Position numbers and translations under genes: made by a program. A stretch of DNA of 64,000 nt from Chroococcidiopsis thermalis PCC 7203 (GTDB lineage Bacteria > Cyanobacteriota > Cyanobacteriia > Cyanobacteriales > Chroococcidiopsidaceae): the NCBI RefSeq assembly GCF_000317125.1, contig NC_019695.1:3646336-3710335 (forward strand), written 5' to 3'. The stretch's first letter is position 1. Each line of letters starts with the position of its first letter. Below are positions 1 to 64,000 of this stretch, in pieces. The notes under the pieces are model-generated. The model had not been told where the DNA came from and did no database searches. It saw only the letters and a program-made list of their open reading frames with translations.

Positions 1-62
1 TTGAGCGCGATCCCTTGGCTGGGATCGAATTTTGGTTCTAAAGGTAATGTGACAACTTGCAT
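1..62 (-). CDS. 5' end of an unidentified gene running off the left edge
   Basis: The complement carries CAGGAG six bases before an ATG, then 20 open codons that begin MQVVTLPLEPKFDP and continue past the window edge. The ribosome-binding site and its spacing make a real start plausible. Too little protein is visible to name a family. Confidence 0.5.
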   Translation of the reverse strand, partial: MQVVTLPLEPKFDPSQGIAL

Positions 63-519
63 TTGTGACTCCTGGCGTTGCTGAAAGGGTAATGATGATT
101 TCGCTAGAATAAAGAATACGCCTCAACTCCAGCTCCAATTGCTACGGTCAAGAACGGGCAGCGTCAAGGCAGGCAGTGTTACAAATGCAAGCTGCGCGAT
201 CGCCAGCTCTCAAATGAGAGTTATATTTATTGCTAGAACTCTTGCAGATGATCTACTGCAAACTTACCTTTTTAGAGGCTGTTGCTGCATACCTTTCGTT
301 CATTAATGTAATTTGATAGATTGTATTTGTCATTACAGGAAATCTCTGGACTTGCTTGAGTCCTAATCTTAGGACAACAGAGATATCGACCGATACTTAC
401 GGATCGGCGATCGCAGTTGAAAAGCTGCAAGTGGTTGCTGTTTTGAGGAACTTGAAATTCTTAAGGAAACCTTGAGGAGCTAAAATCTCTGGTAATCTCA
501 GGTTGACTTTTGTTTGTCC
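63..519. other. intergenic stretch between two minus-strand genes
   Basis: About 450 bases lie between the end of the receiver-PAS gene and the gene leaving the window. I see scattered GCGATCGC-type HIP1 cores and AT-rich stretches that could hold a promoter for the leftward gene, but no convincing ORF, RNA gene or strong hairpin. Confidence 0.4.
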
Positions 520-1716
520 CTAAAAGCGATCTTTAATCTCTGCAATCGCGCCTACCAAGCAATCCTCTGCTGCATCAATTCGTAGTGCTAATAGCACCCA
601 AATTACCGTTCCGTCTTGTTTGCGGATCTGGATTTGGCACTGGCAGACTTTTCCCGCCGCCTGTTTTGCTGCCAAGATCTGCTGTTGGGCAGTCGGATCG
701 CTCAAAAAGTCAGTTACAGATTTTTGCGCGATCGCATCTGTGCCAATAGCTGTGGCACAAGTATAACCGAGTATTTGCCCAAACTGCTGATTAGCATCCA
801 GCAGCGAACCATCGAAAAGGCGTAGAGAGAAAATCCCTACGGGCGCAGACTCGAACAAATGGCGAAACTTCGCTTCGCTGCCAAGCAATGCTGCTTCTGC
901 CTGTTTGCGAGCAGTGATATCGCGCACGATCGCACAGTTGTACTCTTGACCGTTAAACTCTAAATAATTAGCAGTTATTTCCACGCTGATGTCCCGACCA
1001 TCTTTAGTCCGTGAGGTCGATTCAAAGGTGAAGGAGCCTTTCTGCCGAATTTCCTGCCAATGTGACTGCCAGATTGTGGTTGGGAAATTGGGATTGACAT
1101 CGCAAACAGCCATATCTAGCAGTTGGATGCGGGAGTATCCCAGGATGCGACAGGCTGCTTCATTGACATAGACAAACCGTGCATCTGCATTAATGATACA
1201 GATTGCATCTCTAGATTTGTCTAAATAAAACTGACTCAGCCATAGTGCTGATTCTGCCTTTTGGCGATCGCAAATTTCTTGTTGCAGGCGAGCATTTTGC
1301 TCTGTCAGCTGCTGTTGCAACCGCCGCAGCGTCAGATTATTCTCTACGCGGGCAAAAACTTCTTCTTCACTGAAGGGTTTCGTGATGTAATCAACTCCCC
1401 CGACTGCAAAAGCTTTAACTTTATCGATGACCTCATCTAGGGCGCTGATAAAAATTACCGGAATATCGCGGGTTGTTGGCGAAGCTTTCAGGTGTTGGCA
1501 GACCTCATAGCCATTCATGTTTGGCATCATGATGTCAAGCAAAATTAGATCGGGCGGGGCAGCTTGCGCGGTCATCAAGGCTGTTTTTCCGTCGATCACT
1601 TTACGGACTTCATACCCCAGCTGAGATAGCATCGCAGATAGAAGTCGTAAGTTATCCGGCTTATCGTCAACTACTAAAATATTCGCTTTAGGCTCCTGAG
1701 CGCGATCGTCATTCAT
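520..1716 (-). CDS. response regulator with receiver and two PAS domains
   Basis: Residues 12-130 form a CheY-like receiver: acidic pair D17-D18, phospho-acceptor Asp61 in LILLDIMMP, and the K of ITKPF. A short coiled coil follows at about 130-155, then two PAS domains at about 165-275 (the first closed by a PAC-type VRDITARKQAE stretch) and 280-395. The protein stops after the second PAS with no kinase, GGDEF or DNA-binding output. The ATG overlaps the TGA of the upstream hybrid kinase by four bases (ATGA), so the two are almost certainly co-translated and it is the likely phosphotransfer partner. Output is probably through protein contact, or the gene is a shortened form of a longer sensor kinase. 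Confidence 0.88.
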   Translation of the reverse strand: MNDDRAQEPKANILVVDDKPDNLRLLSAMLSQLGYEVRKVIDGKTALMTAQAAPPDLILLDIMMPNMNGYEVCQHLKASPTTRDIPVIFISALDEVIDKVKAFAVGGVDYITKPFSEEEVFARVENNLTLRRLQQQLTEQNARLQQEICDRQKAESALWLSQFYLDKSRDAICIINADARFVYVNEAACRILGYSRIQLLDMAVCDVNPNFPTTIWQSHWQEIRQKGSFTFESTSRTKDGRDISVEITANYLEFNGQEYNCAIVRDITARKQAEAALLGSEAKFRHLFESAPVGIFSLRLFDGSLLDANQQFGQILGYTCATAIGTDAIAQKSVTDFLSDPTAQQQILAAKQAAGKVCQCQIQIRKQDGTVIWVLLALRIDAAEDCLVGAIAEIKDRF

Positions 1717-4181
1717 GCTGAATCTAGTTGCGTTAGATCGATAATCTTATCAATACGAAAGTTATTTACTAAATCGGCTAGAGCAGTTGCCATAGGAGCA
1801 TAATCCTGTGGAATTTGTTCTAGAAGATCGAAAATCAGCTTCTCATCAGTCCGCAGTGCTGCTTGGTGTAGTTGCGCCACCCACTCAGAAGGCATGACTC
1901 TCAAGCTTTGGGCTGTCAGCGCATAGGGTTCTTTCTCTTCTAGCTGGCTGGGAATAGCTGCCTGCTGGGTGTCTTCATAGATATAACGCACCCCTAAATA
2001 CTGCATCATTTTTTCCCAGATAACTTCTTCCCGCAAGGGCTTGCGGACAAAATCATTACACCCAGCAGATAAAACTACAGCGCGTTCTTCGTCAAAGGCA
2101 CTTGCTGTTAGAGCAATGATTATCGTCGCATGACCTTTTAGATGGGCTTTAATCTGTCTAGTCGCTTCATAGCCATCCATCACTGGCATTCGCATATCCA
2201 TCCAGATTAATTGTGGTTGCCAGCTTTCCCAAATTGCCACTCCTTCTTCACCATTTTCGGCTTCGCGCACCTCGAAGCCGACTGATTCCAGCATCTTGAC
2301 TAGAAGTTGGCGGTTTTCCCATTTATCTTCAACTACCAAGATACGATACTTCGGTTGGTCGGGCGCGAGTCCAATGACTCGCCGATAGTGCTGTCGAGGC
2401 GGCACTTCCACCACTGCTGCGGGGCTAACTGGAATCTCGAAACTAAAAATCGTGCCATGACCCAAAGTCGTGCTAACCGCGATCTCTCCTCCCATTAGGC
2501 GCACAAACTGTTGGCTAATAGTTAAGCCTAGACCAGTCCCTTCATGAGATTTTCGCCCTGCTTCCGTTTGGACAAAGGGTTTAAACAATCTCTCCAACTC
2601 TGATGCTGCAATGCCAGGACCAGTATCTTCAACTTCAAAGTGTAGGGTACAGGTAGTAGGTGGTGACTGAGATACCTCCTGCTTGTCCTGCTTCGTTCTC
2701 ACGCGCAAGATTGCTCCGCCTGCTTGAGTGAATTTAATTGCATTTCCCAGAAGATTAATCAAGACTTGGCGCAATTTACTCTCGTCTGCGCGTACGCATT
2801 GGGGAACTTCAGGGGTGCGTTCAAAGATCAACTGTAAGCCCTTGGCTTCTGCTTTGAGCCGTAACATCTCTTCAAGTGAATCTAGTAATTCGTAGAGATC
2901 GAAGCTATTTTCATTGAGAATTGTGCGCCCCGCCTCAATTTTAGCCATTGACAGGACATCATTAATTAAGGTCAACAAATGCTCGCCGCTGCGATTAATC
3001 GTGTCTAAATTTTCTAGCTGTGCCGCACTGAGCGAGCGATCGCGGCTCATCAGTTGGGTGAAACCAAGAATGGCGTTGAGTGGAGTCCGCAGTTCGTGGC
3101 TCATGTTAGCCAAAAATTCGCTTTTGGCAAGGTTGGCAGCTTCAGCTTCTTGTGCTTTTTGTTCCAATCTATGGCTGTAATTCTCTAACTGCTCGCGAGA
3201 GATTTTTAACTGTCGCGTTAGCCAATACACTCCAATCGACAGACAACCTACCGATGCTAGTCCTACGAGTACGATTGTTCCTGCCAGTTGGCGAGCAGGG
3301 GCAAAAGCTTCTTCCTGCTGCATCTCCACTAACAAAGCCAGATCTTGCTCGTTCAGCCAGCGATAGACACCAATAACTGGCAGTTTGGCATAGTTGCGAT
3401 AAAGTCCAGAGCCGCTGACACCACTCATCGCTGCATCAATGCCTTGACTGCTAATTCCTTCTGGAAATTCCCGTGCTTCAGTTTTCTCTGCTTTGGAGAT
3501 AAAAGCGTTTTTTGATACCAAAGAGCCGACTAAGTATGTCTCGCCACTATTACCCAAGCCCGTGCGTTCTCGGACGATTCGATCGATGCGGTCTAAGTTG
3601 AGGTGAGCTAAAACAATGCCTTGGCGCACTCCTGCTGCATCGCGTAGAGGTGTTGCCAAGGTAACTGACGGTTTACCAGTGACGGGTGAAACGTAGAAAA
3701 TCGGAGCGAAAGTATCTTTTAGCTCGACTCGTTCAAAATAGCTAACGTTAGCTAGAATTTCGTAGTTACCTTTGCGCTGCTTGTCAGTTGAGAGAACGAT
3801 CTGATTGCTGCGATCGAGGATGAAAATTTCTCTTAAAGCTGGCTTGGTTTGGGTGACACTGATGAGATAATTGGAGAGAATTTTGTCAGCGGCAAGATAA
3901 TTCGGATCGGTGATTTTGCCACTTAGTAATATCTTGATATTCCTTTGTAGTTCTGGATGCTGAGTTACAAGGAGAAAATCTCGTTGCTGGTCTTCAAACC
4001 AACGCCCAATTTCTTCTTCTTTCAGGGTAGCAGCAACGCTGAGGCGATTGAAAGCAGCCTGCTTGAGAGCCTCTCTAGCACTGAAGAAAGCAACGCTTCC
4101 CACCACGCCAACAGCCACCAGGGATAGAACTAAGAAGGAACTGGCGACTTTAGCAGTCAGGTGTTGATTCCAAGACTTCAT
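1713..4181 (-). CDS. membrane hybrid sensor histidine kinase with periplasmic Cache-like sensor and C-terminal receiver
   Basis: A transmembrane helix at about 12-34 and a second at about 295-318 flank a roughly 260-residue extracytoplasmic region of dCache type (YFERVELKDTFAPIFYVSPV). There is no HAMP; a coiled coil leads directly into HisKA with the phospho-accepting His near residue 360 (FLANMSHELRTPLNAILGF). HATPase motifs follow: NLLGNAIKFT, DTGPGIA and GTGLGLTIS. A receiver begins at RILVVEDKWENRQLL, with its acceptor Asp near 660 in IWMDMRMPVMDGYE. All catalytic residues expected of an active hybrid kinase are visible. It lies directly downstream of two solute-binding lipoproteins, suggesting that it senses a ligand delivered by them; that link is inference. 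The ligand is unknown. Confidence 0.9.
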   Translation of the reverse strand: MKSWNQHLTAKVASSFLVLSLVAVGVVGSVAFFSAREALKQAAFNRLSVAATLKEEEIGRWFEDQQRDFLLVTQHPELQRNIKILLSGKITDPNYLAADKILSNYLISVTQTKPALREIFILDRSNQIVLSTDKQRKGNYEILANVSYFERVELKDTFAPIFYVSPVTGKPSVTLATPLRDAAGVRQGIVLAHLNLDRIDRIVRERTGLGNSGETYLVGSLVSKNAFISKAEKTEAREFPEGISSQGIDAAMSGVSGSGLYRNYAKLPVIGVYRWLNEQDLALLVEMQQEEAFAPARQLAGTIVLVGLASVGCLSIGVYWLTRQLKISREQLENYSHRLEQKAQEAEAANLAKSEFLANMSHELRTPLNAILGFTQLMSRDRSLSAAQLENLDTINRSGEHLLTLINDVLSMAKIEAGRTILNENSFDLYELLDSLEEMLRLKAEAKGLQLIFERTPEVPQCVRADESKLRQVLINLLGNAIKFTQAGGAILRVRTKQDKQEVSQSPPTTCTLHFEVEDTGPGIAASELERLFKPFVQTEAGRKSHEGTGLGLTISQQFVRLMGGEIAVSTTLGHGTIFSFEIPVSPAAVVEVPPRQHYRRVIGLAPDQPKYRILVVEDKWENRQLLVKMLESVGFEVREAENGEEGVAIWESWQPQLIWMDMRMPVMDGYEATRQIKAHLKGHATIIIALTASAFDEERAVVLSAGCNDFVRKPLREEVIWEKMMQYLGVRYIYEDTQQAAIPSQLEEKEPYALTAQSLRVMPSEWVAQLHQAALRTDEKLIFDLLEQIPQDYAPMATALADLVNNFRIDKIIDLTQLDSA

Positions 4182-4426
4182 AGATTAAGTCACTCGATTT
4201 TGGATTGGTAATTGGTAATTGGTAATGGGTAATGGGTAATGGGTAATTGGTAGTTGGTAGTGGCTGGTGACTATTGGCTAGAATTGCTCCCTTGTCCCCC
4301 TTGTCCCCCTTGTCCCCCTTCGCCCCCTAATCCCCACTCCCTTCGGTCGTGGGGTCCCCCCTTGTCCCCCCTTGTCCCCCCTTGTCCCCCCTTGTCCCCC
4401 TTGTTCCCCCCCCTGCTCCCTGCTCC
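4182..4426. repeat. short tandem repeats: GGTAATT/G heptamers and CCCCCTTGT nonamers
   Basis: From about 4206 to 4262 the + strand is a run of GGTAATT/GGTAATG/GGTAGTT heptamers. From about 4290 to 4405 it is dominated by CCCCCTTGT units. These resemble the short tandemly repeated repetitive sequences known from cyanobacterial genomes. They fill the gap between the second binding-protein gene and the kinase gene. The nonamer recurs in opposite orientation near 61,006-61,060. Confidence 0.8.
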
Positions 4427-5905
4427 CTATTCACTGTTTATTCGCTGCCACCGATCGAAAATTTGCTTCATCCGCGCGATCGCTTCATCCGCTGCTTGCT
4501 CTGGAGATATGCGGTCTACAACTATGCGATTGAGAGCTTTGCCCCAAAGATTCTCCGCCACAACTAAGGTGTAAGCGGGATTTTGGACGTGATAGAATGG
4601 GCGAGTTTGACCCTGGATCAGTTGCTTCATGGCAGTCGAGATATGGGGGTCTGTTGGATCTGTCCAGAAAGGGTCTTGCCAAACTTGTCGATTGACTGGC
4701 AAAAAACGTCCTCCCGCAGCTTTGAAATATTCTCCAGCTACCTCTGGTCGAATTAAATAAGCGAGAAAGTCCTTGGCTAATTTCTGGTGCTGGGACTGGT
4801 TAAATACAACAGCCTGCCTCAGTGTAACCAACAGACGCATTGGCTTACCACTAGGTTTATTGGGAAACTCGATCGTACCCAGATGATAACGGTAGACATT
4901 CGGATTTTGACGCACGGCAGCAGCAATCGAGAGCGTCAGATTGGGCGTTGTCAGCGCAATGCGGTTGAGCAAGCTACGATTGTTATCTGGATTTGACCAG
5001 TTAGTTGCATCTGGTGGTACGTAGCCCTGACGGTAAAATTTGGCATACCACTCTAGGCTTTTAATAATGCCTTGACGAACTTTGGGATCGTCTACGCGCA
5101 GTTGACCTTGAGAGTTGAGAATCTGGACATCGTAGGCTTCTAAAATTTGTTCAAAAAAGAAGTAGGTTTCCACAGCTCCCATCGAGAAAGGAAAGCCTAA
5201 GCCGTAAATCTGCCGCTTTTGCTTTGCCCGCAGATCGCGCTGTGCTTGCGACCAAAAATCCCAAAAGCCATCCCAATCTTTAGGAATATCCCGTTCGTGC
5301 CGACCTACTTGTTCTAGCAAGTCCCGCCAGTAGAAGATGTGGATAGTTGCCTGATAAATTGGCACGGCATAGTAACTTCGCTTTTTAGCTGTATTGTTAT
5401 AAAAATTAACAGCTTGTAGTGCCGAATTGGGATAAAGCTGCTTCACTGGTGCGATCGCCTCTGAGATATCTGCTAATTTGCCCTCCCAAGCCAGACGCGG
5501 ATTTAGCTCCTCCCCAGCACGATGACTCATTAAAATATCGGGTGGCTTGCCTGCCCTAATTGCCCTTTGCGCCTTCTGTAGTAGCTCGTCGGTGGGATAG
5601 AAAGACAGCTTGACTTTGTTGCCAGTTTGTTGTTCCCAGTGGCTCGCAGCTCGTTGCAGTGCTTCGTCTTCTTCCAAAGTAAAGCCTTTATCCCACCAAA
5701 TATTTAACGCTTTACTCTCAATAGAGGAACTGCTAGCTGGAGATACACTGACTTTAGAGTTTTGTTCTTGAGAGTTTTGAGTGCAAGCAACAACTGTAAG
5801 GCTGAGAAATAATGCCAGAAATTTGTAGCGACAGCTCAATCTCAAGCGATCGCGACGTTTAAGTCGTAAGTCAGAACTGGTCACTGGTAACTGGTAACTG
5901 GTCAC
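4427..5905 (-). CDS. ABC-type sugar-binding lipoprotein (extracellular solute-binding protein family 1)
   Basis: The mature region has the family-1 solute-binding fold signature: NIWWDKGFTLEEDEALQRA, then EQQTGNKVKLSFYPTDELL, PDILMSHRAG and a C-terminal FLAYLIRPEVAGEYFKAAGG segment. The N-terminus is basic, then hydrophobic, and ends in the lipobox VVAC, so the protein should be lipid-anchored on the periplasmic side. The upstream paralogue ends only seven bases before the GTG used here. The first dozen codons lie in a GGTAACT/GGTCACT tandem repeat, so a start further in (TTG codons precede the basic stretch) is possible. No permease or ATPase is adjacent. Full-length similarity to the next gene indicates a tandem duplication. 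Confidence 0.88.
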   Translation of the reverse strand: MTSYQLPVTSSDLRLKRRDRLRLSCRYKFLALFLSLTVVACTQNSQEQNSKVSVSPASSSSIESKALNIWWDKGFTLEEDEALQRAASHWEQQTGNKVKLSFYPTDELLQKAQRAIRAGKPPDILMSHRAGEELNPRLAWEGKLADISEAIAPVKQLYPNSALQAVNFYNNTAKKRSYYAVPIYQATIHIFYWRDLLEQVGRHERDIPKDWDGFWDFWSQAQRDLRAKQKRQIYGLGFPFSMGAVETYFFFEQILEAYDVQILNSQGQLRVDDPKVRQGIIKSLEWYAKFYRQGYVPPDATNWSNPDNNRSLLNRIALTTPNLTLSIAAAVRQNPNVYRYHLGTIEFPNKPSGKPMRLLVTLRQAVVFNQSQHQKLAKDFLAYLIRPEVAGEYFKAAGGRFLPVNRQVWQDPFWTDPTDPHISTAMKQLIQGQTRPFYHVQNPAYTLVVAENLWGKALNRIVVDRISPEQAADEAIARMKQIFDRWQRINSE

Positions 5906-5912
5906 TGTTTAC

Positions 5913-7361
5913 TCACTGCCATTGAGCAAAGATTTGTTTAATTTGGACGATCGCTTCATCTGCTGCTTGTTCGGGAGCAACGCCATTGACAACGACTTTA
6001 TTCACAGCTTTACTCCAAACACTCTCCTTGAGAACTAGGCTATAGGCAGGGTTTTGGGCAGTAGCAATCAGGCGCGTTTGTTCCTGAATGACTGGCTTGG
6101 CAGCAGTGGAGATGTGAGGATCGCTCGTGTCTGTCCAATATGCGTCTTTCCAGACGAGTTTATGGACTGGCAAAAAACGCCCTCCCGCAGCTTTGAGAAA
6201 ACTTCCGATGATCTCCGGTTGGATTAAATAAGCAAGAAAGTCCTTGGCTAACTTCTGGTTCTTGGAGTCGGCTAGGACAACCGCTTGCTTAACTAGAGCT
6301 AAATAACGCATTGGCTTGCCACTAGGTTTATTAGGATATCCGATTGTGCCGAGCTTATAGCGGTAAACGTCTGGTTGTTGGCGTACAGCGGCAGGAATCG
6401 AGAGGGAGTTGTTGGGAGTCATAACGATCAGGCGATTGAGCAAGCTGCGATTATTGTCTGGGTTCAGCCAGTTGATTGCCTCTGGTGGTACATAGCCCTG
6501 TTTGTAAAATTGAGTGTACCAATCTATACACTTGATAATGCCTTGGCGGACTTTGGGATCGTCAACCCGCAGCTGACCATGAGAATCTAGAATTTGAACG
6601 TCATAGGCTTCTAAAATTTGTTCAAAAATTTCATAGGTATCTACAACTCCAGCTGAGATCGGAAAGCCGATTCCATAAATCTTCCGATTGTGTTGGGTTT
6701 GCAGAGTATCCTGCATCTGTTGCCAAAACTTCCAGAAGCCATCCCAATCCTGGGGAATATCCTGCTCGCTCCGTCCTGCTAACTTGAGTAGATCGCGCCA
6801 GTAAAAAATATGAGGTATACCCTGATGAATGGGGATGGCGTAATAGCTGCGCTGTTTTTTAAGGTTGTTATAAAAATCAACACTGGCTAATACGGTATCG
6901 GGATAAAACTGCTTCACTGGTGCGATCGCATCGGAGACATCTGCTAATTTGCCTTCCCAAGCCAAACGCGGATTCAACACCCGATCGGCATTATCATTCA
7001 TTAAAATATCGGGCGGACTTCCCGCCTGAATTGCCCTTTGAGCTTTTTGCGAGAGTTCGTCATTGTTATAGAAAGACAGCTTGACTTTGTTGCCAGTTTG
7101 TTGCTCCCAGCGGCTCACAAGTTGTTGCAGCGCTTCATCTTCTTCCAAGGTATAGCCTTTATCCCACCAGACTTTCAAGACTTGACTTTCATTTGAAGAC
7201 TCGTTGACTGAGGATAAGTTTGTTTCAGTGCTGTTAGTGCAGGCAATGGCGATCGCCATGAGAGCGATCGTTATGAATGGGTATCGCCAGCGAAAGTTCG
7301 TGTGTCGCGATCGCCAAGTACGTACCCAATTAATAAGTTCTATAAAATTGTAAAACATCAA
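5913..7361 (-). CDS. ABC-type sugar-binding lipoprotein, paralogue of the following gene
   Basis: This 482-residue protein aligns by eye over its whole mature length with its downstream neighbour (KVWWDKGYTLEEDEALQQL, KVKLSFYNNDELSQKAQRAI, QILEAYDVQILDSHGQLRV). It has a signal sequence ending in the lipobox AIAC, as expected for a periplasmic lipoprotein that binds a carbohydrate or similar solute. Two such proteins in tandem, followed by a hybrid sensor kinase and no ABC membrane subunits, suggest sensing, or delivery to a transporter encoded elsewhere. Sequence divergence between the paralogues is moderate and spread evenly, so both seem maintained. Confidence 0.88.
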   Translation of the reverse strand: MMFYNFIELINWVRTWRSRHTNFRWRYPFITIALMAIAIACTNSTETNLSSVNESSNESQVLKVWWDKGYTLEEDEALQQLVSRWEQQTGNKVKLSFYNNDELSQKAQRAIQAGSPPDILMNDNADRVLNPRLAWEGKLADVSDAIAPVKQFYPDTVLASVDFYNNLKKQRSYYAIPIHQGIPHIFYWRDLLKLAGRSEQDIPQDWDGFWKFWQQMQDTLQTQHNRKIYGIGFPISAGVVDTYEIFEQILEAYDVQILDSHGQLRVDDPKVRQGIIKCIDWYTQFYKQGYVPPEAINWLNPDNNRSLLNRLIVMTPNNSLSIPAAVRQQPDVYRYKLGTIGYPNKPSGKPMRYLALVKQAVVLADSKNQKLAKDFLAYLIQPEIIGSFLKAAGGRFLPVHKLVWKDAYWTDTSDPHISTAAKPVIQEQTRLIATAQNPAYSLVLKESVWSKAVNKVVVNGVAPEQAADEAIVQIKQIFAQWQ

Positions 7362-7572
7362 ACTACAACTCAGCTAAAAAAATACCAAATGCTAAAAAAA
7401 CAGGTCGAAATTTATAGTTTTTTTTGGTAAGAGAACTAAAAAAACTAGCAATAATAACTATTTACAACCAGACAGCTAATATTTGAGCGAATTTTTGTAA
7501 CGCAATTTCGCGATCGCACAGATGGCGATCGCCCAGGTTAAAATGCAAAGGTAATATTGAAAGGTCAAGCCA

Positions 7573-7845
7573 ATGGCAGTGCGACAACCCCGCTACAGCA
7601 AAGAAGAGTATGCTCGACGGGGCGATGAGATTTATGAATCTCAGGTGCGTCCTCAAGTCGAGGAAGGTAATTACGGCAAGATTGCAGCTATCGATATTGA
7701 AACCGGAGACTTTGAAGTTGATCCGAGTGAGATTGTAGCCTGCGATCGCCTCGAAGCCCGTCGTCCAGATGCTCAAATTTGGATTGTCCGCATTGGCTCT
7801 CGCTATGTCCGTCGATTTGGTGGGCGTAGCCGGAGAACTATGTGA
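7573..7845 (+). CDS. conserved small hypothetical protein paired with an aspartic-protease-like ORF
   Basis: A 90-residue, highly charged protein (MAVRQPRYSKEEYARRGDEI at the start; IDIETGDFEVDPSEI in the middle; arginine-rich C-terminus). I recognise it only as a small protein commonly seen next to retroviral-type aspartic protease ORFs in cyanobacteria. Its stop codon overlaps the GTG of that partner (ATGTGA). The pairing recalls toxin-antitoxin organisation, but no function is established from the sequence. Confidence 0.65.
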   Translation: MAVRQPRYSKEEYARRGDEIYESQVRPQVEEGNYGKIAAIDIETGDFEVDPSEIVACDRLEARRPDAQIWIVRIGSRYVRRFGGRSRRTM

Positions 7846-8219
7846 TTATTGGAGTAGTTAACAAGGAATTTGAACCGATTATCTCACTTTCAATTCGCCG
7901 CTTTGATGGCAAAGTCTTCACCCAAGATGCGATCGTAGACACAGGATTTAATGGTTGGCTTTCATTGCCTCCCGATTTAATTGCTGAGTTGAAATTGAGA
8001 TGAAAGAGACGAGGACGAGCAATTCTTGGAGATGGCAGTGAGTGTGTATTCAACGTTTATGAAGCAGTCGTAATTTGGGATGGCACGCTGCTAACAATTC
8101 CAGTAGACGAAGCTGATTCAGAACCACTCGTTGGAATGTCGTTGATGGAAGGTTATCAGCTAACGATGCAGGTCTTTCAAGGCGGGCAGGTTGAACTTTG
8201 CAAGATTAGCAATGATTAA
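7842..8219 (+). pseudogene. clan AA aspartic-protease-like gene with an in-frame stop
   Basis: Reading from the GTG that overlaps the previous stop gives 53 codons including DAIVDTGFNGWLSLP, the DTG active-site motif of retropepsin-like proteases. A TGA at 8001-8003 follows, and then the same frame stays open for 71 more codons (AILGDGSECVFNVYEAVVIW, PLVGMSLMEGYQL) to a TAA. The second part contains the G-x-S/D and LLG/MSLM-type features of the family C-terminus. One nonsense change has therefore split an otherwise complete gene. A sequencing error is the alternative. Confidence 0.7.
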
Positions 8220-8238
8220 ATTTTATCAGAATTTTTTC

Positions 8239-9804
8239 TCAGTTCATCGCCGATTGAAGCCCGACCGCACACCAACGGTATTGAAAGAAAGTTGCTAGCC
8301 CCAATCCTAAAGCGATCGCCAAGACCAAACATAAAGTGCCTAAAAATAACTTTTGGAATCTGGCAGCTTTTCGCTCTTGCAGCAATCGCGCTGCTATTTC
8401 TTGCGTCCGTTCTGCTTCCAATCGCGTCTCAACTTCTCGGCGATCGCATTCTTGGCTTGCGGCTAAAAACTGATAATCCAATTCGCTCAAGCTTTTACCC
8501 TGCGACCAAGCTTGAGCCTCAACTAAGGCTTGCCCGCGCAACAACCGCGAAGAGTCGCGCCTTTGTGAGATTAACCAAGCATCTAACGCCTGGGAGTAGG
8601 GTCGCAGTTTTGCTAATTGTTTTTCTACCCAAGTTTGATTAAATACTTCTCGATAGATGCGGTTCTTGACTTGCAATTGTCCTTGGTGCTTGACAACCAA
8701 ACCCGATAACAACAACTCGATCTGCTCTTGAGAGTCATCTACGGGGATTTCAACTCCTTGTAAAATTTGCTGATAGATGCCCAGCAAAGCACTAGCACGC
8801 TGTTCGTTTCGCAGCAAGCGATCGCGGATTGTCTTCAAATGCTCTGGCTCGTCCTTCGCTTCCCAGTTTTCAATAATGTGGATTCTGACCAGCTTTTCTA
8901 AAATTAATGGTGGGAATTGGTAATAAAAGCGGATCAGATGATAATTAACGATCGGCAGATGGTAATCTAACTTGAAACGATCTCCGCCTTCTAGACTTGT
9001 AGGTTTTTGTAAGTCCTGACTCCCACTCATCCTTTCGTGAATGACAATTTGACAGAGCTTCTGAGTCAGAAATGGCTGTCCGTCCGTCCAAGCCAAGATC
9101 TCTTTAAGTACAGATATCGGATTGGCTACCTTATCCTCCAAGCCAGATGCTAGCGGCTGTACTTCTGATAGATCGAAGCCATGCAGATCGATAGATTTAC
9201 CGATATTAAATGGAGTCCGATGGCGATCGGCAATCAAATCTGAAGGCGTTGCTACCCCAAATAGCGCCCAAGTGAGGCGGTTATATTCTGGATTCTCCGC
9301 TCGCTGGTTGTAACAAGCTCGAATCAAAGCAAAAAAATCTTCAGTTGGGAAATTAAGTCCCAGTACGCTATCAATTTCATCAACAAAAATAAAGATTTTC
9401 TCGTTGTTAATTTGGACTAACAAAATGTCTTCAATAAACTGGCTGAATCGCTGAAGGAGAGATAAATCTTCTCGTTCTTGCCACCAAGCTTTGAAATTGA
9501 TTTTGCCAAAGAGATTGAAGCCTCTTAATAGATCGACCATCACACCCTTGTACCACTGAGCGGGAGTAATATTTTCGCTGCCGATCCGCGTCATGTCGAT
9601 TGAGGCACAACTAAAACCTCTTTTTTCTAAGCGATGCCGAGTTCTTAGCCGCAGGCTAGACTTGCCCATTTGTCGGCAGCTAAAAACATAACAAAACTCG
9701 CCTCTGAGCAAAGCACGATCGAGTTCAGCGTCAGCCTGTCGCTCCACGTAGCTAGGAGCATCCATTTTGAGACTGCCACCAACTTGATATTCGTATGCGT
9801 TCAT
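8239..9804 (-). CDS. AAA-like (STAND-type) ATPase with C-terminal membrane helix
   Basis: Residues 1-350 match the cyanobacterial AAA-like domain usually found in large signalling ATPases: a degenerate P-loop (SCRQMGKSSL), Walker B (IFIFVDEIDSVLG) and a downstream winged-helix region. A coiled, basic segment (RRDSSRLLRGQALVEAQAW) and one transmembrane helix (about 485-510) follow, then the protein ends. Many relatives continue past this helix into WD40 repeats; here the sensor part is absent, so this is either a natural short form or a truncation. It starts four bases after the stop of the related upstream gene, so they form an operon. Such proteins are associated with biological-conflict systems; the role here is inferred. 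Confidence 0.75.
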   Translation of the reverse strand: MNAYEYQVGGSLKMDAPSYVERQADAELDRALLRGEFCYVFSCRQMGKSSLRLRTRHRLEKRGFSCASIDMTRIGSENITPAQWYKGVMVDLLRGFNLFGKINFKAWWQEREDLSLLQRFSQFIEDILLVQINNEKIFIFVDEIDSVLGLNFPTEDFFALIRACYNQRAENPEYNRLTWALFGVATPSDLIADRHRTPFNIGKSIDLHGFDLSEVQPLASGLEDKVANPISVLKEILAWTDGQPFLTQKLCQIVIHERMSGSQDLQKPTSLEGGDRFKLDYHLPIVNYHLIRFYYQFPPLILEKLVRIHIIENWEAKDEPEHLKTIRDRLLRNEQRASALLGIYQQILQGVEIPVDDSQEQIELLLSGLVVKHQGQLQVKNRIYREVFNQTWVEKQLAKLRPYSQALDAWLISQRRDSSRLLRGQALVEAQAWSQGKSLSELDYQFLAASQECDRREVETRLEAERTQEIAARLLQERKAARFQKLFLGTLCLVLAIALGLGLATFFQYRWCAVGLQSAMN

Positions 9805-9808
9805 AGGC

Positions 9809-11170
9809 TTAGCCTAATTGCTCGCGGAAATACAATCGATACAACTCACAGCTTGGCGTTGCCAAATTTCCCTCCAGCTTGACTAGCCCCATACTTTCTA
9901 ATTTATAGGCAGCGATCGCTTCTAATTGCACGGGTTCATTGGATGTTACGACTCGCTTGAATGCTGTCGCTAGTTCGGGATGCTCTTGGAGATTAGCCAG
10001 GTAACCCCGTAAGCGATCGCTATAGACTCCAGAAACTGTAGGAGCAGTTTGTAGGAGTTGGTTTAGACTCACCTCCTGGCGTGCCAAATGATAGAGCGCA
10101 ATGCGGATCAGATAGGGATGTCCCCCCACCATTGCTAGCAAGAGAGCTAGATTTTTCACCCCCTCCTCGCTCTTACTCCAATCCAGACGATGACGTACTG
10201 CCAACTCCTGCGCTTGCGCCAAACTAAATTCTGGTAATTTAATTGGCAATCCCACGTTAAAAGGAGATTGATTGATATCTAAAGGAATATAAGCTTCCGT
10301 AGCATGAACTACCACCAGTCGGAGTTTTTTCCAGATTTCTAATTCCGAGGCATCTTCATACCAGGAGCGCAGCAGTGGCAGGAAATCGCTAGAGATTTCA
10401 TGATACTCGAAAATTCGATTGACTTCATCCAAAGCCAAAACCATTGGAGAGTCAATCTCTGCCAGTAAAAATTCTTGGAAATATATCGAGCAGCTAACTT
10501 TACTGCCAATATCCTCATCCCAATAGTCATCCAGCCTCGGCTCTAAATTCAACTGACGACTAACATTCGCACACAACCAGCGTAAGAATTTATCTAAGGA
10601 CGTGAAAATGCTATTGTCTGCCCGTTGCAAGCTTAACAGCACGGTGTGGAACCCCTGCTGTTTAGCATGAGCCAAAATTCTATGCATCAAGGATGTTTTT
10701 CCCATCTGCCTGGGAGCTTTAAGTCGCAGTAAGCTTCCAGGTTTGCTAATTTGGGTATAGGCAAGTTCTTCAATCGGCGGACGCTCAATGTAAAACAGAG
10801 AATCAAGCGGTACTGGTCCGTCAGGAAATTCCAAAAAGTCAGGCTTGGGGCTAATAGATGCACTTTGCACCTCTCTTCCTTTTTGTCCCTGAGATTCATG
10901 CATCGACTCGCGCCACTGACGCTCTAAGGCAGCGCGAAAGTTAGTTTTACTGACATTTTCTCCTAAAGCTTTGCTCAAGAGCTTCCAGAATTTGGGACCG
11001 ACATCGCGTGTCAAGTAACTGACAGAATAACCCGCAGCCTCAGCCGTCTGCTCGTAGGTCTGACTTTGCCAAGCACCTATGAGAATAGCAGTTTCCACGT
11101 CACTCAGATGCCTACCCCACTGGGCAAACACAACTTTGTTGGTTATTTCAAGTGCTTGGTCAAAGTTCAT
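9809..11170 (-). CDS. vMAP-N HTH / AAA-like ATPase
   Basis: The first 85 residues (IGAWQSQTYEQTAEAAGYSV, YLTRDVGPKFWKLLSKALGE) are the N-terminal helix-turn-helix-like domain seen in vWA-MoxR-associated proteins. An AAA-like domain with P-loop RQMGKTSLMHR and Walker B MVLALDEVNRIF follows, then a C-terminal winged helix (SMGLVKLEGNLATPSCELYR). At 453 residues it lacks the usual long C-terminal effector or sensor module. It lies immediately upstream of a second AAA-like ATPase with a four-base gap, so the pair likely forms one complex or pathway. It could be a ligand-gated regulator in a conflict system; the evidence is domain architecture only. Confidence 0.75.
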   Translation of the reverse strand: MNFDQALEITNKVVFAQWGRHLSDVETAILIGAWQSQTYEQTAEAAGYSVSYLTRDVGPKFWKLLSKALGENVSKTNFRAALERQWRESMHESQGQKGREVQSASISPKPDFLEFPDGPVPLDSLFYIERPPIEELAYTQISKPGSLLRLKAPRQMGKTSLMHRILAHAKQQGFHTVLLSLQRADNSIFTSLDKFLRWLCANVSRQLNLEPRLDDYWDEDIGSKVSCSIYFQEFLLAEIDSPMVLALDEVNRIFEYHEISSDFLPLLRSWYEDASELEIWKKLRLVVVHATEAYIPLDINQSPFNVGLPIKLPEFSLAQAQELAVRHRLDWSKSEEGVKNLALLLAMVGGHPYLIRIALYHLARQEVSLNQLLQTAPTVSGVYSDRLRGYLANLQEHPELATAFKRVVTSNEPVQLEAIAAYKLESMGLVKLEGNLATPSCELYRLYFREQLG

Positions 11171-11263
11171 ACCAATACTACACTGACCCTGCTGCTTTAC
11201 TTATATTCTGAGATTACCAGAAATGTTGAAATCCGTTGGTTAGTAGTTAATTGTCATGACAGG

Positions 11264-11479
11264 TCAAATTAACATACGTGTTGCAGCATAAGTCATGTAT
11301 TCTTTTCGATCGACTTCCATTGGTGTTCGATCGCCCAAACCTTGGTGATGCCGATGGTGGTTGTAAAACTGCTTGAATTTCAGTAGCGACGTAAACGGGT
11401 CATTATCATGCGAAAAGCAATCCCTAACGCATTTGCAGAGGGATAAAGAAACTCGTAGTTGTCCTAGTTCTGGTAACAC
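11264..11479 (-). pseudogene. C-terminal fragment of an integrase-core transposase
   Basis: The stretch FKQFYNHHRHHQGLGDRTP is the classic end of an rve-type DDE transposase (compare YNxHRPHxGLxxxTP). The upstream catalytic core is missing, so this is a scrap of an old insertion sequence. It sits between the AAA-like operon and the Rof-like gene. Confidence 0.7.
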
Positions 11480-11571
11480 CGAGCAAACTAGCGGCGTGAC
11501 ATACTTGTCTATGTTGTTAGAAACTATATAACACTCAAGTTTTTAGACCGTACGCCATACACCAAAGGATC

Positions 11572-11817
11572 GTGGATAAATATATTCTTGTTGATTGCGG
11601 GTTTCACGATGAGCTAGAAGCATTAGCAACCTTGCGCCAATCATGTCGGATTGTATATCGTAATGCAGCTGGTGAATCAGTTGAAATTGAAGGTCTGATT
11701 GTGGATGTTTATGCTGCAAACCAAGCTGATTTTCTGAGGATGAATAATGGTATAGAAATTCGATTGGATAAACTTGTTTCGGTTAACGACAAGCAGATTT
11801 CTTTTTGTACAGATTGA
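11572..11817 (+). CDS. Rof-like (Rho-binding antiterminator family) small protein
   Basis: This 81-residue protein starts at a GTG preceded by AAAGGA. It shows the Sm-like Rof pattern: an N-terminal VDCGFHDELEALATLRQ helix, then beta strands CRIVYRNAAGESVEIEGLIV, and a C-terminal GIEIRLDKLVSVN. In enterobacteria Rof binds Rho and blocks termination. Cyanobacteria are generally considered to lack Rho, so another partner is likely. The assignment rests on remembered family similarity and is moderate. Confidence 0.6.
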   Translation: MDKYILVDCGFHDELEALATLRQSCRIVYRNAAGESVEIEGLIVDVYAANQADFLRMNNGIEIRLDKLVSVNDKQISFCTD

Positions 11818-11852
11818 TTGATAGCGGTTTGCAATTGGTAAAACAGACGATC

Positions 11853-11882
11853 TGTAGGGACGCACAGCTGTGCGTCCCTACA
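11853..11882. repeat. perfect 30-bp palindrome
   Basis: TGTAGGGACGCACAG is followed directly by its exact reverse complement. Palindromes of this type are dispersed through many cyanobacterial genomes. It lies between the convergent Rof-like gene and futA, where it could also act as a bidirectional RNA hairpin, although no U-run follows. Confidence 0.85.
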
Positions 11883-11894
11883 AAGCTACCCGCG

Positions 11895-12953
11895 TTATTT
11901 CCACCCAGCTCGATCCATAATTTGTAGAGCTGTTGCACCATTGCGACCAAACACAGCCGCATTGAGCGAATCTTCCTTAAATTTTCCGTAGCTTGCCAAA
12001 ATCGGATCGACTGCTACACCTGCTACGACTGGATATTCGTGATTACTTTTGGCAAAAATTTCCTGAGCGCGAGAACTTGCCAGAAATTCGAGGAATTTAA
12101 TTGCGTTTTCTTTATTGGGAGAGGTCTTGACCAATCCACCACCGCTAATATTGACGTGAGTGCCGCGACCCTTTTGGTTGGGGAAAAACACGCCAATTTT
12201 TTCAGCAACGGCGCGATCGGCAGGTTTATCGGAAGCTGCAATTCGTGCTAGGTAATAGGTATTGCAAATTGCTAAGCTCCCCACCCCAGCAGCGCAGGCT
12301 TGAATTTGTCCGACATCGTTGCCTTGAGCTGGACGAGCAAAGTTTGCTACTAGCCCCCGTACCCAAGCTTCCGTTTTGGACTCACCATTAGCCGCTAAAA
12401 TCGAACCTACTAAGGATTGGTTGTAAACATTATTGGATGGTCGTACTAAAATTTGACCGCGCCATTTTGGGTTTGTCAAGTCTTCGTATGTGGACAGCTC
12501 TGCTGGTTTTACCTTAGTTTTGTCATACATAATCACCCGCGCCCGCTTCGAGAAGCCAAACCACAGACCATCGGGATGACGCAGGTTTTTGGGAATAGCC
12601 TTGGTCAAGAGCGCCGATTTGACAGGTTGAAACAGCCCTGCTTGTTCTGCCCGCCACAAACGCCCTGCATCAACCGTCACCAAAACATCTGCTGGACTAT
12701 TGGCTCCCTCACTTCTAATCCGCTCGATCAGCGGATCGGCTTCGCCTTCAATTAGGTTCACCTGAATTCCCGTGGCATCTGCAAAAGCTTGATAGATTTC
12801 ACTATCTGCATCGTAATGACGTGCTGAATAGAGATTGACTACTCGATTACCACCTGTTTGGGCTGACACTCCCAGCCCCCACGTCCCGATTGTCACAGTT
12901 GCCGCAGCACCAGCACTAGCACCCAAAAAGGTGCGACGAGTCATCTTGCTCAT
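11895..12953 (-). CDS. futA: ferric-iron ABC transporter substrate-binding protein
   Basis: The 352-residue protein begins with a twin-arginine signal (MSKMTRRTFLGASAG), followed by the Fe3+-binding family pattern NLYSARHYDADSEIYQAF, PADVLVTVDAGRL and CNTYYLAR. The tyrosines in YSARHY and NTYY are the iron-ligand positions of the FutA/FbpA family. I chose the ATG behind AGAAGGA rather than a TTG 33 bases upstream. It should bind ferric iron in the periplasm for the permease and ATPase encoded a few genes away; Tat export would allow folding with metal in the cytoplasm. AT-rich sequence just upstream (13,000-13,020) could hold a Fur site, but I cannot assert one. Confidence 0.92.
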   Translation of the reverse strand: MSKMTRRTFLGASAGAAATVTIGTWGLGVSAQTGGNRVVNLYSARHYDADSEIYQAFADATGIQVNLIEGEADPLIERIRSEGANSPADVLVTVDAGRLWRAEQAGLFQPVKSALLTKAIPKNLRHPDGLWFGFSKRARVIMYDKTKVKPAELSTYEDLTNPKWRGQILVRPSNNVYNQSLVGSILAANGESKTEAWVRGLVANFARPAQGNDVGQIQACAAGVGSLAICNTYYLARIAASDKPADRAVAEKIGVFFPNQKGRGTHVNISGGGLVKTSPNKENAIKFLEFLASSRAQEIFAKSNHEYPVVAGVAVDPILASYGKFKEDSLNAAVFGRNGATALQIMDRAGWK

Positions 12954-13049
12954 AAATCCTTCTAGCTTACGTTCTCGCGATCGCAATTTTGATTTAATAA
13001 TAATAATGTCATTAATAGGTACAGACTTTTAAAAATTTTTTGCATTAGC

Positions 13050-13718
13050 TCAAAACTCCGTCCACTGGCGCAAAAGATTGGCATGGCTTTTAGAAATTAA
13101 ATCGAATACGGGCGTTTTGCCGGAGGCTTCAAACAGCGTTTGACGTGCCGTATCGAGATCGAACAAAATTTCTCGCTGCTGAGGATCGCGTACCAAACTT
13201 TGAATCCAAGTTACTGCTGCTAGGCGCACGCCTTGAGTCACGGCTTCCACGCGGTGCAACGTTGATGAAGGATAAACGATCGCCGACCCCGCCGGCAACT
13301 TAAATGCTACCTCTCCCTGGGTACTCTCTATTATCAGTTCTCCCCCTTCGTAAGTGGTGGGGTCACTGAGAAATATTGTCATTGATACGTCCGATCGCAT
13401 TAAAGGATCGTACATCAGCGCATTATCAATATGAGTGCCGTAAGACATGCCGATATCGTAGCGACTGATAGTTACCGGACGAACGATATAGGGACGCACC
13501 GCCATTTGGAATAAGGCGTGCCGCTGTAAAGCTGCATCGATGATATCTCGCACGATCGCCAGTGCTGGCGATCCCTGGGGGAGTTGGGTATTGTGTTTGA
13601 CCTGGCGGGCGTGCCAGCCAGCTGTAGCTTTACCGTCCACGAACTCAGCCATCTCCAGTTTGGCGATCGTCGTTTCTAGCTCTGTAGGGTTAAGAATATT
13701 GCCAATACACAGAATCAT
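13050..13718 (-). CDS. PKHD-type Fe(II)/2-oxoglutarate hydroxylase (PiuC/YbiX-like)
   Basis: Starting at MILCIGNILNPTEL gives 222 residues, the usual size of this family. The double-stranded beta-helix ligands are visible: H-x-D in GTHIDNALM, the distal His in PSSTLHRVEAVT, and Arg in GVRLAAVTW for 2-oxoglutarate. Members are typically iron-regulated and found beside ferric or siderophore uptake genes, which fits its place next to futA. The longer reading frame upstream runs into GATAACT tandem repeats and is not likely to be translated. Its substrate is not known. Confidence 0.88.
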   Translation of the reverse strand: MILCIGNILNPTELETTIAKLEMAEFVDGKATAGWHARQVKHNTQLPQGSPALAIVRDIIDAALQRHALFQMAVRPYIVRPVTISRYDIGMSYGTHIDNALMYDPLMRSDVSMTIFLSDPTTYEGGELIIESTQGEVAFKLPAGSAIVYPSSTLHRVEAVTQGVRLAAVTWIQSLVRDPQQREILFDLDTARQTLFEASGKTPVFDLISKSHANLLRQWTEF

Positions 13719-13854
13719 GGCGATCGCAATGCTGTAAGAAGGAGTGAGGAGTGAGGAATTAGGGAAAGGATAAGGGAGATCGGGGGAGCAATTCAAAATT
13801 TCCCAACTCTCGACCCCTGCTCCCTGATAATTGTCAACCACCAACCAAATTACC

Positions 13855-13898
13855 AATTACCAATTACCAATTGCCCTGATAACTGATAACTGATAACT
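13855..13898. repeat. tandem ATTACCA and GATAACT heptamers
   Basis: Three ATTACCA-type units run into three GATAACT units, just 5' of the hydroxylase gene and abutting the end of the phosphatase gene. They are the same class of repeat as at 4,206-4,262 and 60,031-60,074. Confidence 0.75.
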
Positions 13899-13901
13899 GA
13901 C

Positions 13902-14855
13902 TTATTGTGCCATTTTTGCCCATTCTTCAGGCAACATATTAGCAACAATCTCAAACTTCCCCTTGCCATCTGGCTTCACAATGTATGCGACACCTTGAGG
14001 CTCTGGATAAATTCCTGTTGCTGCATCAAACACGTCGTCGTGACCCACAACTACCGTATTGGTTCCGTCAGCAGGCGTAGTCGTGAGGAATGGCATCACC
14101 GCAGTCCGCATCTGGGCTTTCTGGGCTTCGGTGTAATCTTCAGCAGGTGGAAAATTTAAGGCTGCTCTCTTTTCAGTGCGACCAAACGCAATATCTGCTG
14201 TCTGCCACGCACGGCAATACTCGCTAGAGTAAACTTGACCTACAGGAATCTTCAACGCTTCAAAGGCTTGACCGATGGTTCGCGACTGCTGCCAGCCAAC
14301 TTCACTTAGCATCCGCTGAGTCGAACAATCTCCCATTTTTGCAGACACTTGGTCGGCATAATCCTTTTCAGTTTGGGCATGTCGGAAGTAAATGACATAT
14401 CCACCATTCTGCAAGGCATTTAACAGTTGCTTACCACTGAGCTTATCTTTGAATGATGTTCCTGCTTCGCCGCCTTCACCACCTTCACCACCCTGGCTAG
14501 GGGTAGTAGCAGGAGGCTTGGCAGGGGTACTACCTTCACCACCCTGTCTGGGAGTAAAAGTAGTGGGGGGCTTGGCAGGACTACCACCTTCACCGCCTTC
14601 GCCACCTTCACCGCCTTCACCACCCTGGCTAGGGGTAGTTGTAGAAGGCTTGGCAGGGGTACTACCTTCGCCACCTTCGCCACCTTCGCCACCTTCGCCA
14701 CCTTGGGCTATCTGCATTACTGAAGCGCGATCGGGTATTTCGATCGCCCTTTCCGCAGCTGCTTCTACGGCACGATCGGTTGCCGCGATCGCTACCGCGC
14801 CTGAAAGAACGTAAGCACCCACACCTACCCAGATTTTTACCTTACCTAAGTTCAT
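13902..14855 (-). CDS. secreted histidine-phosphatase-family protein with Gly-Gly-Glu repeat linker
   Basis: A signal-peptide-like N-terminus (about 1-25) is followed by roughly 80 residues of low-complexity sequence: blocks of GGEGGEGGEGG separated by STPAKPSTTTPSQ-type linkers. The C-terminal half (from about residue 140) is a histidine phosphatase domain with catalytic FRHAQT (RHG replaced by RHA), SSEYCRAWQTA and a second His in VVVGHDD. This predicts an exported phosphohydrolase on an acidic, glycine-rich tether. It lies between futB and the PKHD hydroxylase on the same strand, so a link to iron acquisition is possible but unproven. The Gly-Glu tract is encoded by a nearly perfect nonanucleotide repeat and may vary in length. 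Confidence 0.82.
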   Translation of the reverse strand: MNLGKVKIWVGVGAYVLSGAVAIAATDRAVEAAAERAIEIPDRASVMQIAQGGEGGEGGEGGEGSTPAKPSTTTPSQGGEGGEGGEGGEGGSPAKPPTTFTPRQGGEGSTPAKPPATTPSQGGEGGEGGEAGTSFKDKLSGKQLLNALQNGGYVIYFRHAQTEKDYADQVSAKMGDCSTQRMLSEVGWQQSRTIGQAFEALKIPVGQVYSSEYCRAWQTADIAFGRTEKRAALNFPPAEDYTEAQKAQMRTAVMPFLTTTPADGTNTVVVGHDDVFDAATGIYPEPQGVAYIVKPDGKGKFEIVANMLPEEWAKMAQ

Positions 14856-15038
14856 AACTCACTAACCACATTAATTAACTAAGACCAGGGAACTACGTGC
14901 TACTCGAAAATCGATTCAGCACTATTTAGTCAAGACACGATCTGGCGTTTAACAAAACGCCTTTTCGAGCGCAGATAGTCTGCTAATGATAAGTTTTTGC
15001 ATTAGAGAGGAATATACCACGATCTCGTGTCAAAAGAA

Positions 15039-16712
15039 CTACCTGTAGTCAATTTCCTCCGGTCTAGTACGGGTAATCTGCCGACTTAAAGCAATCACAG
15101 GAATAATCCCAACAGCAACAATTGCCAAGGCGGGTGCAGCTGCCTCTGCCAAACGCTCATCTGCTGCCAGCCGATAGACCTCTACTGCCAGCGTATCAAA
15201 GTTAAACGGACGAACGATCAGCGTCGCAGGCAATTCTTTCATCACATCGACAAACACTAAAATTGCTGCCGTGAGTAAGCCACCACTCATCAACGGTGCG
15301 TGAATCTGCACCAGAGTGCGAGTTGTGCCACAGCCGAGCGATCGCGCCGCGTCATCCAGGTTGGGTTTAATGCGGCTGAGGCTGGATTCAACCGTGTTAT
15401 ACGACACCGCCAAGAATCGCACCAAATAGGCAAATACCAGCGTTATAATTGTGCCGCTGAGCAACAAGCCAGTCGAAATCCCGAAAGTCGATCGCATCCC
15501 AGCATCTACCGCATTATCGATCGCCCCAATGGGAAACAGCACGCCCACGGCAATCACCGCGCCAGGAATTGCATAGCCCACCGTTGCCATTCTGACTGCT
15601 ACCTGCATACCCCAATTGGCGCTCAGCCGCAGACCGTAAGCTAGGATGGGTGACACGAAGACTGCCACTATTGCCGTTACTGCCGCTAGGATTAAACTAT
15701 GGCGAGATAGCTCCCAAAAGCGTTGGCTAAAGTTGTGGGTAATATCGCTAGTTGCCATGTACAGCAAGCGTCCGGCAGGAATCAAAAAACCCAGCACGAT
15801 CGGCAGTCCACAAACGATGACAGCGGCGATCGCCCGCCATCCCCGCAACCTAAACGCAGACAATCGCTGATAGCGTCCCGTGTGGTGATAGCGCGTTTGC
15901 TGCCGAGACCAGCGCTCCAGTCCAATTAATAGCAGCACAAATACCAATAACAACGCCGACAGCTGTGAAGCAGCAATTCGATCGCCCATGCCAAACCAGG
16001 TGCGGTAAATCCCAACGCTAAACGTATTCACAGCAAAATATTGCACCGTTCCAAAATCATTTAGCGTTTCCATCAGCACCAGCGATACCCCTGCGACAAT
16101 CGCTGGTCGAGCTAACGGTAATGCGACTCGCATGAAACTGCGCCAAGGATTGCATCCCAACAACCGACTTGCTTCTAGCGTACAAACTGACTGCTCTAAA
16201 AATGCCACTCGGCTGAGCAAGTAAACGTAGGGATACAGCACGAGACTGATAATGGCGATCGCTCCACCTAGCGATCGAACGGTGGGAAACCAGTAGTCAT
16301 TCACGCTCGTCCAGCCAAACATGTCTCGCAGCGCCAACTGCACCGGACCGTAAAACTCCAACATTTCTGTATATACATACGCCAGTACGTAAGCTGGAGC
16401 AGCTAATGGTAGCAGTAGCGCCCATTCTAATAGCCGCTGTCCGGGAAATCGGCACATTGTCACCAACCACGCTGTCCCCACGCCAATCACCACCGTACAC
16501 AGCCCAACCCCCAGCATTAACCACAGAGAACTACTGATGTAGTCTGGCAGCACTGTGGCTAGGAGATGGTTCCATACCGTGCCGGAGTTTGTCAAGACAC
16601 TACTGAGTACCACTCCAATCGGAGCGAGAATCAGCAGGGCGATCGCTATAACTAAGAACGTCCAGCCATTCCAGGAACGTTTGAAAAGACGGCGAGAGTC
16701 AAGCGTAGGCAT
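15039..16712 (-). CDS. futB: ferric-iron ABC transporter permease
   Basis: A fused two-domain permease of 557 residues with about 12 transmembrane segments and two EAA-type loops (EASRLLGCNPWRSFMRVALP; DDAARSLGCGTTRTLVQIHA), as in FbpB/FutB. I start at MPTLDSRRLFKRSW; a TTG 48 bases upstream is the alternative. With FutA and FutC it forms the ferric iron importer in the plasma membrane. It is transcribed away from futC across a 134-bp shared promoter region. Confidence 0.92.
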   Translation of the reverse strand: MPTLDSRRLFKRSWNGWTFLVIAIALLILAPIGVVLSSVLTNSGTVWNHLLATVLPDYISSSLWLMLGVGLCTVVIGVGTAWLVTMCRFPGQRLLEWALLLPLAAPAYVLAYVYTEMLEFYGPVQLALRDMFGWTSVNDYWFPTVRSLGGAIAIISLVLYPYVYLLSRVAFLEQSVCTLEASRLLGCNPWRSFMRVALPLARPAIVAGVSLVLMETLNDFGTVQYFAVNTFSVGIYRTWFGMGDRIAASQLSALLLVFVLLLIGLERWSRQQTRYHHTGRYQRLSAFRLRGWRAIAAVIVCGLPIVLGFLIPAGRLLYMATSDITHNFSQRFWELSRHSLILAAVTAIVAVFVSPILAYGLRLSANWGMQVAVRMATVGYAIPGAVIAVGVLFPIGAIDNAVDAGMRSTFGISTGLLLSGTIITLVFAYLVRFLAVSYNTVESSLSRIKPNLDDAARSLGCGTTRTLVQIHAPLMSGGLLTAAILVFVDVMKELPATLIVRPFNFDTLAVEVYRLAADERLAEAAAPALAIVAVGIIPVIALSRQITRTRPEEIDYR

Positions 16713-16846
16713 AGGGACACAATGAAGCAAAAAGATAATCAGAAACAATTTGTCCAGCAAGATGAAATTCCTGATGAGAATATATTGCAGGACTCCATTA
16801 CACTATAAAGGCAAGTCTAAGTTTATATACTGGCTTTTCTGGTTTC

Positions 16847-17893
16847 ATGCCCTCTCCTCTTCTCTGTCTGCATCAGGTCACTCGACAATTTTCCCGCCGG
16901 ACTCAACCCGCCGTCTGTGAGGTTTCCCTGTCGTTGCCAGCAGGCGATTTACTAGCGTTGCTCGGTCCTTCTGGTTGTGGCAAAACTACGCTCCTGCGGT
17001 TAATTGCTGGATTTGAACAGCCCCAGAACGGCACGATTGACATTGCCCAGAGGCGGGTATCGGGCAACGGGCATTGGTTGCCCCCAGAACAGCGAAATGT
17101 GGGGATGGTGTTTCAAGACTACGCCTTGTTCCCGCATCTCACGGTGAGTCAAAATATTGCGTTTGGCTTAGATCGCTCCTCCAAAACTGCCAAGCAGGTG
17201 AAAGATGCACTCGCCTTAGTCAATCTGACTGGCATGGAAAACCGCTATCCTCACCAACTCTCTGGCGGACAACAGCAGCGTGTTGCTCTCGCTCGTGCCA
17301 TTGCTCCGCGTCCAGCGCTGATTCTGCTCGACGAACCGCTGAGCAATTTAGATGCACAAGTGCGATTGCGGTTGCGGCACGAGTTGCGCGCGATCCTCAA
17401 AGCTGCGGGTGTATCAGCGATACTGGTCACGCACGATCGCGAAGAAGCGCTATCAATCGCCGATCGGATTGCAGTCATGTGTAATGGTTATCTGGAGCAA
17501 ATTGATACGCCAGAGTACCTATATCAGCAACCAGCATCGCGGTTTGTTGCTGAGTTTGTCACCCAAGCCAATTTAATTCCAGCTCAGCGTCAAGGTGACG
17601 TGTGGCAGACAGAAATCGGCACTATCCCTATTACCCTAACTGGCAATTGCGATCGGCGGGATGCCGTCGATCTGATGGTGCGCCAAGAAGAGATCGTTCT
17701 CACCCCCGTTCCTACCAGTCAAATTTTAATTCGCGATCGCCAGTTCCTCGGACGCGAATATCGCTACGTCCTCCATACACCTAGCGGTCGTGAGATTGTG
17801 GCGCGGACTCCCACAAACACTTATTTAGCGGTTAACACTCCAGTGCAGCTAGAGATCGCCACCCAAAAGTTACAGCTTTATCCTAAAACCTAA
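16847..17893 (+). CDS. futC: ferric-iron ABC transporter ATPase
   Basis: The ABC ATPase signatures are complete: Walker [12 protein letters not shown]-loop [11 protein letters not shown], signature [14 protein letters not shown], Walker [13 protein letters not shown] and switch His in LVTHDREEA. After about residue 240 there is a TOBE-like C-terminal domain, as in FbpC/FutC. It energises the FutB permease. The gene is divergent from futB, and the 134 bases between them must carry both promoters, where iron-dependent Fur control is expected but I see no clear consensus. Confidence 0.9.
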
Positions 17894-17912
17894 TGCGATC
17901 CACAGCCCGATA

Positions 17913-18277
17913 TTACATTGTGCGATCGCACAGCGCGAGCGTAAATAATGCTGCTGCTGCCAGTGCCGCGATCGTCCGAATGTGGTTCCAAAGCGTCCAA
18001 TCGCTCAGGTATTTATTCCATAGATTTGCACCTTCAGAACTGTCTGGTTGAACGAGCGCTAGTGCATCGTTCAACGGTACGTTGAAGGCGATCGTAACTA
18101 GAAAAGTGCCGACAAGGTAGAGCAGACTACCAACAAGCAGGTAGGCAGCACCAGTTTGATGCCAATTGAATAACGCAGCAATAGCCAGAAATATGCAAAC
18201 TGCACCTGTTCCGAGGAATGCGGTCATAAACCACAGATTGATGACCGTAATGTTGATGGATTGCATGGCAGCAATTC
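17913..18277 (-). pseudogene. 3' part of a DUF1772 membrane protein gene, split by the Tn3-family transposon
   Basis: The 3' fragment encodes three transmembrane helices and the DUF1772 (anthrone-oxygenase-like) end FNVPLNDALALVQPD, YLSDWTLWNHIRT. Its 5' end abuts the left transposon end. Joined to the fragment at 22,150-22,284, counting the 5-bp duplication once, it gives one uninterrupted 164-residue frame (…RIPSAQGIAAMQSINITV…). An internal ATG could still start a 117-residue truncated product. Confidence 0.88.
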
Positions 18278-18315
18278 GGGGTAAAAGTAGCGAAGAGAGA
18301 ATTTGCCGCCATGCT
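18278..18315 (+). repeat. left 38-bp terminal inverted repeat of the Tn3-family element
   Basis: Reads GGGGTAAAAGTAGCGAAGAG inward, then AATTTGCCGCCA after two variable bases. It matches the right end at 34 of 38 positions by eye. Confidence 0.92.
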
Positions 18316-18350
18316 TTGGCTGAAACGATTAGTGGATAAGGATTTCAGAT

Positions 18351-18977
18351 TTATTTCTCCGAGGATGATTTCTTTGGTGACTGTCTGTGGCGTTTGACAA
18401 TATCATTGACAGTTGTCTTGCTGAGGTTGAGTTTGTCGGCAATTTTGCGGTAAGAATACCCGTCATTAACCATCTGCAAAACTTTGGGTGCCAACTTATC
18501 TGCTTTCACACGTTGTCCTGGTTGCCTGCCAAACTTTTGACCTCGCGCTTTAGCCGCCGCTACCCCCGAACGCACCCTTTCTCGCAGCAAATCTCGTTCA
18601 AATTCAGCCAAAGATGCCATAAGATGGGCGATTAACCTGCCTTGTGGTGTATTCAGATCGAATTGCAATCCGGTTTGAGCAATTAAGGAAATATGCCAAC
18701 TATGGAGTGACTGCAACGTCTCAATCAGGTCAATGGTGCTACGTCCCCACCGGGTCATCTCTGTCACCAAAATCGCATCAATGCTATGACTTTGCGCTAA
18801 CGCCATAATCTTTTGTCGCTCACAGCGGTTGTGTTTAATTCCAGAGGCTGTTTCCTTCCAAACACCAACCACCTCAAAGCCACAAACAGCAGCATACTCT
18901 AATAAGTCCCGTTCTTGCCGCGTACAGGACTGGTCAGTTGTAGAAACCCGACAATAAATGGCAACTCTTTGTACCAA
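18351..18977 (-). CDS. tnpR: serine recombinase (TnpR-type resolvase)
   Basis: The 208-residue protein has the resolvase N-terminal domain with the nucleophilic Ser in YCRVSTTDQ, catalytic arginines around QERDLL, and the LMASLAEFERDLLRERV helix. A C-terminal helix-turn-helix follows (GYSYRKIADKLNLSKTTVN). It would resolve cointegrates at the adjacent res site. The start appears to be TTG, like that of the transposase. It is divergent from tnpA, as in the Tn3 subgroup. Confidence 0.9.
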   Translation of the reverse strand: MVQRVAIYCRVSTTDQSCTRQERDLLEYAAVCGFEVVGVWKETASGIKHNRCERQKIMALAQSHSIDAILVTEMTRWGRSTIDLIETLQSLHSWHISLIAQTGLQFDLNTPQGRLIAHLMASLAEFERDLLRERVRSGVAAAKARGQKFGRQPGQRVKADKLAPKVLQMVNDGYSYRKIADKLNLSKTTVNDIVKRHRQSPKKSSSEK

Positions 18978-19115
18978 TTAAACCCTCTGAATTTTTTCGG
19001 TCTCAAACCTGTACTGCGCCGTTCAAATTTAGTGTACCAAATAACTTACACTTTAGCTGATACGATAATTAGATAAACTTTTGTTTCATATGGCTAGAGT
19101 GAGGAGCGGTAAGAA
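18978..19115. other. putative res site and divergent tnpR/tnpA promoters
   Basis: This 138-bp AT-rich gap holds an imperfect dyad (AGTGTA at 19,031 and TACACT at 19,047) that could be a resolvase binding subsite. Position between tnpR and tnpA is where res lies in Tn3-like elements. GAGGAG before the tnpA TTG is the probable ribosome-binding site. Confidence 0.55.
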
Positions 19116-22070
19116 TTGAAACGTCAATGGGATGCAGAAGAACTGGTAGAAAATTTTACCCTCCTGCCATCCGAAATGGCACTGCTGTTCAACAAAAGTG
19201 AGGAAAATCGCCTAGGCTTTGCTGTGCTACTGAAATTCTTCCAGATGGAAGCAAAATTCCCCCGCACCAAACAGGAAGTTCCCAAACAGATTGTTTCTTA
19301 CATTGCGAGACTTCTCTCCGTTTCGCCAAAACAATATGCTGAATACTCGTTTAATGGACGCACTATTGAACGTCATCGTGCTGAAATCCGGGAGTTCTTT
19401 GGTTTTCGAGAATTTAACCCACAAGACAAAAAAGAACTGATTGTTTGGTTGTGTGAATTTGTTTTAGCATACGACCGTCAAGTCTCCTCATTAGAAGCAG
19501 CAGTGTATCAACGTTTACGGGAGTTCAAGTTAGAACCACCAATACCCGAAGCAGTGGAACGGCTGATTCGGTCTGCGAGCGTCACTACAGAAAAAGAATT
19601 CTGTGCTGGCATCTTCAAGCAAATTGAATCAGGAACGCTGACCAAAATGGATGCCCTTCTCAATACTCAAGATGCTCTAGATGATGACCAGAGCCAATTT
19701 AAACAGTCGGTCTTCAATTTCCTCAAAACAGACCCCAGTCGTACCAGTCTCAAGAGTATCTTCAAAGAAGTCTCCAAACTTGAATGTATCCGGGATTTGG
19801 GACTACCAACCAAACTGTTTGCTCATGTTCCCCCCAAAATTATTACTCACTACCGTCGGCGGGCAAGTGCAGAGACACCCCGCGAACTGCGTCGTCATCC
19901 GGCGAAAATTCGCTACACATTGGTTGCCGCTTTCTGTTGGCAACGCAACCAGGAGATTACCGACAGTTTGGTGGAGTTGCTCATTCAAATTATCCACCGC
20001 ATTTATGTTAATGCCGAACGGCGGGTGGATCAACAACTCATTGAGGAATTTAAACGGGTGGATGGTAAGCCACGCTTGTTATTTGAAATTGCTCAAGCTT
20101 CACTCGAACGTCCTGAAGAACCTGTTAAGGATGTTGTTTACCCAGTAGTTGGCCCGAAAACACTACAAGCAGTAGTCAAAGAATATAAATCTAACAGTCC
20201 TACATATGAGGAAAAAGTTTACACAGTGATGCGTTCATCATATCTGCATCACTATCGGCGCATGGTTCCTCAACTGCTATCCACACTGGAGTTTCGCTCT
20301 AACAACGATATGCACCGCCCAGTAATTTCTGCTTTGTCATTGCTTAGAAGATACCAAGACAGCAATCAGCGATACTATGCAATCGGTGAGGAATTGTTCA
20401 TCAATGGTGTTCTCTCCAAGGAGCAACGCCACCTGATTTTAGAAGAGGACAAGGATGGGCAGGAACGGGTAAATCGAGTCAATTATGAAATATGCGTGCT
20501 ACAGGCACTACGAGATAAGCTGCGCTCGAAGGAAATTTGGGTAGTTGGGGCTAAACGCTACTGTAACCCAGAAGAAGACTTGCCCCAAGACTTTGAAGTA
20601 CATCGAGAAACCTACTACAAGGCTTTAGGACAACCATTAGACGCGCTCACTTTTATCAGCCAACTCCAACAGGAAATGACCCAGGCTTTAACAATGCTGG
20701 ATAGAGCAATGCCAAGCAATACTAAAGTCAAGATTCAAAAGAAGAAAAATGGCTGGATTAGCGTTGCTCCTCTAGAAGCACAGCCAGAACCACTCAATAT
20801 CTTGCAACTTAAGCGTGAGATAGAAAGACGCTGGCCCCTTACCAGTTTGCTGGATATGTTGAAAGAAGCTGACTTGCGGATTGGTTTTACTAATCATTTC
20901 AAGAATACGGGTGTGCGCTCTAACCTAGACCGAGAAACCCTACAACGACGACTATTGTTATGTTTGTATGGATTGGGTAGCAATACCGGACTCAAGCGTA
21001 TGTGTGGGGGAATTAATAGTGACTTAGAGTACGACCTGCGTTATGTCAAAAAGCACTACATTCACCGAGAACACTTGCGTAATGCTATTGCAGAAGTTGT
21101 AAATGCTGCTTTTAATGTTCGTAAGGTAGCAATTTGGGGAGAAGGTACAACAGCGTGTGCTAGTGATTCCAAAAAGTTTGGCTCGTGGGATCAAAATTTG
21201 ATGACAGAATGGCACATCCGCTACGGAGGTCGGGGGGTGATGATCTATTGGCACGTTGAGAAAAAATCTGCCTGCATCTACTCTCAACTTAAGACTTGTT
21301 CCTCCAGTGAGGTGGCAGCAATGATTGAAGGCCTCTTACGTCATTGCACTGATATGAAGGTAAAGAAAAACTATGTAGACACTCACGGTCAAAATGAAAT
21401 TGCCTTTGGCTTCTGCCGTTTACTGGGCTTTGAGTTGATGCCTCGGATCAAGCGCATCGGCTCCCAAAAGTTATATCTACCAAGTGCTGGGCAAAAACAA
21501 GATTTTCCTAACTTGCAACTTGTACTTACTAAAGCAATTGATTGGGAACTGATCGCAACTCAGTATGACCAGATGATTAAATACACTACTGCTTTACGTT
21601 TGGGAACGGCGGAAGCAGACACGATTTTGAAACGTTTTAGCCGTTCTTCTCCTCAACATCCGACACAAAAAGCACTTTCTGAGCTAGGGAGAGCGGTTAA
21701 AACCATCTTTCTCTGTCACTACCTCAACTCTGAAGCATTACGGCGTGAGATTAATGAAGGGCTGAATGTGGTGGAAAACTGGAATAGTGCTAATGGTTTT
21801 ATTTTTTATGGCAAAAACAGTGAAATTGCTAGCAACCGCCTGGATGAACAAGAATTATCGGTTTTGTGCTTGCACCTGCTGCAAATCAGCCTTGTTTACA
21901 TCAATACCCTGATGATTCAAAGGGTTTTGGCAGAAGCTAATTGGATGAAGCAGATGAGAAAAGAAGATTTCCGGGCGTTATCACCGTTGATTTGGGTACA
22001 TGTTAACCCTTACGGCACTTTTCGACTGGATATGAACGAGCGATTACAAATTGATGCTGTGCTTCCTTGA
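19116..22070 (+). CDS. tnpA: Tn3-family transposase
   Basis: At 984 residues it has the usual Tn3 TnpA size. The N-terminal DUF4158-like region ([20 protein letters not shown]) is followed by the DDE_Tnp_Tn3 catalytic region from about 590, with [17 protein letters not shown] (first Asp), [19 protein letters not shown] (second Asp) and [20 protein letters not shown] (Glu). Translation begins at a TTG behind GAGGAG. It catalyses replicative transposition using the 38-bp ends. No frameshift or stop is seen, so it should be active. Confidence 0.93.
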
Positions 22071-22111
22071 GTTTTTTTCTGAAACCTAATCTGGGTAAGT
22101 TTTTCAGCCGT

Positions 22112-22149
22112 TGCGTGGCGGCAAATTAGCTCTTCGCTACTTTTACCCC
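22112..22149 (-). repeat. right 38-bp terminal inverted repeat of the Tn3-family element
   Basis: Its reverse complement starts GGGGTAAAAGTAGCGAAGAG and pairs with the left end, with four mismatches. AATTC follows immediately. Confidence 0.92.
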
Positions 22150-22284
22150 AATTCCCTGTGCAGACGGAATTCGAGCCAGAGCAAGCATTACGAAAGTCGA
22201 GAAGGCGAAGAAAACTCCTGCTACCAGTCCAGAACCGAGTGCTGCAAACAGCTTCAATGCAAACAACAAGTCAATTCTCAACAT
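22150..22284 (-). pseudogene. 5' part of the transposon-split DUF1772 gene
   Basis: From ATG at 22,284 there are 45 codons (MLRIDLLFALKLFAALGSGL…, GVFFAFSTFVMLALARIP) forming the first transmembrane helix of DUF1772. The frame then enters the transposon end. It is 65 bases downstream of a small membrane-protein gene on the same strand, probably its operon partner. Confidence 0.87.
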
Positions 22285-22349
22285 GAATGGCGGAATGCGA
22301 GCATGAAGGCGATCGATGTAAGTATTACAGTTTTGGCATGGTGAACCCG

Positions 22350-22628
22350 TTACGACCAGGAAAGTCTAGAGGCGATCGCGCCTATTAGCACGATCAATCC
22401 TAACGCCCGCCGGAAGTAGTTAACACCTTGGAACAGTTCCAGCCACGCCCAAGTGAACAAGGAGCCAAAGGCGAGTGCGTCTAGCCCTGTGTGGATGTTG
22501 CCAGTCGTGGGAATCAAATTGAGTAAAGTTGCTGCTAGCCAGACCAGAATCGGCAGATTGGGCTTTTGAGCAATAACAATCTCGCCCTGGCTGTCCCGAA
22601 AAGTACGGTTGAACAAAGTGTCTTCCAT
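22350..22628 (-). CDS. small membrane protein, unknown function
   Basis: This 92-residue protein has two hydrophobic segments (ILVWLAATLLNLIPTTG; ALGLIVLIGAIASRL) and a Trp/Phe-rich loop (LFTWAWLELFQGVNYFRR). I recognise it only as a conserved cyanobacterial small membrane protein. It precedes the disrupted DUF1772 gene by 65 bases on the same strand, so the insertion downstream may not affect its own expression. Confidence 0.7.
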   Translation of the reverse strand: MEDTLFNRTFRDSQGEIVIAQKPNLPILVWLAATLLNLIPTTGNIHTGLDALAFGSLFTWAWLELFQGVNYFRRALGLIVLIGAIASRLSWS

Positions 22629-22855
22629 ATCGGTGAAATGTAGGTATGATTAATGAAGTGTACTGTAGGCACTGGCTCACCGCTCATCCACCAAAAGATT
22701 AGTGTTTTCGAGAAAAATACTCAAAGAATCTAAATAGTCAAAAATCTCTGGTTTGTTGAATGAAGTGATACAACGAGCGATCGCTTCACTCGTCGATCAT
22801 CTAAGATAATTGCTTCATTAGCGTAGGAAATGTTTATTTCAGAACTCCCACAATG

Positions 22856-23887
22856 TTAGATGGGTGTGGTAGCAGTCGAATGTTCTTCTGCATCTGCGAT
22901 TATTTTGACTCGTTGCAGATCGCGGAGCAACCGAAAACGTCGAATGCTTAGAAAGAGTGGATTTGCATGATAATATGCCCGCAAGTAGATTTCAATCTTT
23001 TCTATTACGGAAGTATTAGACAAGTATTCCTCGAACGAGGACTTATACCCTGGCTCAATGCCACCTGTTTGCCAATATATACCCAGACCAATGCCAAAAA
23101 TCTTATTGGCAAAATTGATCGTAACTGGAAATTTATTTCGCATCCAGTAAGCAGTTAAAGTTAAAATTCTGGCTTCAACTTGTTTCTTATTACCATGAAA
23201 AAAATCTAAGGTAAAAGCATTATTCTCATGCACCTTCTGAATAGCTAAGTCCTCATTTAGAAAGTATCCAGACGACAATGCTAAAGCTGTAAATTTGATG
23301 TAATGATCTCCTAAGGAGATCTTTTGAGCAACTGGCATTGGTAAGAGTTGTTGAAGTAGCGATCGTTGAAAACAAAGTCCTGATGTTGCAGGAACAAAAT
23401 ATGGTAATTTTCCTTGCCGTACCTGTTGTCTAAAGTCTACTTTGTGGCTAGAAATGCCATCAGGATCGCTTCTTATAACCGTATTTTTACTGTAATCAAG
23501 CAACTTGAGAGGGTGATAACACCAACCAATATCTGAATTTAGTTGAAAAATTTCTAGAATTTTTTCTACCTTCGTTCGGTCAAAAGCATCATCGGAGTCT
23601 AAAATGCAAATAATTTCACCTTTGCTAGCAAGAAATCCTACATTAAAAGCAGAAGCTTGTCCGCCATTTTCTTTGAAAATTGAAATAATTCGATCGCCGT
23701 ATCCAGAAATTACATTAGGAGAATTATCAGTAGAACCATCATCAACTACAATTACCTCAACGTTAGAATAAGTTTGGTTAAGGGCGCTGTCAATCGCCTC
23801 TCCTAAAAACTGACCGTAATTATAGTTATTAATAAGAATACTAACTAACGGATTTGGTACAAAACTACTGAATTTCGTTTCCAACAT
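22856..23887 (-). CDS. family 2 glycosyltransferase
   Basis: GT-A fold hallmarks are clear: PLVSILINNYNYGQFLGEAI at the start, VEVIVVDDGSTDNS for nucleotide-sugar binding, NGGQASAFNVGF and the metal-binding DSDD in ICILDSDDAF. The C-terminal 100 residues are helical and basic. The enzyme likely adds a sugar in the cytoplasm to an unknown acceptor (polysaccharide or lipid). It stands alone; its base composition is lower in GC than neighbouring genes, and no other polysaccharide genes are near, which hints at transfer or a stray gene. Confidence 0.88.
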   Translation of the reverse strand: MLETKFSSFVPNPLVSILINNYNYGQFLGEAIDSALNQTYSNVEVIVVDDGSTDNSPNVISGYGDRIISIFKENGGQASAFNVGFLASKGEIICILDSDDAFDRTKVEKILEIFQLNSDIGWCYHPLKLLDYSKNTVIRSDPDGISSHKVDFRQQVRQGKLPYFVPATSGLCFQRSLLQQLLPMPVAQKISLGDHYIKFTALALSSGYFLNEDLAIQKVHENNAFTLDFFHGNKKQVEARILTLTAYWMRNKFPVTINFANKIFGIGLGIYWQTGGIEPGYKSSFEEYLSNTSVIEKIEIYLRAYYHANPLFLSIRRFRLLRDLQRVKIIADAEEHSTATTPI

Positions 23888-24056
23888 TACCTCCTAAACA
23901 TAATGATATCAATGTATTCCCAGCACATAAGTTGCAGGCACTAGTTTATAGACATTTTCCTACAGCTACTTTAGTTTCTCTGCTTACAGATGCAAATGGG
24001 TTTAGAGATGATAAAGTAATAGTGAAAAGACTGCGATCGCATTTCCCGGTTGCAAA

Positions 24057-24974
24057 TCAAATATAACTGCGAATCTCGACACGTTCGGTAGCGCGAGTGA
24101 GCGATCGAGCAGTAAGCACACCCATGAGGTGAGTGCGATACTCTGCCGAGACGTAGTTGTTAGAAAGGCTATTCAGTTCTTTGCTAGCTTCCTGGCTGAT
24201 AGACACGCTTTCTGTCGCCAGATTAGCCGCAGCCGCAATGTTTTTTGTTGTCGGTGCTTTGCCCTCCAGTGCTGCCTCGACCTGACGCAGACGGATAGCA
24301 CGAGCATGAGCGCCAGTAACAGCCACACGGCATTTACTCACAATACCGCTGGACGATCGCCTAATCGAGGTCGCAATGCCACAAATGGTATAGCCACTGG
24401 CTGGGTGCTGGAACTTTTCGTAGGCACTATTAGTTCCGGTAACATAGGGTGGCAGATCGATCGAAGTGACGATTTCACCAGGCTCCAGCCCCATATTGAA
24501 AGAGGCGTTGATGAACTCTTCAGCCGGAATCGCACGATGACTGCTTGGACTAATCGTGTTGAACGTTGCTTCTAGAACCAAAGCAGCGGCAGGTAGATCG
24601 CAGGCTAAGTCATGATAGGCAAAGATGTCACCGATTCTGCCCCAATTGCGGATCTGAGCATCTCCAATGCTCAACGCTGCTTCAGCCAGAGCGCGATAGT
24701 TTTCCTTGACCTTGAGAGCATTAGCGGTTTGGGCATAGGTAGTCATGACACCAATTTGGACGACACCGTTCGGATCGCGATTGAGTCCAATCCCTTGCAA
24801 ACCTTGAATTTTCCCTAAATCTACTAGTAGTAAGGGGGAAACTCGACCTAGCTTCATTTCTCTCAGTAAGCTGTGACCCCCGGCAAGAATCTCTGTTCCT
24901 TCGTTCTCTTTTAGCAGATTTACCGCAGCTTCCAGAGTTTCAGGTGCAGCGTAGTCAAATTCAACTGGAATCAT
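24057..24974 (-). CDS. xanthine-dehydrogenase/CO-dehydrogenase-like FAD subunit
   Basis: The 305-residue protein follows the CoxM/XdhB pattern (FDYAAPETLEAAVNLL, AGGHSLL at 31-37). The second FAD-binding motif, usually TIGG, reads RIGDIF at about 113-118, which may weaken or change flavin binding. It should carry electrons from a molybdenum centre through iron-sulfur clusters to an acceptor, but no [2Fe-2S] subunit is encoded nearby. The molybdopterin subunit lies 107 bases upstream on the same strand. Confidence 0.85.
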   Translation of the reverse strand: MIPVEFDYAAPETLEAAVNLLKENEGTEILAGGHSLLREMKLGRVSPLLLVDLGKIQGLQGIGLNRDPNGVVQIGVMTTYAQTANALKVKENYRALAEAALSIGDAQIRNWGRIGDIFAYHDLACDLPAAALVLEATFNTISPSSHRAIPAEEFINASFNMGLEPGEIVTSIDLPPYVTGTNSAYEKFQHPASGYTICGIATSIRRSSSGIVSKCRVAVTGAHARAIRLRQVEAALEGKAPTTKNIAAAANLATESVSISQEASKELNSLSNNYVSAEYRTHLMGVLTARSLTRATERVEIRSYI

Positions 24975-25081
24975 GTGACTTTATCCATTATCAGTTGTTC
25001 TGCGTTAGTAGAAAAAATCAAGTGGGAGTAGAGGAGCATTCTGTCCGTAACCCACAACTAACGATCTCGCGATCGCCCTAC

Positions 25082-27472
25082 TCAAGAGTCATTATTCCTG
25101 GGAGTTTCACGCATCACCCGCCAAACTTTTTCCGGCGTTACAGGCATATCGATGTGAGTGACCCCCAAGTCGGAAAGAGCGTTACAAACAGCGTTGACGA
25201 TCGCCGGAGGTACAGCCGTAATGCTGACATCACCTGCACCTTTCGCTCCCAGCGGGTTATGAGGAGTAGGCGTGACAGTGCGATCGAGTTCAAACTTTGG
25301 TAACTGCGAAGCTTTAGCGATCGCGTATGTCGTAAATTCGTCCGTCAGAATTCGTCCGTCCCGATCGTATACAGCCTCTTCAAACAGGGCTTGACTGATC
25401 CCAAAATGGATATTACCGTGTGTTTGACCATCTACAATCATCGGGTTTCCCACATTCCCGAAGTCATCTACCGCTACATAACGAACGACTTCAACCTGAC
25501 CAGTTTGTTCGTCAATTTCGACTAAGGCAATGTGAGTGCCGAAAGGATAATTAAAATCTGGTGGATCGAAGTAGGCGATCGCTTCCAAACCAGGCTCCAT
25601 ACCCGCTGGTAAATCCCAAGCGTACCAAAGCGCCAGCGCAATCTCCTTTAAAGTTTTGAACTGCTCGGGCGCACCTTTAACATAAAATTTACCTCGATCG
25701 GCTACCACCTCTGACTCTGCCACTTTGAAGATATGTGCTGCCATTTGACGTGCTTTCTCGTCGATCTTTTGGGTAGCTTTATACACTGTCGCTCCTTCCA
25801 CGCTGAAGGAGCGCGAACCATAGCTTCCTTGTGCATAGATAGTACCCTTAGTATCGGAGTGCAGCACTTCAATTTGCTCTAAGTCAACACCAAGCTCCTC
25901 AGCGATAATTTGAGAAAAAGATGTCACTTGTCCCTGACCGTGAGGTTGTGCGCCAGTAATAAGAGTGATATCACCCGTTGGGTGAACGCGGATATGCGCG
26001 CTTCCCCAGGTACTCCCATTCAAACCTATATCTCTAGCCATTAGGGGACAGGGACCAACACCTGCGATCGCTACATATGAACCAATTCCGACCCCAAGGC
26101 GTTTACCGCGCGTTCTAGCTTCCGCCTTCCGTTGTGCGACGTTGTTGTAATCGATCGTCGCCAGAGCTTTATCGAGCGCTACCTCATAGTTACCAGAGTC
26201 ATAAGTCCAGCCCAGACCGTTTTTATAGGGAAACCGATCGGCAGCAACCATATTTTTACGGCGTACTTCAGCAGGATCTATACCAATACGCTGTGCGAAG
26301 AGATCGACCATACGCTCGATGAGGAATATTGCCTCAGCACGACCAGCACCCCGAGCCGGACCATTGGGAACGAGGTTCGTGAACGTACAGTAGACTTCAT
26401 AGAAGGGATGCGCGATCGCATAGACTCCCGTAATGCTGCAACCTGTGAGGATCGCGGGAGCGCCTGGACCATTCGTAGCTGGGTAAGCTCCTAAATTAGC
26501 GTAGTTAGTGCAATGAAGGGCAGTAATCTGACCGTCTGTCGTCCCAGCTATAGTTACGTACTGGATTTGATCGCGAGCTTGCACTGTAGAGCGGGCTAAG
26601 CCTCGGCGCGTGTCGACCCACTTGACAGGCTGACCTAGCTCCTTAGATAAAAAAAGTACAAGAGCCGTATCTGGGTAAAGATAACCCTTAGAACCAAATC
26701 CACCGCCAATATGGGGAGCGATGACACGCAGCTTGTTGTAGGGAATACCCATCACGAGTTGAGAGAGCAGAAAGCGGTTACCATGAGGAATTTGGGTATT
26801 CGTCCACAGGGTGTACTCCTCAGTCTCAGGGTTGTAATCGCCGATGGAAGCGCGGAGTTCTACGGGGTTATGGATCGCTCGTTGGTAGCGAATTCTTTGC
26901 TTGACAACCACCTCAGCGTTGGCGATCGCCTGCTCCGTCGCCTGTTTATTCCCGTGAGAGATGTACTGGTTGAGATTGTTGGGTACTGTGTCGTGTAGTT
27001 GAGGTGCATCGGGCTGAAGTGCTTCTTCTGCATTAACGACCGCCGACAGCGGCTCGTATTTCACCGCGATCGCTGGTAGGGCATCATAGGCTTGCTGACG
27101 GGTTAAGGCTACCACCACTGCCACAAATTCGCCAATGTAACGAACCCTATCTGTAGCCAGAACAGTTTGGGCTCCGGGTAGTCCGTAGGGGTAGGAGGGA
27201 AAACGAGATTCTGCGCCACCAGGATTCATGATGCACGGTAGGGGCAGAATGGAACTAGTATCAGCTCCAGTAATCACCCGTACAACTCCAGGCATTCGCT
27301 CTGCGGCACTGGTATCTATACTTTGGATCAGTGCATGACCGCGATCGCTGTGCAAAATTGCCATGTGTAGCATATTAGGCAGCGTGATGTCGGCTGTAAA
27401 CTTGGCTTCCCCTCGCAAAAGTTCTGGATCTTCGCGTCGCTTAACTGATGTCCCTAAGATTTTGTTAGCCAT
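25082..27472 (-). CDS. xanthine-dehydrogenase-family molybdopterin-binding subunit
   Basis: This 796-residue protein has the aldehyde oxidase a/b-hammerhead (KRREDPELLRGEAKFTADI) followed by the molybdopterin-binding region (HIGGGFGSKGYLYPD, PNGPARGAGRAEAIFLIER, SYGSRSFSVEGATVY). It lacks the AYxCSFR active-site loop of true CO dehydrogenase. The catalytic base, normally Glu in KGxGE, is Asp748 here (KGAGDVS). The reaction is therefore uncertain: an oxidative hydroxylase of an unknown aldehyde or heterocycle, possibly altered. Together with the FAD subunit and an SDR it forms a three-gene minus-strand run without a small iron-sulfur subunit. Confidence 0.87.
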   Translation of the reverse strand: MANKILGTSVKRREDPELLRGEAKFTADITLPNMLHMAILHSDRGHALIQSIDTSAAERMPGVVRVITGADTSSILPLPCIMNPGGAESRFPSYPYGLPGAQTVLATDRVRYIGEFVAVVVALTRQQAYDALPAIAVKYEPLSAVVNAEEALQPDAPQLHDTVPNNLNQYISHGNKQATEQAIANAEVVVKQRIRYQRAIHNPVELRASIGDYNPETEEYTLWTNTQIPHGNRFLLSQLVMGIPYNKLRVIAPHIGGGFGSKGYLYPDTALVLFLSKELGQPVKWVDTRRGLARSTVQARDQIQYVTIAGTTDGQITALHCTNYANLGAYPATNGPGAPAILTGCSITGVYAIAHPFYEVYCTFTNLVPNGPARGAGRAEAIFLIERMVDLFAQRIGIDPAEVRRKNMVAADRFPYKNGLGWTYDSGNYEVALDKALATIDYNNVAQRKAEARTRGKRLGVGIGSYVAIAGVGPCPLMARDIGLNGSTWGSAHIRVHPTGDITLITGAQPHGQGQVTSFSQIIAEELGVDLEQIEVLHSDTKGTIYAQGSYGSRSFSVEGATVYKATQKIDEKARQMAAHIFKVAESEVVADRGKFYVKGAPEQFKTLKEIALALWYAWDLPAGMEPGLEAIAYFDPPDFNYPFGTHIALVEIDEQTGQVEVVRYVAVDDFGNVGNPMIVDGQTHGNIHFGISQALFEEAVYDRDGRILTDEFTTYAIAKASQLPKFELDRTVTPTPHNPLGAKGAGDVSITAVPPAIVNAVCNALSDLGVTHIDMPVTPEKVWRVMRETPRNNDS

Positions 27473-27539
27473 GCTGCTCCTCTTTGACGATCGTACTTAA
27501 TTTGTTGCCGAGATCGCGCTTGCTTCTATCTCGCTCACC

Positions 27540-28292
27540 TTACTGGACGCTATATCCCCCATCGATCAGCATATTATGTCCGGTGACGAAGGAAGCTGCT
27601 TTTGAACACAACCACACCACAGCTTCCGCTACCTCCTCTGGTTCGCCAACACGTCCTACAGGATGCGCCGCTGCAAGTTGAGAAACTATATCTTCAGTGG
27701 CGCTATTCAACATATCGGTATTGATGGAACCGGGACTCACGACATTGATACGGATACCAGATTTGGCATACTCTATCGCTGCCGATCGCGTTAAAGCAAG
27801 GATTCCGCCTTTAGTCGCAGCGTAAGCGGCATAGCCCGCAAAAGCAACAATACTTGCAGCAGAAGCCAAGTTCACAATCGCGCCACTCTTCTGTTTGAGC
27901 ATCGCTGGAATTTCGTACTTGAGACAAAGCCACGTTCCTTTGAGGTTTACGTTGATATGACGATCCCATTCATCTTCTGACACATCGGTGAGTAGACTGG
28001 ATGCCGAGATAACACCAGCGCTGTTGCAAGCGCAGTCTAAACGACCGTAAGTATCCATAGTTTTGTTAACCAGCGCCTCTACTTCAGAAGCCTTTGACAC
28101 ATCAGTTTTGATGAAAAGGGCTTCACCTCCTGCCTCTTGTATGCGACGCACGGTCTCCTGTCCCTCGGCATCGCGACGGCTGGCAGCCACGACTTTCGCT
28201 CCAGCGCGTGCAAACGCAAGTGCTGTTGCCTGACCAATACCTGATGAAGCCCCAGTAACAAGCGCGACTTTTCCAGACAATCGATCTGTCAT
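27540..28292 (-). CDS. short-chain dehydrogenase/reductase
   Basis: A complete classical SDR of 250 residues: cofactor loop TGASSGIGQATAL, NSAGV, catalytic Ser in VNLASAAS, and Tyr-x3-Lys in YAAYAATKGG. The C-terminal VTGHNMLIDGGYSVQ is typical. Arg residues after beta-2 (AASRRDAEG) suggest NADP(H). It lies 67 bases upstream of the molybdopterin subunit and may act on the same substrate as an alcohol/ketone step; that is inferred only from position. Confidence 0.9.
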   Translation of the reverse strand: MTDRLSGKVALVTGASSGIGQATALAFARAGAKVVAASRRDAEGQETVRRIQEAGGEALFIKTDVSKASEVEALVNKTMDTYGRLDCACNSAGVISASSLLTDVSEDEWDRHINVNLKGTWLCLKYEIPAMLKQKSGAIVNLASAASIVAFAGYAAYAATKGGILALTRSAAIEYAKSGIRINVVSPGSINTDMLNSATEDIVSQLAAAHPVGRVGEPEEVAEAVVWLCSKAASFVTGHNMLIDGGYSVQ

Positions 28293-28536
28293 GCTTTTTG
28301 CTCCTTCTTGTCAGTTAAATTGCTGCATTCAGCTCTAATGATTCTTGCGATTGGGTTAGGGAGTCGATGTCGTATCTTCTGGTGTAAGCTGAGAAATCGA
28401 ACCCAACGCGCGATCGCCCCGAGTCACCACATGGGGTTTAGCACGGAGGAAGCCTATATGGATAAAACTAGGTTTTTTAAAAAAAGGCACTAAGATTGTG
28501 GAGATCCAGCGCCACTGCTAACTCTAGCAGTAACTG

Positions 28537-28573
28537 TGCGGATCTCCTCTTAAAAAGCTACAGGAGATCCGCA
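28537..28573. repeat. 12-bp perfect inverted repeat (hairpin)
   Basis: TGCGGATCTCCT and its exact complement are separated by 13 bases. It lies downstream of the minus-strand monooxygenase gene. No U-run follows, so a simple terminator is not clear. Confidence 0.6.
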
Positions 28574-28579
28574 GTCGAT

Positions 28580-28651
28580 CCCCCAACCCCTGCAAACTCC
28601 GGGGCTTTATGCCTCCCTTTTTAAGGGAGGTTAGGAGGGATCGTCGAGATC
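28580..28651. repeat. dispersed palindromic repeat with CCTCCCTTTTTAAGGGAGG core
   Basis: Arms CCTCCCTT and AAGGGAGG flank three T residues, followed by TTAGGAGGGATC. The same plan (C-rich arm, TTTT, G-rich arm, then GGGATC) occurs within the second WD40 gene at 52,365-52,397, indicating a dispersed repeat family. Confidence 0.65.
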
Positions 28652-28682
28652 GGAAACTTCAAGTGCGTAACTCCTGAGACCT

Positions 28683-28988
28683 CTATTTTTTCAGGAAAAT
28701 AGGTGTCTGTTTGTAATGCTGCATTTCATCAACTGACTTAATGTAAGGAGATACCAATTGAAAAAACTTTGGGAAATACGGACTATTCCGAAAACCCTGC
28801 ATATGACCTTCAATGGAATCCCAATCAATACGAAGAATGTAACGATTTGGTTCCTCTACACAATGAGCCAGCTGATAGCCCAGACAGTTAGGAGATTCTG
28901 CTAAATATTGCTGCGCCTGTTCGTAAGCAGATTCAAAAGCACTTTCTTGACCGGCAGGAATGTTGTACCTAATGATTTCAATTACCAT
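28683..28988 (-). CDS. antibiotic biosynthesis monooxygenase (ABM) domain protein
   Basis: This 101-residue ferredoxin-like alpha/beta barrel protein has IRYNIPAGQESAFESAYEQA, CLGYQLAHCVEEPNRYILRI and DWDSIEGHMQGFRNSPYF. Its size and pattern fit ABM-family cofactor-independent oxygenases, or small proteins involved in quinone or haem chemistry. It sits among SDR and GMC oxidoreductases on the same strand. No substrate is implied by the sequence. Confidence 0.83.
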   Translation of the reverse strand: MVIEIIRYNIPAGQESAFESAYEQAQQYLAESPNCLGYQLAHCVEEPNRYILRIDWDSIEGHMQGFRNSPYFPKFFQLVSPYIKSVDEMQHYKQTPIFLKK

Positions 28989-29060
28989 GAGGCTTTCTCC
29001 ATAGATGAATTCAACTTGTACGAAAAAGAGCGTAGCGCGTTAGAAATGTAAGTTATTAAC

Positions 29061-29348
29061 TCAATTGACAGTACTTGTACCCCCACCGTCCACTCGGAGG
29101 TTCGCACTGTTGATGAAATCTGCAAGGGGGCTTGCTACATAAGCAACAAGATTTGCGATGTCTTCAACTCGTGCCAAACGACCGACTTGGTTGTACCAAA
29201 CCTGAGCTACTCGATTCGCCTGTTCTTCCTTTCGACCGTGTATGACAACGATCGCGCCTTCCCGAGCCAGCACCTTCGCAATGCCCTCACCAATACCGCT
29301 ACTACTACCGGTAATCAGCGCCCGCTTGTCACGTAGCTGTAAATCCAT
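29061..29348 (-). pseudogene. SDR gene with internal deletion
   Basis: The first 48 residues are a normal SDR start (LRDKRALITGSSSGIGEGIA, IVVIHGRKEEQANRVA). The last 40 are a normal SDR end (VGRLARVEDIANLVAYVASP, INSANLRVDGGGTS). The whole middle, including NNAG, the catalytic Ser and YxxxK, is missing, leaving 95 in-frame codons. No enzyme activity is expected. A dinucleotide-binding mini-protein is conceivable but unlikely. Confidence 0.8.
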
Positions 29349-29542
29349 AAACTTGACTCACAAAAAGTATTGTTTGTCGTTTGACTGTCTTACATTAAAG
29401 ACTGCTCCTCCTAAAAAATGCAACTTTAATTTAATTTGGGGAATTTTGGCAAGTAACTATACTGCCTATACAGATGTTCTCGCGATCGCACTTGCCAAAC
29501 TCTTTTACCCCCAATCCCGATTATTTTCAGGTGTGCCAACTT

Positions 29543-30295
29543 CTAGGCTGGAACTTTAACTTTGTTTAATTTCTTAGCAAAGGCTTTAGCTACCGCATCA
29601 GAGGAATAAGGATTCTGTCCCGTGACAAGGTTGCGGTCTTCTACTACGTGCGAACCCCAGATAACATTAGCTTTCTCGTAAATACCACCCAACCGCTCTA
29701 TCTCAAACTGTAGTATGAAGGGTAGCATCCCTGCTATTGGTGTCACTAGTTCTTCTTCGTGGGAGAAGCAGGTCATGCGGTAGCCCTCAAACGGCCAGCG
29801 ACCTTCGGGGGTTCTCAGCGCTAAAATTCCGCTTCCTCCGTGGCAAACAGCTGCTATTGGCTTGTCCAACTCGATCGCCCAACGGAAGAGTTGTGTCATC
29901 GCATCTGATTTCGGCATATCCTGCATCGCACCATGACCTCCACTCAGGAAAATACCATCGTAGGCAGCGACTTGTGCTTTAGTAAAGTCATCCAAATTCA
30001 GGGGTTTTTTGAGATCGGATGATGCCTCAATAAACTTGATAAACTCTCTGGCTTGCTCGGAGTCATTGACCTGCGATCCTGCTGGTCTGACGTATGGCAT
30101 GAAGTTCGGATCGATGCTGGTTTTATCCACGCTTGGCGTAAGACCACCTATGGTTGCTACATCAACTTCATATCCCTCTTGTTTAAAGATCTGATAAGGG
30201 AGGACAAACTCCTCAGCCCAAAATCCCGAAGCATGTTTCTCTCCAGTTGATAGGGTGAGAGTAGCTGAGTTGGTCATTAGTATGAGAATCTTCAT
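29543..30295 (-). CDS. DJ-1/PfpI-family protein (type 1 glutamine amidotransferase-like)
   Basis: A 250-residue class I GATase-like fold with the nucleophile elbow Cys in AAVCHGGSGILALR, the acidic partner in GFWAEEFVLPYQIF, and GIFLSGGHGAMQDMP. The pattern resembles the Hsp31/HchA branch, whose members act as glyoxalases or deglycases. A partner His follows the Cys directly. It probably detoxifies reactive carbonyls in the cytoplasm. It is 54 bases downstream of a GMC oxidoreductase on the same strand. Confidence 0.88.
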   Translation of the reverse strand: MKILILMTNSATLTLSTGEKHASGFWAEEFVLPYQIFKQEGYEVDVATIGGLTPSVDKTSIDPNFMPYVRPAGSQVNDSEQAREFIKFIEASSDLKKPLNLDDFTKAQVAAYDGIFLSGGHGAMQDMPKSDAMTQLFRWAIELDKPIAAVCHGGSGILALRTPEGRWPFEGYRMTCFSHEEELVTPIAGMLPFILQFEIERLGGIYEKANVIWGSHVVEDRNLVTGQNPYSSDAVAKAFAKKLNKVKVPA

Positions 30296-30349
30296 GGTAT
30301 GAAATACACTCCTTGGTATTTACAGTTGTCAATAAGTGCAGCAAACAGT

Positions 30350-31855
30350 TTAGTGAATATCTGCGATGATTCGATCCATACAGCGTTCTGCTAAAGCGGC
30401 GATCGTGTATGCAGGATTTGTACATCCTGTAGAGCCAGGAATCAGCGCACCATCGACGACATAAAGTCCTCGATAACCAGATACTTGCCCGTAGTCATCG
30501 CACGCTTTTCCTAGAACTGCTCCCCCCAGTGGATGGGCAGTGATAACGACATCAGTTTCAGGAGCGGGTCGGTTTGTGGTTGTGGGAGTATAAAATTTCA
30601 TTTCCGTCATGGGTGTTTTGGTAGAAATGGCATTTTTACTGTCAAGAGTTTTGTAGGTTTTTTCTGTATCTACCATGAGTTGAGTTTCTCGGGGATAGTG
30701 TAACTTGACAGAATCTGTAGACGCATCATACGTGAAGGTTCCACTTTGTGAGGGTAGACCTAAACCAAGACACTGTTGCGTTCCTTCAGGACTAGCCCAA
30801 TTTTCAAGATTTATCAGTACTATCGGGCGATCGAGGTCATCGAAGTTTTCTAACACTGCACCTGCGGGTCCTCCTTTACCAGATACAGGTGGTAAATTTG
30901 AACGAGTAGCAATGGTATCGCCATTAGAACTCCAAAATTTACCAACGTAGTCATTTAGTCTAGGTAATGAGCCTGTTGCTTTAGCTTTGACCAAAAGTTT
31001 AGAAGTTCCCATAGACCCAGCTGCTAAAAACAAATAGCGACAGCGAAAAGATTTTTGTTCGACAACCTCTCCTGATTCATTTATTTGATGACATGAAACC
31101 CGGTAACCAGCTTCAGGGGTTTCAGCAATCTCTACTGCTACATGTAGAGGAAGTATTTCTACGAAACCAGTTTTTTCTGCTTGGGATAAGTAATTGCGAT
31201 CCAAGCTTTTTTTAGCGCCGCTATTGATACCCCACCAATGGTCTCCGACAATAGTAGACTGTACTTTTGTTCCGTTAATTTCTTCCCGGACTATATTCCA
31301 ATCAACGGCTAATTCTAGTAGATGATTGCGGAATCCTGCTTGAGTAGCATGTTGAATAAATAGCCGCGTCGTATCATAGTAAATAGTATTTAAAATATCT
31401 GGAGGAATTGGCGAAGGCTGTAAAATTGAATGGACGCGAGGGTAATAAACTGTATCCATTTCATCATAACTAATCGAACCAGGAAAAACCTTCTGGAATA
31501 ACTCAGGAATGGGTTGATAAATAATACTGTTGTAAACTAATGACCCGCCGCCAACTCCAGCACCATTTAAAACAATAATTCCATCTTCAACTAAGGTTTC
31601 CATCACACCTGTGTGTACGTCGATTGGCTGTCCGAATATAGTTGCTGGACTAAGCCAAGCGGCTCGACCATCAGGATTATGGGGAGTAGCAAAAGTATTT
31701 TGGGCAGGCGTAATTTGCCAACGACGACCTCGCTCTAGCACTACTGTATTGATGCCTGCTTGTCCCAAGCGTAAAGCTGCAACGGCTCCACCAAAACCAC
31801 TACCGATAACAAGAGCTTCTACAGACTCATCATTTTTATGTAGTTTATGAACCAT
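30350..31855 (-). CDS. GMC-family (cholesterol-oxidase-like) FAD oxidoreductase
   Basis: The 501-residue protein starts with the FAD dinucleotide motif ALVIGSGFGGAVAALRLG. GAGVGGGSLVYNS is the flavin-contact loop, and the C-terminal catalytic region is AHPLGGAVLGKACDDYG with GYRGLYVVDGALIPGSTGCT. Relatives oxidise sterols, polyprenols or other alcohols using oxygen or another acceptor. No signal peptide is evident, so it appears cytoplasmic. The lack of an additional FAD subunit and the small size fit the bacterial cholesterol-oxidase branch. Confidence 0.88.
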   Translation of the reverse strand: MVHKLHKNDESVEALVIGSGFGGAVAALRLGQAGINTVVLERGRRWQITPAQNTFATPHNPDGRAAWLSPATIFGQPIDVHTGVMETLVEDGIIVLNGAGVGGGSLVYNSIIYQPIPELFQKVFPGSISYDEMDTVYYPRVHSILQPSPIPPDILNTIYYDTTRLFIQHATQAGFRNHLLELAVDWNIVREEINGTKVQSTIVGDHWWGINSGAKKSLDRNYLSQAEKTGFVEILPLHVAVEIAETPEAGYRVSCHQINESGEVVEQKSFRCRYLFLAAGSMGTSKLLVKAKATGSLPRLNDYVGKFWSSNGDTIATRSNLPPVSGKGGPAGAVLENFDDLDRPIVLINLENWASPEGTQQCLGLGLPSQSGTFTYDASTDSVKLHYPRETQLMVDTEKTYKTLDSKNAISTKTPMTEMKFYTPTTTNRPAPETDVVITAHPLGGAVLGKACDDYGQVSGYRGLYVVDGALIPGSTGCTNPAYTIAALAERCMDRIIADIH

Positions 31856-32103
31856 AAAACCTCCACATCACAATTTATGAGCTGTTGTGTATATATCTCG
31901 CATCAATAATGTTGCTCTTATTTTTTTCGTTCTAAGTGAATTTCATCGATCTCAATATTTCAAAGTTTAGACCTCACAAAATACGATAACAAGAGTTGAA
32001 TTTTTGCAGCAAGGGCGCATTCTTTACACTCAAGTAATTAATTGTCATTGCGATCGCAAGTTATCGCAGAATGTTTCTGAGTTTCATTACAATTTCTGTG
32101 GAA

Positions 32104-33357
32104 TCAAACCAAATTTTTAGCGTGATGAAACACTTCTTCGCTGAGCCATTCAGTAGTGACTTTTAAATTGTGGACTGGTGTAGGCAGCATCTCCAGGTAT
32201 GTTAGTTGACGGATTGCATGACCTATCCTACCTTTAACTTCGTGCTTGTTAAATATTTCGGCAGCAGCCTCTTGCGTACCCAGTTTCATCAACGTTCCGC
32301 GCAAGAATATGCGACTAGCCTTGGGTTTCTCACCTGCTGAAACAGCAACTAGGTTACGGGCGATCGCCTTCGCCTGTTGATAGGCAACCTGTGCCAGAGC
32401 TGGCTCAGGCTTGAGCAATGTCACGCAGTCGCCTCCAGCAAAAACTTCTGGATAGCCGACTAGGTTAAGGGCTGGCGTGACGAAGGGACGACCTTGCTTG
32501 TCGCGCTGCTCGTCGGGAATCGGGAGTTTTTTGACTAGCGGATTGATGGCTGTACCTGCCGTCCAAATCATCGTTTCAGCTTCAAGCACGGCAGGTTGGT
32601 CGTCGCGAGTATACTCCACCTTGCCTGAATCTAGAGCAGTGACAGCAGCTCCAGTCAATAGTTCAACTGGAACGACATGCTTTTGTAGAGCAGCATAAGC
32701 AGTCTCGCGCAAACAAGCATTCACATCACCAGAGAGAATATTTTGACTGCGATTCATCAACACTAGCCGGATCTCGTGAGGATTGCCTCCCAACGTGGCA
32801 TACCAGTTAGGCAACAAATCCGCCAGTGTATTTGCCAGTTCGACACCCGTTGGACCTGCACCGATGATAGCAATTGTCAGTAATTTTTGGCGCAACTGGG
32901 AATCTTCAATTTGGCTGGCGCGTTGTAGAGACTGGCGTAAATGCTGACGTAGGGCGAGGACATCCAGCCCGCTGCGAAATGGGAAAGAGTATGCTTCAGC
33001 TCCTGGAGTTCCAAAGTATCCCACTGTGCTTCCTACAGCAAGCACGAGATGAGTGTAGGTATAATGCAAGCCAGAAGCCAGTTCGATCTTGCGTCCGGCT
33101 AAGTCAATCTGTTCAACGGTGTCTTGCACGAACGTCACGCCACTTCCTTGAAGTAGTTCCTCGTATTGGGGCCAAACCTGGTTTGCATCCATCTGCCCGT
33201 TGAGAAATTCAAATAGCAAGGGCTTAAAAACAAAACGCTCGGAGCGATCGATCAAAATTATCTGACCCTTATAGCCTAGATGACTCAGGTAAAGGGCAGT
33301 AAACAATCCAGTAAAACCACTACCCACGATCGCAGTTCGCAGCGTTGATTGGCTCAT
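32104..33357 (-). CDS. type II NADH dehydrogenase-like FAD oxidoreductase
   Basis: GGAGGTCAA directly before the ATG fixes the start and gives 417 residues. Two Rossmann motifs are present: TAIVGSGFTGLFTALYLS for FAD and TIAIIGAGPTGVELANTLA for NAD(P)H, followed by AGGDCVTL. The C-terminal tail has amphipathic character typical of NDH-2 proteins that sit on the membrane surface and pass electrons to plastoquinone. An IS element is inserted about 200 bases upstream, which may alter its promoter. Confidence 0.88.
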   Translation of the reverse strand: MSQSTLRTAIVGSGFTGLFTALYLSHLGYKGQIILIDRSERFVFKPLLFEFLNGQMDANQVWPQYEELLQGSGVTFVQDTVEQIDLAGRKIELASGLHYTYTHLVLAVGSTVGYFGTPGAEAYSFPFRSGLDVLALRQHLRQSLQRASQIEDSQLRQKLLTIAIIGAGPTGVELANTLADLLPNWYATLGGNPHEIRLVLMNRSQNILSGDVNACLRETAYAALQKHVVPVELLTGAAVTALDSGKVEYTRDDQPAVLEAETMIWTAGTAINPLVKKLPIPDEQRDKQGRPFVTPALNLVGYPEVFAGGDCVTLLKPEPALAQVAYQQAKAIARNLVAVSAGEKPKASRIFLRGTLMKLGTQEAAAEIFNKHEVKGRIGHAIRQLTYLEMLPTPVHNLKVTTEWLSEEVFHHAKNLV

Positions 33358-33562
33358 TTGACCTCCAAAGATGTACCAGATTGGGATGAAATCGAGAAGC
33401 TGAGCGGTAGCGGACGAAGTAAAAACTAAGCAGTCGATCAGTCCGTAGATCTTAGAATTAGGAGTGGCAATTTCGCTCTTATGATTAACTAAGATAGTAA
33501 GAATTACCAAGTCCGATCGCAAGGGTTGCTCTTTCGGAGCAAGTCTGTATTCTTTGTACAAC

Positions 33563-34678
33563 TCAGATCTTGCAGCAAGTGATTTGAATGTCAAAACCAA
33601 GGGAGCGTGCTAGGGGTGTGAGGCGTTTGCTCTCCAGCAGCAGGAGCAACACCACTAGTTGAGGCAGTAATGCTTCAAGTGCCAGTTGAGCCGCCTTACC
33701 CCAATCAGGTGAGTCGGTAGATGCAGTAGACAAATAAGCCCAATGTGCTAACAAATAAGCTAAAAGTGACAATACCAGCCAACGGTAGACACCTAGCAAT
33801 GTGCCCTGACCAAATTGGTCTAATCCAAACCGATGTTTAGCAGTTTTGAACCATCCCTCAATCTGCCAACGCTTTTTGCCCCAGTAATTGATAGTACTAG
33901 CTTTAAGTGGTTTGGTAGAGAGGACAAAGCGCTTTTCCAGCCTACCGTCGTCACGCTTGAGATAGTACCAAGACAGTGAAACTGGAAACTTTAATTTTAC
34001 CAGTCGCACTTGTTGTCCCCGCCTGCATAGTTGCTTAACATTGCGCCCATCTTGTAGCTTGCGGTCACAGCGTACTCCGGCAATGGCGTGATATTTTAAT
34101 TTACGTATACCATGTAAAAATTCGGCACTACCAAAGGCTGTATCTACTAAAATCATGAGCTGAAAGTGTTGACTCAGCAATGAAGGTAAGCTTTGTACAA
34201 GTCGTAGCCCCAACTGTGCTGGTGAGGAATGATTTTTCCCTCGGTAAACTCGAAAATTCCACGGCACGCGCCATTGACCCACTACTAGATACATCACGAC
34301 TAGGTGTAGCCCACGTTTGCTATGGAAGACTCGCACTAATCCATCCAACAGCTTGAACTTGCCGCGTTTTTCTAGGGTGGTTAAGTCGATGATGACTTGT
34401 AAGATGGGTCTACGTCCAATTCGTGGCTGTGACAGAATTTGCTGCAGGACAAAGGAGCGGGTACTACGAATCAGCCGACGAGTTGACCAGGGGTAGACGT
34501 TGAGAAACCGACTTAAGGCACTGGCTGATTTAGTTTTGCATTGTTGGGGCAGAGGATGTCCTTGAGCTTGTAAAAATAATCCCAGCAAGGCTTGTAGGCT
34601 ATCTCGTTGATAGTGGCTCGGCATCAAATCAAGTAGGGTGTAGACTAGCCCTTGGGCGTGGGCAAGAAGGGTTTCCAT
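33563..34678 (-). CDS. IS4-superfamily-like DDE transposase
   Basis: The DDE residues appear as IIDLTTLEKRGKF (first Asp), ILVDTAFGSAEF (second Asp) and RWQIEGWFKTAKHRFG (Glu with the R-x3-E-x6-K spacing of IS4-type elements). I start at the internal ATG (METLLAHAQ); a TTG five codons upstream is possible. The ORF is intact, at about 370 residues. Its stop codon lies at the inner edge of the left inverted repeat. Confidence 0.85.
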   Translation of the reverse strand: METLLAHAQGLVYTLLDLMPSHYQRDSLQALLGLFLQAQGHPLPQQCKTKSASALSRFLNVYPWSTRRLIRSTRSFVLQQILSQPRIGRRPILQVIIDLTTLEKRGKFKLLDGLVRVFHSKRGLHLVVMYLVVGQWRVPWNFRVYRGKNHSSPAQLGLRLVQSLPSLLSQHFQLMILVDTAFGSAEFLHGIRKLKYHAIAGVRCDRKLQDGRNVKQLCRRGQQVRLVKLKFPVSLSWYYLKRDDGRLEKRFVLSTKPLKASTINYWGKKRWQIEGWFKTAKHRFGLDQFGQGTLLGVYRWLVLSLLAYLLAHWAYLSTASTDSPDWGKAAQLALEALLPQLVVLLLLLESKRLTPLARSLGFDIQITCCKI

Positions 34679-34766
34679 CGTTCTTGCATTCAATTGGTTT
34701 CACGCCCTTTTCTCTCATTGAAACCTACTCTTTCGCAACTAGAGTATCTGTACTGGTGCAAGATCT
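33565..34766. mobile_element. insertion sequence of about 1.2 kb
   Basis: AGATCTTGCA occurs near the left end and its complement TGCAAGATCT near the right end, bracketing the transposase gene. Both sides also show TTGTAC-like bases just outside the arms, so the exact ends are uncertain, and I find no clear target duplication. Confidence 0.6.
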
Positions 34767-35323
34767 AAGTACAAAAGAAGTATGACAAATCGAGCTACCA
34801 TAACAAACTTAAGCCGAAGCTTTTAAATCCGATAAGTCTGTATTTTGTCATTTATTTTGTCATTAATATTTATAGCGATCGCCTGCGATCGTCAATTGAA
34901 TTTGTTGAGAGCTGCTTGGCAAACAATTTGTTGGTTGAAATACTACTTAAACAATTGCCAAAACAATCTGGTAATACTTGTGAAACCCTTTATTCACTAA
35001 ATTTTTTCAGCTTTTGCTCTGTACTGAGCAAAAAAAAACAAACTTACTCAGAAATATTAACCCTAGTGACCTTGCAGCCTCACTCTTAGAATGGGCGAGT
35101 ATACATCGACCGTCAAACACGAGGCTCAATACTATCAGTGCGATCTCCTCATTGCTCAAATTCTTTTTTCATCTGCTTGAAACAGAAAAACTTTTTATTA
35201 CTTAATCTTTTTTAATTCTTATTTACATTAGAAAAAAAGCTACGACTTTATTTCCACTTAATATTTAGCAAAAGATATCAAGTCAAAGTAAAAAAAGTAA
35301 AAGCATACTAATGGAAAATTAAA
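34767..35323. other. AT-rich intergenic region upstream of the RND operon
   Basis: About 550 bases with low GC and many short A/T runs. I find no supported ORF. The last 100 bases presumably contain the promoter of the efflux operon; I cannot assign an operator. Confidence 0.45.
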
Positions 35324-36562
35324 ATGAAATACAACGCTTTACTAATAGTAAAACTACTAGGTGTAGCCCTTCTAGCTTCCACCTTCACTAGTGGCTGCAA
35401 ATCGAGTACGCTTCCTGCTACAGCAAGCAAATCCCCTGCTGCTATTCCTGTCAAGTTGCAAACACTCAAATCTAGTTTAGTTCAAGATAATTCTGAATTT
35501 GTCGGAACGTTAGAAGCTGTCAAGAGAGTTGTCCTACAACCAGAGATTGAGGGTCGGATTGTCAAAATTCACGTCTCCAATGGAGATCGAGTTGACAAGG
35601 GAACGCCAATTGTACAGCTCCGCTCCGATCGCACTCAAGCCGAATATGCCAGTGCTACTGCTAAGGTCAACTCTGCTAGAGCAGTTAGCATCACTGCATT
35701 AGCGCAACTAAAAGCAGCAGAAGCTAACAAAATTAAAGCTGCATCGGAAGTAGAACTTCAGAAGATACAGTATCAGCGAGCCGAGCGACTAGTCAACGAA
35801 GGAGTACAAGCTAGGCAGCAATTAGATATTGCGCATAGAGATTTGAATACAGCCATTGCAGCCCTCCACGCTGCTGAAGAAGATGTAGAAGCTGCCAAAT
35901 CCAGCTCTAATCAGATGAAGACTGAAATTAAGCAGGCTCAGGCAGAAGCAAATGCTGTTAATGTTTCTCTTCAGTACAAACAAGTGCTAGCACCGATCGC
36001 AGGCGTAGTTGGAGATTTTCCTGTCAAAGTGGGAGACTACGTTAATATTGGTCAAACTCTGACCAACATCACCCAGAACGACTCCGTAGACCTACGGCTC
36101 TCGGTTCCGATCAAACACTCATCTCAACTAAAATTAGGGTTGCCTGTAGAATTGATCGATCCCAACACAAATAAGCGCATAGCCACAGGCAGTATTTCTT
36201 TTATTAACCCTCAAGTCAACACTGGGGATCAAGCAATCTTAGCTAAGGCTCGCTTTTCTAATCATAATGGTAATTTACGTGATGGGGAATTTGTCAAAGC
36301 AATAGCGATTTGGAACCAAAGCCCGGGAGTGTTAATCCCTACGGATGCCGTATTTACGATCGGCGACCAAAGCTTTGTTTATAGCGTTGAGCAACAAGGG
36401 AGCAAAACAGTCGTGCGGCAAAAGCCCGTACAGTTGGGAAACATCAAAGGTCAGAATTACCAGGTACTCAATGGAGTGAAGCCAGGAGAAAAGATTGCTA
36501 TCACGGAAATTTTGAACTTAAGAGATAACGCCCCCGTTCAGCCGATAGCGTCTGAATCCTAA
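35324..36562 (+). CDS. RND efflux periplasmic adaptor lipoprotein
   Basis: A signal sequence ends in TFTSGCKSS, a lipobox with Cys near residue 25. A biotinyl-lipoyl half-motif follows (VLQPEIEGRIVKIHVSNGDRV), then a coiled-coil hairpin at about 100-200 rich in Ala/Gln/Glu, the second lipoyl half (VLAPIAGVVGDFPVKVGDYV) and a beta-barrel. This is the standard adaptor of tripartite pumps. It is followed after 73 bases by its inner-membrane pump, forming an operon. No outer-membrane TolC partner lies nearby. Confidence 0.92.
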   Translation: MKYNALLIVKLLGVALLASTFTSGCKSSTLPATASKSPAAIPVKLQTLKSSLVQDNSEFVGTLEAVKRVVLQPEIEGRIVKIHVSNGDRVDKGTPIVQLRSDRTQAEYASATAKVNSARAVSITALAQLKAAEANKIKAASEVELQKIQYQRAERLVNEGVQARQQLDIAHRDLNTAIAALHAAEEDVEAAKSSSNQMKTEIKQAQAEANAVNVSLQYKQVLAPIAGVVGDFPVKVGDYVNIGQTLTNITQNDSVDLRLSVPIKHSSQLKLGLPVELIDPNTNKRIATGSISFINPQVNTGDQAILAKARFSNHNGNLRDGEFVKAIAIWNQSPGVLIPTDAVFTIGDQSFVYSVEQQGSKTVVRQKPVQLGNIKGQNYQVLNGVKPGEKIAITEILNLRDNAPVQPIASES

Positions 36563-36635
36563 ATTCTAAGCAATAGCTCTGTTCTACTGTCCCAACACTT
36601 CCACTGTCCCAACAATTAATAGGAACTCCTGGACT

Positions 36636-39600
36636 ATGCTGTTGAGTATTGCTAACACCTTCATCAAAAGACCGATCTTAACTACGGTTTGCACTGTACT
36701 TATTCTCTTGATCGGCGGAATTTGTATTCCCCTGCTTCCCTTGGATAAGCTGCCGGAAATGGCTCTAAAGCAGGTGACTGTAACTGCTAACTATCTGGGT
36801 AGTGATGCCAAAACCTCTGAAGAAAACGTTACTACCGTTCTGGAGCGGCAAATCAATGGCACAGAGCGGGTCGTCTATATGTCCTCTCAAACGACGAATA
36901 ATGGTGATACAAGTATCAACATCTCTTTCCCAACGGAAATGGACAGGAACACCGCTCAAGTTCTTGTCCAAAATAATGTTGCCGTTTCTCAAGCCGAGTT
37001 ACCTGAAGAGGTGAACCGAACTGGTGTCATCACTCAAAAACAATCTCCCACGATTACGATTGCTTACGCCTTTTATTCCGACAAGGATAAGAACGATCGA
37101 TTCACATACAATCCTGTTTTCGTGAGTAACTATGTCGATCGCCAAATTCTCGATGAAATCAAGCGGATCGAGGGGGTGGGTAACGCCGTAATTTTGGGAG
37201 AACGGAAGTATGCCATGCGGATCTGGCTTGACCCCGATGCCCTTGCCGCTAGACAATTGACAGCTCAGGATGCGATCGATGCCATTTCAGAACAGAACAT
37301 TCAGGTAGGAGCAGGTAAAATTGGTCAGCAGCCCACTCCCTCCGAGCAGCGTTACGAATTTGCCCTGAGAGCAGCTGGTCGATTCACGACTCCCGAAGAA
37401 GCTGAAAACACTGTGGTGAAAGTCGGTGCGGATGGCACGCTGATCAGAATTAAAGATGTAGGTCGAGCCGAAATAGGGGCGCAAGATTACAGCACCAATG
37501 CTATGTTCGATGGCGCGCCAGCAGTCGGTCTTTTAGTCTACCAACTTCCCGGTACGAATGCTTGGAACACGGCTAAGTTGGTCAAAGAAAAAATGGCGGA
37601 GCTAGAACAGAATTTTCCGCCTGGATTGAAAGCAGAAGTTGCCTTAGATAATACTTTATTCGTGGCAGCTTCCCTCGACGAAGCCTTCAAAACTCTAATC
37701 GATGCGATCGCGTTGGTGTTCTTAGTCATCTTTATCTTTTTACAAGACTGGCGCACTACCATCGTTCCTGCGATTGCCATTCCAGTGTCGCTAGTTGGGG
37801 CAATGGCTTTAGCGTTTGTATTAGGGTTTAGTCTCAATCAACTGACTTTGTTTGGCATCATCTTAGCAACTGGTTTAGTAGTAGATGATGGAATTGTGGT
37901 GGTGGAGGCAATATCTGCAAAATTAGCTCAAGGAATGAAACCACTGCAAGCAGCCCTAGATGCTATGGGGGAACTGACGGGGGCAGTTGTTGCGACATCA
38001 GTTGTACTCATGGCGGTGTTTATTCCCGTGACTTTCTTCCCTGGTACGACAGGAATTGTCTATAAGCAATTTGCGCTAGTTATTGCTTTTTCGATCGCCA
38101 TTTCTACCTTTAACGCCCTGAGCTTCTCTCCTAGTATGTCAGCTATTCTCCTGCGCAGGCAGGAGGAAGTACACGGACCTTTGGGAGTGTTGTTTCGTTG
38201 GTTTAATCAGGTTTTTGACTGGTTCAAAACGGGATATACCAAGACAGTAGAATTTCTAATTCGGATTCGGCTGCTTGTCATTCCTGTTTTTATTGCCGGA
38301 TTGATCGCGACGGGTTGGATCTATCAGACAACTCCGCAAGGGTTTATCCCTGAAGAGGATCAGGGCTATTTGTTTGCGATTGTCGAAGCTCCAGCAGGAG
38401 TTTCTTTAAACTACAGTGCCGACCTCTTGACGCGGATTACTGAAGAAGTGATGCTACCGTTACCCGAAGTCGAACATGCATTTGGCACTGCTGGCTATGG
38501 GTTTGAAGGAAATGCTAGTAATAAGACACTTCTATTTGTCAAGTTGAAAAACTGGGAGGAGCGTCCTGGTGCAGATAAGTCAGTTTTTGGGGTTCTGCAA
38601 AAGGTTAACCAGGGGTTACAGGCAAAAGTTCCAGAAGCCCGGGCAATTGCAGTCAACGCACCGCCAGTGGATGGACTAGGTTCTACAGGTGGATTTGAGT
38701 TATACATCCAAAATAAAGCTGCCCTGCCTATGGAAGCGTTGATCGATAATACTCAAAAGGCGATCGCCGCAGCCCAGAAACGACCAGAATTGGCGGGAGT
38801 GTTTACTCAATTTACCTTCGGTACGCCAATGATGCAAATTTCGATCGATCGCAGCCAAGCCAAGGCACAGAACATCGAAATTAACGACATTTTCAATACC
38901 TTACAGACATATTTAGGCGCACGATACATTAACCAATACGTTCTTGGCGGGCGGCTGTATCGAGTTTATGCCCAAGCAGAAGGAACGGTGCGCTCTAATC
39001 CCGAGGATATAAGTCGTTTGTACGTACGCTCTCAAGATAACAACCTCGTCCAACTGAGCAATGTCGTAAACTTGACAAGATTGAACTATCCGCCAATTGT
39101 GAGCCATTACAACGCCTATCCTGCGATCAAAATCCAAGGCGCAGCAGCACCAGGCTACAGTACAGGACAAGCCATACAAGCGATGGAAGAGGTCGCTCAA
39201 GAAGTGTTGCAACCGGGATTTGGCTACGCCTGGACGGGAACTGCTTTTCAAGAAAAATCCTCTGGGGGTGCTGCACCGATTATTTTTGGTTTAGCTTTTG
39301 TGATGGTCTTTCTGGTGCTAGCCGCTCAGTATGAAAGCTACGTCGATCCCACCATCATTATGATTACAGTACCGTTGGCGATCTTGGGTGCTATTGGTGC
39401 AGTTGTCTTACGGGCAAATATTTTTCAAGCTGGTGGAGTTTGGCCAGCGGTTAACAATAATATCTATGCCCAGGTAGCTTTGGTGATGTTGATTGGTCTA
39501 GCGAGTAAGAACGCAATTCTGATTGTAGAATTTGCCAACCAGTCGTTAGAGACAGGTATGGATATTACCCAGGCAGCAATTCGAGCTGCTAAAGAACGCT

Positions 39601-39908
39601 TGCGACCGATTCTGATGACTGCCTTTGCTGGTCTCGTCGGTTTCTGGCCCCTGGTAATTGCTAAAGGAGCTGGAGCAATGAGTCGTTGGTCTTTAGGGAC
39701 AGCGCTCTTTGGTGGCTACCTCATTTCGACAATCTTAAGCTTGTTTTTAGTACCAGTGCTGTACGTCACGATCAAGAAACTAGAAGAGCGTTTCTTAAAA
39801 TCAGGTAAATCAGGTACACCTAGCGAGCCAGGATTTCAACAACCGCAGATTCAAGACGAGAGGGAGCAGGTTCTTCCCAATTTTCAAGCTTCTTCTCAAA
39901 ACGAATAA
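36636..39908 (+). CDS. RND-family (HAE1) efflux pump
   Basis: The 1,090-residue protein has the classical arrangement: TM1 near the N-terminus (FIKRPILTTVCTVLILLIGG), a large periplasmic loop, TMs 2-6 from about 345, a second loop and TMs 8-12. The proton-relay acidic pair is visible in GLVVDDGIVVVE of TM4. HAE1 motifs include PEEDQGY and SKNAILIVEFA. It likely exports hydrophobic compounds in exchange for protons. It is translationally adjacent to the adaptor, and two small membrane ORFs follow. Confidence 0.93.
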   Translation: MLLSIANTFIKRPILTTVCTVLILLIGGICIPLLPLDKLPEMALKQVTVTANYLGSDAKTSEENVTTVLERQINGTERVVYMSSQTTNNGDTSINISFPTEMDRNTAQVLVQNNVAVSQAELPEEVNRTGVITQKQSPTITIAYAFYSDKDKNDRFTYNPVFVSNYVDRQILDEIKRIEGVGNAVILGERKYAMRIWLDPDALAARQLTAQDAIDAISEQNIQVGAGKIGQQPTPSEQRYEFALRAAGRFTTPEEAENTVVKVGADGTLIRIKDVGRAEIGAQDYSTNAMFDGAPAVGLLVYQLPGTNAWNTAKLVKEKMAELEQNFPPGLKAEVALDNTLFVAASLDEAFKTLIDAIALVFLVIFIFLQDWRTTIVPAIAIPVSLVGAMALAFVLGFSLNQLTLFGIILATGLVVDDGIVVVEAISAKLAQGMKPLQAALDAMGELTGAVVATSVVLMAVFIPVTFFPGTTGIVYKQFALVIAFSIAISTFNALSFSPSMSAILLRRQEEVHGPLGVLFRWFNQVFDWFKTGYTKTVEFLIRIRLLVIPVFIAGLIATGWIYQTTPQGFIPEEDQGYLFAIVEAPAGVSLNYSADLLTRITEEVMLPLPEVEHAFGTAGYGFEGNASNKTLLFVKLKNWEERPGADKSVFGVLQKVNQGLQAKVPEARAIAVNAPPVDGLGSTGGFELYIQNKAALPMEALIDNTQKAIAAAQKRPELAGVFTQFTFGTPMMQISIDRSQAKAQNIEINDIFNTLQTYLGARYINQYVLGGRLYRVYAQAEGTVRSNPEDISRLYVRSQDNNLVQLSNVVNLTRLNYPPIVSHYNAYPAIKIQGAAAPGYSTGQAIQAMEEVAQEVLQPGFGYAWTGTAFQEKSSGGAAPIIFGLAFVMVFLVLAAQYESYVDPTIIMITVPLAILGAIGAVVLRANIFQAGGVWPAVNNNIYAQVALVMLIGLASKNAILIVEFANQSLETGMDITQAAIRAAKERLRPILMTAFAGLVGFWPLVIAKGAGAMSRWSLGTALFGGYLISTILSLFLVPVLYVTIKKLEERFLKSGKSGTPSEPGFQQPQIQDEREQVLPNFQASSQNE

Positions 39909-39949
39909 ACTATTCGATTTAGTCAAGGTAGTATTCCGAGGTAACGGTA

Positions 39950-40045
39950 ATGTTTCGTAAATGGAATTTCAACGACTATCTTAACCACATCTTGTTTGCT
40001 GTCACCATTTTCTATCTGTTTTATTCCTTTTTCTTACACCACTAA
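39950..40045 (+). CDS. 31-aa single-pass membrane peptide
   Basis: ATG preceded by GAGG eight bases upstream opens a frame MFRKWNFNDYLNHILF… of 31 codons, with one hydrophobic aromatic helix ending FFLHH. It sits 41 bases after the RND pump and 24 bases before another small membrane ORF. The position suggests an accessory peptide of the pump, like small subunits known for some RND systems (for example AcrZ); no sequence similarity is claimed. Confidence 0.5.
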   Translation: MFRKWNFNDYLNHILFAVTIFYLFYSFFLHH

Positions 40046-40069
40046 TCCAATTTACTCTATAGGACAACT

Positions 40070-40312
40070 ATGAAGGTCAGGCTAATTATTTTGTCAGGAA
40101 TTATGACCGCTCTTGTCGGCGTAGTTATTAGTTTAGCTGCTACCAAAATTGGTCAGCGTAACTTTAATCAACTTCAATACGAAAGCCAGTCTTACCAAAA
40201 TTTGCATAAAAAATATGCTTTGATTGGTGCTAGTTTAGGATTCCTTGTCGGTGCTGGACAAGAATGCCTTCGAGAGCTGAAGACTGCAAGGGATAGAGAA
40301 ATAGAGCAATAA
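40070..40312 (+). CDS. small two-helix membrane protein, unknown
   Basis: 80 residues: a first helix at about 4-25 (LIILSGIMTALVGVVISLAA), a polar loop rich in Asn/Gln/Tyr, a second helix at about 50-64 (ALIGASLGFLVGAGQE) and a charged tail. I recognise no family beyond conserved cyanobacterial small membrane proteins. It follows the RND pump and the 31-aa ORF on the same strand and may be co-transcribed. Confidence 0.65.
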   Translation: MKVRLIILSGIMTALVGVVISLAATKIGQRNFNQLQYESQSYQNLHKKYALIGASLGFLVGAGQECLRELKTARDREIEQ

Positions 40313-40378
40313 AACAAGTAGCAGCTCGTTTGTTTATCTTATCAGAAACTCAAAACAAGTACTTTAATTAGGAATCTA

Positions 40379-40975
40379 ATGTCTACTACACATGAGTCTG
40401 AAATCATTGCTCGTTTAGCCGCGATGGAAGAGCAATTACAGCAATTCAACCAGCTTTTCTCTTGCCTTAGCGAACGAGTTACTCAGTCAGAGGATAATTT
40501 GCGACTAGTTGCAGATATCCACAAATACAAAAAGCTACGAGATTTATTAGCAGCAGGGAATTTACAAGAAGCGGACTGGGAAACTATTCGGGTCATCCTG
40601 GCAATAACAGGACAGCGAGAACTAGAATCTATTACCCCTGAAGACGTGAAGCAATTTCCCTGCAACGAACTGCACGTAATTGATAGCCTCTGGACAACTT
40701 ATAGCAAGGGTCGCTTTGGCTTCAGCGTGCAGATGCAGATTTATCAAAACGTGGGTGGTTCTCTTAATACCACTATTGCTCAGGATAATACAGTTATCGA
40801 ACGCTTCGGCGATCGCATCGGTTGGCGCGTAGATGGCAAATGGCAAAAATGCGATCGCCTTGATTACACTCTTGCTGCACCGATAGGTTGTCATCCCTCG
40901 CGGTGGTGGAATTCGCCCTTTGGTTCAAAAATGACTAACTATTTCTTCAATCGCCTGCTCACATGCAATCTCTAG
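40379..40975 (+). CDS. GUN4-domain protein
   Basis: Residues 1-40 are a short coiled coil (EIIARLAAMEEQLQQF). From about 45 the GUN4 domain follows: YKKLRDLLAAGNLQEADWET, FPCNELHVIDSLWTTYSKGR and FGFSVQMQIYQNVGG. GUN4 proteins bind protoporphyrins and stimulate Mg-chelatase; cyanobacteria carry several divergent GUN4-domain proteins in addition to the chelatase partner. This 198-residue protein has a non-canonical N-terminus, so it is better called a GUN4-like porphyrin-binding regulator than Gun4 itself. Confidence 0.88.
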   Translation: MSTTHESEIIARLAAMEEQLQQFNQLFSCLSERVTQSEDNLRLVADIHKYKKLRDLLAAGNLQEADWETIRVILAITGQRELESITPEDVKQFPCNELHVIDSLWTTYSKGRFGFSVQMQIYQNVGGSLNTTIAQDNTVIERFGDRIGWRVDGKWQKCDRLDYTLAAPIGCHPSRWWNSPFGSKMTNYFFNRLLTCNL

Positions 40976-41051
40976 ATCGGCAACAGCATAGCTAAAATTG
41001 CTATGTTTTCGTGCCGATCGAGAATTACTAAATGTTAACTTGTTCGCAATC

Positions 41052-42062
41052 TTATACTCGCCAAGAACAACTACTGCTGGGAGCAACTGTAATTAACTCT
41101 TCAACATTTTGTAGCATAGTGTTGCAAATTACATCTAAGGGTAGATCGTTGGCATCGTAACCAAAAGGTTCTTCTATCTCCGAGCCAATTTGCTCAATAC
41201 TTAACAAAGTGAAACTGACAAAAGCCATAATTAACCCAGTCCACCAAGTCAAGTTTTTCACTAATTCTAGCGGTAATATCAAACAATAGATTAATACCAG
41301 TAGTCTAAATTTAATGGAATAGATTAAAGGTAGTGGTGTTTTCAAAATGCGTTCGCAGCCTCCCAAAATGTCGATCAACTCATCTAACAGAGCGTGTAAG
41401 GCAGTTAATTGATAAATATTCACACAGTTACGTTCATACTGATGTTGTAGATAATCCCTGAGCCAAAAGGCAATCTGTAGTGGAGAATGACGAACGGTTT
41501 TGAGTTGAAAGTACTGATTTTTTGACATCAATGAGGCTAATTGCTTGTCCACTGGCTCTGCTCTTAGATGTAATTTCATGGCAATTGGAAAAGCAACTAA
41601 TAGCTTGAGTATTGCCTCTTTTTCTACTTTTTCTTGAGGCGAGCTATTTTTGATAACTATGTAAATTCCCTGAGCTAAGTTCCGAACCGTATTAACTAGC
41701 CTTCCCCAAAGTTTGCGGGCTTCCCAAAAGCGATCGTGAGCTGTATTCGTGCGAAAAACTAACAATAAAGTTAGACCCACATTGAAACTTAAAATGGCAT
41801 TAGTAATAACACCATTTTTTTCGGGAAATACTATATCCGTGTCAAAATAGTGAATTAATGATATGAAAAAACCATATCCACTACAAAAAAGTACCCAAGG
41901 AAAAATGACTGGAATAACTGTTCTTTCAAGCCGTAAAATGACTTGAAACCAATTTAGTGTTTCACCAGTGTACAGGTGATGCTTTCCTTTAAATGTGTTT
42001 CTTGCCTTATTGAGCAAACGCTTGCACTGCTCTAAAGCATTACTAGGCTTGATAAAGCTCAT
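41052..42062 (-). CDS. bestrophin-family anion channel
   Basis: The 336-residue protein has four hydrophobic segments and the bacterial bestrophin signature LLLVFRTNTAHDRFWEARKLWG near residues 96-117. In algae, bestrophin-like proteins in the thylakoid pass bicarbonate. Here the gene starts four bases after a beta-carbonic anhydrase stop, so channel and enzyme are made together, strongly suggesting HCO3- as the physiological ion. Localisation (plasma or thylakoid membrane) cannot be read from the sequence. Confidence 0.88.
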   Translation of the reverse strand: MSFIKPSNALEQCKRLLNKARNTFKGKHHLYTGETLNWFQVILRLERTVIPVIFPWVLFCSGYGFFISLIHYFDTDIVFPEKNGVITNAILSFNVGLTLLLVFRTNTAHDRFWEARKLWGRLVNTVRNLAQGIYIVIKNSSPQEKVEKEAILKLLVAFPIAMKLHLRAEPVDKQLASLMSKNQYFQLKTVRHSPLQIAFWLRDYLQHQYERNCVNIYQLTALHALLDELIDILGGCERILKTPLPLIYSIKFRLLVLIYCLILPLELVKNLTWWTGLIMAFVSFTLLSIEQIGSEIEEPFGYDANDLPLDVICNTMLQNVEELITVAPSSSCSWRV

Positions 42063-42065
42063 ATT

Positions 42066-42758
42066 TTAAAACTCCATTAACTCCGATAAACCTGAGCGTG
42101 CGCTAGCTATGGGGTCAGGTACAGGTAGTGGGTCTTTAATCGGGACAAATTGACCTAAGTTGGCATTGTAGGCAATAACATTTCCACTCTCAATCTCATA
42201 AACCCAGGCATGAAGAAAGAGTTGCCCCGATCGCAGTCGAGAGCGAATAACTGGGTAAGTCTCTAAGTTTTCTATCTGCGTCAAAACGTTTTCCTTAACG
42301 GTAAGACTTAAAAGTTCTTCGCCTTCATATTCTTGATAGTTATCCTGAACTAGGCGACGAGTGGCTGCTGCATAATGGTGTAACCATTCGTAAACCAAAG
42401 GCATCTCTTGAGAGAGGCTGCCTAACTGCAACAATCCCTTCATAGCGCCGCAGTGAGAATGACCGCAAATAATAATATCTTTTATTCCTAAAGCCTGAAT
42501 CGCATATTCAATTGCTGCTGCTTCAGTAAAATTTGCAGTACCAAAAGGTGGAATGATGTTACCAACATTGCGAATGACAAATAGTTCGCCTGGTTGAGTT
42601 TGAGTAATTAGATTTGGATCGATTCGAGAGTCAGAGCAAGTGATAAAAAGTACCTGGGGAGCCTGACCTTGAGCCAGCCGCCCAAACATCTCTTGGTGAG
42701 AGCAAAAGTAATTGATTCGGAACTTCTCTACACCTTTAACCATATCTTGCATGGACAT
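42066..42758 (-). CDS. beta-class carbonic anhydrase
   Basis: Zinc ligands and catalytic dyad are complete: CSDSRIDP (Cys, Asp, Arg), then CGHSHCGAMKG (His-x2-Cys). NVGNIIPPFG and IEYAIQALGIKDIIICGHSH are family hallmarks. At 230 residues with no signal peptide it is likely cytoplasmic, outside or within a carboxysome-related pool. Its stop is four bases before the bestrophin ATG, defining a two-gene operon for inorganic-carbon handling. Confidence 0.93.
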   Translation of the reverse strand: MSMQDMVKGVEKFRINYFCSHQEMFGRLAQGQAPQVLFITCSDSRIDPNLITQTQPGELFVIRNVGNIIPPFGTANFTEAAAIEYAIQALGIKDIIICGHSHCGAMKGLLQLGSLSQEMPLVYEWLHHYAAATRRLVQDNYQEYEGEELLSLTVKENVLTQIENLETYPVIRSRLRSGQLFLHAWVYEIESGNVIAYNANLGQFVPIKDPLPVPDPIASARSGLSELMEF

Positions 42759-42933
42759 TGCTTAAGACCTCGCTAAATGGATAACTATAGGAAAGCGGGC
42801 AAACAAATACGTATATTTAAAAACTTATTTCTATATTTTTGTTAATGAATTTATTAGTTTAGTCGTAGCAACATTTATTTTTACGATCGCCTTCTCTGAT
42901 CCAGCTTAAATTTACTCAAAAGAGCGCTGCCAG

Positions 42934-43188
42934 TCAATCTATTCGGAGGCGATCGCAGGGTATCTTATCCGACAAAATAGCACTGCACATGTCGCATGTA
43001 TGGATTTCTAAATGAGCATTTCTCGGAGCCTCAAATAAAATACGTTGACCTGAGAAAATAACGCGCTCAAAGTGACAATACGAAACATTTGCAATTCGGA
43101 GAATCTGAATCTTTCGAGTGCTATTCACATAGCAACAAAGAAGCTTTAGAGAACGCTGAGTTTGTGGAGGAGCAAATATGAGAGCCAT
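42934..43188 (-). CDS. DUF1830 protein
   Basis: This 84-residue protein matches the cyanobacterial DUF1830 pattern: LLCCYVNSTRKIQILRIANV, FERVIFSGQRILFEAPRNAH and SAILSDKIPCDRLRI. The function of the family is unknown. It is a separate transcription unit upstream of the carbonic anhydrase on the same strand, with a 175-base gap. Confidence 0.85.
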   Translation of the reverse strand: MALIFAPPQTQRSLKLLCCYVNSTRKIQILRIANVSYCHFERVIFSGQRILFEAPRNAHLEIHTCDMCSAILSDKIPCDRLRID

Positions 43189-43273
43189 CTGTTACAATTT
43201 TCCTACTAAATCAAATTGTCAGATTCAGTCCATCGCATTTACACTAATACAGTCATGAAACATAAAATATTTC

Positions 43274-43672
43274 TTATTGAAACAAAATACTTTCACTAGT
43301 TTTAAAACTATTTGACTTGAAACCACTTAAACCTCTGAGTAGATCGGTAACAGAACCTTCGGCTAGAAAGCTATATTTTTCATTAAGCTCGAATGATTTA
43401 ACGACAATCTCTTCAAAGTTTGGATCGCTGATAATCCGATTAAATATTGGTCCGTTAAAATAATCAAAAACACTCGCTTCATCCTCAAACAAATAAATAC
43501 CCCCTGCTTTTGAAGTATTTTCGTTGTTAATCATCCAAATTTTCTGGATTAGCCCCGGAACTTGAGCAAGCGCTTGGGTAAAATCTAGCATAACTGTTCT
43601 GCTACTAGCTGTTTTCTTCTGCGAGCGATCGCGCTTGAAGTCGATTTGGATAATTTTTGCCATTTTTCTCAT
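43274..43672 (-). CDS. YdhR-like putative mono-oxygenase
   Basis: From the ATG giving MRKMAKIIQIDFKRD the protein has 132 residues. It shows a dimeric alpha/beta-barrel pattern: PGLIQKIWMINNENTSKAGG, IYLFEDEASVFDYFNGPIF and a long C-terminal helix. This fits the YdhR branch of small monooxygenases. A TTG seven codons upstream is an alternative start. No substrate can be inferred; the C-terminal extension (RGLSGFKSNSFKTSE) is unusual for the family. Confidence 0.75.
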   Translation of the reverse strand: MRKMAKIIQIDFKRDRSQKKTASSRTVMLDFTQALAQVPGLIQKIWMINNENTSKAGGIYLFEDEASVFDYFNGPIFNRIISDPNFEEIVVKSFELNEKYSFLAEGSVTDLLRGLSGFKSNSFKTSESILFQ

Positions 43673-43802
43673 CAACTCGATTGATTGAAACAAGGCGTAC
43701 TCCGTCTACGGTCATCGCGACTTAAATAAACAAGGTTAAATAAAAACTAGTTTTTCTCAGCTCTCGATTGGCTGACCAATTGTATTTTCATAAATATGAA
43801 AA

Positions 43803-43850
43803 AGCGGAACGTATTGTGAAAGACATAGATCGTATACACAATACGTTCCG
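43803..43850. repeat. 15-bp perfect inverted repeat with 18-nt loop
   Basis: GCGGAACGTATTGTG (43,803-43,817) pairs exactly with CACAATACGTTCCGC (43,836-43,850). It lies in the 330-base gap between the YdhR-like gene and the AraC-linked small gene. It could be an operator, an RNA hairpin or the remnant of a small mobile repeat. No poly-U follows on either strand. Confidence 0.8.
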
Positions 43851-44001
43851 CACTGCTTCCGTCTATTGGTTGTTAGGAACGTGACTTTGTATTAGTTTAT
43901 GTCTCTCTAAATACAAACACAAGGGCTAAACTTTGGGGACAAGTCTGCTATCTTTTTTCTGGTTCTCAATTGAAGTGAAGACTAGCAGATTTATTCCGTC
44001 T

Positions 44002-44220
44002 CTACTTGCTAAAATTTCCAGTTAGTTTCTTTAACTGAAGATATGCTTCTTCTGGAGTCAGAGCAGCAGATTCCTTTTCGTTAGGGATATAGAATTCCCA
44101 ACTATCTGGAAAATGTCGAACAACAAAACTTGGGATTAATCCTAACTTAATTGCCTTTTTTGCTAATTCTTCTGCTTGTTCTGCCAGAGTAATTTCATCG
44201 TGAAATAGATGTTGGTTCAT
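44002..44220 (-). CDS. small conserved hypothetical protein downstream of an AraC regulator
   Basis: 72 residues from the ATG MNQHLFHDEITLAEQAEELA: a helical N-terminus, WEFYIPNEKESAALTPEEAY in the middle, and a basic end. I do not recognise the family. It is co-directional with and close to the AraC gene, so it is likely in the same transcript and may be part of the same response. Confidence 0.6.
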   Translation of the reverse strand: MNQHLFHDEITLAEQAEELAKKAIKLGLIPSFVVRHFPDSWEFYIPNEKESAALTPEEAYLQLKKLTGNFSK

Positions 44221-44258
44221 GATTTGAACAACCCCCAATAAATAGCATCTACAAGTTT

Positions 44259-44870
44259 CTACAGAAATGCCTCATTCAAGTTCTCTTGACCAATTGTTAT
44301 GTTCTGATACAGAATCTCAACAATCTCTTGTATACAAACCTGTAGTCTTTGAGCTTCTACAGCAGTTATAGTTTTGGCTCTTTGCTCAATCAGATTGCTT
44401 GGCTTTTCCTCTTTCAGGTCTACTTGCAAAAGTGGAACGCTCCTACTTTGATATTTTCTCCGCCAAGCTTGTGGAGTCAATCCGTGGAACCGGAGAAACA
44501 AGCGACTGAAATGCCGTCTATCAAAATAACCTACTGCTTCAGCAATCTGCTCTACTGACTGACCAGTTTCAAGTAATAGACAGCGTGCTTCTGCCATGCG
44601 GCGTTCCACAATCCAGCTCAGCACAGTTTTTCCGGTTTCCCGTCGCACCAGGTCAGTCAAGTACGCCGGAGAACGACCAACCGCTTCAGCCACCTCTCGC
44701 AGACTAATTGAATCGCAATAACGTGCTTCGATAAATTCAAAAACTTTACTCAAAAGAGGATGAGACTGAAGCAAGAACTTTTGAAATCCTACCATCCTAG
44801 CATTTTCAATCAGCGAGTCTATATCGACAGTGTGGAATTCTTGGCTCTCAAGTAAGCGATTAGAGTTCAT
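44259..44870 (-). CDS. AraC/XylS-family transcriptional regulator
   Basis: From the ATG MNSNRLLESQEFH the protein has 203 residues. Two helix-turn-helices follow the AraC pattern: SISLREVAEAVGRSPAYLTD and QSVEQIAEAVGYFDRRHFSR, then FHGLTPQAWRRKY. The N-terminal part is short (about 40 residues), so there is no sizeable effector-binding domain. The extended C-terminus (KTITAVEAQRLQVCIQEIVE) is unusual. It probably regulates the downstream 72-aa gene or neighbours such as the NTF2-like gene. Confidence 0.9.
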   Translation of the reverse strand: MNSNRLLESQEFHTVDIDSLIENARMVGFQKFLLQSHPLLSKVFEFIEARYCDSISLREVAEAVGRSPAYLTDLVRRETGKTVLSWIVERRMAEARCLLLETGQSVEQIAEAVGYFDRRHFSRLFLRFHGLTPQAWRRKYQSRSVPLLQVDLKEEKPSNLIEQRAKTITAVEAQRLQVCIQEIVEILYQNITIGQENLNEAFL

Positions 44871-45003
44871 AAAATCACACCCATTACTTAAAGAAACTAC
44901 AACTTTATTCTTAGCTTTTCCTACATTCAATCAAATTTGAAATTCTTTCACTCCTCAATACTTAAAAACAATGCTTTGAGTTAGCTTTGTGTCCGAATAA
45001 CTA

Positions 45004-45579
45004 CTAAGTTTCTGGTTCGCGTCTGAGCCAGTACAAAAATTCGCTTGGTGCATAAACATCGCGAGAAAAATCTAAATGCGAGCTTTTCAAATAGCAGCCG
45101 CCTCGGTGTCCGCGTCGTAGTATAGTCTCATTCCCTCTAGCAATTGTTTCATTGCTCTCGTTATCTATACAGCACCATTCCGTATAGACAACTTCATCAT
45201 GGAACATGACAATGGGCCAACTCATCGTGACACCCGGTTGAGCGGTAATTGCCCACCAATGTTCTTCTCTGTGCTTCGCTGCGATTCTGCCGTAAAAAGG
45301 TCCGTCCGCACAAAGGTATACCAGTTCATCAGTGTACTCCCTTGCTAAAATATCAGCCCGCCCTTGTCGCCAAGCTTCACAATGCGTTGACCACCAATCT
45401 TTGTTTTCTCGTTCTATTTGTACTAGGCTGTAGTTTGTGGTAATTTGAGGAAGTGTCTCCTCGCGCAGAGATATGTATGCTTCTGCATCGTTGAGTAGCT
45501 TTACCGCTAACTCGTTGGAAATCAAATCTGGCTTGGAATAATCTGTAAGCAAGTCTCTGTAGTAATTAAACCGCTGCAT
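45004..45579 (-). CDS. NTF2/SnoaL-like protein
   Basis: 191 residues: after a helical N-terminal 60 residues, a cone-shaped alpha+beta barrel (WRQGRADILAREYTDELVYL, CADGPFYGRIAAKHREEHWW, ITAQPGVTMSWPIVMFHDEV) fits the nuclear-transport-factor-2/SnoaL-like fold. Such proteins include isomerases, dehydratases and binding proteins, so function cannot be assigned. It starts at the ATG following AGAGGTTTTTAGGTG. No operon partner. Confidence 0.75.
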   Translation of the reverse strand: MQRFNYYRDLLTDYSKPDLISNELAVKLLNDAEAYISLREETLPQITTNYSLVQIERENKDWWSTHCEAWRQGRADILAREYTDELVYLCADGPFYGRIAAKHREEHWWAITAQPGVTMSWPIVMFHDEVVYTEWCCIDNESNETIARGNETILRRGHRGGCYLKSSHLDFSRDVYAPSEFLYWLRREPET

Positions 45580-46475
45580 CACCTAAAAACCTCTACCATG
45601 TGAGAGAGTAGAAGCTGAGTTGTGTTGACGTCAATCCTTTGGTTGACTGTAGAGTTTGCTGTCTGCGTGTAAATTGTTGCCAGTGACTACCAATGTGCTA
45701 CTTGGGTCGGGTTTTAGCAAGTAAAGATAAAAAAGATAAGCAAAAAATTGAAATTTCTATTTAATCCTTCTGCTAGAAGTTGCTCTAACTTCCATCTGAA
45801 AAGGATTTCAGCAATTAGCTACTCTAAACGCTAGAATTGGCTAACGTTCTTAAAGTTAGTTTTTTTATCGATACTCAAGAAATTGCTTAGATTGCTTGCT
45901 TAACTTTTGGCGATCGCATAGCTGTGACTGAAGCGTTATTGTATCCTCTGTGGCGATTATGTCGCGATCGCCACAGTAAAATAATCATACCTTATCACTA
46001 ATATTTGACAAACTAAACTGTTGCGATCTACTCAACTCGTTAATTTTATAAAGTTTTAAAATTTAAGCAAGTTAAGCCGACAAACTAAAACTTAAGAAAG
46101 TTAAGAAATTATAAAAATTTGCATTTTTGTAAACTTTTGGGTAGTTGAAACTATTCCCAGCTTTAGCTTTGAGCTGCTGTTGAGATCCACAACTTCAAGT
46201 TTTTTCCTTAACTTTGTTATCTTTGCTTGGAAAATTATCTTGAAGCTAGCAAACTGAAATTCATAACGCCTCTCTCGATAGACGCATTCGAGAAGGCAAG
46301 GCGAAATCAACAGCAGCACTACGTATCTTGTCCTCATAATCGCAAATAAATCTGCTATTTAGAGATGAGGAAAGTCGTCCAATACTTTTTGATGCACGAT
46401 TAAAGCTGTTTGTCAACCTTTATTGGAGCTAGTTCGCTAACAATGAACGCTAAACATCAAACCGAGGAAGTGCAA
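45580..46475. other. long AT-rich gene-free region
   Basis: About 900 bases with no supported ORF between a divergent pair. The part from 45,990 to 46,240 is very AT-rich with repeated AAGTTAAG and TTTAAAATTTAAG words. It must contain the promoter of the HDO-like gene and could host a small RNA, but I see no definite structure. Confidence 0.4.
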
Positions 46476-47498
46476 ATGACCGAACAGTTTGAGGCTGGCG
46501 AACAAACATCTGAGATTTCTATACCATCGCCAAGTGACATGACTTCTTTCAAGAGTGCTGAATCAGCGGGTTTCGTAGCTGATACAACGGTGGTGAAAAC
46601 TGCTAGCCGCTCTTGGCAGTATACATCTAATAATAGCCAGCCTAATAGTAACCAACAATCTGCAACTGATGATGCATCGACGGGTTTTGCGGCTGATACA
46701 ACAATAGTGAAGACCACTAAACGCAGTTGGGTGCATCAACCTAGTTCTGCAAAACAAGGCATTATCTTCACTGAAAAGTCAGTTGACGCAAGCAACAAAG
46801 CTAAAACTCAAAAGCAGTTGGATGGAGCAATAGCGTTAGCTTGGAGTCGGGTGAAGACTCGCCGCAGACCACCAGCCTTGACCCCCACACGTTGGGTATG
46901 GCGACTAGCAGGTTCTTATCATCTATGCCAACCCACGCAACAACTGATGGAGACAGCTGCTTGGCGCTTCGCTTCAGCCGGACGCATGGTTCTAGCTGGG
47001 TGGGCTGCACAAAAAGCCAGTGAGGAAGCGGGTCACGACCGACTTGCCCTGCTCGATATTCAGTCAATGGGATATAAGGCTGAGGCTGTGGTGAAAGAAC
47101 TTGTTCCCCCAGCAGCAGCAACTTTGGTAAATTATTTCACTCGGAGCGTACAGGCAAGAGATCCAATTGGTTGTGCTGGTTATTCTTATACAATGGAGCG
47201 TTTAGCTATGGGGATCAAAGAAGATTACATCCAAAGGGTAGAGGCTTTGCTGCTACCTAATACCCATGCCACTCGTTGCTTGCGGGTACATAGTGGTATT
47301 GGTAATGATGTCGGACACGTAGACGAGACAGTGGATATGATGACTGAGCTTACGTCTGATGAGCGTGTCCAAGTGGCAAGAGCTTGCTACGAGACTGCAC
47401 TGCTGTGTTTCAGCCCGCCTAGTGAAGATTACATATCAGAGGAGGAACTAGCGCATGTGTTGAAAGCATTAGAGCAAACAAACACTGATGAAATCTAA
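46476..47498 (+). CDS. haem-oxygenase-like diiron oxidase (HDO) candidate with duplicated N-terminal motif
   Basis: The ATG behind GAGGAAG gives 340 residues; longer forms from TTG 46,410 or ATG 46,443 are less likely. Residues 32-47 and 70-85 repeat the pattern G-F-x-A-D-T-T-[VI]-V-K-T-x-x-R-S-W, joined by a Ser/Asn/Gln-rich linker. From about 115 an all-helical domain shows metal-ligand spacing of HDO enzymes: E184-x2-H187, E241, H272 and D278-x2-H281. The spacing E184 to E241 (57) and E241 to H272 (31) resembles UndA/CADD-type proteins. It would activate oxygen at a dinuclear site; the substrate is unknown. A 58-aa ORF follows after 76 bases. The repeats look like docking or substrate segments. 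Confidence 0.65.
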   Translation: MTEQFEAGEQTSEISIPSPSDMTSFKSAESAGFVADTTVVKTASRSWQYTSNNSQPNSNQQSATDDASTGFAADTTIVKTTKRSWVHQPSSAKQGIIFTEKSVDASNKAKTQKQLDGAIALAWSRVKTRRRPPALTPTRWVWRLAGSYHLCQPTQQLMETAAWRFASAGRMVLAGWAAQKASEEAGHDRLALLDIQSMGYKAEAVVKELVPPAAATLVNYFTRSVQARDPIGCAGYSYTMERLAMGIKEDYIQRVEALLLPNTHATRCLRVHSGIGNDVGHVDETVDMMTELTSDERVQVARACYETALLCFSPPSEDYISEEELAHVLKALEQTNTDEI

Positions 47499-47574
47499 TT
47501 ATCAGCTATTCGCGTACAACCAAAACTCGTCCACAACACTCTCAACAAAACTACTCAATTACAAGGAGAAAATC

Positions 47575-47751
47575 ATGGCAACTTTAACAGCTACAGCGAT
47601 CGATCGGCAATCTTTGGATTGCAATTATGATACAAGCAGCCTAACTGAGAGCATCTTCAAGATCTTGGATGACATGGAGTTTGATTTGGAAAGCATTTTC
47701 TTCCAGGAATTCGCACAAGGACTGCCAAACGATCTCGAAACTGCTCACTGA
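47575..47751 (+). CDS. 58-aa ORF downstream of the HDO-like gene
   Basis: An ATG with AAGGAGAAAATC directly before it gives MATLTATAIDRQSLDCNYDT…, an acidic helical stretch (SIFKILDDMEFDLESIFFQE) and the end LPNDLETAH. The strong ribosome-binding site and closeness to the HDO gene argue for translation. It could be a precursor peptide, a partner or a regulator; no recognisable family. One Cys at position 17. Confidence 0.6.
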   Translation: MATLTATAIDRQSLDCNYDTSSLTESIFKILDDMEFDLESIFFQEFAQGLPNDLETAH

Positions 47752-48043
47752 TAGATTTCACTTCTGTTCGCTTAATAAAGCAGGCTTAGCCAGCAATCGA
47801 TATCTTTTAGTAGGTCGTTACGCTCAGTTGTAGGATGGGTAGAGCGATAGCTTTATCCATCAAAACTCTATGTGATTTACACTACAATCTCTGATTGCAA
47901 ATTTTTTATCTTACAGTTAAAACCGTAAGAGCGACAGCGAGTACACAAGCAAAACCTAACGAACACAGGTTACAAAACTGCTGATTTTTGTTCAACTTGT
48001 TGACGTAGTTTGTCTAACCATGAATTACATCTGCCAAATATTA

Positions 48044-51000
48044 TTAATTAACTGCCCCCAACGCTTTCAGCGTCGCCACTGCCGCTTGGGTTAAACCTGT
48101 AACCCCTGTAATGTTCATGCGCTCGTAGAGTTTCTCAGCTCTCAGAGTTTTTACACACTCACCCGTTTTTATATCCCACAATCTTATTGTCTCATCCTCA
48201 CTACCGCTAGCCAAAATTGGGTTATCTCGACTCCATGCAACTGACCAGATCAAACCCGTATGTCCTAGCAAAGTTTTGAGACATTCACCAGTGCTGACAT
48301 CCCAGAGTTTGAGGGTGTAATCTTGACTGCTACTTGCTAGCGTTTGGCTGTCTGGACTAAAGGCAACTAATTGCAACCAACCCGTATCTACTTGTATTAT
48401 TCTTTTGCACTCACCAGTGCTGACACTCCATAATCTTAAGGTTCCGTCTGGACTGGTACTTGCTATCAGCTCACCATCTTGACTCCATGCAACCGACCAA
48501 ATCCAGTTCGTATGTCCTTCAAGTGTTTTAATACATTTATCGGTGCTAACATCCCACAGCTTGAGAGTCTGGTCTAAAGAGCCACTTGCTAGCATTCTCC
48601 CACACGGACTAAAAGCAACTGACCAAATTGCAGCACGATGCCCCTGAAAAGTTTTTAGAGCTTGACCAGTGCTGACATCCCACAACTTTATTGTTCGATC
48701 CTCGCTGCTACTTGCCAACATCTGACTGTCAGGACTCCACGCAATCGACCAGATTGCAGCCCCGTGTCCTTGGCAAATTCTCAAGGCTTGACCAGTGCCG
48801 ACATCCCATAATCGAACCGAGGAGTCTTGACTGCCACTGGCTAGCGTTTGACCATCGGGACTCCATGCAACTGACTGCACGGCAGCCCGATGTCCCTGAA
48901 AAGTTTTCAGAGTTTGACCAGTGCTAACATTCCACAATCGAACCGAAGAGTCGTGACTACCACTGGCTATAGTCTGCCCATCTGGACAAAAGGCAACCGA
49001 GAGTGTTTGATTGATATACCCTTGGAAAGTTTTGCAGCAGAAACCCGTATTAACATTCCATAGCCTTACCGTTTGGTCGCGACTACCACTGGCTAGGAAA
49101 TCGCCCTGTGGACTGAAAGCAATTGAAAATACCCAACTAGAATGTCCCTGGAAGGTTTTGCGGCATTCACCAGTGCTGACATCCCACAACTTGACTGTCT
49201 GGTCGAGACTGCCACTGGCTAGAAGATTGCCTTGCGGATTAAAAGCAACCGACCATACTCCATTAACATGTCCCTGGAAAGTTTTGAGGCATTGACCACT
49301 GCCGAGATCCCATAACTTTACTGTGCGGTCTTCACTGCCACTCGCCAGTGTTTGTCCATCAGGACTAAAGGTTATCAAGCGGATTGGATTAGTGTGTCCC
49401 TCAAAAGTTTTGAAACATTCACCAGTATTGATATTCCACAACCTGATAGTATTGTCAGCACTACCACTGGCTAGCATCTTTCCATCAGGACTGAAGACAA
49501 TCGAGACTACATGATTTGTATGTCCCTGGAAGATTTTAAGGCATTTACCATTGTGGACACTCCACAACCGAATCGAGAAGTCGTCACTGCCACTGGCTAA
49601 TATATTACCATCTGGACTCCATGCAACTGACCACACTTCATTCTCATGTCCTTGTAAGGTATGAAGGCATTGACCTGTGGCGATCTCCCACAACTTTACC
49701 TTGCTGTCGCTACTACCACTAGCAAGGGTACTGCCATCAGGACTAAAAGCAAGTGATGTAACCCAGTTATTATGTGCTTGACAGGTGAGGACTGGTTTGC
49801 CATCTGCAACTTGGTACAAGCGAATCTCGCCATTGCTATCGCCCATAGCCAAAAGTTTACCATCAGGGCTAAAAGCAACCGATGCAACACCACCAAAAGT
49901 TTCAGCAAAACTAGATTTAGCTAAATCGGCGTTTTGGAAATTGACATCGTGCAATTTCACCCGCTGTAGGTCTGCTTGCCAAACACTTAGGTTAGAAAAA
50001 TCATAGCCACTTAAGTCAGTTTCCAGATGACAAAGCAAATTGAGAATATTTCCTGCTGCATACCCAGGTTCTAATGGCGATCGCTCTTGCAGCGTTACTC
50101 TAATTTTATTTAGCTGCTTTTCTAGACTTTTTTTCGTTCTCAATATACTCAACAGGCGATCGCTAACTGGTTGAAGAATTAAGCGAATTTGAGTATCCTT
50201 AACATAGTCTTTGCCTTGAGCCTTCATCAGGGCATAGGAATTGAACAGAGTAATTTTTTCACTACAAATCTCCAAACAAACCTGAGCCACCAATCGCTCA
50301 GTTACATATTCCATGACTACAGGCTGGAGGGTGAAAAGCGCCTCAGTTTTTTCAATTAAACTTCGCCGTGACAGAGATTCTACAGCTTCTATAAATTTTG
50401 CTGGCGATACTGGCGTGACAAAATCCGATCGCAATTCTGACAGTGAAACTGGTTCTCGACTAATCGCTAGCCAGTAGACGATCGCCTGTTCTAAATCTAT
50501 TAACCGCTCAAACTGCTGCTCTAAAAGTTCGTGAATATCGCCAAAAACTACGGTATTGTGTTTCAAAAACTCCGAAACACTACCATCAAATACATCTTGA
50601 ATCGTCGTCGCCACTATTTTTAATGCTAAAGCATTCCCTGCATAGCGATCGACCAGTACTTCTAATTCTTCGATCGCTCCAGAAACCCCCTTAATTCTAA
50701 AGATTTTCTCCCCATCCGTCGCCTTCAGACCATTCAATGGAAGCGATCGCACGAGCAATCCTTTGCCTTCAAGCGGGACTAAATCTTTAGGTTTTTCCCG
50801 ACTTGTCAACAGCAAGCAGCTATTATGGGGAGTTTCTCCCACCCTTTTTAACAGTTCCCCATAACCTGCATATCCTTCCTGATATTGTCCGGCTCGACTA
50901 CCACTACACAAAATCGACTCGGCATTGTCGAGAATCAGCAAACAGCGAGACGATCGCAAGTAGAAAAGCAATCGCGATATTCTCTCACCAATGCTTTCTG

Positions 51001-51613
51001 ATAAATCTATTTCTTGCTCATCAGATAAAAATTGGATCGCTTGAGCCAAAACAGTCTCGACAGGTGGCGCGTCTCGTAGCGAAATCCACTGGACGTATTC
51101 AAACCGATCCTGAATTTGTGTTGCCAGCTTGACAGCCAGAGAAGTTTTACCAATTCCCCCCATGCCCAATAGTGCCACCACTCGGCAGCGATCTTTCAGC
51201 ACCCATTGCTCCAACTTGGCAATTTCTTCTATACGCCCGTAGAATACTGAAACGCAAATTGCTTCTTTGAGATCTTGTCGCTTAGGAGTAACCTGAACTT
51301 CTAGCGGCTCCTCCAAATTTTGGTTTGTGTTAACTTGGTTGGGGTTAACATAGTCGCTTTTTTGCAACTCTAGATTAAATGACATAAACAAGCTGACAAG
51401 CGTGCGCTTGTCAACTGCTTCTTTACAACTCATTACTCTTCCCAGAGTAACAGTCGTTAAACCCGTGCGATCGCTTAATTCTTCCAGCGTGAACTTGTTG
51501 CCAGCCTTCTCCAGTATTTCTAAAGCGAGTTTTGCTTGCTGAAACTTTTGCCATCCTTCACGAGTGAGAATAACACCTCGACTGCGTTTTGGTTTTAGCA
51601 AGTCCATAGACAA
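48044..51613 (-). CDS. NB-ARC STAND ATPase with 14 WD40 repeats
   Basis: Order: N-terminal HTH-like domain (1-90, [20 protein letters not shown]), NB-ARC with P-loop [12 protein letters not shown] near 150 and Walker [12 protein letters not shown], a winged-helix region, a short pentapeptide-like stretch ([17 protein letters not shown]) and 14 consecutive WD40 repeats of exactly 42 residues (about 575-1160), enough for two seven-bladed propellers. The C-terminus carries [20 protein letters not shown], shared with the next gene. STAND ATPases of this type switch on when the propeller binds a trigger and are linked to programmed cell death or defence. It is paralogous to the adjacent gene on the same strand. 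Confidence 0.88.
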
Positions 51614-51889
51614 ATCAAGTGTTTTTTTATACTCTTAGCCCTACTGGAATTTGCTGCTGTTTGGTTAGATTTAGACGAGTTGCATCCAGAAAAATTTCCG
51701 AAACTCGATGCAGATAGGTCTATTTGCACCAAGGTTCGGATTTTTAGAGACTTTTTCTCAATAATTCTAATGTATTTTTTGATAAAAATCTATTTATAGG
51801 TGGTAGACAAATTTGGGTTTTTAAGTAAAGCAAAGATTAACTAGGGAGACAAGTGCCGAGTTATCCATGCTTCACTCACCCCCTAGTGA

Positions 51890-54800
51890 CTATTCTTCTA
51901 GATGCTCAACTGCGCCTAAAGCTTTTAAAGAGGCGATCGCTGCTACTGTTAAACCTGTAACGCCAGTAACGTTCATGCCTTCGTAAGGCTTTTTACTCCT
52001 AAGAGTTCTGATGCACTCACCAGTCGAAATATCCCACAGCTTAACTGTCTCGTCTTCGCTACTACTAGCCAGAATTTTACCTTGAGGGCAGAATGCAACT
52101 GACCGAATCCAGTGAGTGTGTCCCTGAAAAGTTTTGACACACTCACCAGTGCTAACATTCCACAATTTGACAGTTGCGTCAGTGCTACCACTAGCCAACA
52201 GATTTGGGCTATCTCGACTGTTTGCCGCAGGTGCTTGCGCAGAGCAGGCAACTGATGTTACCCAACCTGTATGTCCCTCTAAAATTTTGAGACACTGACC
52301 AGTGCTAACATCCCATAATCTCACAGTTTTATCTTTACTGCCACTAGCCAAGATTCCCTCTTCGCCCCCCTTTTCAAGGGGGGTTGGGGGGATCGGTAAG
52401 AAAATCACTGACAATATCCAACCCGCGTGACCTTGGAGAATCTTGTCGCATTCGCCACTGCTACAATCCCACAACCATAATTTTTGGTCGTCGCAGCCAG
52501 TGGCTAAGATTTTACCTTGAGGACTAAAGGCAACAGACCACACTCCATGAGTATGTTCCAAAACATTCACGCATTGTCCAGTGCTAAGATTCCAGAGTCG
52601 CACTGTGCGATCGTCACTACCACTAGCTAAAACGTTTCCTTGAGGATTGAAGGTAATTGATTTTACCCGACTAGCATGACCTTCCAAAGTTTGGCAGCAT
52701 TGCCCATTGCTGGTATGCCAAATTTTTACTGTGCGATCGTCACAGCCACTAGCAAAAGTTTGTCCATCGGGACTAAAGGTAACTGTTCTGATCCAACCCG
52801 TATGTCCTTGCAAAGCTTTGCGACATTGACCAGTGCTGGTATCCCACAGCTTCACCTTCTGGTTATTGTCGCTAGTCGCTATAGTTTTACCATCGGGACT
52901 AAAGACTACCGACCAGACACCGTCGTGATATCCTCGTGCAGTTCTCAAGGCTTCTCCAGTACTAACATCCCATAACATAGCTGTTTGACCGTCACAGCTA
53001 CTGGCTAGAGTGTTACCATCGGGGCTAAAAGTAGTTGACTGAATTGCTCCAGTATGTCCTGACAAAACTTTGATACACTCACCAGTGACAGCACGCCACA
53101 ATCTAATGGTGCGATCGCTACTACTGCTAGCAAGAATTTGTCCATCTGGGCTATAGCATACTGACAACACCCAACCCGTATGTCCGTGCAAGGTTTGGCA
53201 ACATTTCCCAGTACTAACATCCCAAATTTTCACCGTGCGATCGTCACAACCACTGGCAAAAGTTTGTCCATCAGGACAGAAAGCAACTGTGCGGATACAA
53301 TCAGTATGCCCCTGTAAAGTTTGCACAATTCGACCAGTGTTGACATCCCAACAGCGAATCGTGCGATCTCTGCCACCACTGACCAAGATATGACCTTGAG
53401 GACTAAATGTGACTGAAAACACCCAGTCTGTATGTCCTTGCATTGTCCTAATACATTCACCAGTGCTGATATCCCACAACTTTACCGTGCGATCGTCGCT
53501 ACTACTAGCGATCGCATGACCTTGGGGACTAAATGCTACTGAGTGTATTCTTTCAGAATGCCCTTGCCAAGTTCTCAGACATTGACCAGTGCTGATATTC
53601 CATAATCTTAAAGTTTGGTCAGTACTAACACTCCCAATGAGTTCGCGATCGGGACAAAAGGCGATCGCTTGCACCCAATCTGTATGTCCTTGCAAGGTCA
53701 AAATTTGTTCGCCATCAATAAATTCTCGCCATAAGCAAATCTCGCCTCTAGCGTCACTCACAGCCACAACTTTACCATCGTAACTAAAGGCGATCGCGGA
53801 AATATTACTAAAGGATTTAGTAAATATAGATTTGGAGAGATCGGCGTAGGCGAAATTTACATTGTGTAAGGTGCGTTGGCGCAGATCGGCTTGCCAAATA
53901 TTCAGATGAGAAAAGTCATAATTCGTTAAATCTGTCTGGAGATAACAAAGTAGATTGAGCAGATTGCCCGCTGTATATCCCGCTTCGTGTGGAGACTCTA
54001 TTCTTAACTTAGCTAAAAGTTGAGATAGCCGTTGCTTAATCTGACTTTTGGTTCTAAAAATAGTCAGTAGTTCTTCTAGAATTGGCTCGATCAGACAGCT
54101 AATTTGAACAGCTTTTACCCGCTCTTGACTCTGTACTTTTAATAAAGCTATCTTTCTCAGAATGACAATCTTTTGATTGACTATTTCTGCACAAATCAAT
54201 CCAATCAATTGAGCCGTCACATACTCCATGACTACAGGCTGGAGGGTGAAAAGCGCCGCACTTTTCTCAACTAGCGATCGCCTCCTTAACGACTCCAAAG
54301 CCTCTAACAAGTTTGTCAATGTTAACTGAGAGAAAATATCATTTTGTAATTGCAATATCGAGACTGGTTCTCGATTGATGACTAGCCAATAGATTAACTC
54401 TTTCTCTATATCTGATAACCGTTCAACTTGTTGTTCTAAAAGTTCGCGTAGTTCGCCAAATACAATAGTAGTTTGTTGCAAGAATTCTAATATGCTGCCA
54501 TTAAAAATATCGCCAATAGTCGTAGCAATAATTTTTAATGCTAGTGGATTGCCTGCATAGCGCTCGGCTAATGTTTGCCATTCTTTGTCAGAACCGGAGA
54601 TTCCTTTGAGGCGAAAGATTTTTTCTACTTCTAACTTACTTAAACCACTCAGTTGTAGCGATCGAACAGGTAGTGCTTCTCCTTCTAATAAGGCTAATTC
54701 TTTAGGTTTTTCCCTACTAGTAAGCAGCACGCAGCTTTGATGGGGAACTTCTCCCAACCGTTTGAAAAGCTGACCGTAATCTTCACATCCCTGACAGTAG

Positions 54801-55510
54801 CGCCCAGTTTGAACGCCACATTGCATAATTGTTTCAGTGTTATCGAGTAATAGTAGACATCTGTATTTTTGTAAATAATCGATCAGTTGCGACAATCTCC
54901 GACTATTATTGTCTGGCAAAGCGGTTTCAACCTGTTGCTCGTTGGAGAAAAATTGCAGCAAGCTATCGAGAAGATCTTTGAGTGATGGAGCATTGGACAA
55001 AGATCTCCAAAGAAAAAACTCAAATTTATCCTTAACTTGTTCTGCTAACTTAGCAGCTAGAGTAGATTTACCAATGCCTCCCACACCCAACAGCGTTACG
55101 ACTCGGCAGCGACTTTCGATAATCCATTGCTCTAACGTGGCTAGTTCTGCCGCACGTCCGTAGAAGATGGATACATCAATCACATCCCCCCAGTCTTGAT
55201 GTGTAAATGCGATCGTGCATTCTGGTTGCTTTGCATCTAGGCTAGGCTGTGAATAGTCACTTGTATTCAGCTCTAAGTTAAATGCTGTGAATAAATTAAT
55301 TAGGGTTCGCTTGTCAACCCCTTCTTCACGAGTTAGTATTTTGGCGAGGGTAGCAGTTGTTAATTGAGTGCGTCCGCTTAATTCTTCTAGTGTAAATTTT
55401 TCCCCATACTTTTCATGAAACTCTAACTCTAGTTTTGCGTTCTGAAACTTTTGCCATCCTTCACGAGTTAAAACGATCCCTCGCTTACGCCTTAGCTTGT
55501 TTAAGTTCAT
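51890..55510 (-). CDS. NB-ARC STAND ATPase with 14 WD40 repeats, paralogue
   Basis: The same architecture as its neighbour: HTH-like domain ([19 protein letters not shown]), NB-ARC P-loop [17 protein letters not shown], Walker [13 protein letters not shown], a pentapeptide-like bridge, and 14 WD40 repeats. Repeats 12 and 13 carry extra residues at the same propeller loop ([14 protein letters not shown] and [13 protein letters not shown]), the first encoded by a dispersed palindromic repeat. The C-terminal motif [20 protein letters not shown] is conserved. A gene duplication with divergent propellers is evident: binding specificities probably differ while the switch is shared. It is transcribed toward the sister gene, 276 bases apart. 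Confidence 0.88.
52365..52397. repeat. palindromic dispersed repeat inserted in frame in a WD40 gene
   Basis: CCCCCCTT, TTC, AAGGGGGG, then TTGGGGGGATCGG. It resembles the repeat near 28,612. On the coding strand it supplies [13 protein letters not shown] in blade 12 without breaking the frame. Confidence 0.75.
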
Positions 55511-55956
55511 TAGAACAGCGGGTTTTTAAGAAATGTATCATTCGTCTGCCGATGACATAATATCTGCCGATCGCGGAGGTTTGCAACCGAATTCAAGATG
55601 TATCTTCGATCGCATCAGTTTCAATTTTGCAATCCACCTAAAGGTATAAAATTACAGCGAAATCTAATTTTACATGCAACTACTGCAAGCAGTTAAGTAA
55701 TAAAATTGACTGAGCTAACATGATTTCAACTGACAATCTGCACTTGTAAAAAGGATTTTTGCTATAAAAACTAGGACATTTCAATGAATTGTAGATCGAA
55801 TTGCATTCAGCACTCACCCCGAGGCGATTGGCAATAAACTTAACTTAAGATACACGTCTCCCCTCGATCGATCTAATCCAGCCAGTCACGCATAATTTTT
55901 CCTCAAACGAAAATACCGATCGCACTATCCAAATGCTGTCTTTTTTCTGGCGATCG
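55511..55956. other. intergenic region between WD40 gene and dehydrogenase gene
   Basis: About 445 bases without a supported ORF. It holds the promoter region of the WD40 paralogue and the end of the six-gene cluster. I see HIP1-like CGATCGC cores but no clear terminator hairpin. Confidence 0.4.
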
Positions 55957-56928
55957 CTATTGATACACTTCAGGATTAACGCAATGTGGCAGACGATCGC
56001 CCCTAAGTCCAGCAACGAGATTGGCGATCGCCATGCTTGCCATTTTTTCTCGTGTCGGACGGCTGGCACTAGCAATATGAGGTGTAATCATCAGGTTATC
56101 CAACGTCAGCAACAAGCTTTGAGGCGCAATAGGTTCTGGATCGGTGACATCCAGAGCAGCGGCAGCGATTTGTCGCTCTTTCAGTGCTTGATACAAAGCC
56201 TCTGAGTCTACAATTTGTCCTCGTGCCGTGTTAATTAAAATTGCCGATCGCTTCATGCATTGAAATTGCGGCTGGCTAAAAAGATGGTAAGTATCTTCAG
56301 TCAAAGGAGCGTGAATCGTCACAAAATCTGACTCTTGCAGCAGGCGATCGAATGTCACGCACTCTGCACCGAGAGATTGTTCTATGTCCAAACGCTGTCG
56401 ATCTGCATACAAAATGCGCATGTCAAACCCTTTGGCACGGCGAGCTACGGCTTGACCGATCCGCCCCAAACCGACAATACCTAAAGTAGCTCCAGCAATA
56501 TTCGCTCCTAGCAACAAGTCCGGTTCCCAAGTCTGCCACTGACCCGCACGCACGAACCGATCTGCCTCCACAACTCGCCGTGCTGCTGTCATCAACAACG
56601 TCCAAGCAAAGTCTGCGGTCGCATCTGTCAAAACATCAGGCGTGTGACCTACGGGAAGATGTCTGGCAGTCGCAGTTGGGATGTCAATGTTATCGTAGCC
56701 AACTGCCATTTGGCTAATGACCTTGAGTGACGTTCCTGCCTCTATTAAGTGTCGATCGATCTGGTCGGTAAGCAGGCACAGCAAGCCATCGATCGCGCCG
56801 ATCTTTTCCAGTAACACGTCATCAGGAGGTGGTTGGCGCTCCGACCAAACTTCGACATCAGCAATTGGGTCAAGTCGATCTAAGGCGATCGGCAGGCGAC
56901 GAGTCACAAAAACTTTGAATTTGGACAT
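55957..56928 (-). CDS. D-2-hydroxyacid dehydrogenase
   Basis: 323 residues with the NAD-binding GIVGLGRIGQAVARRAKGF (about 145-165) and the catalytic trio: Arg in NTARGQIVD, Glu in DVTDPEP and His in TPHIAS. It belongs to the glyoxylate/hydroxypyruvate reductase group, some of which reduce 4-hydroxyphenylpyruvate. It is the last gene of a same-strand cluster headed by 4-hydroxyphenylpyruvate dioxygenase. A role in interconverting 4-hydroxyphenylpyruvate and 4-hydroxyphenyllactate is plausible but inferred from context only. Confidence 0.88.
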   Translation of the reverse strand: MSKFKVFVTRRLPIALDRLDPIADVEVWSERQPPPDDVLLEKIGAIDGLLCLLTDQIDRHLIEAGTSLKVISQMAVGYDNIDIPTATARHLPVGHTPDVLTDATADFAWTLLMTAARRVVEADRFVRAGQWQTWEPDLLLGANIAGATLGIVGLGRIGQAVARRAKGFDMRILYADRQRLDIEQSLGAECVTFDRLLQESDFVTIHAPLTEDTYHLFSQPQFQCMKRSAILINTARGQIVDSEALYQALKERQIAAAALDVTDPEPIAPQSLLLTLDNLMITPHIASASRPTREKMASMAIANLVAGLRGDRLPHCVNPEVYQ

Positions 56929-56991
56929 ATGGCAATCTCAGTCATTCATAAGATTAGCGCGATATGGTTGTCATTCGTCATTGGTCATTAG

Positions 56992-59106
56992 TCATTTGTT
57001 AAATACGCTTGTGCTAGAAGCCCGATCGCGCAATGCACGTCGCATCACTTTATTTGAGGCAGTACGAGGTAAAGCATCAACGATCGCCAGATCGTAAATC
57101 TTGAACAGGGGATTGAGCTGCGAAGCGATCGCCTTTTGTAACTGGGTTTTGAGCGTTGCTTTGTCCTGCTGTCGATCTGGTGCAACCACCGCAAAAATGA
57201 CCAACTGGCTAGGACCCCCTTCTGGAGGAGAGACAGCGATCGCGGCAGTTTGATAAATTCCTGCTACAGAATTGAGGACTTGCTCGATTTCCACCGCGCT
57301 GACCTTGATGCCTCCCAAATTCATCGTGTCATCAACGCGACCGCAAGCGCGATAATACCCATTGGGGAGATGTTCGATCCAATCTCCATGACGGCGCAGG
57401 GAGAGTAGAGGCGGGTTTACTTGGGGGGTAACTGGTTGATTCGGGAATTGGTCTGATAAACCCGCCCTGACAGCAGACGGAAGAGAGGGGGTATCGGCGA
57501 AATAGACGTGGTGATGGTCTTTGTTGAGTAATGTGGTAGAAAGTCCGATGGAAGGGGGGATAATAAACAACTCGCCTTTGTTGGTAGGGCGATCGCCTTC
57601 GAGAATAATAAAATCTAATCCTAATGCAGGGGTTGTGAAAGTTGCAGGAGCCGCAGGCTGTACCAGCGTGCCAGTGATATAGGCTCCACCAATCTCAGTC
57701 CCACCACAGTATTCGATAATCGGCTTGTATCCTGCTAGAGACATCAAAAACAGCATGTCCTGTGGATTGGAACATTCACCCGTCGAGCTGAATGCTTTAA
57801 TCGCACTCCAATCCAGCCCTTGCATACAAGCAGTTGTTTTCCAAATGCTGACTAGACTTGGTACTACCCCCAACATATTCACCCGTGCCGCTTGAATAAA
57901 TTGACCGAATCCTCTCTCGGTGGGTGCGTCGTAGTAGAGAGCAATAGTTGCCCGATTAATTAAACTGGCATAAATCAGCCAAGGTCCCATCATCCAGCCT
58001 AGATTGGTTGACCAGGCTACGACATCTCCAGGGTGAATATCTTGGTGCAAGTGTCCGTCAACTGCACATTTGAGCGGTGTTGTTTGAGTCCAAGGAATAG
58101 CTTTGGGTTCTCCCGTAGTGCCAGAGGAAAATAAGATATTAGTATAAGCTTCCGATGCGGTGGCTAGGGCATCGAATCGTTCGTTTGAGCTGAGAAATTT
58201 CTGCCAAGCTAAATCGCCAGAACGCAGTGTTCCAGACACGGAAATATCGAGCGACAGCACGACTGCTTTAGGGGCATCGGCATCGATAACTTTGGTATAA
58301 AGGGGTAACTGTTTGCTACCACGCTGAATATAGTCTTGGGTAAAAATTGCCTTTGCCTGAGTTATACGCAATCTGACGGCGATCTCGTTGGCAGCAAAAC
58401 TATCGGCGATAGAAACCACCACGCAGCCAGCTTTAATAATTCCCAGGTAAATCGCTACAGATTCCGCAGTCATGGGCATGGCGATCGCGATCGCATCGCC
58501 AGGACGGAAGCCCCAGTCCACAAGCCCATTAGCAACTCGGTTGCTCAAGGCGTGCAGCTCTCCATAGGTCATGGTGGAAAGCACGCCGTCCTGTTGAAAG
58601 ACGATTGCGGGAGAATTTTCAGGCGCTTGAAAACAGCTCTCAACAATGTTGAAACGAGCATTTACCAGCCATTGAGGAAATTCTACCCCCCGCGAAAGAT
58701 CGACAATTTGAGTGTACTTCTGCCGGAAACGAATACCCAATCGTTGAATCGTCATCTCCCAGAACCGATCCCGATTCTGCACCGACCAAGCATGAAATTC
58801 TCGATAGGAGGCAATTTGCAACTGATGCATTAAAGCAGCGATATTGGTAGACTCAATTTCTTCTTGAGAGGGAAACCAAGCTGGAGCAGGTTTCTGGGAT
58901 GCGTCCCAGTCGGAGAAGGTAGTTTCGTAAAGGAGTTCGTGCAATGCAAAGGGGCAATCGGGCTTGAGGATGTGACGAGTTAGCTGCTGCCAACACTCCA
59001 CAGCAGGTAAGGCAGCCAGCCACCGCTCGACTTGCGGTAGAATTGCGATCGCTGTCTGTCGATCGACTCCACAGTTTACTATTTGCTCCAACGATAATTG
59101 CTTCAC
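56992..59106 (-). CDS. acyl-CoA synthetase-like AMP-binding enzyme
   Basis: The 704-residue ANL enzyme has the acetyl-CoA synthetase-type N-terminus (HAWSVQNRDRFWEMTIQRLG), AMP-binding P-loop ILFSSGTTGEPKAIPW, CGGTEIGGAYITG, the GRVDDTMNLGGIKVSAVEIE hinge and the C-terminal PRTASNKVMRRAL with the catalytic Lys. It starts at a GTG behind GGAGGTGAACG. It resembles plant AAE17/18-type or acetoacetyl-CoA-synthetase-like proteins. It would activate a short-chain or aromatic acid made in the cluster; acetoacetate is one candidate because homogentisate cleavage ultimately yields it. Substrate unproven. Confidence 0.87.
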   Translation of the reverse strand: MKQLSLEQIVNCGVDRQTAIAILPQVERWLAALPAVECWQQLTRHILKPDCPFALHELLYETTFSDWDASQKPAPAWFPSQEEIESTNIAALMHQLQIASYREFHAWSVQNRDRFWEMTIQRLGIRFRQKYTQIVDLSRGVEFPQWLVNARFNIVESCFQAPENSPAIVFQQDGVLSTMTYGELHALSNRVANGLVDWGFRPGDAIAIAMPMTAESVAIYLGIIKAGCVVVSIADSFAANEIAVRLRITQAKAIFTQDYIQRGSKQLPLYTKVIDADAPKAVVLSLDISVSGTLRSGDLAWQKFLSSNERFDALATASEAYTNILFSSGTTGEPKAIPWTQTTPLKCAVDGHLHQDIHPGDVVAWSTNLGWMMGPWLIYASLINRATIALYYDAPTERGFGQFIQAARVNMLGVVPSLVSIWKTTACMQGLDWSAIKAFSSTGECSNPQDMLFLMSLAGYKPIIEYCGGTEIGGAYITGTLVQPAAPATFTTPALGLDFIILEGDRPTNKGELFIIPPSIGLSTTLLNKDHHHVYFADTPSLPSAVRAGLSDQFPNQPVTPQVNPPLLSLRRHGDWIEHLPNGYYRACGRVDDTMNLGGIKVSAVEIEQVLNSVAGIYQTAAIAVSPPEGGPSQLVIFAVVAPDRQQDKATLKTQLQKAIASQLNPLFKIYDLAIVDALPRTASNKVMRRALRDRASSTSVFNK

Positions 59107-59124
59107 CGTTCACCTCCTGCCTTC

Positions 59125-59997
59125 TCATGCAGTACCTAACAGGGCGATGACTCCAAATGCCGTACCTATACGTTCCCAGAAGTTAAATCTTTGGTAAGCG
59201 CTCTCGCTACGTTGCTGTTGGTAGTGCGCCAGCGCCATTCCCAGACTCAATAAAGCGATCGCCGAGAACGTGGCAAATAACAGGGGACGTGCCATCGATA
59301 AGAGGCGAAGTGCCACAGGTATAGAACCCATCAACACCCCCAGCAAACCCCAAGCGATCGCGAAAGCCACTCGATCTCCCCACCGATTTGCAACTGTGAC
59401 AATCCCTTGAATGCGATCGCCTTCCGCATCATGCACGTCCCAGACAATTTCTTTAGCCAAGGCATAGCAGAATAAAAACCCCATTGGATAAAGCATTGCC
59501 AATGGTCGGCAGGCAACCAAACTACCCAGAAAAATCAAAGCCGCAATAGTTGCAGCTACAAGTAGATTGCCAAAAATACCATTGTATGATAAAAGATGCG
59601 AATAATTCCAGAGCAAAACAGTACTAATAGCAACCAGAACAAAGGGAGACAAACCTAAAGGGATAGCAGCGATCGCGGCACAGCCGAACAGAATTGCCGC
59701 AGCCCACCAAGCTTGTTGCAATGAAAGCCGACCGGAAGGCAAAGGGCGATCGGGATGACTGATGCGGTCTTTAGCTAAATCCCAGTAGTCATTGATGCCG
59801 CAAGCAGCAGAGGTTATGCAGACTAAGATAATTGCCGTCAGCAGGTATTGCGGTAGTGCAACTGTGGCATCGAGAGCATAGATTGTGGCACAGCCTGCTA
59901 AAGCTGCGAGGATACCAGCTGGCAGCCGAAAAAGCTGAACAAAGGCTCGGATCGAGCTTATCGTGCCAATATAGGGAAAGGAAAGCGTGCTAGCCAT
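59125..59997 (-). CDS. UbiA-family prenyltransferase
   Basis: 290 residues, about eight transmembrane helices. The first Asp-rich motif is INDYWDLAKDRISHPDRPLP and the second DVHDAEGDRIQGI; both are needed to bind a prenyl diphosphate through Mg2+. The pattern is closer to the NDxxD…DRPLPSG group than to known homogentisate phytyl/solanesyl transferases (whose motif is NQxxDxxID…NKPxLP). It lies 18 bases upstream of the ligase and likely attaches an isoprenoid to a cluster product or lipid. Confidence 0.9.
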   Translation of the reverse strand: MASTLSFPYIGTISSIRAFVQLFRLPAGILAALAGCATIYALDATVALPQYLLTAIILVCITSAACGINDYWDLAKDRISHPDRPLPSGRLSLQQAWWAAAILFGCAAIAAIPLGLSPFVLVAISTVLLWNYSHLLSYNGIFGNLLVAATIAALIFLGSLVACRPLAMLYPMGFLFCYALAKEIVWDVHDAEGDRIQGIVTVANRWGDRVAFAIAWGLLGVLMGSIPVALRLLSMARPLLFATFSAIALLSLGMALAHYQQQRSESAYQRFNFWERIGTAFGVIALLGTA

Positions 59998-60030
59998 AAT
60001 TGATAAGTCGTACGTAAGTCGAGAATTAAC

Positions 60031-60074
60031 TGGTCACTGGTCACTGGTCACTGGTCACTGGTCACTGGTCACTG
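60031..60074. repeat. six tandem TGGTCAC heptamers
   Basis: A perfect six-copy heptamer array. It overlaps the 3' end of the HDO-like gene and supplies its last codons (SVTSDQ then stop). Length variation here would alter the protein tail. Confidence 0.85.
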
Positions 60075-60966
60075 AATTCAGTCCGTCCCAAAAGACAGCG
60101 ATCGCATCGAGAATTTCTCGACCACCTTGGATAAATTTGGTGCGATCGAAGTCTGGTTTGAAATAAACTTCCTCCAGTTCCTCCAGCGTGTGTCCGGCGT
60201 GTTGCGCTTCGACACGGTTGTGCCAGGTGAAAAACGCGAGGCGCAAGTGCGGGTGTCGCGTTTGCTTGATGCGCGTTAAGCCATCTTCTAGTTCTTGCCA
60301 AAAGCCAGCCGCCGCCCAGTTTTCGACTGCAAAGCTAGCACCCTCAGCGATCTGCGGATCGGCGCTACCGTAGAGGCGGATTAATTCATCGCAGAAGTGC
60401 AAAGTTGTCGGACTACCCTGCTTGCGCTTACCAATGTCGCCATAGCTCAGACCTAACCCCTCAGCAACACCAACTAGCCACTCAAAATGAGCTGCTTGAA
60501 AACGGCAAATTCCACCGTCTACTGTACCCTCAGTGCTGACCAGTTCAGGATCGCCTTCGCGGTCTTTTTCTGCACTCTGGGTAACGCGGCTACTACCTGT
60601 CTGTCCTAGCTTGCGATAGATTACGCCTAGCTCGTTGAGCAAAATTTCTCGGCTAGCACGCGATTGTTGCAACGTCGCTGAATTAATGACTTTTTGTAAA
60701 GCTGCAATCAAAAATTGGTTAGAAAAAACTGAAAACTGTTGAATAAAGTAGACTAGCTCCTCATCTGTAGCCCTACCCTCGCGAAACCAACGGGTATAGG
60801 CGTTATTAGTAATGATGCGGTGCTGCATGAATTCGCGATCGACTTCGACCAGAAAATCTCTAAACTCGTCTACTCGATCCTGAGTCAGTTCGCCTTGGCG
60901 CAAGCGTTCCTCAATCCGCGCAGAAATAGTTAATCTACTTGAAGATGTTGTCAAAAGAGAAGTCAT
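60055..60966 (-). CDS. haem-oxygenase-like diiron oxidase (HDO) family protein
   Basis: 303 residues, mostly helical. The motif H249-x3-E253-x2-H256, preceded by E215 34 residues earlier, fits CADD/UndA-like diiron sites; an earlier E112 is a further candidate ligand, with a roughly 30-residue charged insertion (120-150) between. The ATG follows TAGGAGTAATAAATT. The last residues (SVTSDQ) are encoded by heptamer repeats. It lies between hmgA and the prenyltransferase gene on the same strand, so it likely oxidises an aromatic or fatty intermediate in that route. Catalytic activity and substrate are unknown. Confidence 0.72.
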   Translation of the reverse strand: MTSLLTTSSSRLTISARIEERLRQGELTQDRVDEFRDFLVEVDREFMQHRIITNNAYTRWFREGRATDEELVYFIQQFSVFSNQFLIAALQKVINSATLQQSRASREILLNELGVIYRKLGQTGSSRVTQSAEKDREGDPELVSTEGTVDGGICRFQAAHFEWLVGVAEGLGLSYGDIGKRKQGSPTTLHFCDELIRLYGSADPQIAEGASFAVENWAAAGFWQELEDGLTRIKQTRHPHLRLAFFTWHNRVEAQHAGHTLEELEEVYFKPDFDRTKFIQGGREILDAIAVFWDGLNSVTSDQ

Positions 60967-61005
60967 AATTTATTACTCCTAACGGTAATGGAGCTTTTGA
61001 GTAGA

Positions 61006-61060
61006 GGGGACAAGGAGGACAAGGAGGACAAGGAGGACAAGGAGGACAAGGGGGACAAGG
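61006..61060. repeat. tandem GGACAAGGA nonamers
   Basis: Six units between the HDO and hmgA genes. They are the complement of the CCTTGTCCC-type units at 4,290-4,405, so the two arrays belong to one repeat family. Confidence 0.8.
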
Positions 61061-61090
61061 AAGCAGTTACGAATGATCGATGACCAATGA

Positions 61091-62251
61091 CTAATGATTA
61101 ACCCAACTATACGAATAGTCTTTGTCCTCAAATTTAAGAGCGTGCTGTGTCAACTTCAGCGGACGAAAGGTATCGATCATCACAGCGAGTTCGTCAGTCC
61201 GTTCTTTTCCAATTGACCCCTCGTACATGCCTGGGTGAGGACCGTGGGGAATACCCCTGGGATGAACGGTAATCGATGCCCGTTCAATTCCTTTACGCGA
61301 CATAAATTTCCCCTCAACGTAGTAAATCACCTCATCTGAATCGACGTTGGAATGGTTGTATGGAGCCGGAATTGCTAAAGGGTGATAATCAAACAGACGC
61401 GGTACAAAGGAACACAAAACAAATCCGGGGGCTTCAAATGTTTGATGTACTGGAGGCGGTTGGTGAACCCGACCTGTAATTGGCTCAAAGTCTTCGATGT
61501 TGAAGGCAAAGGGCCAAAGATGCCCATCCCATCCCACAACATCTAAGGGATGATGGTGGTAGAGATAGCTAGTAATCTGGTTTCCAGCTTTGACTCGAAC
61601 CTCAAATTCTCCTTCCTCATCGTGGACGATTAGTTGGTTTGGCGGACGAATATCGCGCTCGCAGTAGGGGGAGTGTTCGAGAAATTGACCGTAGCGATTG
61701 AGATAACGTGCTGGTGGCTCGATGTGTCCGTAAGCTTCTACAACCAACATGCGCTGCTCGACTGCTGCATCAGGGAGGATACGCCAAAGAACTCCCGTGG
61801 GAATTACCAAGTAATCGCCACGTCGGTAGAAGAGATTGCCAAACTGAGTTTCTAGTATGCCGCTCCCGTCATGGATGAAAATGACTTCATCGCCGCAGGC
61901 GAACCGATACCAATAGTGCATGGGTCGTGTCGGGCAAGCGACTGATATGCAAATCTCTGAATTTGCCATCAAGGGGATGCGCGATTCCACAGCATCGCCT
62001 TTCGCTGTCATATTTGCCGTGCGTAGGTGGCGGTGATGCAAGGGGCTTTGGTCTTCGTAGGGAATTTCTACGTTGCCCTCGATCCAAATTTTCTGAATTT
62101 GCGTGGGTGGATGCAGGTGGTAGAGCAAAGATTGCACGCCTGAGAAGCCACGAAGCCCGATCGATTCTTCGTGATACAGAGAGCCATTTAGTTGACGAAA
62201 TTGAGTGTGTCGTTTGTGAGGAATGTTCCCCAAATAGTAGTAATAAGTCAT
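61091..62251 (-). CDS. hmgA: homogentisate 1,2-dioxygenase-like protein
   Basis: The 386-residue cupin has the homogentisate dioxygenase pattern: YHHHPLDVVGWDGHLWPFAF, YNHSNVDSDEVIYYVEGKF and HPRGIPHGPHPG, which supply iron ligands (His and an acidic residue, then His). It lies four bases after hppD and would open the ring of homogentisate, giving maleylacetoacetate. Isomerase and fumarylacetoacetase genes are not in the window. The smaller size than the 430-residue plant/human enzyme is usual for this bacterial branch. Confidence 0.87.
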   Translation of the reverse strand: MTYYYYLGNIPHKRHTQFRQLNGSLYHEESIGLRGFSGVQSLLYHLHPPTQIQKIWIEGNVEIPYEDQSPLHHRHLRTANMTAKGDAVESRIPLMANSEICISVACPTRPMHYWYRFACGDEVIFIHDGSGILETQFGNLFYRRGDYLVIPTGVLWRILPDAAVEQRMLVVEAYGHIEPPARYLNRYGQFLEHSPYCERDIRPPNQLIVHDEEGEFEVRVKAGNQITSYLYHHHPLDVVGWDGHLWPFAFNIEDFEPITGRVHQPPPVHQTFEAPGFVLCSFVPRLFDYHPLAIPAPYNHSNVDSDEVIYYVEGKFMSRKGIERASITVHPRGIPHGPHPGMYEGSIGKERTDELAVMIDTFRPLKLTQHALKFEDKDYSYSWVNH

Positions 62252-62255
62252 GGTT

Positions 62256-63362
62256 TCACACCGTGGCGATCGCCAAATTGCCTCTCAACGTTTGCTCGCG
62301 TTCGATCGCGACAAACAAGGATTTGAAATTCCCCTCACCGAAGCCTTGCGCTCCGTGTCGCTCAATGACCTCAAAGAACAGCGTCGGTCGGTCTTGTACT
62401 GGCTGGGTAAAAATTTGGAATAAATACCCATCTTCTTCTCGATCTACTAAGATGCCCAACTCGGCTAGCCGCTCGATTGGCTCCTCGATTTTTCCTACTC
62501 GCTCCTCTAAGTTTTCGTAGTACGTTTTTGGTGTCGAGAGAAACTCAACTCCTGCTGCCCGCATCTGAGTGACTGTCTCGACGATGCTGTCGGTCGCGCA
62601 GGCAACGTGTTGAATTCCGGCTCCGTGGTAATATTCCAAGTACTCTTCAATTTGAGATTTACCCTTGCCTAAAGCTGGTTCGTTAATGGGTAATTTAATC
62701 GTACCCGTGCTGTCCTGCATTACTTTGGACATTAAGGCTGAGTACTCAGTAGAAATAGCGCGATCGTCAAAATGTATTAATAGGTTAAAGCCCATCGTCT
62801 CAGCAAAAAACTGCGTCCACCTCTCCATTGCCCCTAGTTCTACATTTGCAACTACGTGGTCGATGGTTTTCAGTCCCACTCCTTTGCGGTTGGCATGTAG
62901 ATTCCGAGGTTCAAAACCAGGAGCAAAAACACCTGCATAATTACTGCGATCGACGAACTCGATTAAGGTATCGCCATAAGCATGAATCGCACTGTAGCGT
63001 AACACTCCATAATTATCTTGTGCTTCCGTCGGGGCGATCGCTCCCACCGCACCTCGTCGAGTTGTTTCTTGATAGGCGCTAACAACATCAGGGACTTCTA
63101 AAGCAATAATGGCAATTCCGTCGCCGTGTTTGAGTACGCTTTTAGAGATGGGATGTTCTGGATGCAGTCCCGTACTCAAAACAAAGCGAATATCCCCTTG
63201 CTCTAGTACGTATGAGGCAGTGGCGCGACTATTAGTCTCTAGTCCTCGATAGGCAGCGATCGTGAATCCAAAACACTTGGAATAAAATAGTGCTGCCTGC
63301 CTTGCGTTCCCAACATAGAACTCAAGGTGGTCAAATCGCTTAATCGGGCAAAAATCGCTCAT
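62256..63362 (-). CDS. hppD: 4-hydroxyphenylpyruvate dioxygenase
   Basis: From the ATG behind GGAGAAATC the protein has 368 residues. Two VOC domains are visible; iron ligands occur as His in KTIDHVVANVE, His in GIQHVACATDS and Glu in LFFEVIERHGAQG. The product is homogentisate, precursor of tocopherol and of the catabolic route. It leads the cluster, with hmgA four bases downstream, so the two enzymes acting in sequence are translated together. In cyanobacteria hppD is usually alone or with tocopherol genes. Confidence 0.92.
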   Translation of the reverse strand: MSDFCPIKRFDHLEFYVGNARQAALFYSKCFGFTIAAYRGLETNSRATASYVLEQGDIRFVLSTGLHPEHPISKSVLKHGDGIAIIALEVPDVVSAYQETTRRGAVGAIAPTEAQDNYGVLRYSAIHAYGDTLIEFVDRSNYAGVFAPGFEPRNLHANRKGVGLKTIDHVVANVELGAMERWTQFFAETMGFNLLIHFDDRAISTEYSALMSKVMQDSTGTIKLPINEPALGKGKSQIEEYLEYYHGAGIQHVACATDSIVETVTQMRAAGVEFLSTPKTYYENLEERVGKIEEPIERLAELGILVDREEDGYLFQIFTQPVQDRPTLFFEVIERHGAQGFGEGNFKSLFVAIEREQTLRGNLAIATV

Positions 63363-63767
63363 TGGGATTTCTCCTTTGAAGAAGCTTGTCCAATTGCCCA
63401 ACCTGCGACTGAATCTCATCAGACAATTGGAGCGATTGAAACGCAGACACTTCTAACTCTTTATTTGCGTTACCGAGGCAGCACAATCTGACACGAACGC
63501 TACCGCACTACCTTTTGCGTCACATTTGTGTGAGACCGTTGTTGTTCAGGAGCTGAAGTTGTCTTTTAATTTGATATTCGAGTTGTTGTTAACCAAAAGA
63601 CTCTAATAAAATTATAAAACTTATTTTTTAGCTCCATATAGCATGAATTGTGAACTAGTAAACTTGGTTGGGTTTATGTATTTTATTTATCTATCTTTAG
63701 GTGTAATTCTTTAAGCGTAACCGAGCAGTCCACCCAAGAGATAGAGTGACAATTAGGCGGTAGTGTT
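63363..63767. other. promoter-containing gap upstream of hppD
   Basis: About 400 bases, AT-rich from 63,540 to 63,720. It should contain the promoter of the six-gene cluster. No ORF or RNA gene is evident. GGAGAAATC before the hppD start is the ribosome-binding site. Confidence 0.4.
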
Positions 63768-64000
63768 CTAAGCCAGCGGGAGTTGAATTTGAAAAGTGGA
63801 ACCCTGCCCAGAAACGCTTTTGACGTTAATTTCACCGCCGTGAGCGCGAACGATCTGTTGGGCGATCGCTAACCCCAATCCAAAACCGCCTGTTTTACGC
63901 GCTCGCTTAGAATCGACACGATAAAAGCGATCGAAAATCCGAGGTAAATCCGATTGGGGAATGCCAATGCCGCTATCCTCAACTTGAATTACAGCTTGAT
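63768..64000 (-). CDS. histidine kinase, C-terminal part only
   Basis: The last 77 residues of an HATPase domain: [20 protein letters not shown] (N/G1 box), [20 protein letters not shown] (F box) and [16 protein letters not shown] (G2 box), ending at PLA. This is a typical EnvZ/PhoR-type sensor kinase whose N-terminal domains lie beyond the window. Confidence 0.9.

Follow-up and report, generated by a model that had tools for sequence, protein, structure and literature searches.

We read a cluster of six genes in Chroococcidiopsis thermalis PCC 7203 (positions 55957–63362 of the 64,000-nucleotide stretch analysed, hereafter the window) as the core of aromatic amino acid catabolism via homogentisate, with a probability of roughly 55%. 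The HDO protein of the cluster would serve as phenylalanine 4-hydroxylase, and HcpX, our label for an uncharacterised protein encoded outside the window, would serve as the isomerase. Gene content, conservation, co-occurrence and the fold class of the HDO protein come directly from this analysis; we infer the activities and substrates of HDO, HcpX, the HmgA-like protein, the ligase, UbiA, and the dehydrogenase.

Results

Gene content of the cluster

The cluster lies where the first-pass annotation had placed it. All six open reading frames are on the minus strand, and their coordinates agree with the small gaps described there (4 bp between hppD and the hmgA-like gene, 18 bp between the ligase and UbiA genes). 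The open frame of hppD (62256..63362) reaches 63419; the start proposed earlier, 63362, is the likely one. The protein scored 427 bits against the TIGR01263 cut-off of 277 and matched PDB entry 1t47 with an E-value of 7e-114; its assignment to the curated 4-hydroxyphenylpyruvate dioxygenase (HPPD) family is firm. The genome encodes a second HPPD (G000:C1:1625873-1627006), which is 33% identical to the one in the window. Upstream of hppD are a two-component system and pqqB/pqqC; neither a fumarylacetoacetase (FAH) nor an Lrp/AsnC regulator, both frequent in relatives, lies directly upstream of hppD in this genome.

The HmgA-like protein (61091..62251) passed PF20510 (30 versus 20.2 bits), fell below the TIGR01015 equivalog cut-off (53.9 versus 510.75 bits), and aligned with human HGD (1ey2) at an E-value of 7.7e-8. 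In an alignment of 76 sequences (the 75 rows longer than 350 residues plus the window protein), H300, E307, and H336 were invariant and aligned to the iron-ligand positions of 1ey2, which we take to be His, Glu, and His. The histidine in the WHGN segment of HGD, presumably catalytic, is not kept in the window protein; the aligned position, 242, is Asp in 72 of the 76 rows, His in three, and Gln in one. Judged from its sequence, the protein is probably a short and divergent form of homogentisate 1,2-dioxygenase.

The AMP-forming acyl-CoA ligase (56992..59106) scored highest against PRK03584, the acetoacetate--CoA ligase model (239.8 bits versus a cut-off of 639), and against the acetate--CoA ligase model AcsA (221.1 versus 724.95 bits); it was under the TIGR01217 cut-off as well (188 versus 520.9 bits). 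These family scores would fit an acetoacetyl-CoA synthetase, which the ligase probably is. The D-2-hydroxyacid dehydrogenase (55957..56928) exceeded the cut-offs of PF02826 and PF00389 and reached 400.4 bits against the glyoxylate reductase model NF009714 (cut-off 455). It is possibly an aromatic 2-oxoacid reductase; the gene was found in 5 of 45 cyanobacterial loci, four of which also have an aminotransferase.

Conservation of the locus

The first-pass annotation had proposed neighbourhood analyses of the HDO and UbiA proteins. Among 74 loci spread over several phyla, 64 place HPPD and HmgA together with HDO, and this recurrence disfavours a chance grouping. UbiA was found in just 2 of the 45 cyanobacterial loci. 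Across 291 genomes of the cyanobacterial order, HDO was detected in 21 and HmgA in 21, with both present in 19.

Other neighbours in the 45 loci labelled cyanobacterial (the full neighbourhood table covered 53 loci) were fumarylacetoacetase (30/45), the AMP ligase (34/45), a thiolase (7/45), an aminotransferase (8/45), and an Lrp/AsnC regulator (17/45). These neighbours support the earlier suggestion that homogentisate is salvaged with activation of acetoacetate. Indoleamine dioxygenase was a further neighbour (7/45). Duplicates and translations containing stops were dropped before counting, which reduced the HDO set from 122 to 84 sequences, HmgA from 114 to 77, and HPPD from 107 to 87. An Lrp/AsnC-type gene lies beside HDO in L083-L085, L087, and L088, and beside the gene for the pterin-dependent phenylalanine hydroxylase (PAH, PF00351) in L153, L162, and L163.

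Fumarylacetoacetase and the isomerase step

As first described, none of the six genes encodes a maleylacetoacetate isomerase (MaiA) or a fumarylacetoacetase. According to the first-pass annotation, genes for both enzymes in a conventional operon elsewhere, together with unchanged products in mutants, would count against its reading; of the two genes, that of the hydrolase was found. A fumarylacetoacetase is encoded about 1.3 Mb from the cluster (G000:C1:2402252); with 552.9 bits against the TIGR01266 cut-off of 375.3, its curated-family assignment is firm. The best match to the conventional isomerase family, TIGR01262, scored 80.6 bits in this genome, below the cut-off of 171.05, and none of ten cyanobacteria passed that cut-off.

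HcpX is encoded directly before the fumarylacetoacetase gene. It was found in 21 of the 291 genomes of the order (once as a fragment), and 20 of the 21 HmgA-positive genomes carry it. Because HcpX adjoins fumarylacetoacetase and tracks HmgA in the absence of a classical MaiA, we consider it a candidate for the isomerase. The protein has alternating strands and helices. Searches with HcpX returned no PDB structure at E ≤ 0.001 (weak, mixed matches only), and no relative among PDB sequences better than E 0.36; neither Pfam nor NCBIfam gave a family at E ≤ 0.01.

The HDO protein itself was considered for the missing isomerase and ruled out: MaiA is also present in gammaproteobacterial HDO operons, and the isomerisation needs no O2. 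A flavin-reductase-domain protein is encoded near HmgA or FAH in L070, L093, L095, L101, and L189; in the genomes of L093, L095, L101, and L189, MaiA is absent or under the cut-off. Possible roles of this protein are those of an HDO reductase or of a further isomerase substitute.

Fold and invariant residues of the HDO protein

The AF2 model of the HDO protein (60055..60966) had a pLDDT of 81.3 and a pTM of 0.79. In a Foldseek search its best matches were CADD, PqqC, UndA, TenA, and BesC, with E-values of 5e-5 for CADD, 4e-4 for UndA, and 1e-3 for BesC. TM values by target were 0.67-0.78 (best chain each for CADD, PqqC, UndA, and BesC). Eleven structural matches reached E ≤ 0.001, and in sequence they were 10-15% identical to the window protein. 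The model predicts a heme oxygenase-like helical fold; its matches also include two proteins that are not dimetal enzymes, TenA and PqqC.

In an alignment of 82 sequences (the 81 rows longer than 260 residues plus the window protein), E107, E112, H160, E162, E215, H249, E253, H256, and H259 were invariant. By number, this set could accommodate the three His and three or four carboxylates that serve as metal ligands in the HDO superfamily. H249, E253, and H256 align with the H/E/H of BesC in a match that was itself not significant (E 0.88). E107 and H160 are 53 residues apart, with a low-confidence stretch of the model in between; the corresponding ligand residues in known HDOs are, we assume, closely spaced, unlike E107 and H160. 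In the model, a three-strand stretch, taken as an insertion, separates two invariant positions.

The window protein had no Pfam match at E ≤ 0.001, including to PF00351 of the pterin hydroxylases. Its match to PF14518 (E 0.0035, 17.6 bits) was under the gathering score of 28.9; PF14518 matched 16 of 25 members of the HDO group at E ≤ 1.

Distribution of HDO and pterin-dependent hydroxylases

PF00351 was absent from all 48 HDO-bearing genomes, that of C. thermalis included, and the two never occurred in the same genome across the samples examined. For the gammaproteobacterial sample, we counted only genomes with HPPD over the curated cut-off (30 of the 42 with a match); G406, which has PAH and an HPPD match under the cut-off, was left out. 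PF00351 was found in none of the five genomes with HDO versus 20 of the 25 without HDO, and five HPPD genomes had neither PAH nor HDO. The one-sided Fisher p of 0.0018 ignores kinship and overstates the contrast, which is among related genomes and mostly reflects one replacement event. Within the cyanobacterial order, PF00351 was present in 6 and HDO in 21 of the 291 genomes, with no genome carrying both (Fisher p 1.0); PF00351 is too rare there for replacement to be judged from that order.

In the HPPD phylogeny, the gammaproteobacteria whose HPPD locus includes HDO, eight in all, form one clade (support 0.947), with a PAH-type sister group (0.951). In the HDO phylogeny, from which two HDO sequences are absent, the gammaproteobacterial sequences group with those from L091 and L093 (1.0); the HPPD sequences of L091 and L093 fall into the other main HPPD clade. 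This disagreement indicates that HDO moved separately from HPPD.

The gene order is HPPD-HmgA-FAH-MaiA-HDO in L144-L147, L092, L094, and L098, versus PAH-HPPD-HmgA-FAH-MaiA in L158. HDO is divergent from the operon in L096 and located elsewhere in L097. Homogentisate genes adjoin PAH in 7 of 31 PAH regions examined; none were found in the other 24.

As judged from genomic context, HDO is a candidate phenylalanine 4-hydroxylase. The foremost alternative, which we regard as possible and the less probable account, keeps the cluster catabolic and has HDO carry out some other oxidation, of tyrosine or of a phenyl acid feeding into homogentisate, or a BesC-like C-C cleavage. The curated BesC family, to which HDO has a weak match (E 0.0014, 18.1 bits versus a cut-off of 500), points that way. 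The HDO superfamily comprises more than 10,000 sequences with about a dozen characterised members; as their reactions, the accessible part of a 2026 review names N-oxygenation, C-C cleavage, desaturation, and rearrangement, and it describes no ring hydroxylation (PMC13108848). Moreover, the co-occurrence of HDO with HmgA in 19 of 21 genomes of the order is tighter than an optional entry enzyme needs. Against this alternative stand the mutual exclusion of HDO and PAH among HPPD-positive gammaproteobacteria and the operon context that both share. Genome G042 carries HPPD, HcpX, FAH, and HmgA with neither HDO nor PAH; the homogentisate pathway can thus run on tyrosine alone, and HDO is dispensable below tyrosine. 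HDO genomes G320 and G321 gave no HPPD match, which fits an entry enzyme.

The UbiA-family prenyltransferase

The UbiA protein (59125..59997) passed PF01040 with 129.9 bits, and its two aspartate-rich motifs, which we presume to be functional, are intact. Besides the 2 of 45 cyanobacterial loci, UbiA was found in G148, G186, and G161 (two of the same genus as the window and one of its family). In the window, G148, G186, G161, and L082, the gene has HDO on one side and the ligase on the other; in L029 it follows HDO, and this copy contains an in-frame stop. We regard UbiA as accessory.

UbiA and the dehydrogenase are on one strand and at one locus in the window, G148, G186, G161, and L082. They might form a side branch, added to the catabolic core in this lineage, that draws off homogentisate or 4-hydroxyphenylpyruvate. 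Such a branch is compatible with our main reading, yet unlikely, as either gene may merely be lodged in the operon. The prenylated aromatic or polyketide-like product favoured by the first-pass annotation, to which the intact motifs and the placement of UbiA beside HDO would lend themselves, is very improbable and was dropped as the main reading, given the rarity of UbiA among the loci examined, the stop in L029, a score of 47.6 bits against 226 for the homogentisate phytyltransferase model NF009525, and the indoleamine dioxygenase, aminotransferase, and Lrp/AsnC neighbours in relatives.

Discussion

In the catabolic pathway that we propose, HDO, as a dinuclear-iron, pterin-independent enzyme, would hydroxylate phenylalanine (possibly phenylpyruvate) at position 4. 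An aminotransferase would provide 4-hydroxyphenylpyruvate, HPPD would convert this to homogentisate, and the HmgA-like enzyme would open the ring to yield maleylacetoacetate. HcpX would isomerise maleylacetoacetate to fumarylacetoacetate, which fumarylacetoacetase would cleave into fumarate and acetoacetate. Acetoacetate would then become acetyl-CoA through the action of the AMP ligase and a thiolase.

More tentative is the broader proposal that cyanobacteria degrade phenylalanine and tyrosine with two hitherto unrecognised enzymes in place of the textbook ones: a pterin-free dimetal phenylalanine hydroxylase of the heme oxygenase fold, present in other phyla too, and HcpX, a maleylacetoacetate isomerase that belongs to no known family and is not a glutathione transferase. 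If this holds, HDO provides a new route from phenylalanine to tyrosine. We know of no aromatic ring hydroxylation in the HDO superfamily, and this would be the first. It would also explain phenylalanine degradation free of the pterin enzyme in HDO-bearing cyanobacteria, planctomycetes, and proteobacteria, and HcpX would supply the missing isomerase step in cyanobacteria. Among the literature matches listed, which consist of titles and the beginnings of abstracts and cover subscription journals thinly, none linked HDO to homogentisate or phenylalanine hydroxylation; a term search of PMC13185094 gave no match.

The cluster resembles the homogentisate pathway (PhhA, HPPD, HmgA, MaiA, FAH) in its HPPD, in the iron-ligand positions of HmgA type, in the fumarylacetoacetase encoded in the genome, and in the aminotransferase and regulator at relatives' loci. 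It differs in that the 48 HDO genomes lack PF00351 and the ten cyanobacteria lack a MaiA over the cut-off, with HDO and HcpX present instead, and in the divergence of the HmgA-like protein. The pterin-dependent phenylalanine 4-hydroxylase would catalyse the same step as proposed for HDO and has homogentisate neighbours in some of its regions; however, it belongs to an unrelated family and shares no genome with HDO in our samples. With the heme oxygenase-like dimetal oxidases (HDOs) CADD, UndA, BesC, and HrmI, the window protein has in common the helical fold of heme oxygenase type recovered by Foldseek, an invariant His/Glu set, and the H-x3-E-x2-H motif. Unlike them, it is tied to primary amino acid catabolism and carries the three-strand stretch that we take as an insertion, and the phenylalanine hydroxylation proposed for it is not among the reactions described in the accessible part of the review (PMC13108848).

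Gene content and conservation of the cluster

Open reading frames in the window confirmed the six minus-strand genes at window 55957-63362, with the gaps given in the first-pass annotation: hppD, an hmgA-like gene, and genes for a protein predicted to share the helical fold of heme oxygenase-like dimetal oxidases (HDO), a UbiA prenyltransferase, an AMP ligase, and a D-2-hydroxyacid dehydrogenase. Curated models made the identity of HPPD firm; the HmgA-like protein, ligase, UbiA, and dehydrogenase matched the expected families, yet fell under the equivalog cut-offs, and HDO had no Pfam match at E<=0.001. Because the genome encodes a second HPPD (G000:C1:1625873-1627006; 33% identity to the cluster HPPD), which perhaps serves tocopherol, the cluster copy looks dedicated. 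In the alignment of the HmgA-like protein, the three iron-ligand positions were retained in 76/76 rows, but 72 of the 76 have Asp at the position aligned with a His of homogentisate 1,2-dioxygenase that we take to be catalytic; homogentisate cleavage is thus only a probable activity, judged by the gene's surroundings.

The search with HDO, whose method is limited to close relatives, yielded 74 loci (flanks up to 10 kb each side). HPPD and HmgA were both present in 64 of these. Going by record labels, the 64 come from cyanobacteria, planctomycetes, gamma- and deltaproteobacteria, and SAR324, among other groups; since a large share are metagenome bins, some labels may be wrong. Two loci, both at contig ends, had HPPD without HmgA (L074, L080), and eight had neither. 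Among the eight, L045 begins 322 bases before HDO; for the other seven, HPPD was located elsewhere in five genomes and was not found in G320 and G321, for which completeness is not stated.

Forty-five loci were classed as cyanobacterial by record label and similarity (including L037, labelled as another phylum); gene counts are rows of these loci and leave out a further eight (L103-L110, of which L106 is probably L032). HPPD and HmgA each occurred in 44, HcpX (an uncharacterised protein encoded beside fumarylacetoacetase, FAH, in C. thermalis) in 36, the ligase in 34, and FAH in 30. Less frequent were an Lrp/AsnC regulator (17), an aminotransferase (8), a thiolase (7), an indoleamine dioxygenase (7), and threonine-type genes (7, assigned from sequence by eye); the dehydrogenase (5) and UbiA (2) were rarest. 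Scanned representatives of the indoleamine dioxygenase, thiolase, FAH, and Lrp/AsnC regulator gave family matches, and the aminotransferase had an NCBIfam match below subfamily cut-offs. Together, these neighbors fit amino acid catabolism rather than the making of a product.

The first-pass annotation had suggested a prenylated aromatic or polyketide-like product, or homogentisate salvage with acetoacetate activation. Among the loci examined, UbiA was confined to the window, G148, G186, G161, L029, and L082; L200 has a fragment of 98 residues. In L029, the homolog (L029:10995-11828), between HDO and the next genes, contains one in-frame stop, reflecting either a decayed gene or an assembly error. 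We judge, without formal computation, that the cluster is a catabolic homogentisate cluster with a probability of about 0.9.

In a same-genus genome, a 43-residue match to the Lrp/AsnC regulator (L104:5386-5514; 60% identity) lies upstream of hppD; none was found on that side of hppD in C. thermalis. Beside the cluster are two adjoining large ORFs (window:48044-55510); 48044-51613 has WD40 repeats, and 51890-55510, by eye, reads like its neighbor. Elsewhere in the window, a molybdopterin hydroxylase of the CO dehydrogenase/xanthine dehydrogenase type is represented by its FAD-binding and large subunits (window:24057-27472; NCBIfam matches below cut-offs), alongside a GMC-type oxidoreductase (30350-31855), and there is a Tn3-family transposase (PF01526; window:19116-22070).

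HDO and the pterin-dependent hydroxylase

HDO was present in 21 of 291 genomes of the cyanobacterial order, 19 of which also had HmgA. HDO occurred without HmgA in G173 and G283, one case lying at a contig end and the other being a match of 73 residues; HmgA without HDO occurred in G042 and G203. Fisher values for co-occurrence were 1e-25 and below, with kinship ignored. G042 has HPPD, HcpX, FAH, and HmgA, and lacks both HDO and PF00351, the pterin-dependent phenylalanine hydroxylase (PAH); the lower pathway therefore does not require HDO.

A search for PF00351 in 48 HDO genomes (those of 47 of the 74 loci, L041 being left out, plus C. thermalis) gave no match. A sample of 185 genomes from the class of G331 (L094, labelled a gammaproteobacterium) contained PF00351 in 32, HDO in 5, and HPPD over the cut-off in 30; among these 30, PF00351 occurred in 0/5 with HDO versus 20/25 without. 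In the HPPD phylogeny, the eight gammaproteobacterial sequences whose locus also encodes HDO form one clade (support 0.947) with a PAH-type sister (0.951), and the contrast therefore reflects mostly one replacement. HPPD from G334, which has HDO without PF00351, falls outside that clade and groups with L223 (0.726), leaving room for a second replacement. The gammaproteobacterial HDO groups with that of L091 and L093 (1.0), whose HPPD belongs to the other main clade; the HDO and HPPD histories thus differ.

Seven HDO loci have the order HPPD-HmgA-FAH-MaiA-HDO, MaiA being the classical maleylacetoacetate isomerase; HDO is divergent in L096 and set apart in L097. The order in L158 is PAH-HPPD-HmgA-FAH-MaiA. 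Among PAH regions from 31 of the 32 PAH genomes, seven contained a homogentisate gene (HPPD or FAH in six), and none was found in the remaining 24, some on short contigs. In our judgement, the balance tips slightly toward HDO, a candidate, being a phenylalanine (or phenylpyruvate) 4-hydroxylase.

HcpX and the isomerase step

HcpX (about 290 residues) had no relative in Pfam, NCBIfam, or the PDB. Its predicted structure (pLDDT 93.9) has strands alternating with helices, and no PDB structure was similar at E<=0.001. In C. thermalis, FAH directly follows HcpX (L186:7880-10149, equal to G000:C1:2400879-2403149), about 1.3 Mb from the cluster; in 30 of the 45 cyanobacterial loci both are near hppD. 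Of the 291 genomes, 21 have HcpX, which in G217 is a fragment of 41 residues. HmgA, likewise present in 21 genomes, is accompanied by HcpX in 20; the exception, G203, has a fragmentary HmgA too. L191, which comes from the genome also represented by L086 (labelled Krumholzibacteriia), has an HcpX piece of 44 residues after HmgA, at the end of its contig.

Of 31 genomes, six had MaiA above the cut-off: two labelled gammaproteobacteria, and four sampled from the class to which one of these two belongs. None of ten cyanobacteria tested passed it. The cyanobacteria carry weaker glutathione-transferase matches, which could in principle perform the isomerase step. Given its position and co-occurrence, we give HcpX an even chance of being the isomerase. 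In L070, L093, L095, L101, and L189, a protein with a flavin-reductase domain (PF01613, from a scan of one representative) is encoded near HmgA or FAH.

Comparison with known systems

One cluster protein and one encoded outside the window may replace textbook enzymes, unrecognised, which is more surprising than the gene set itself. Sections of a 2026 review (PMC13108848) place HDO reactions mainly on fatty acids and amino acids, count about a dozen characterised HDOs, and describe no aromatic ring hydroxylation. A few kb past the window end, upstream of hppD and beyond a two-component system, C. thermalis encodes pqqB and pqqC (L102:3870-5522), both over curated cut-offs; PqqC and HDO belong to one fold class. 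The HDO model (pLDDT 81.3; residues 119-143 mostly below 50) best matches the structures of CADD, PqqC, UndA, TenA, and BesC. Every one of 82 alignment rows has E107, E112, H160, E162, E215, H249, E253, H256, and H259, and H249-x3-E253-x2-H256, in a match not significant alone (E 0.88), aligns with the H/E/H of BesC.
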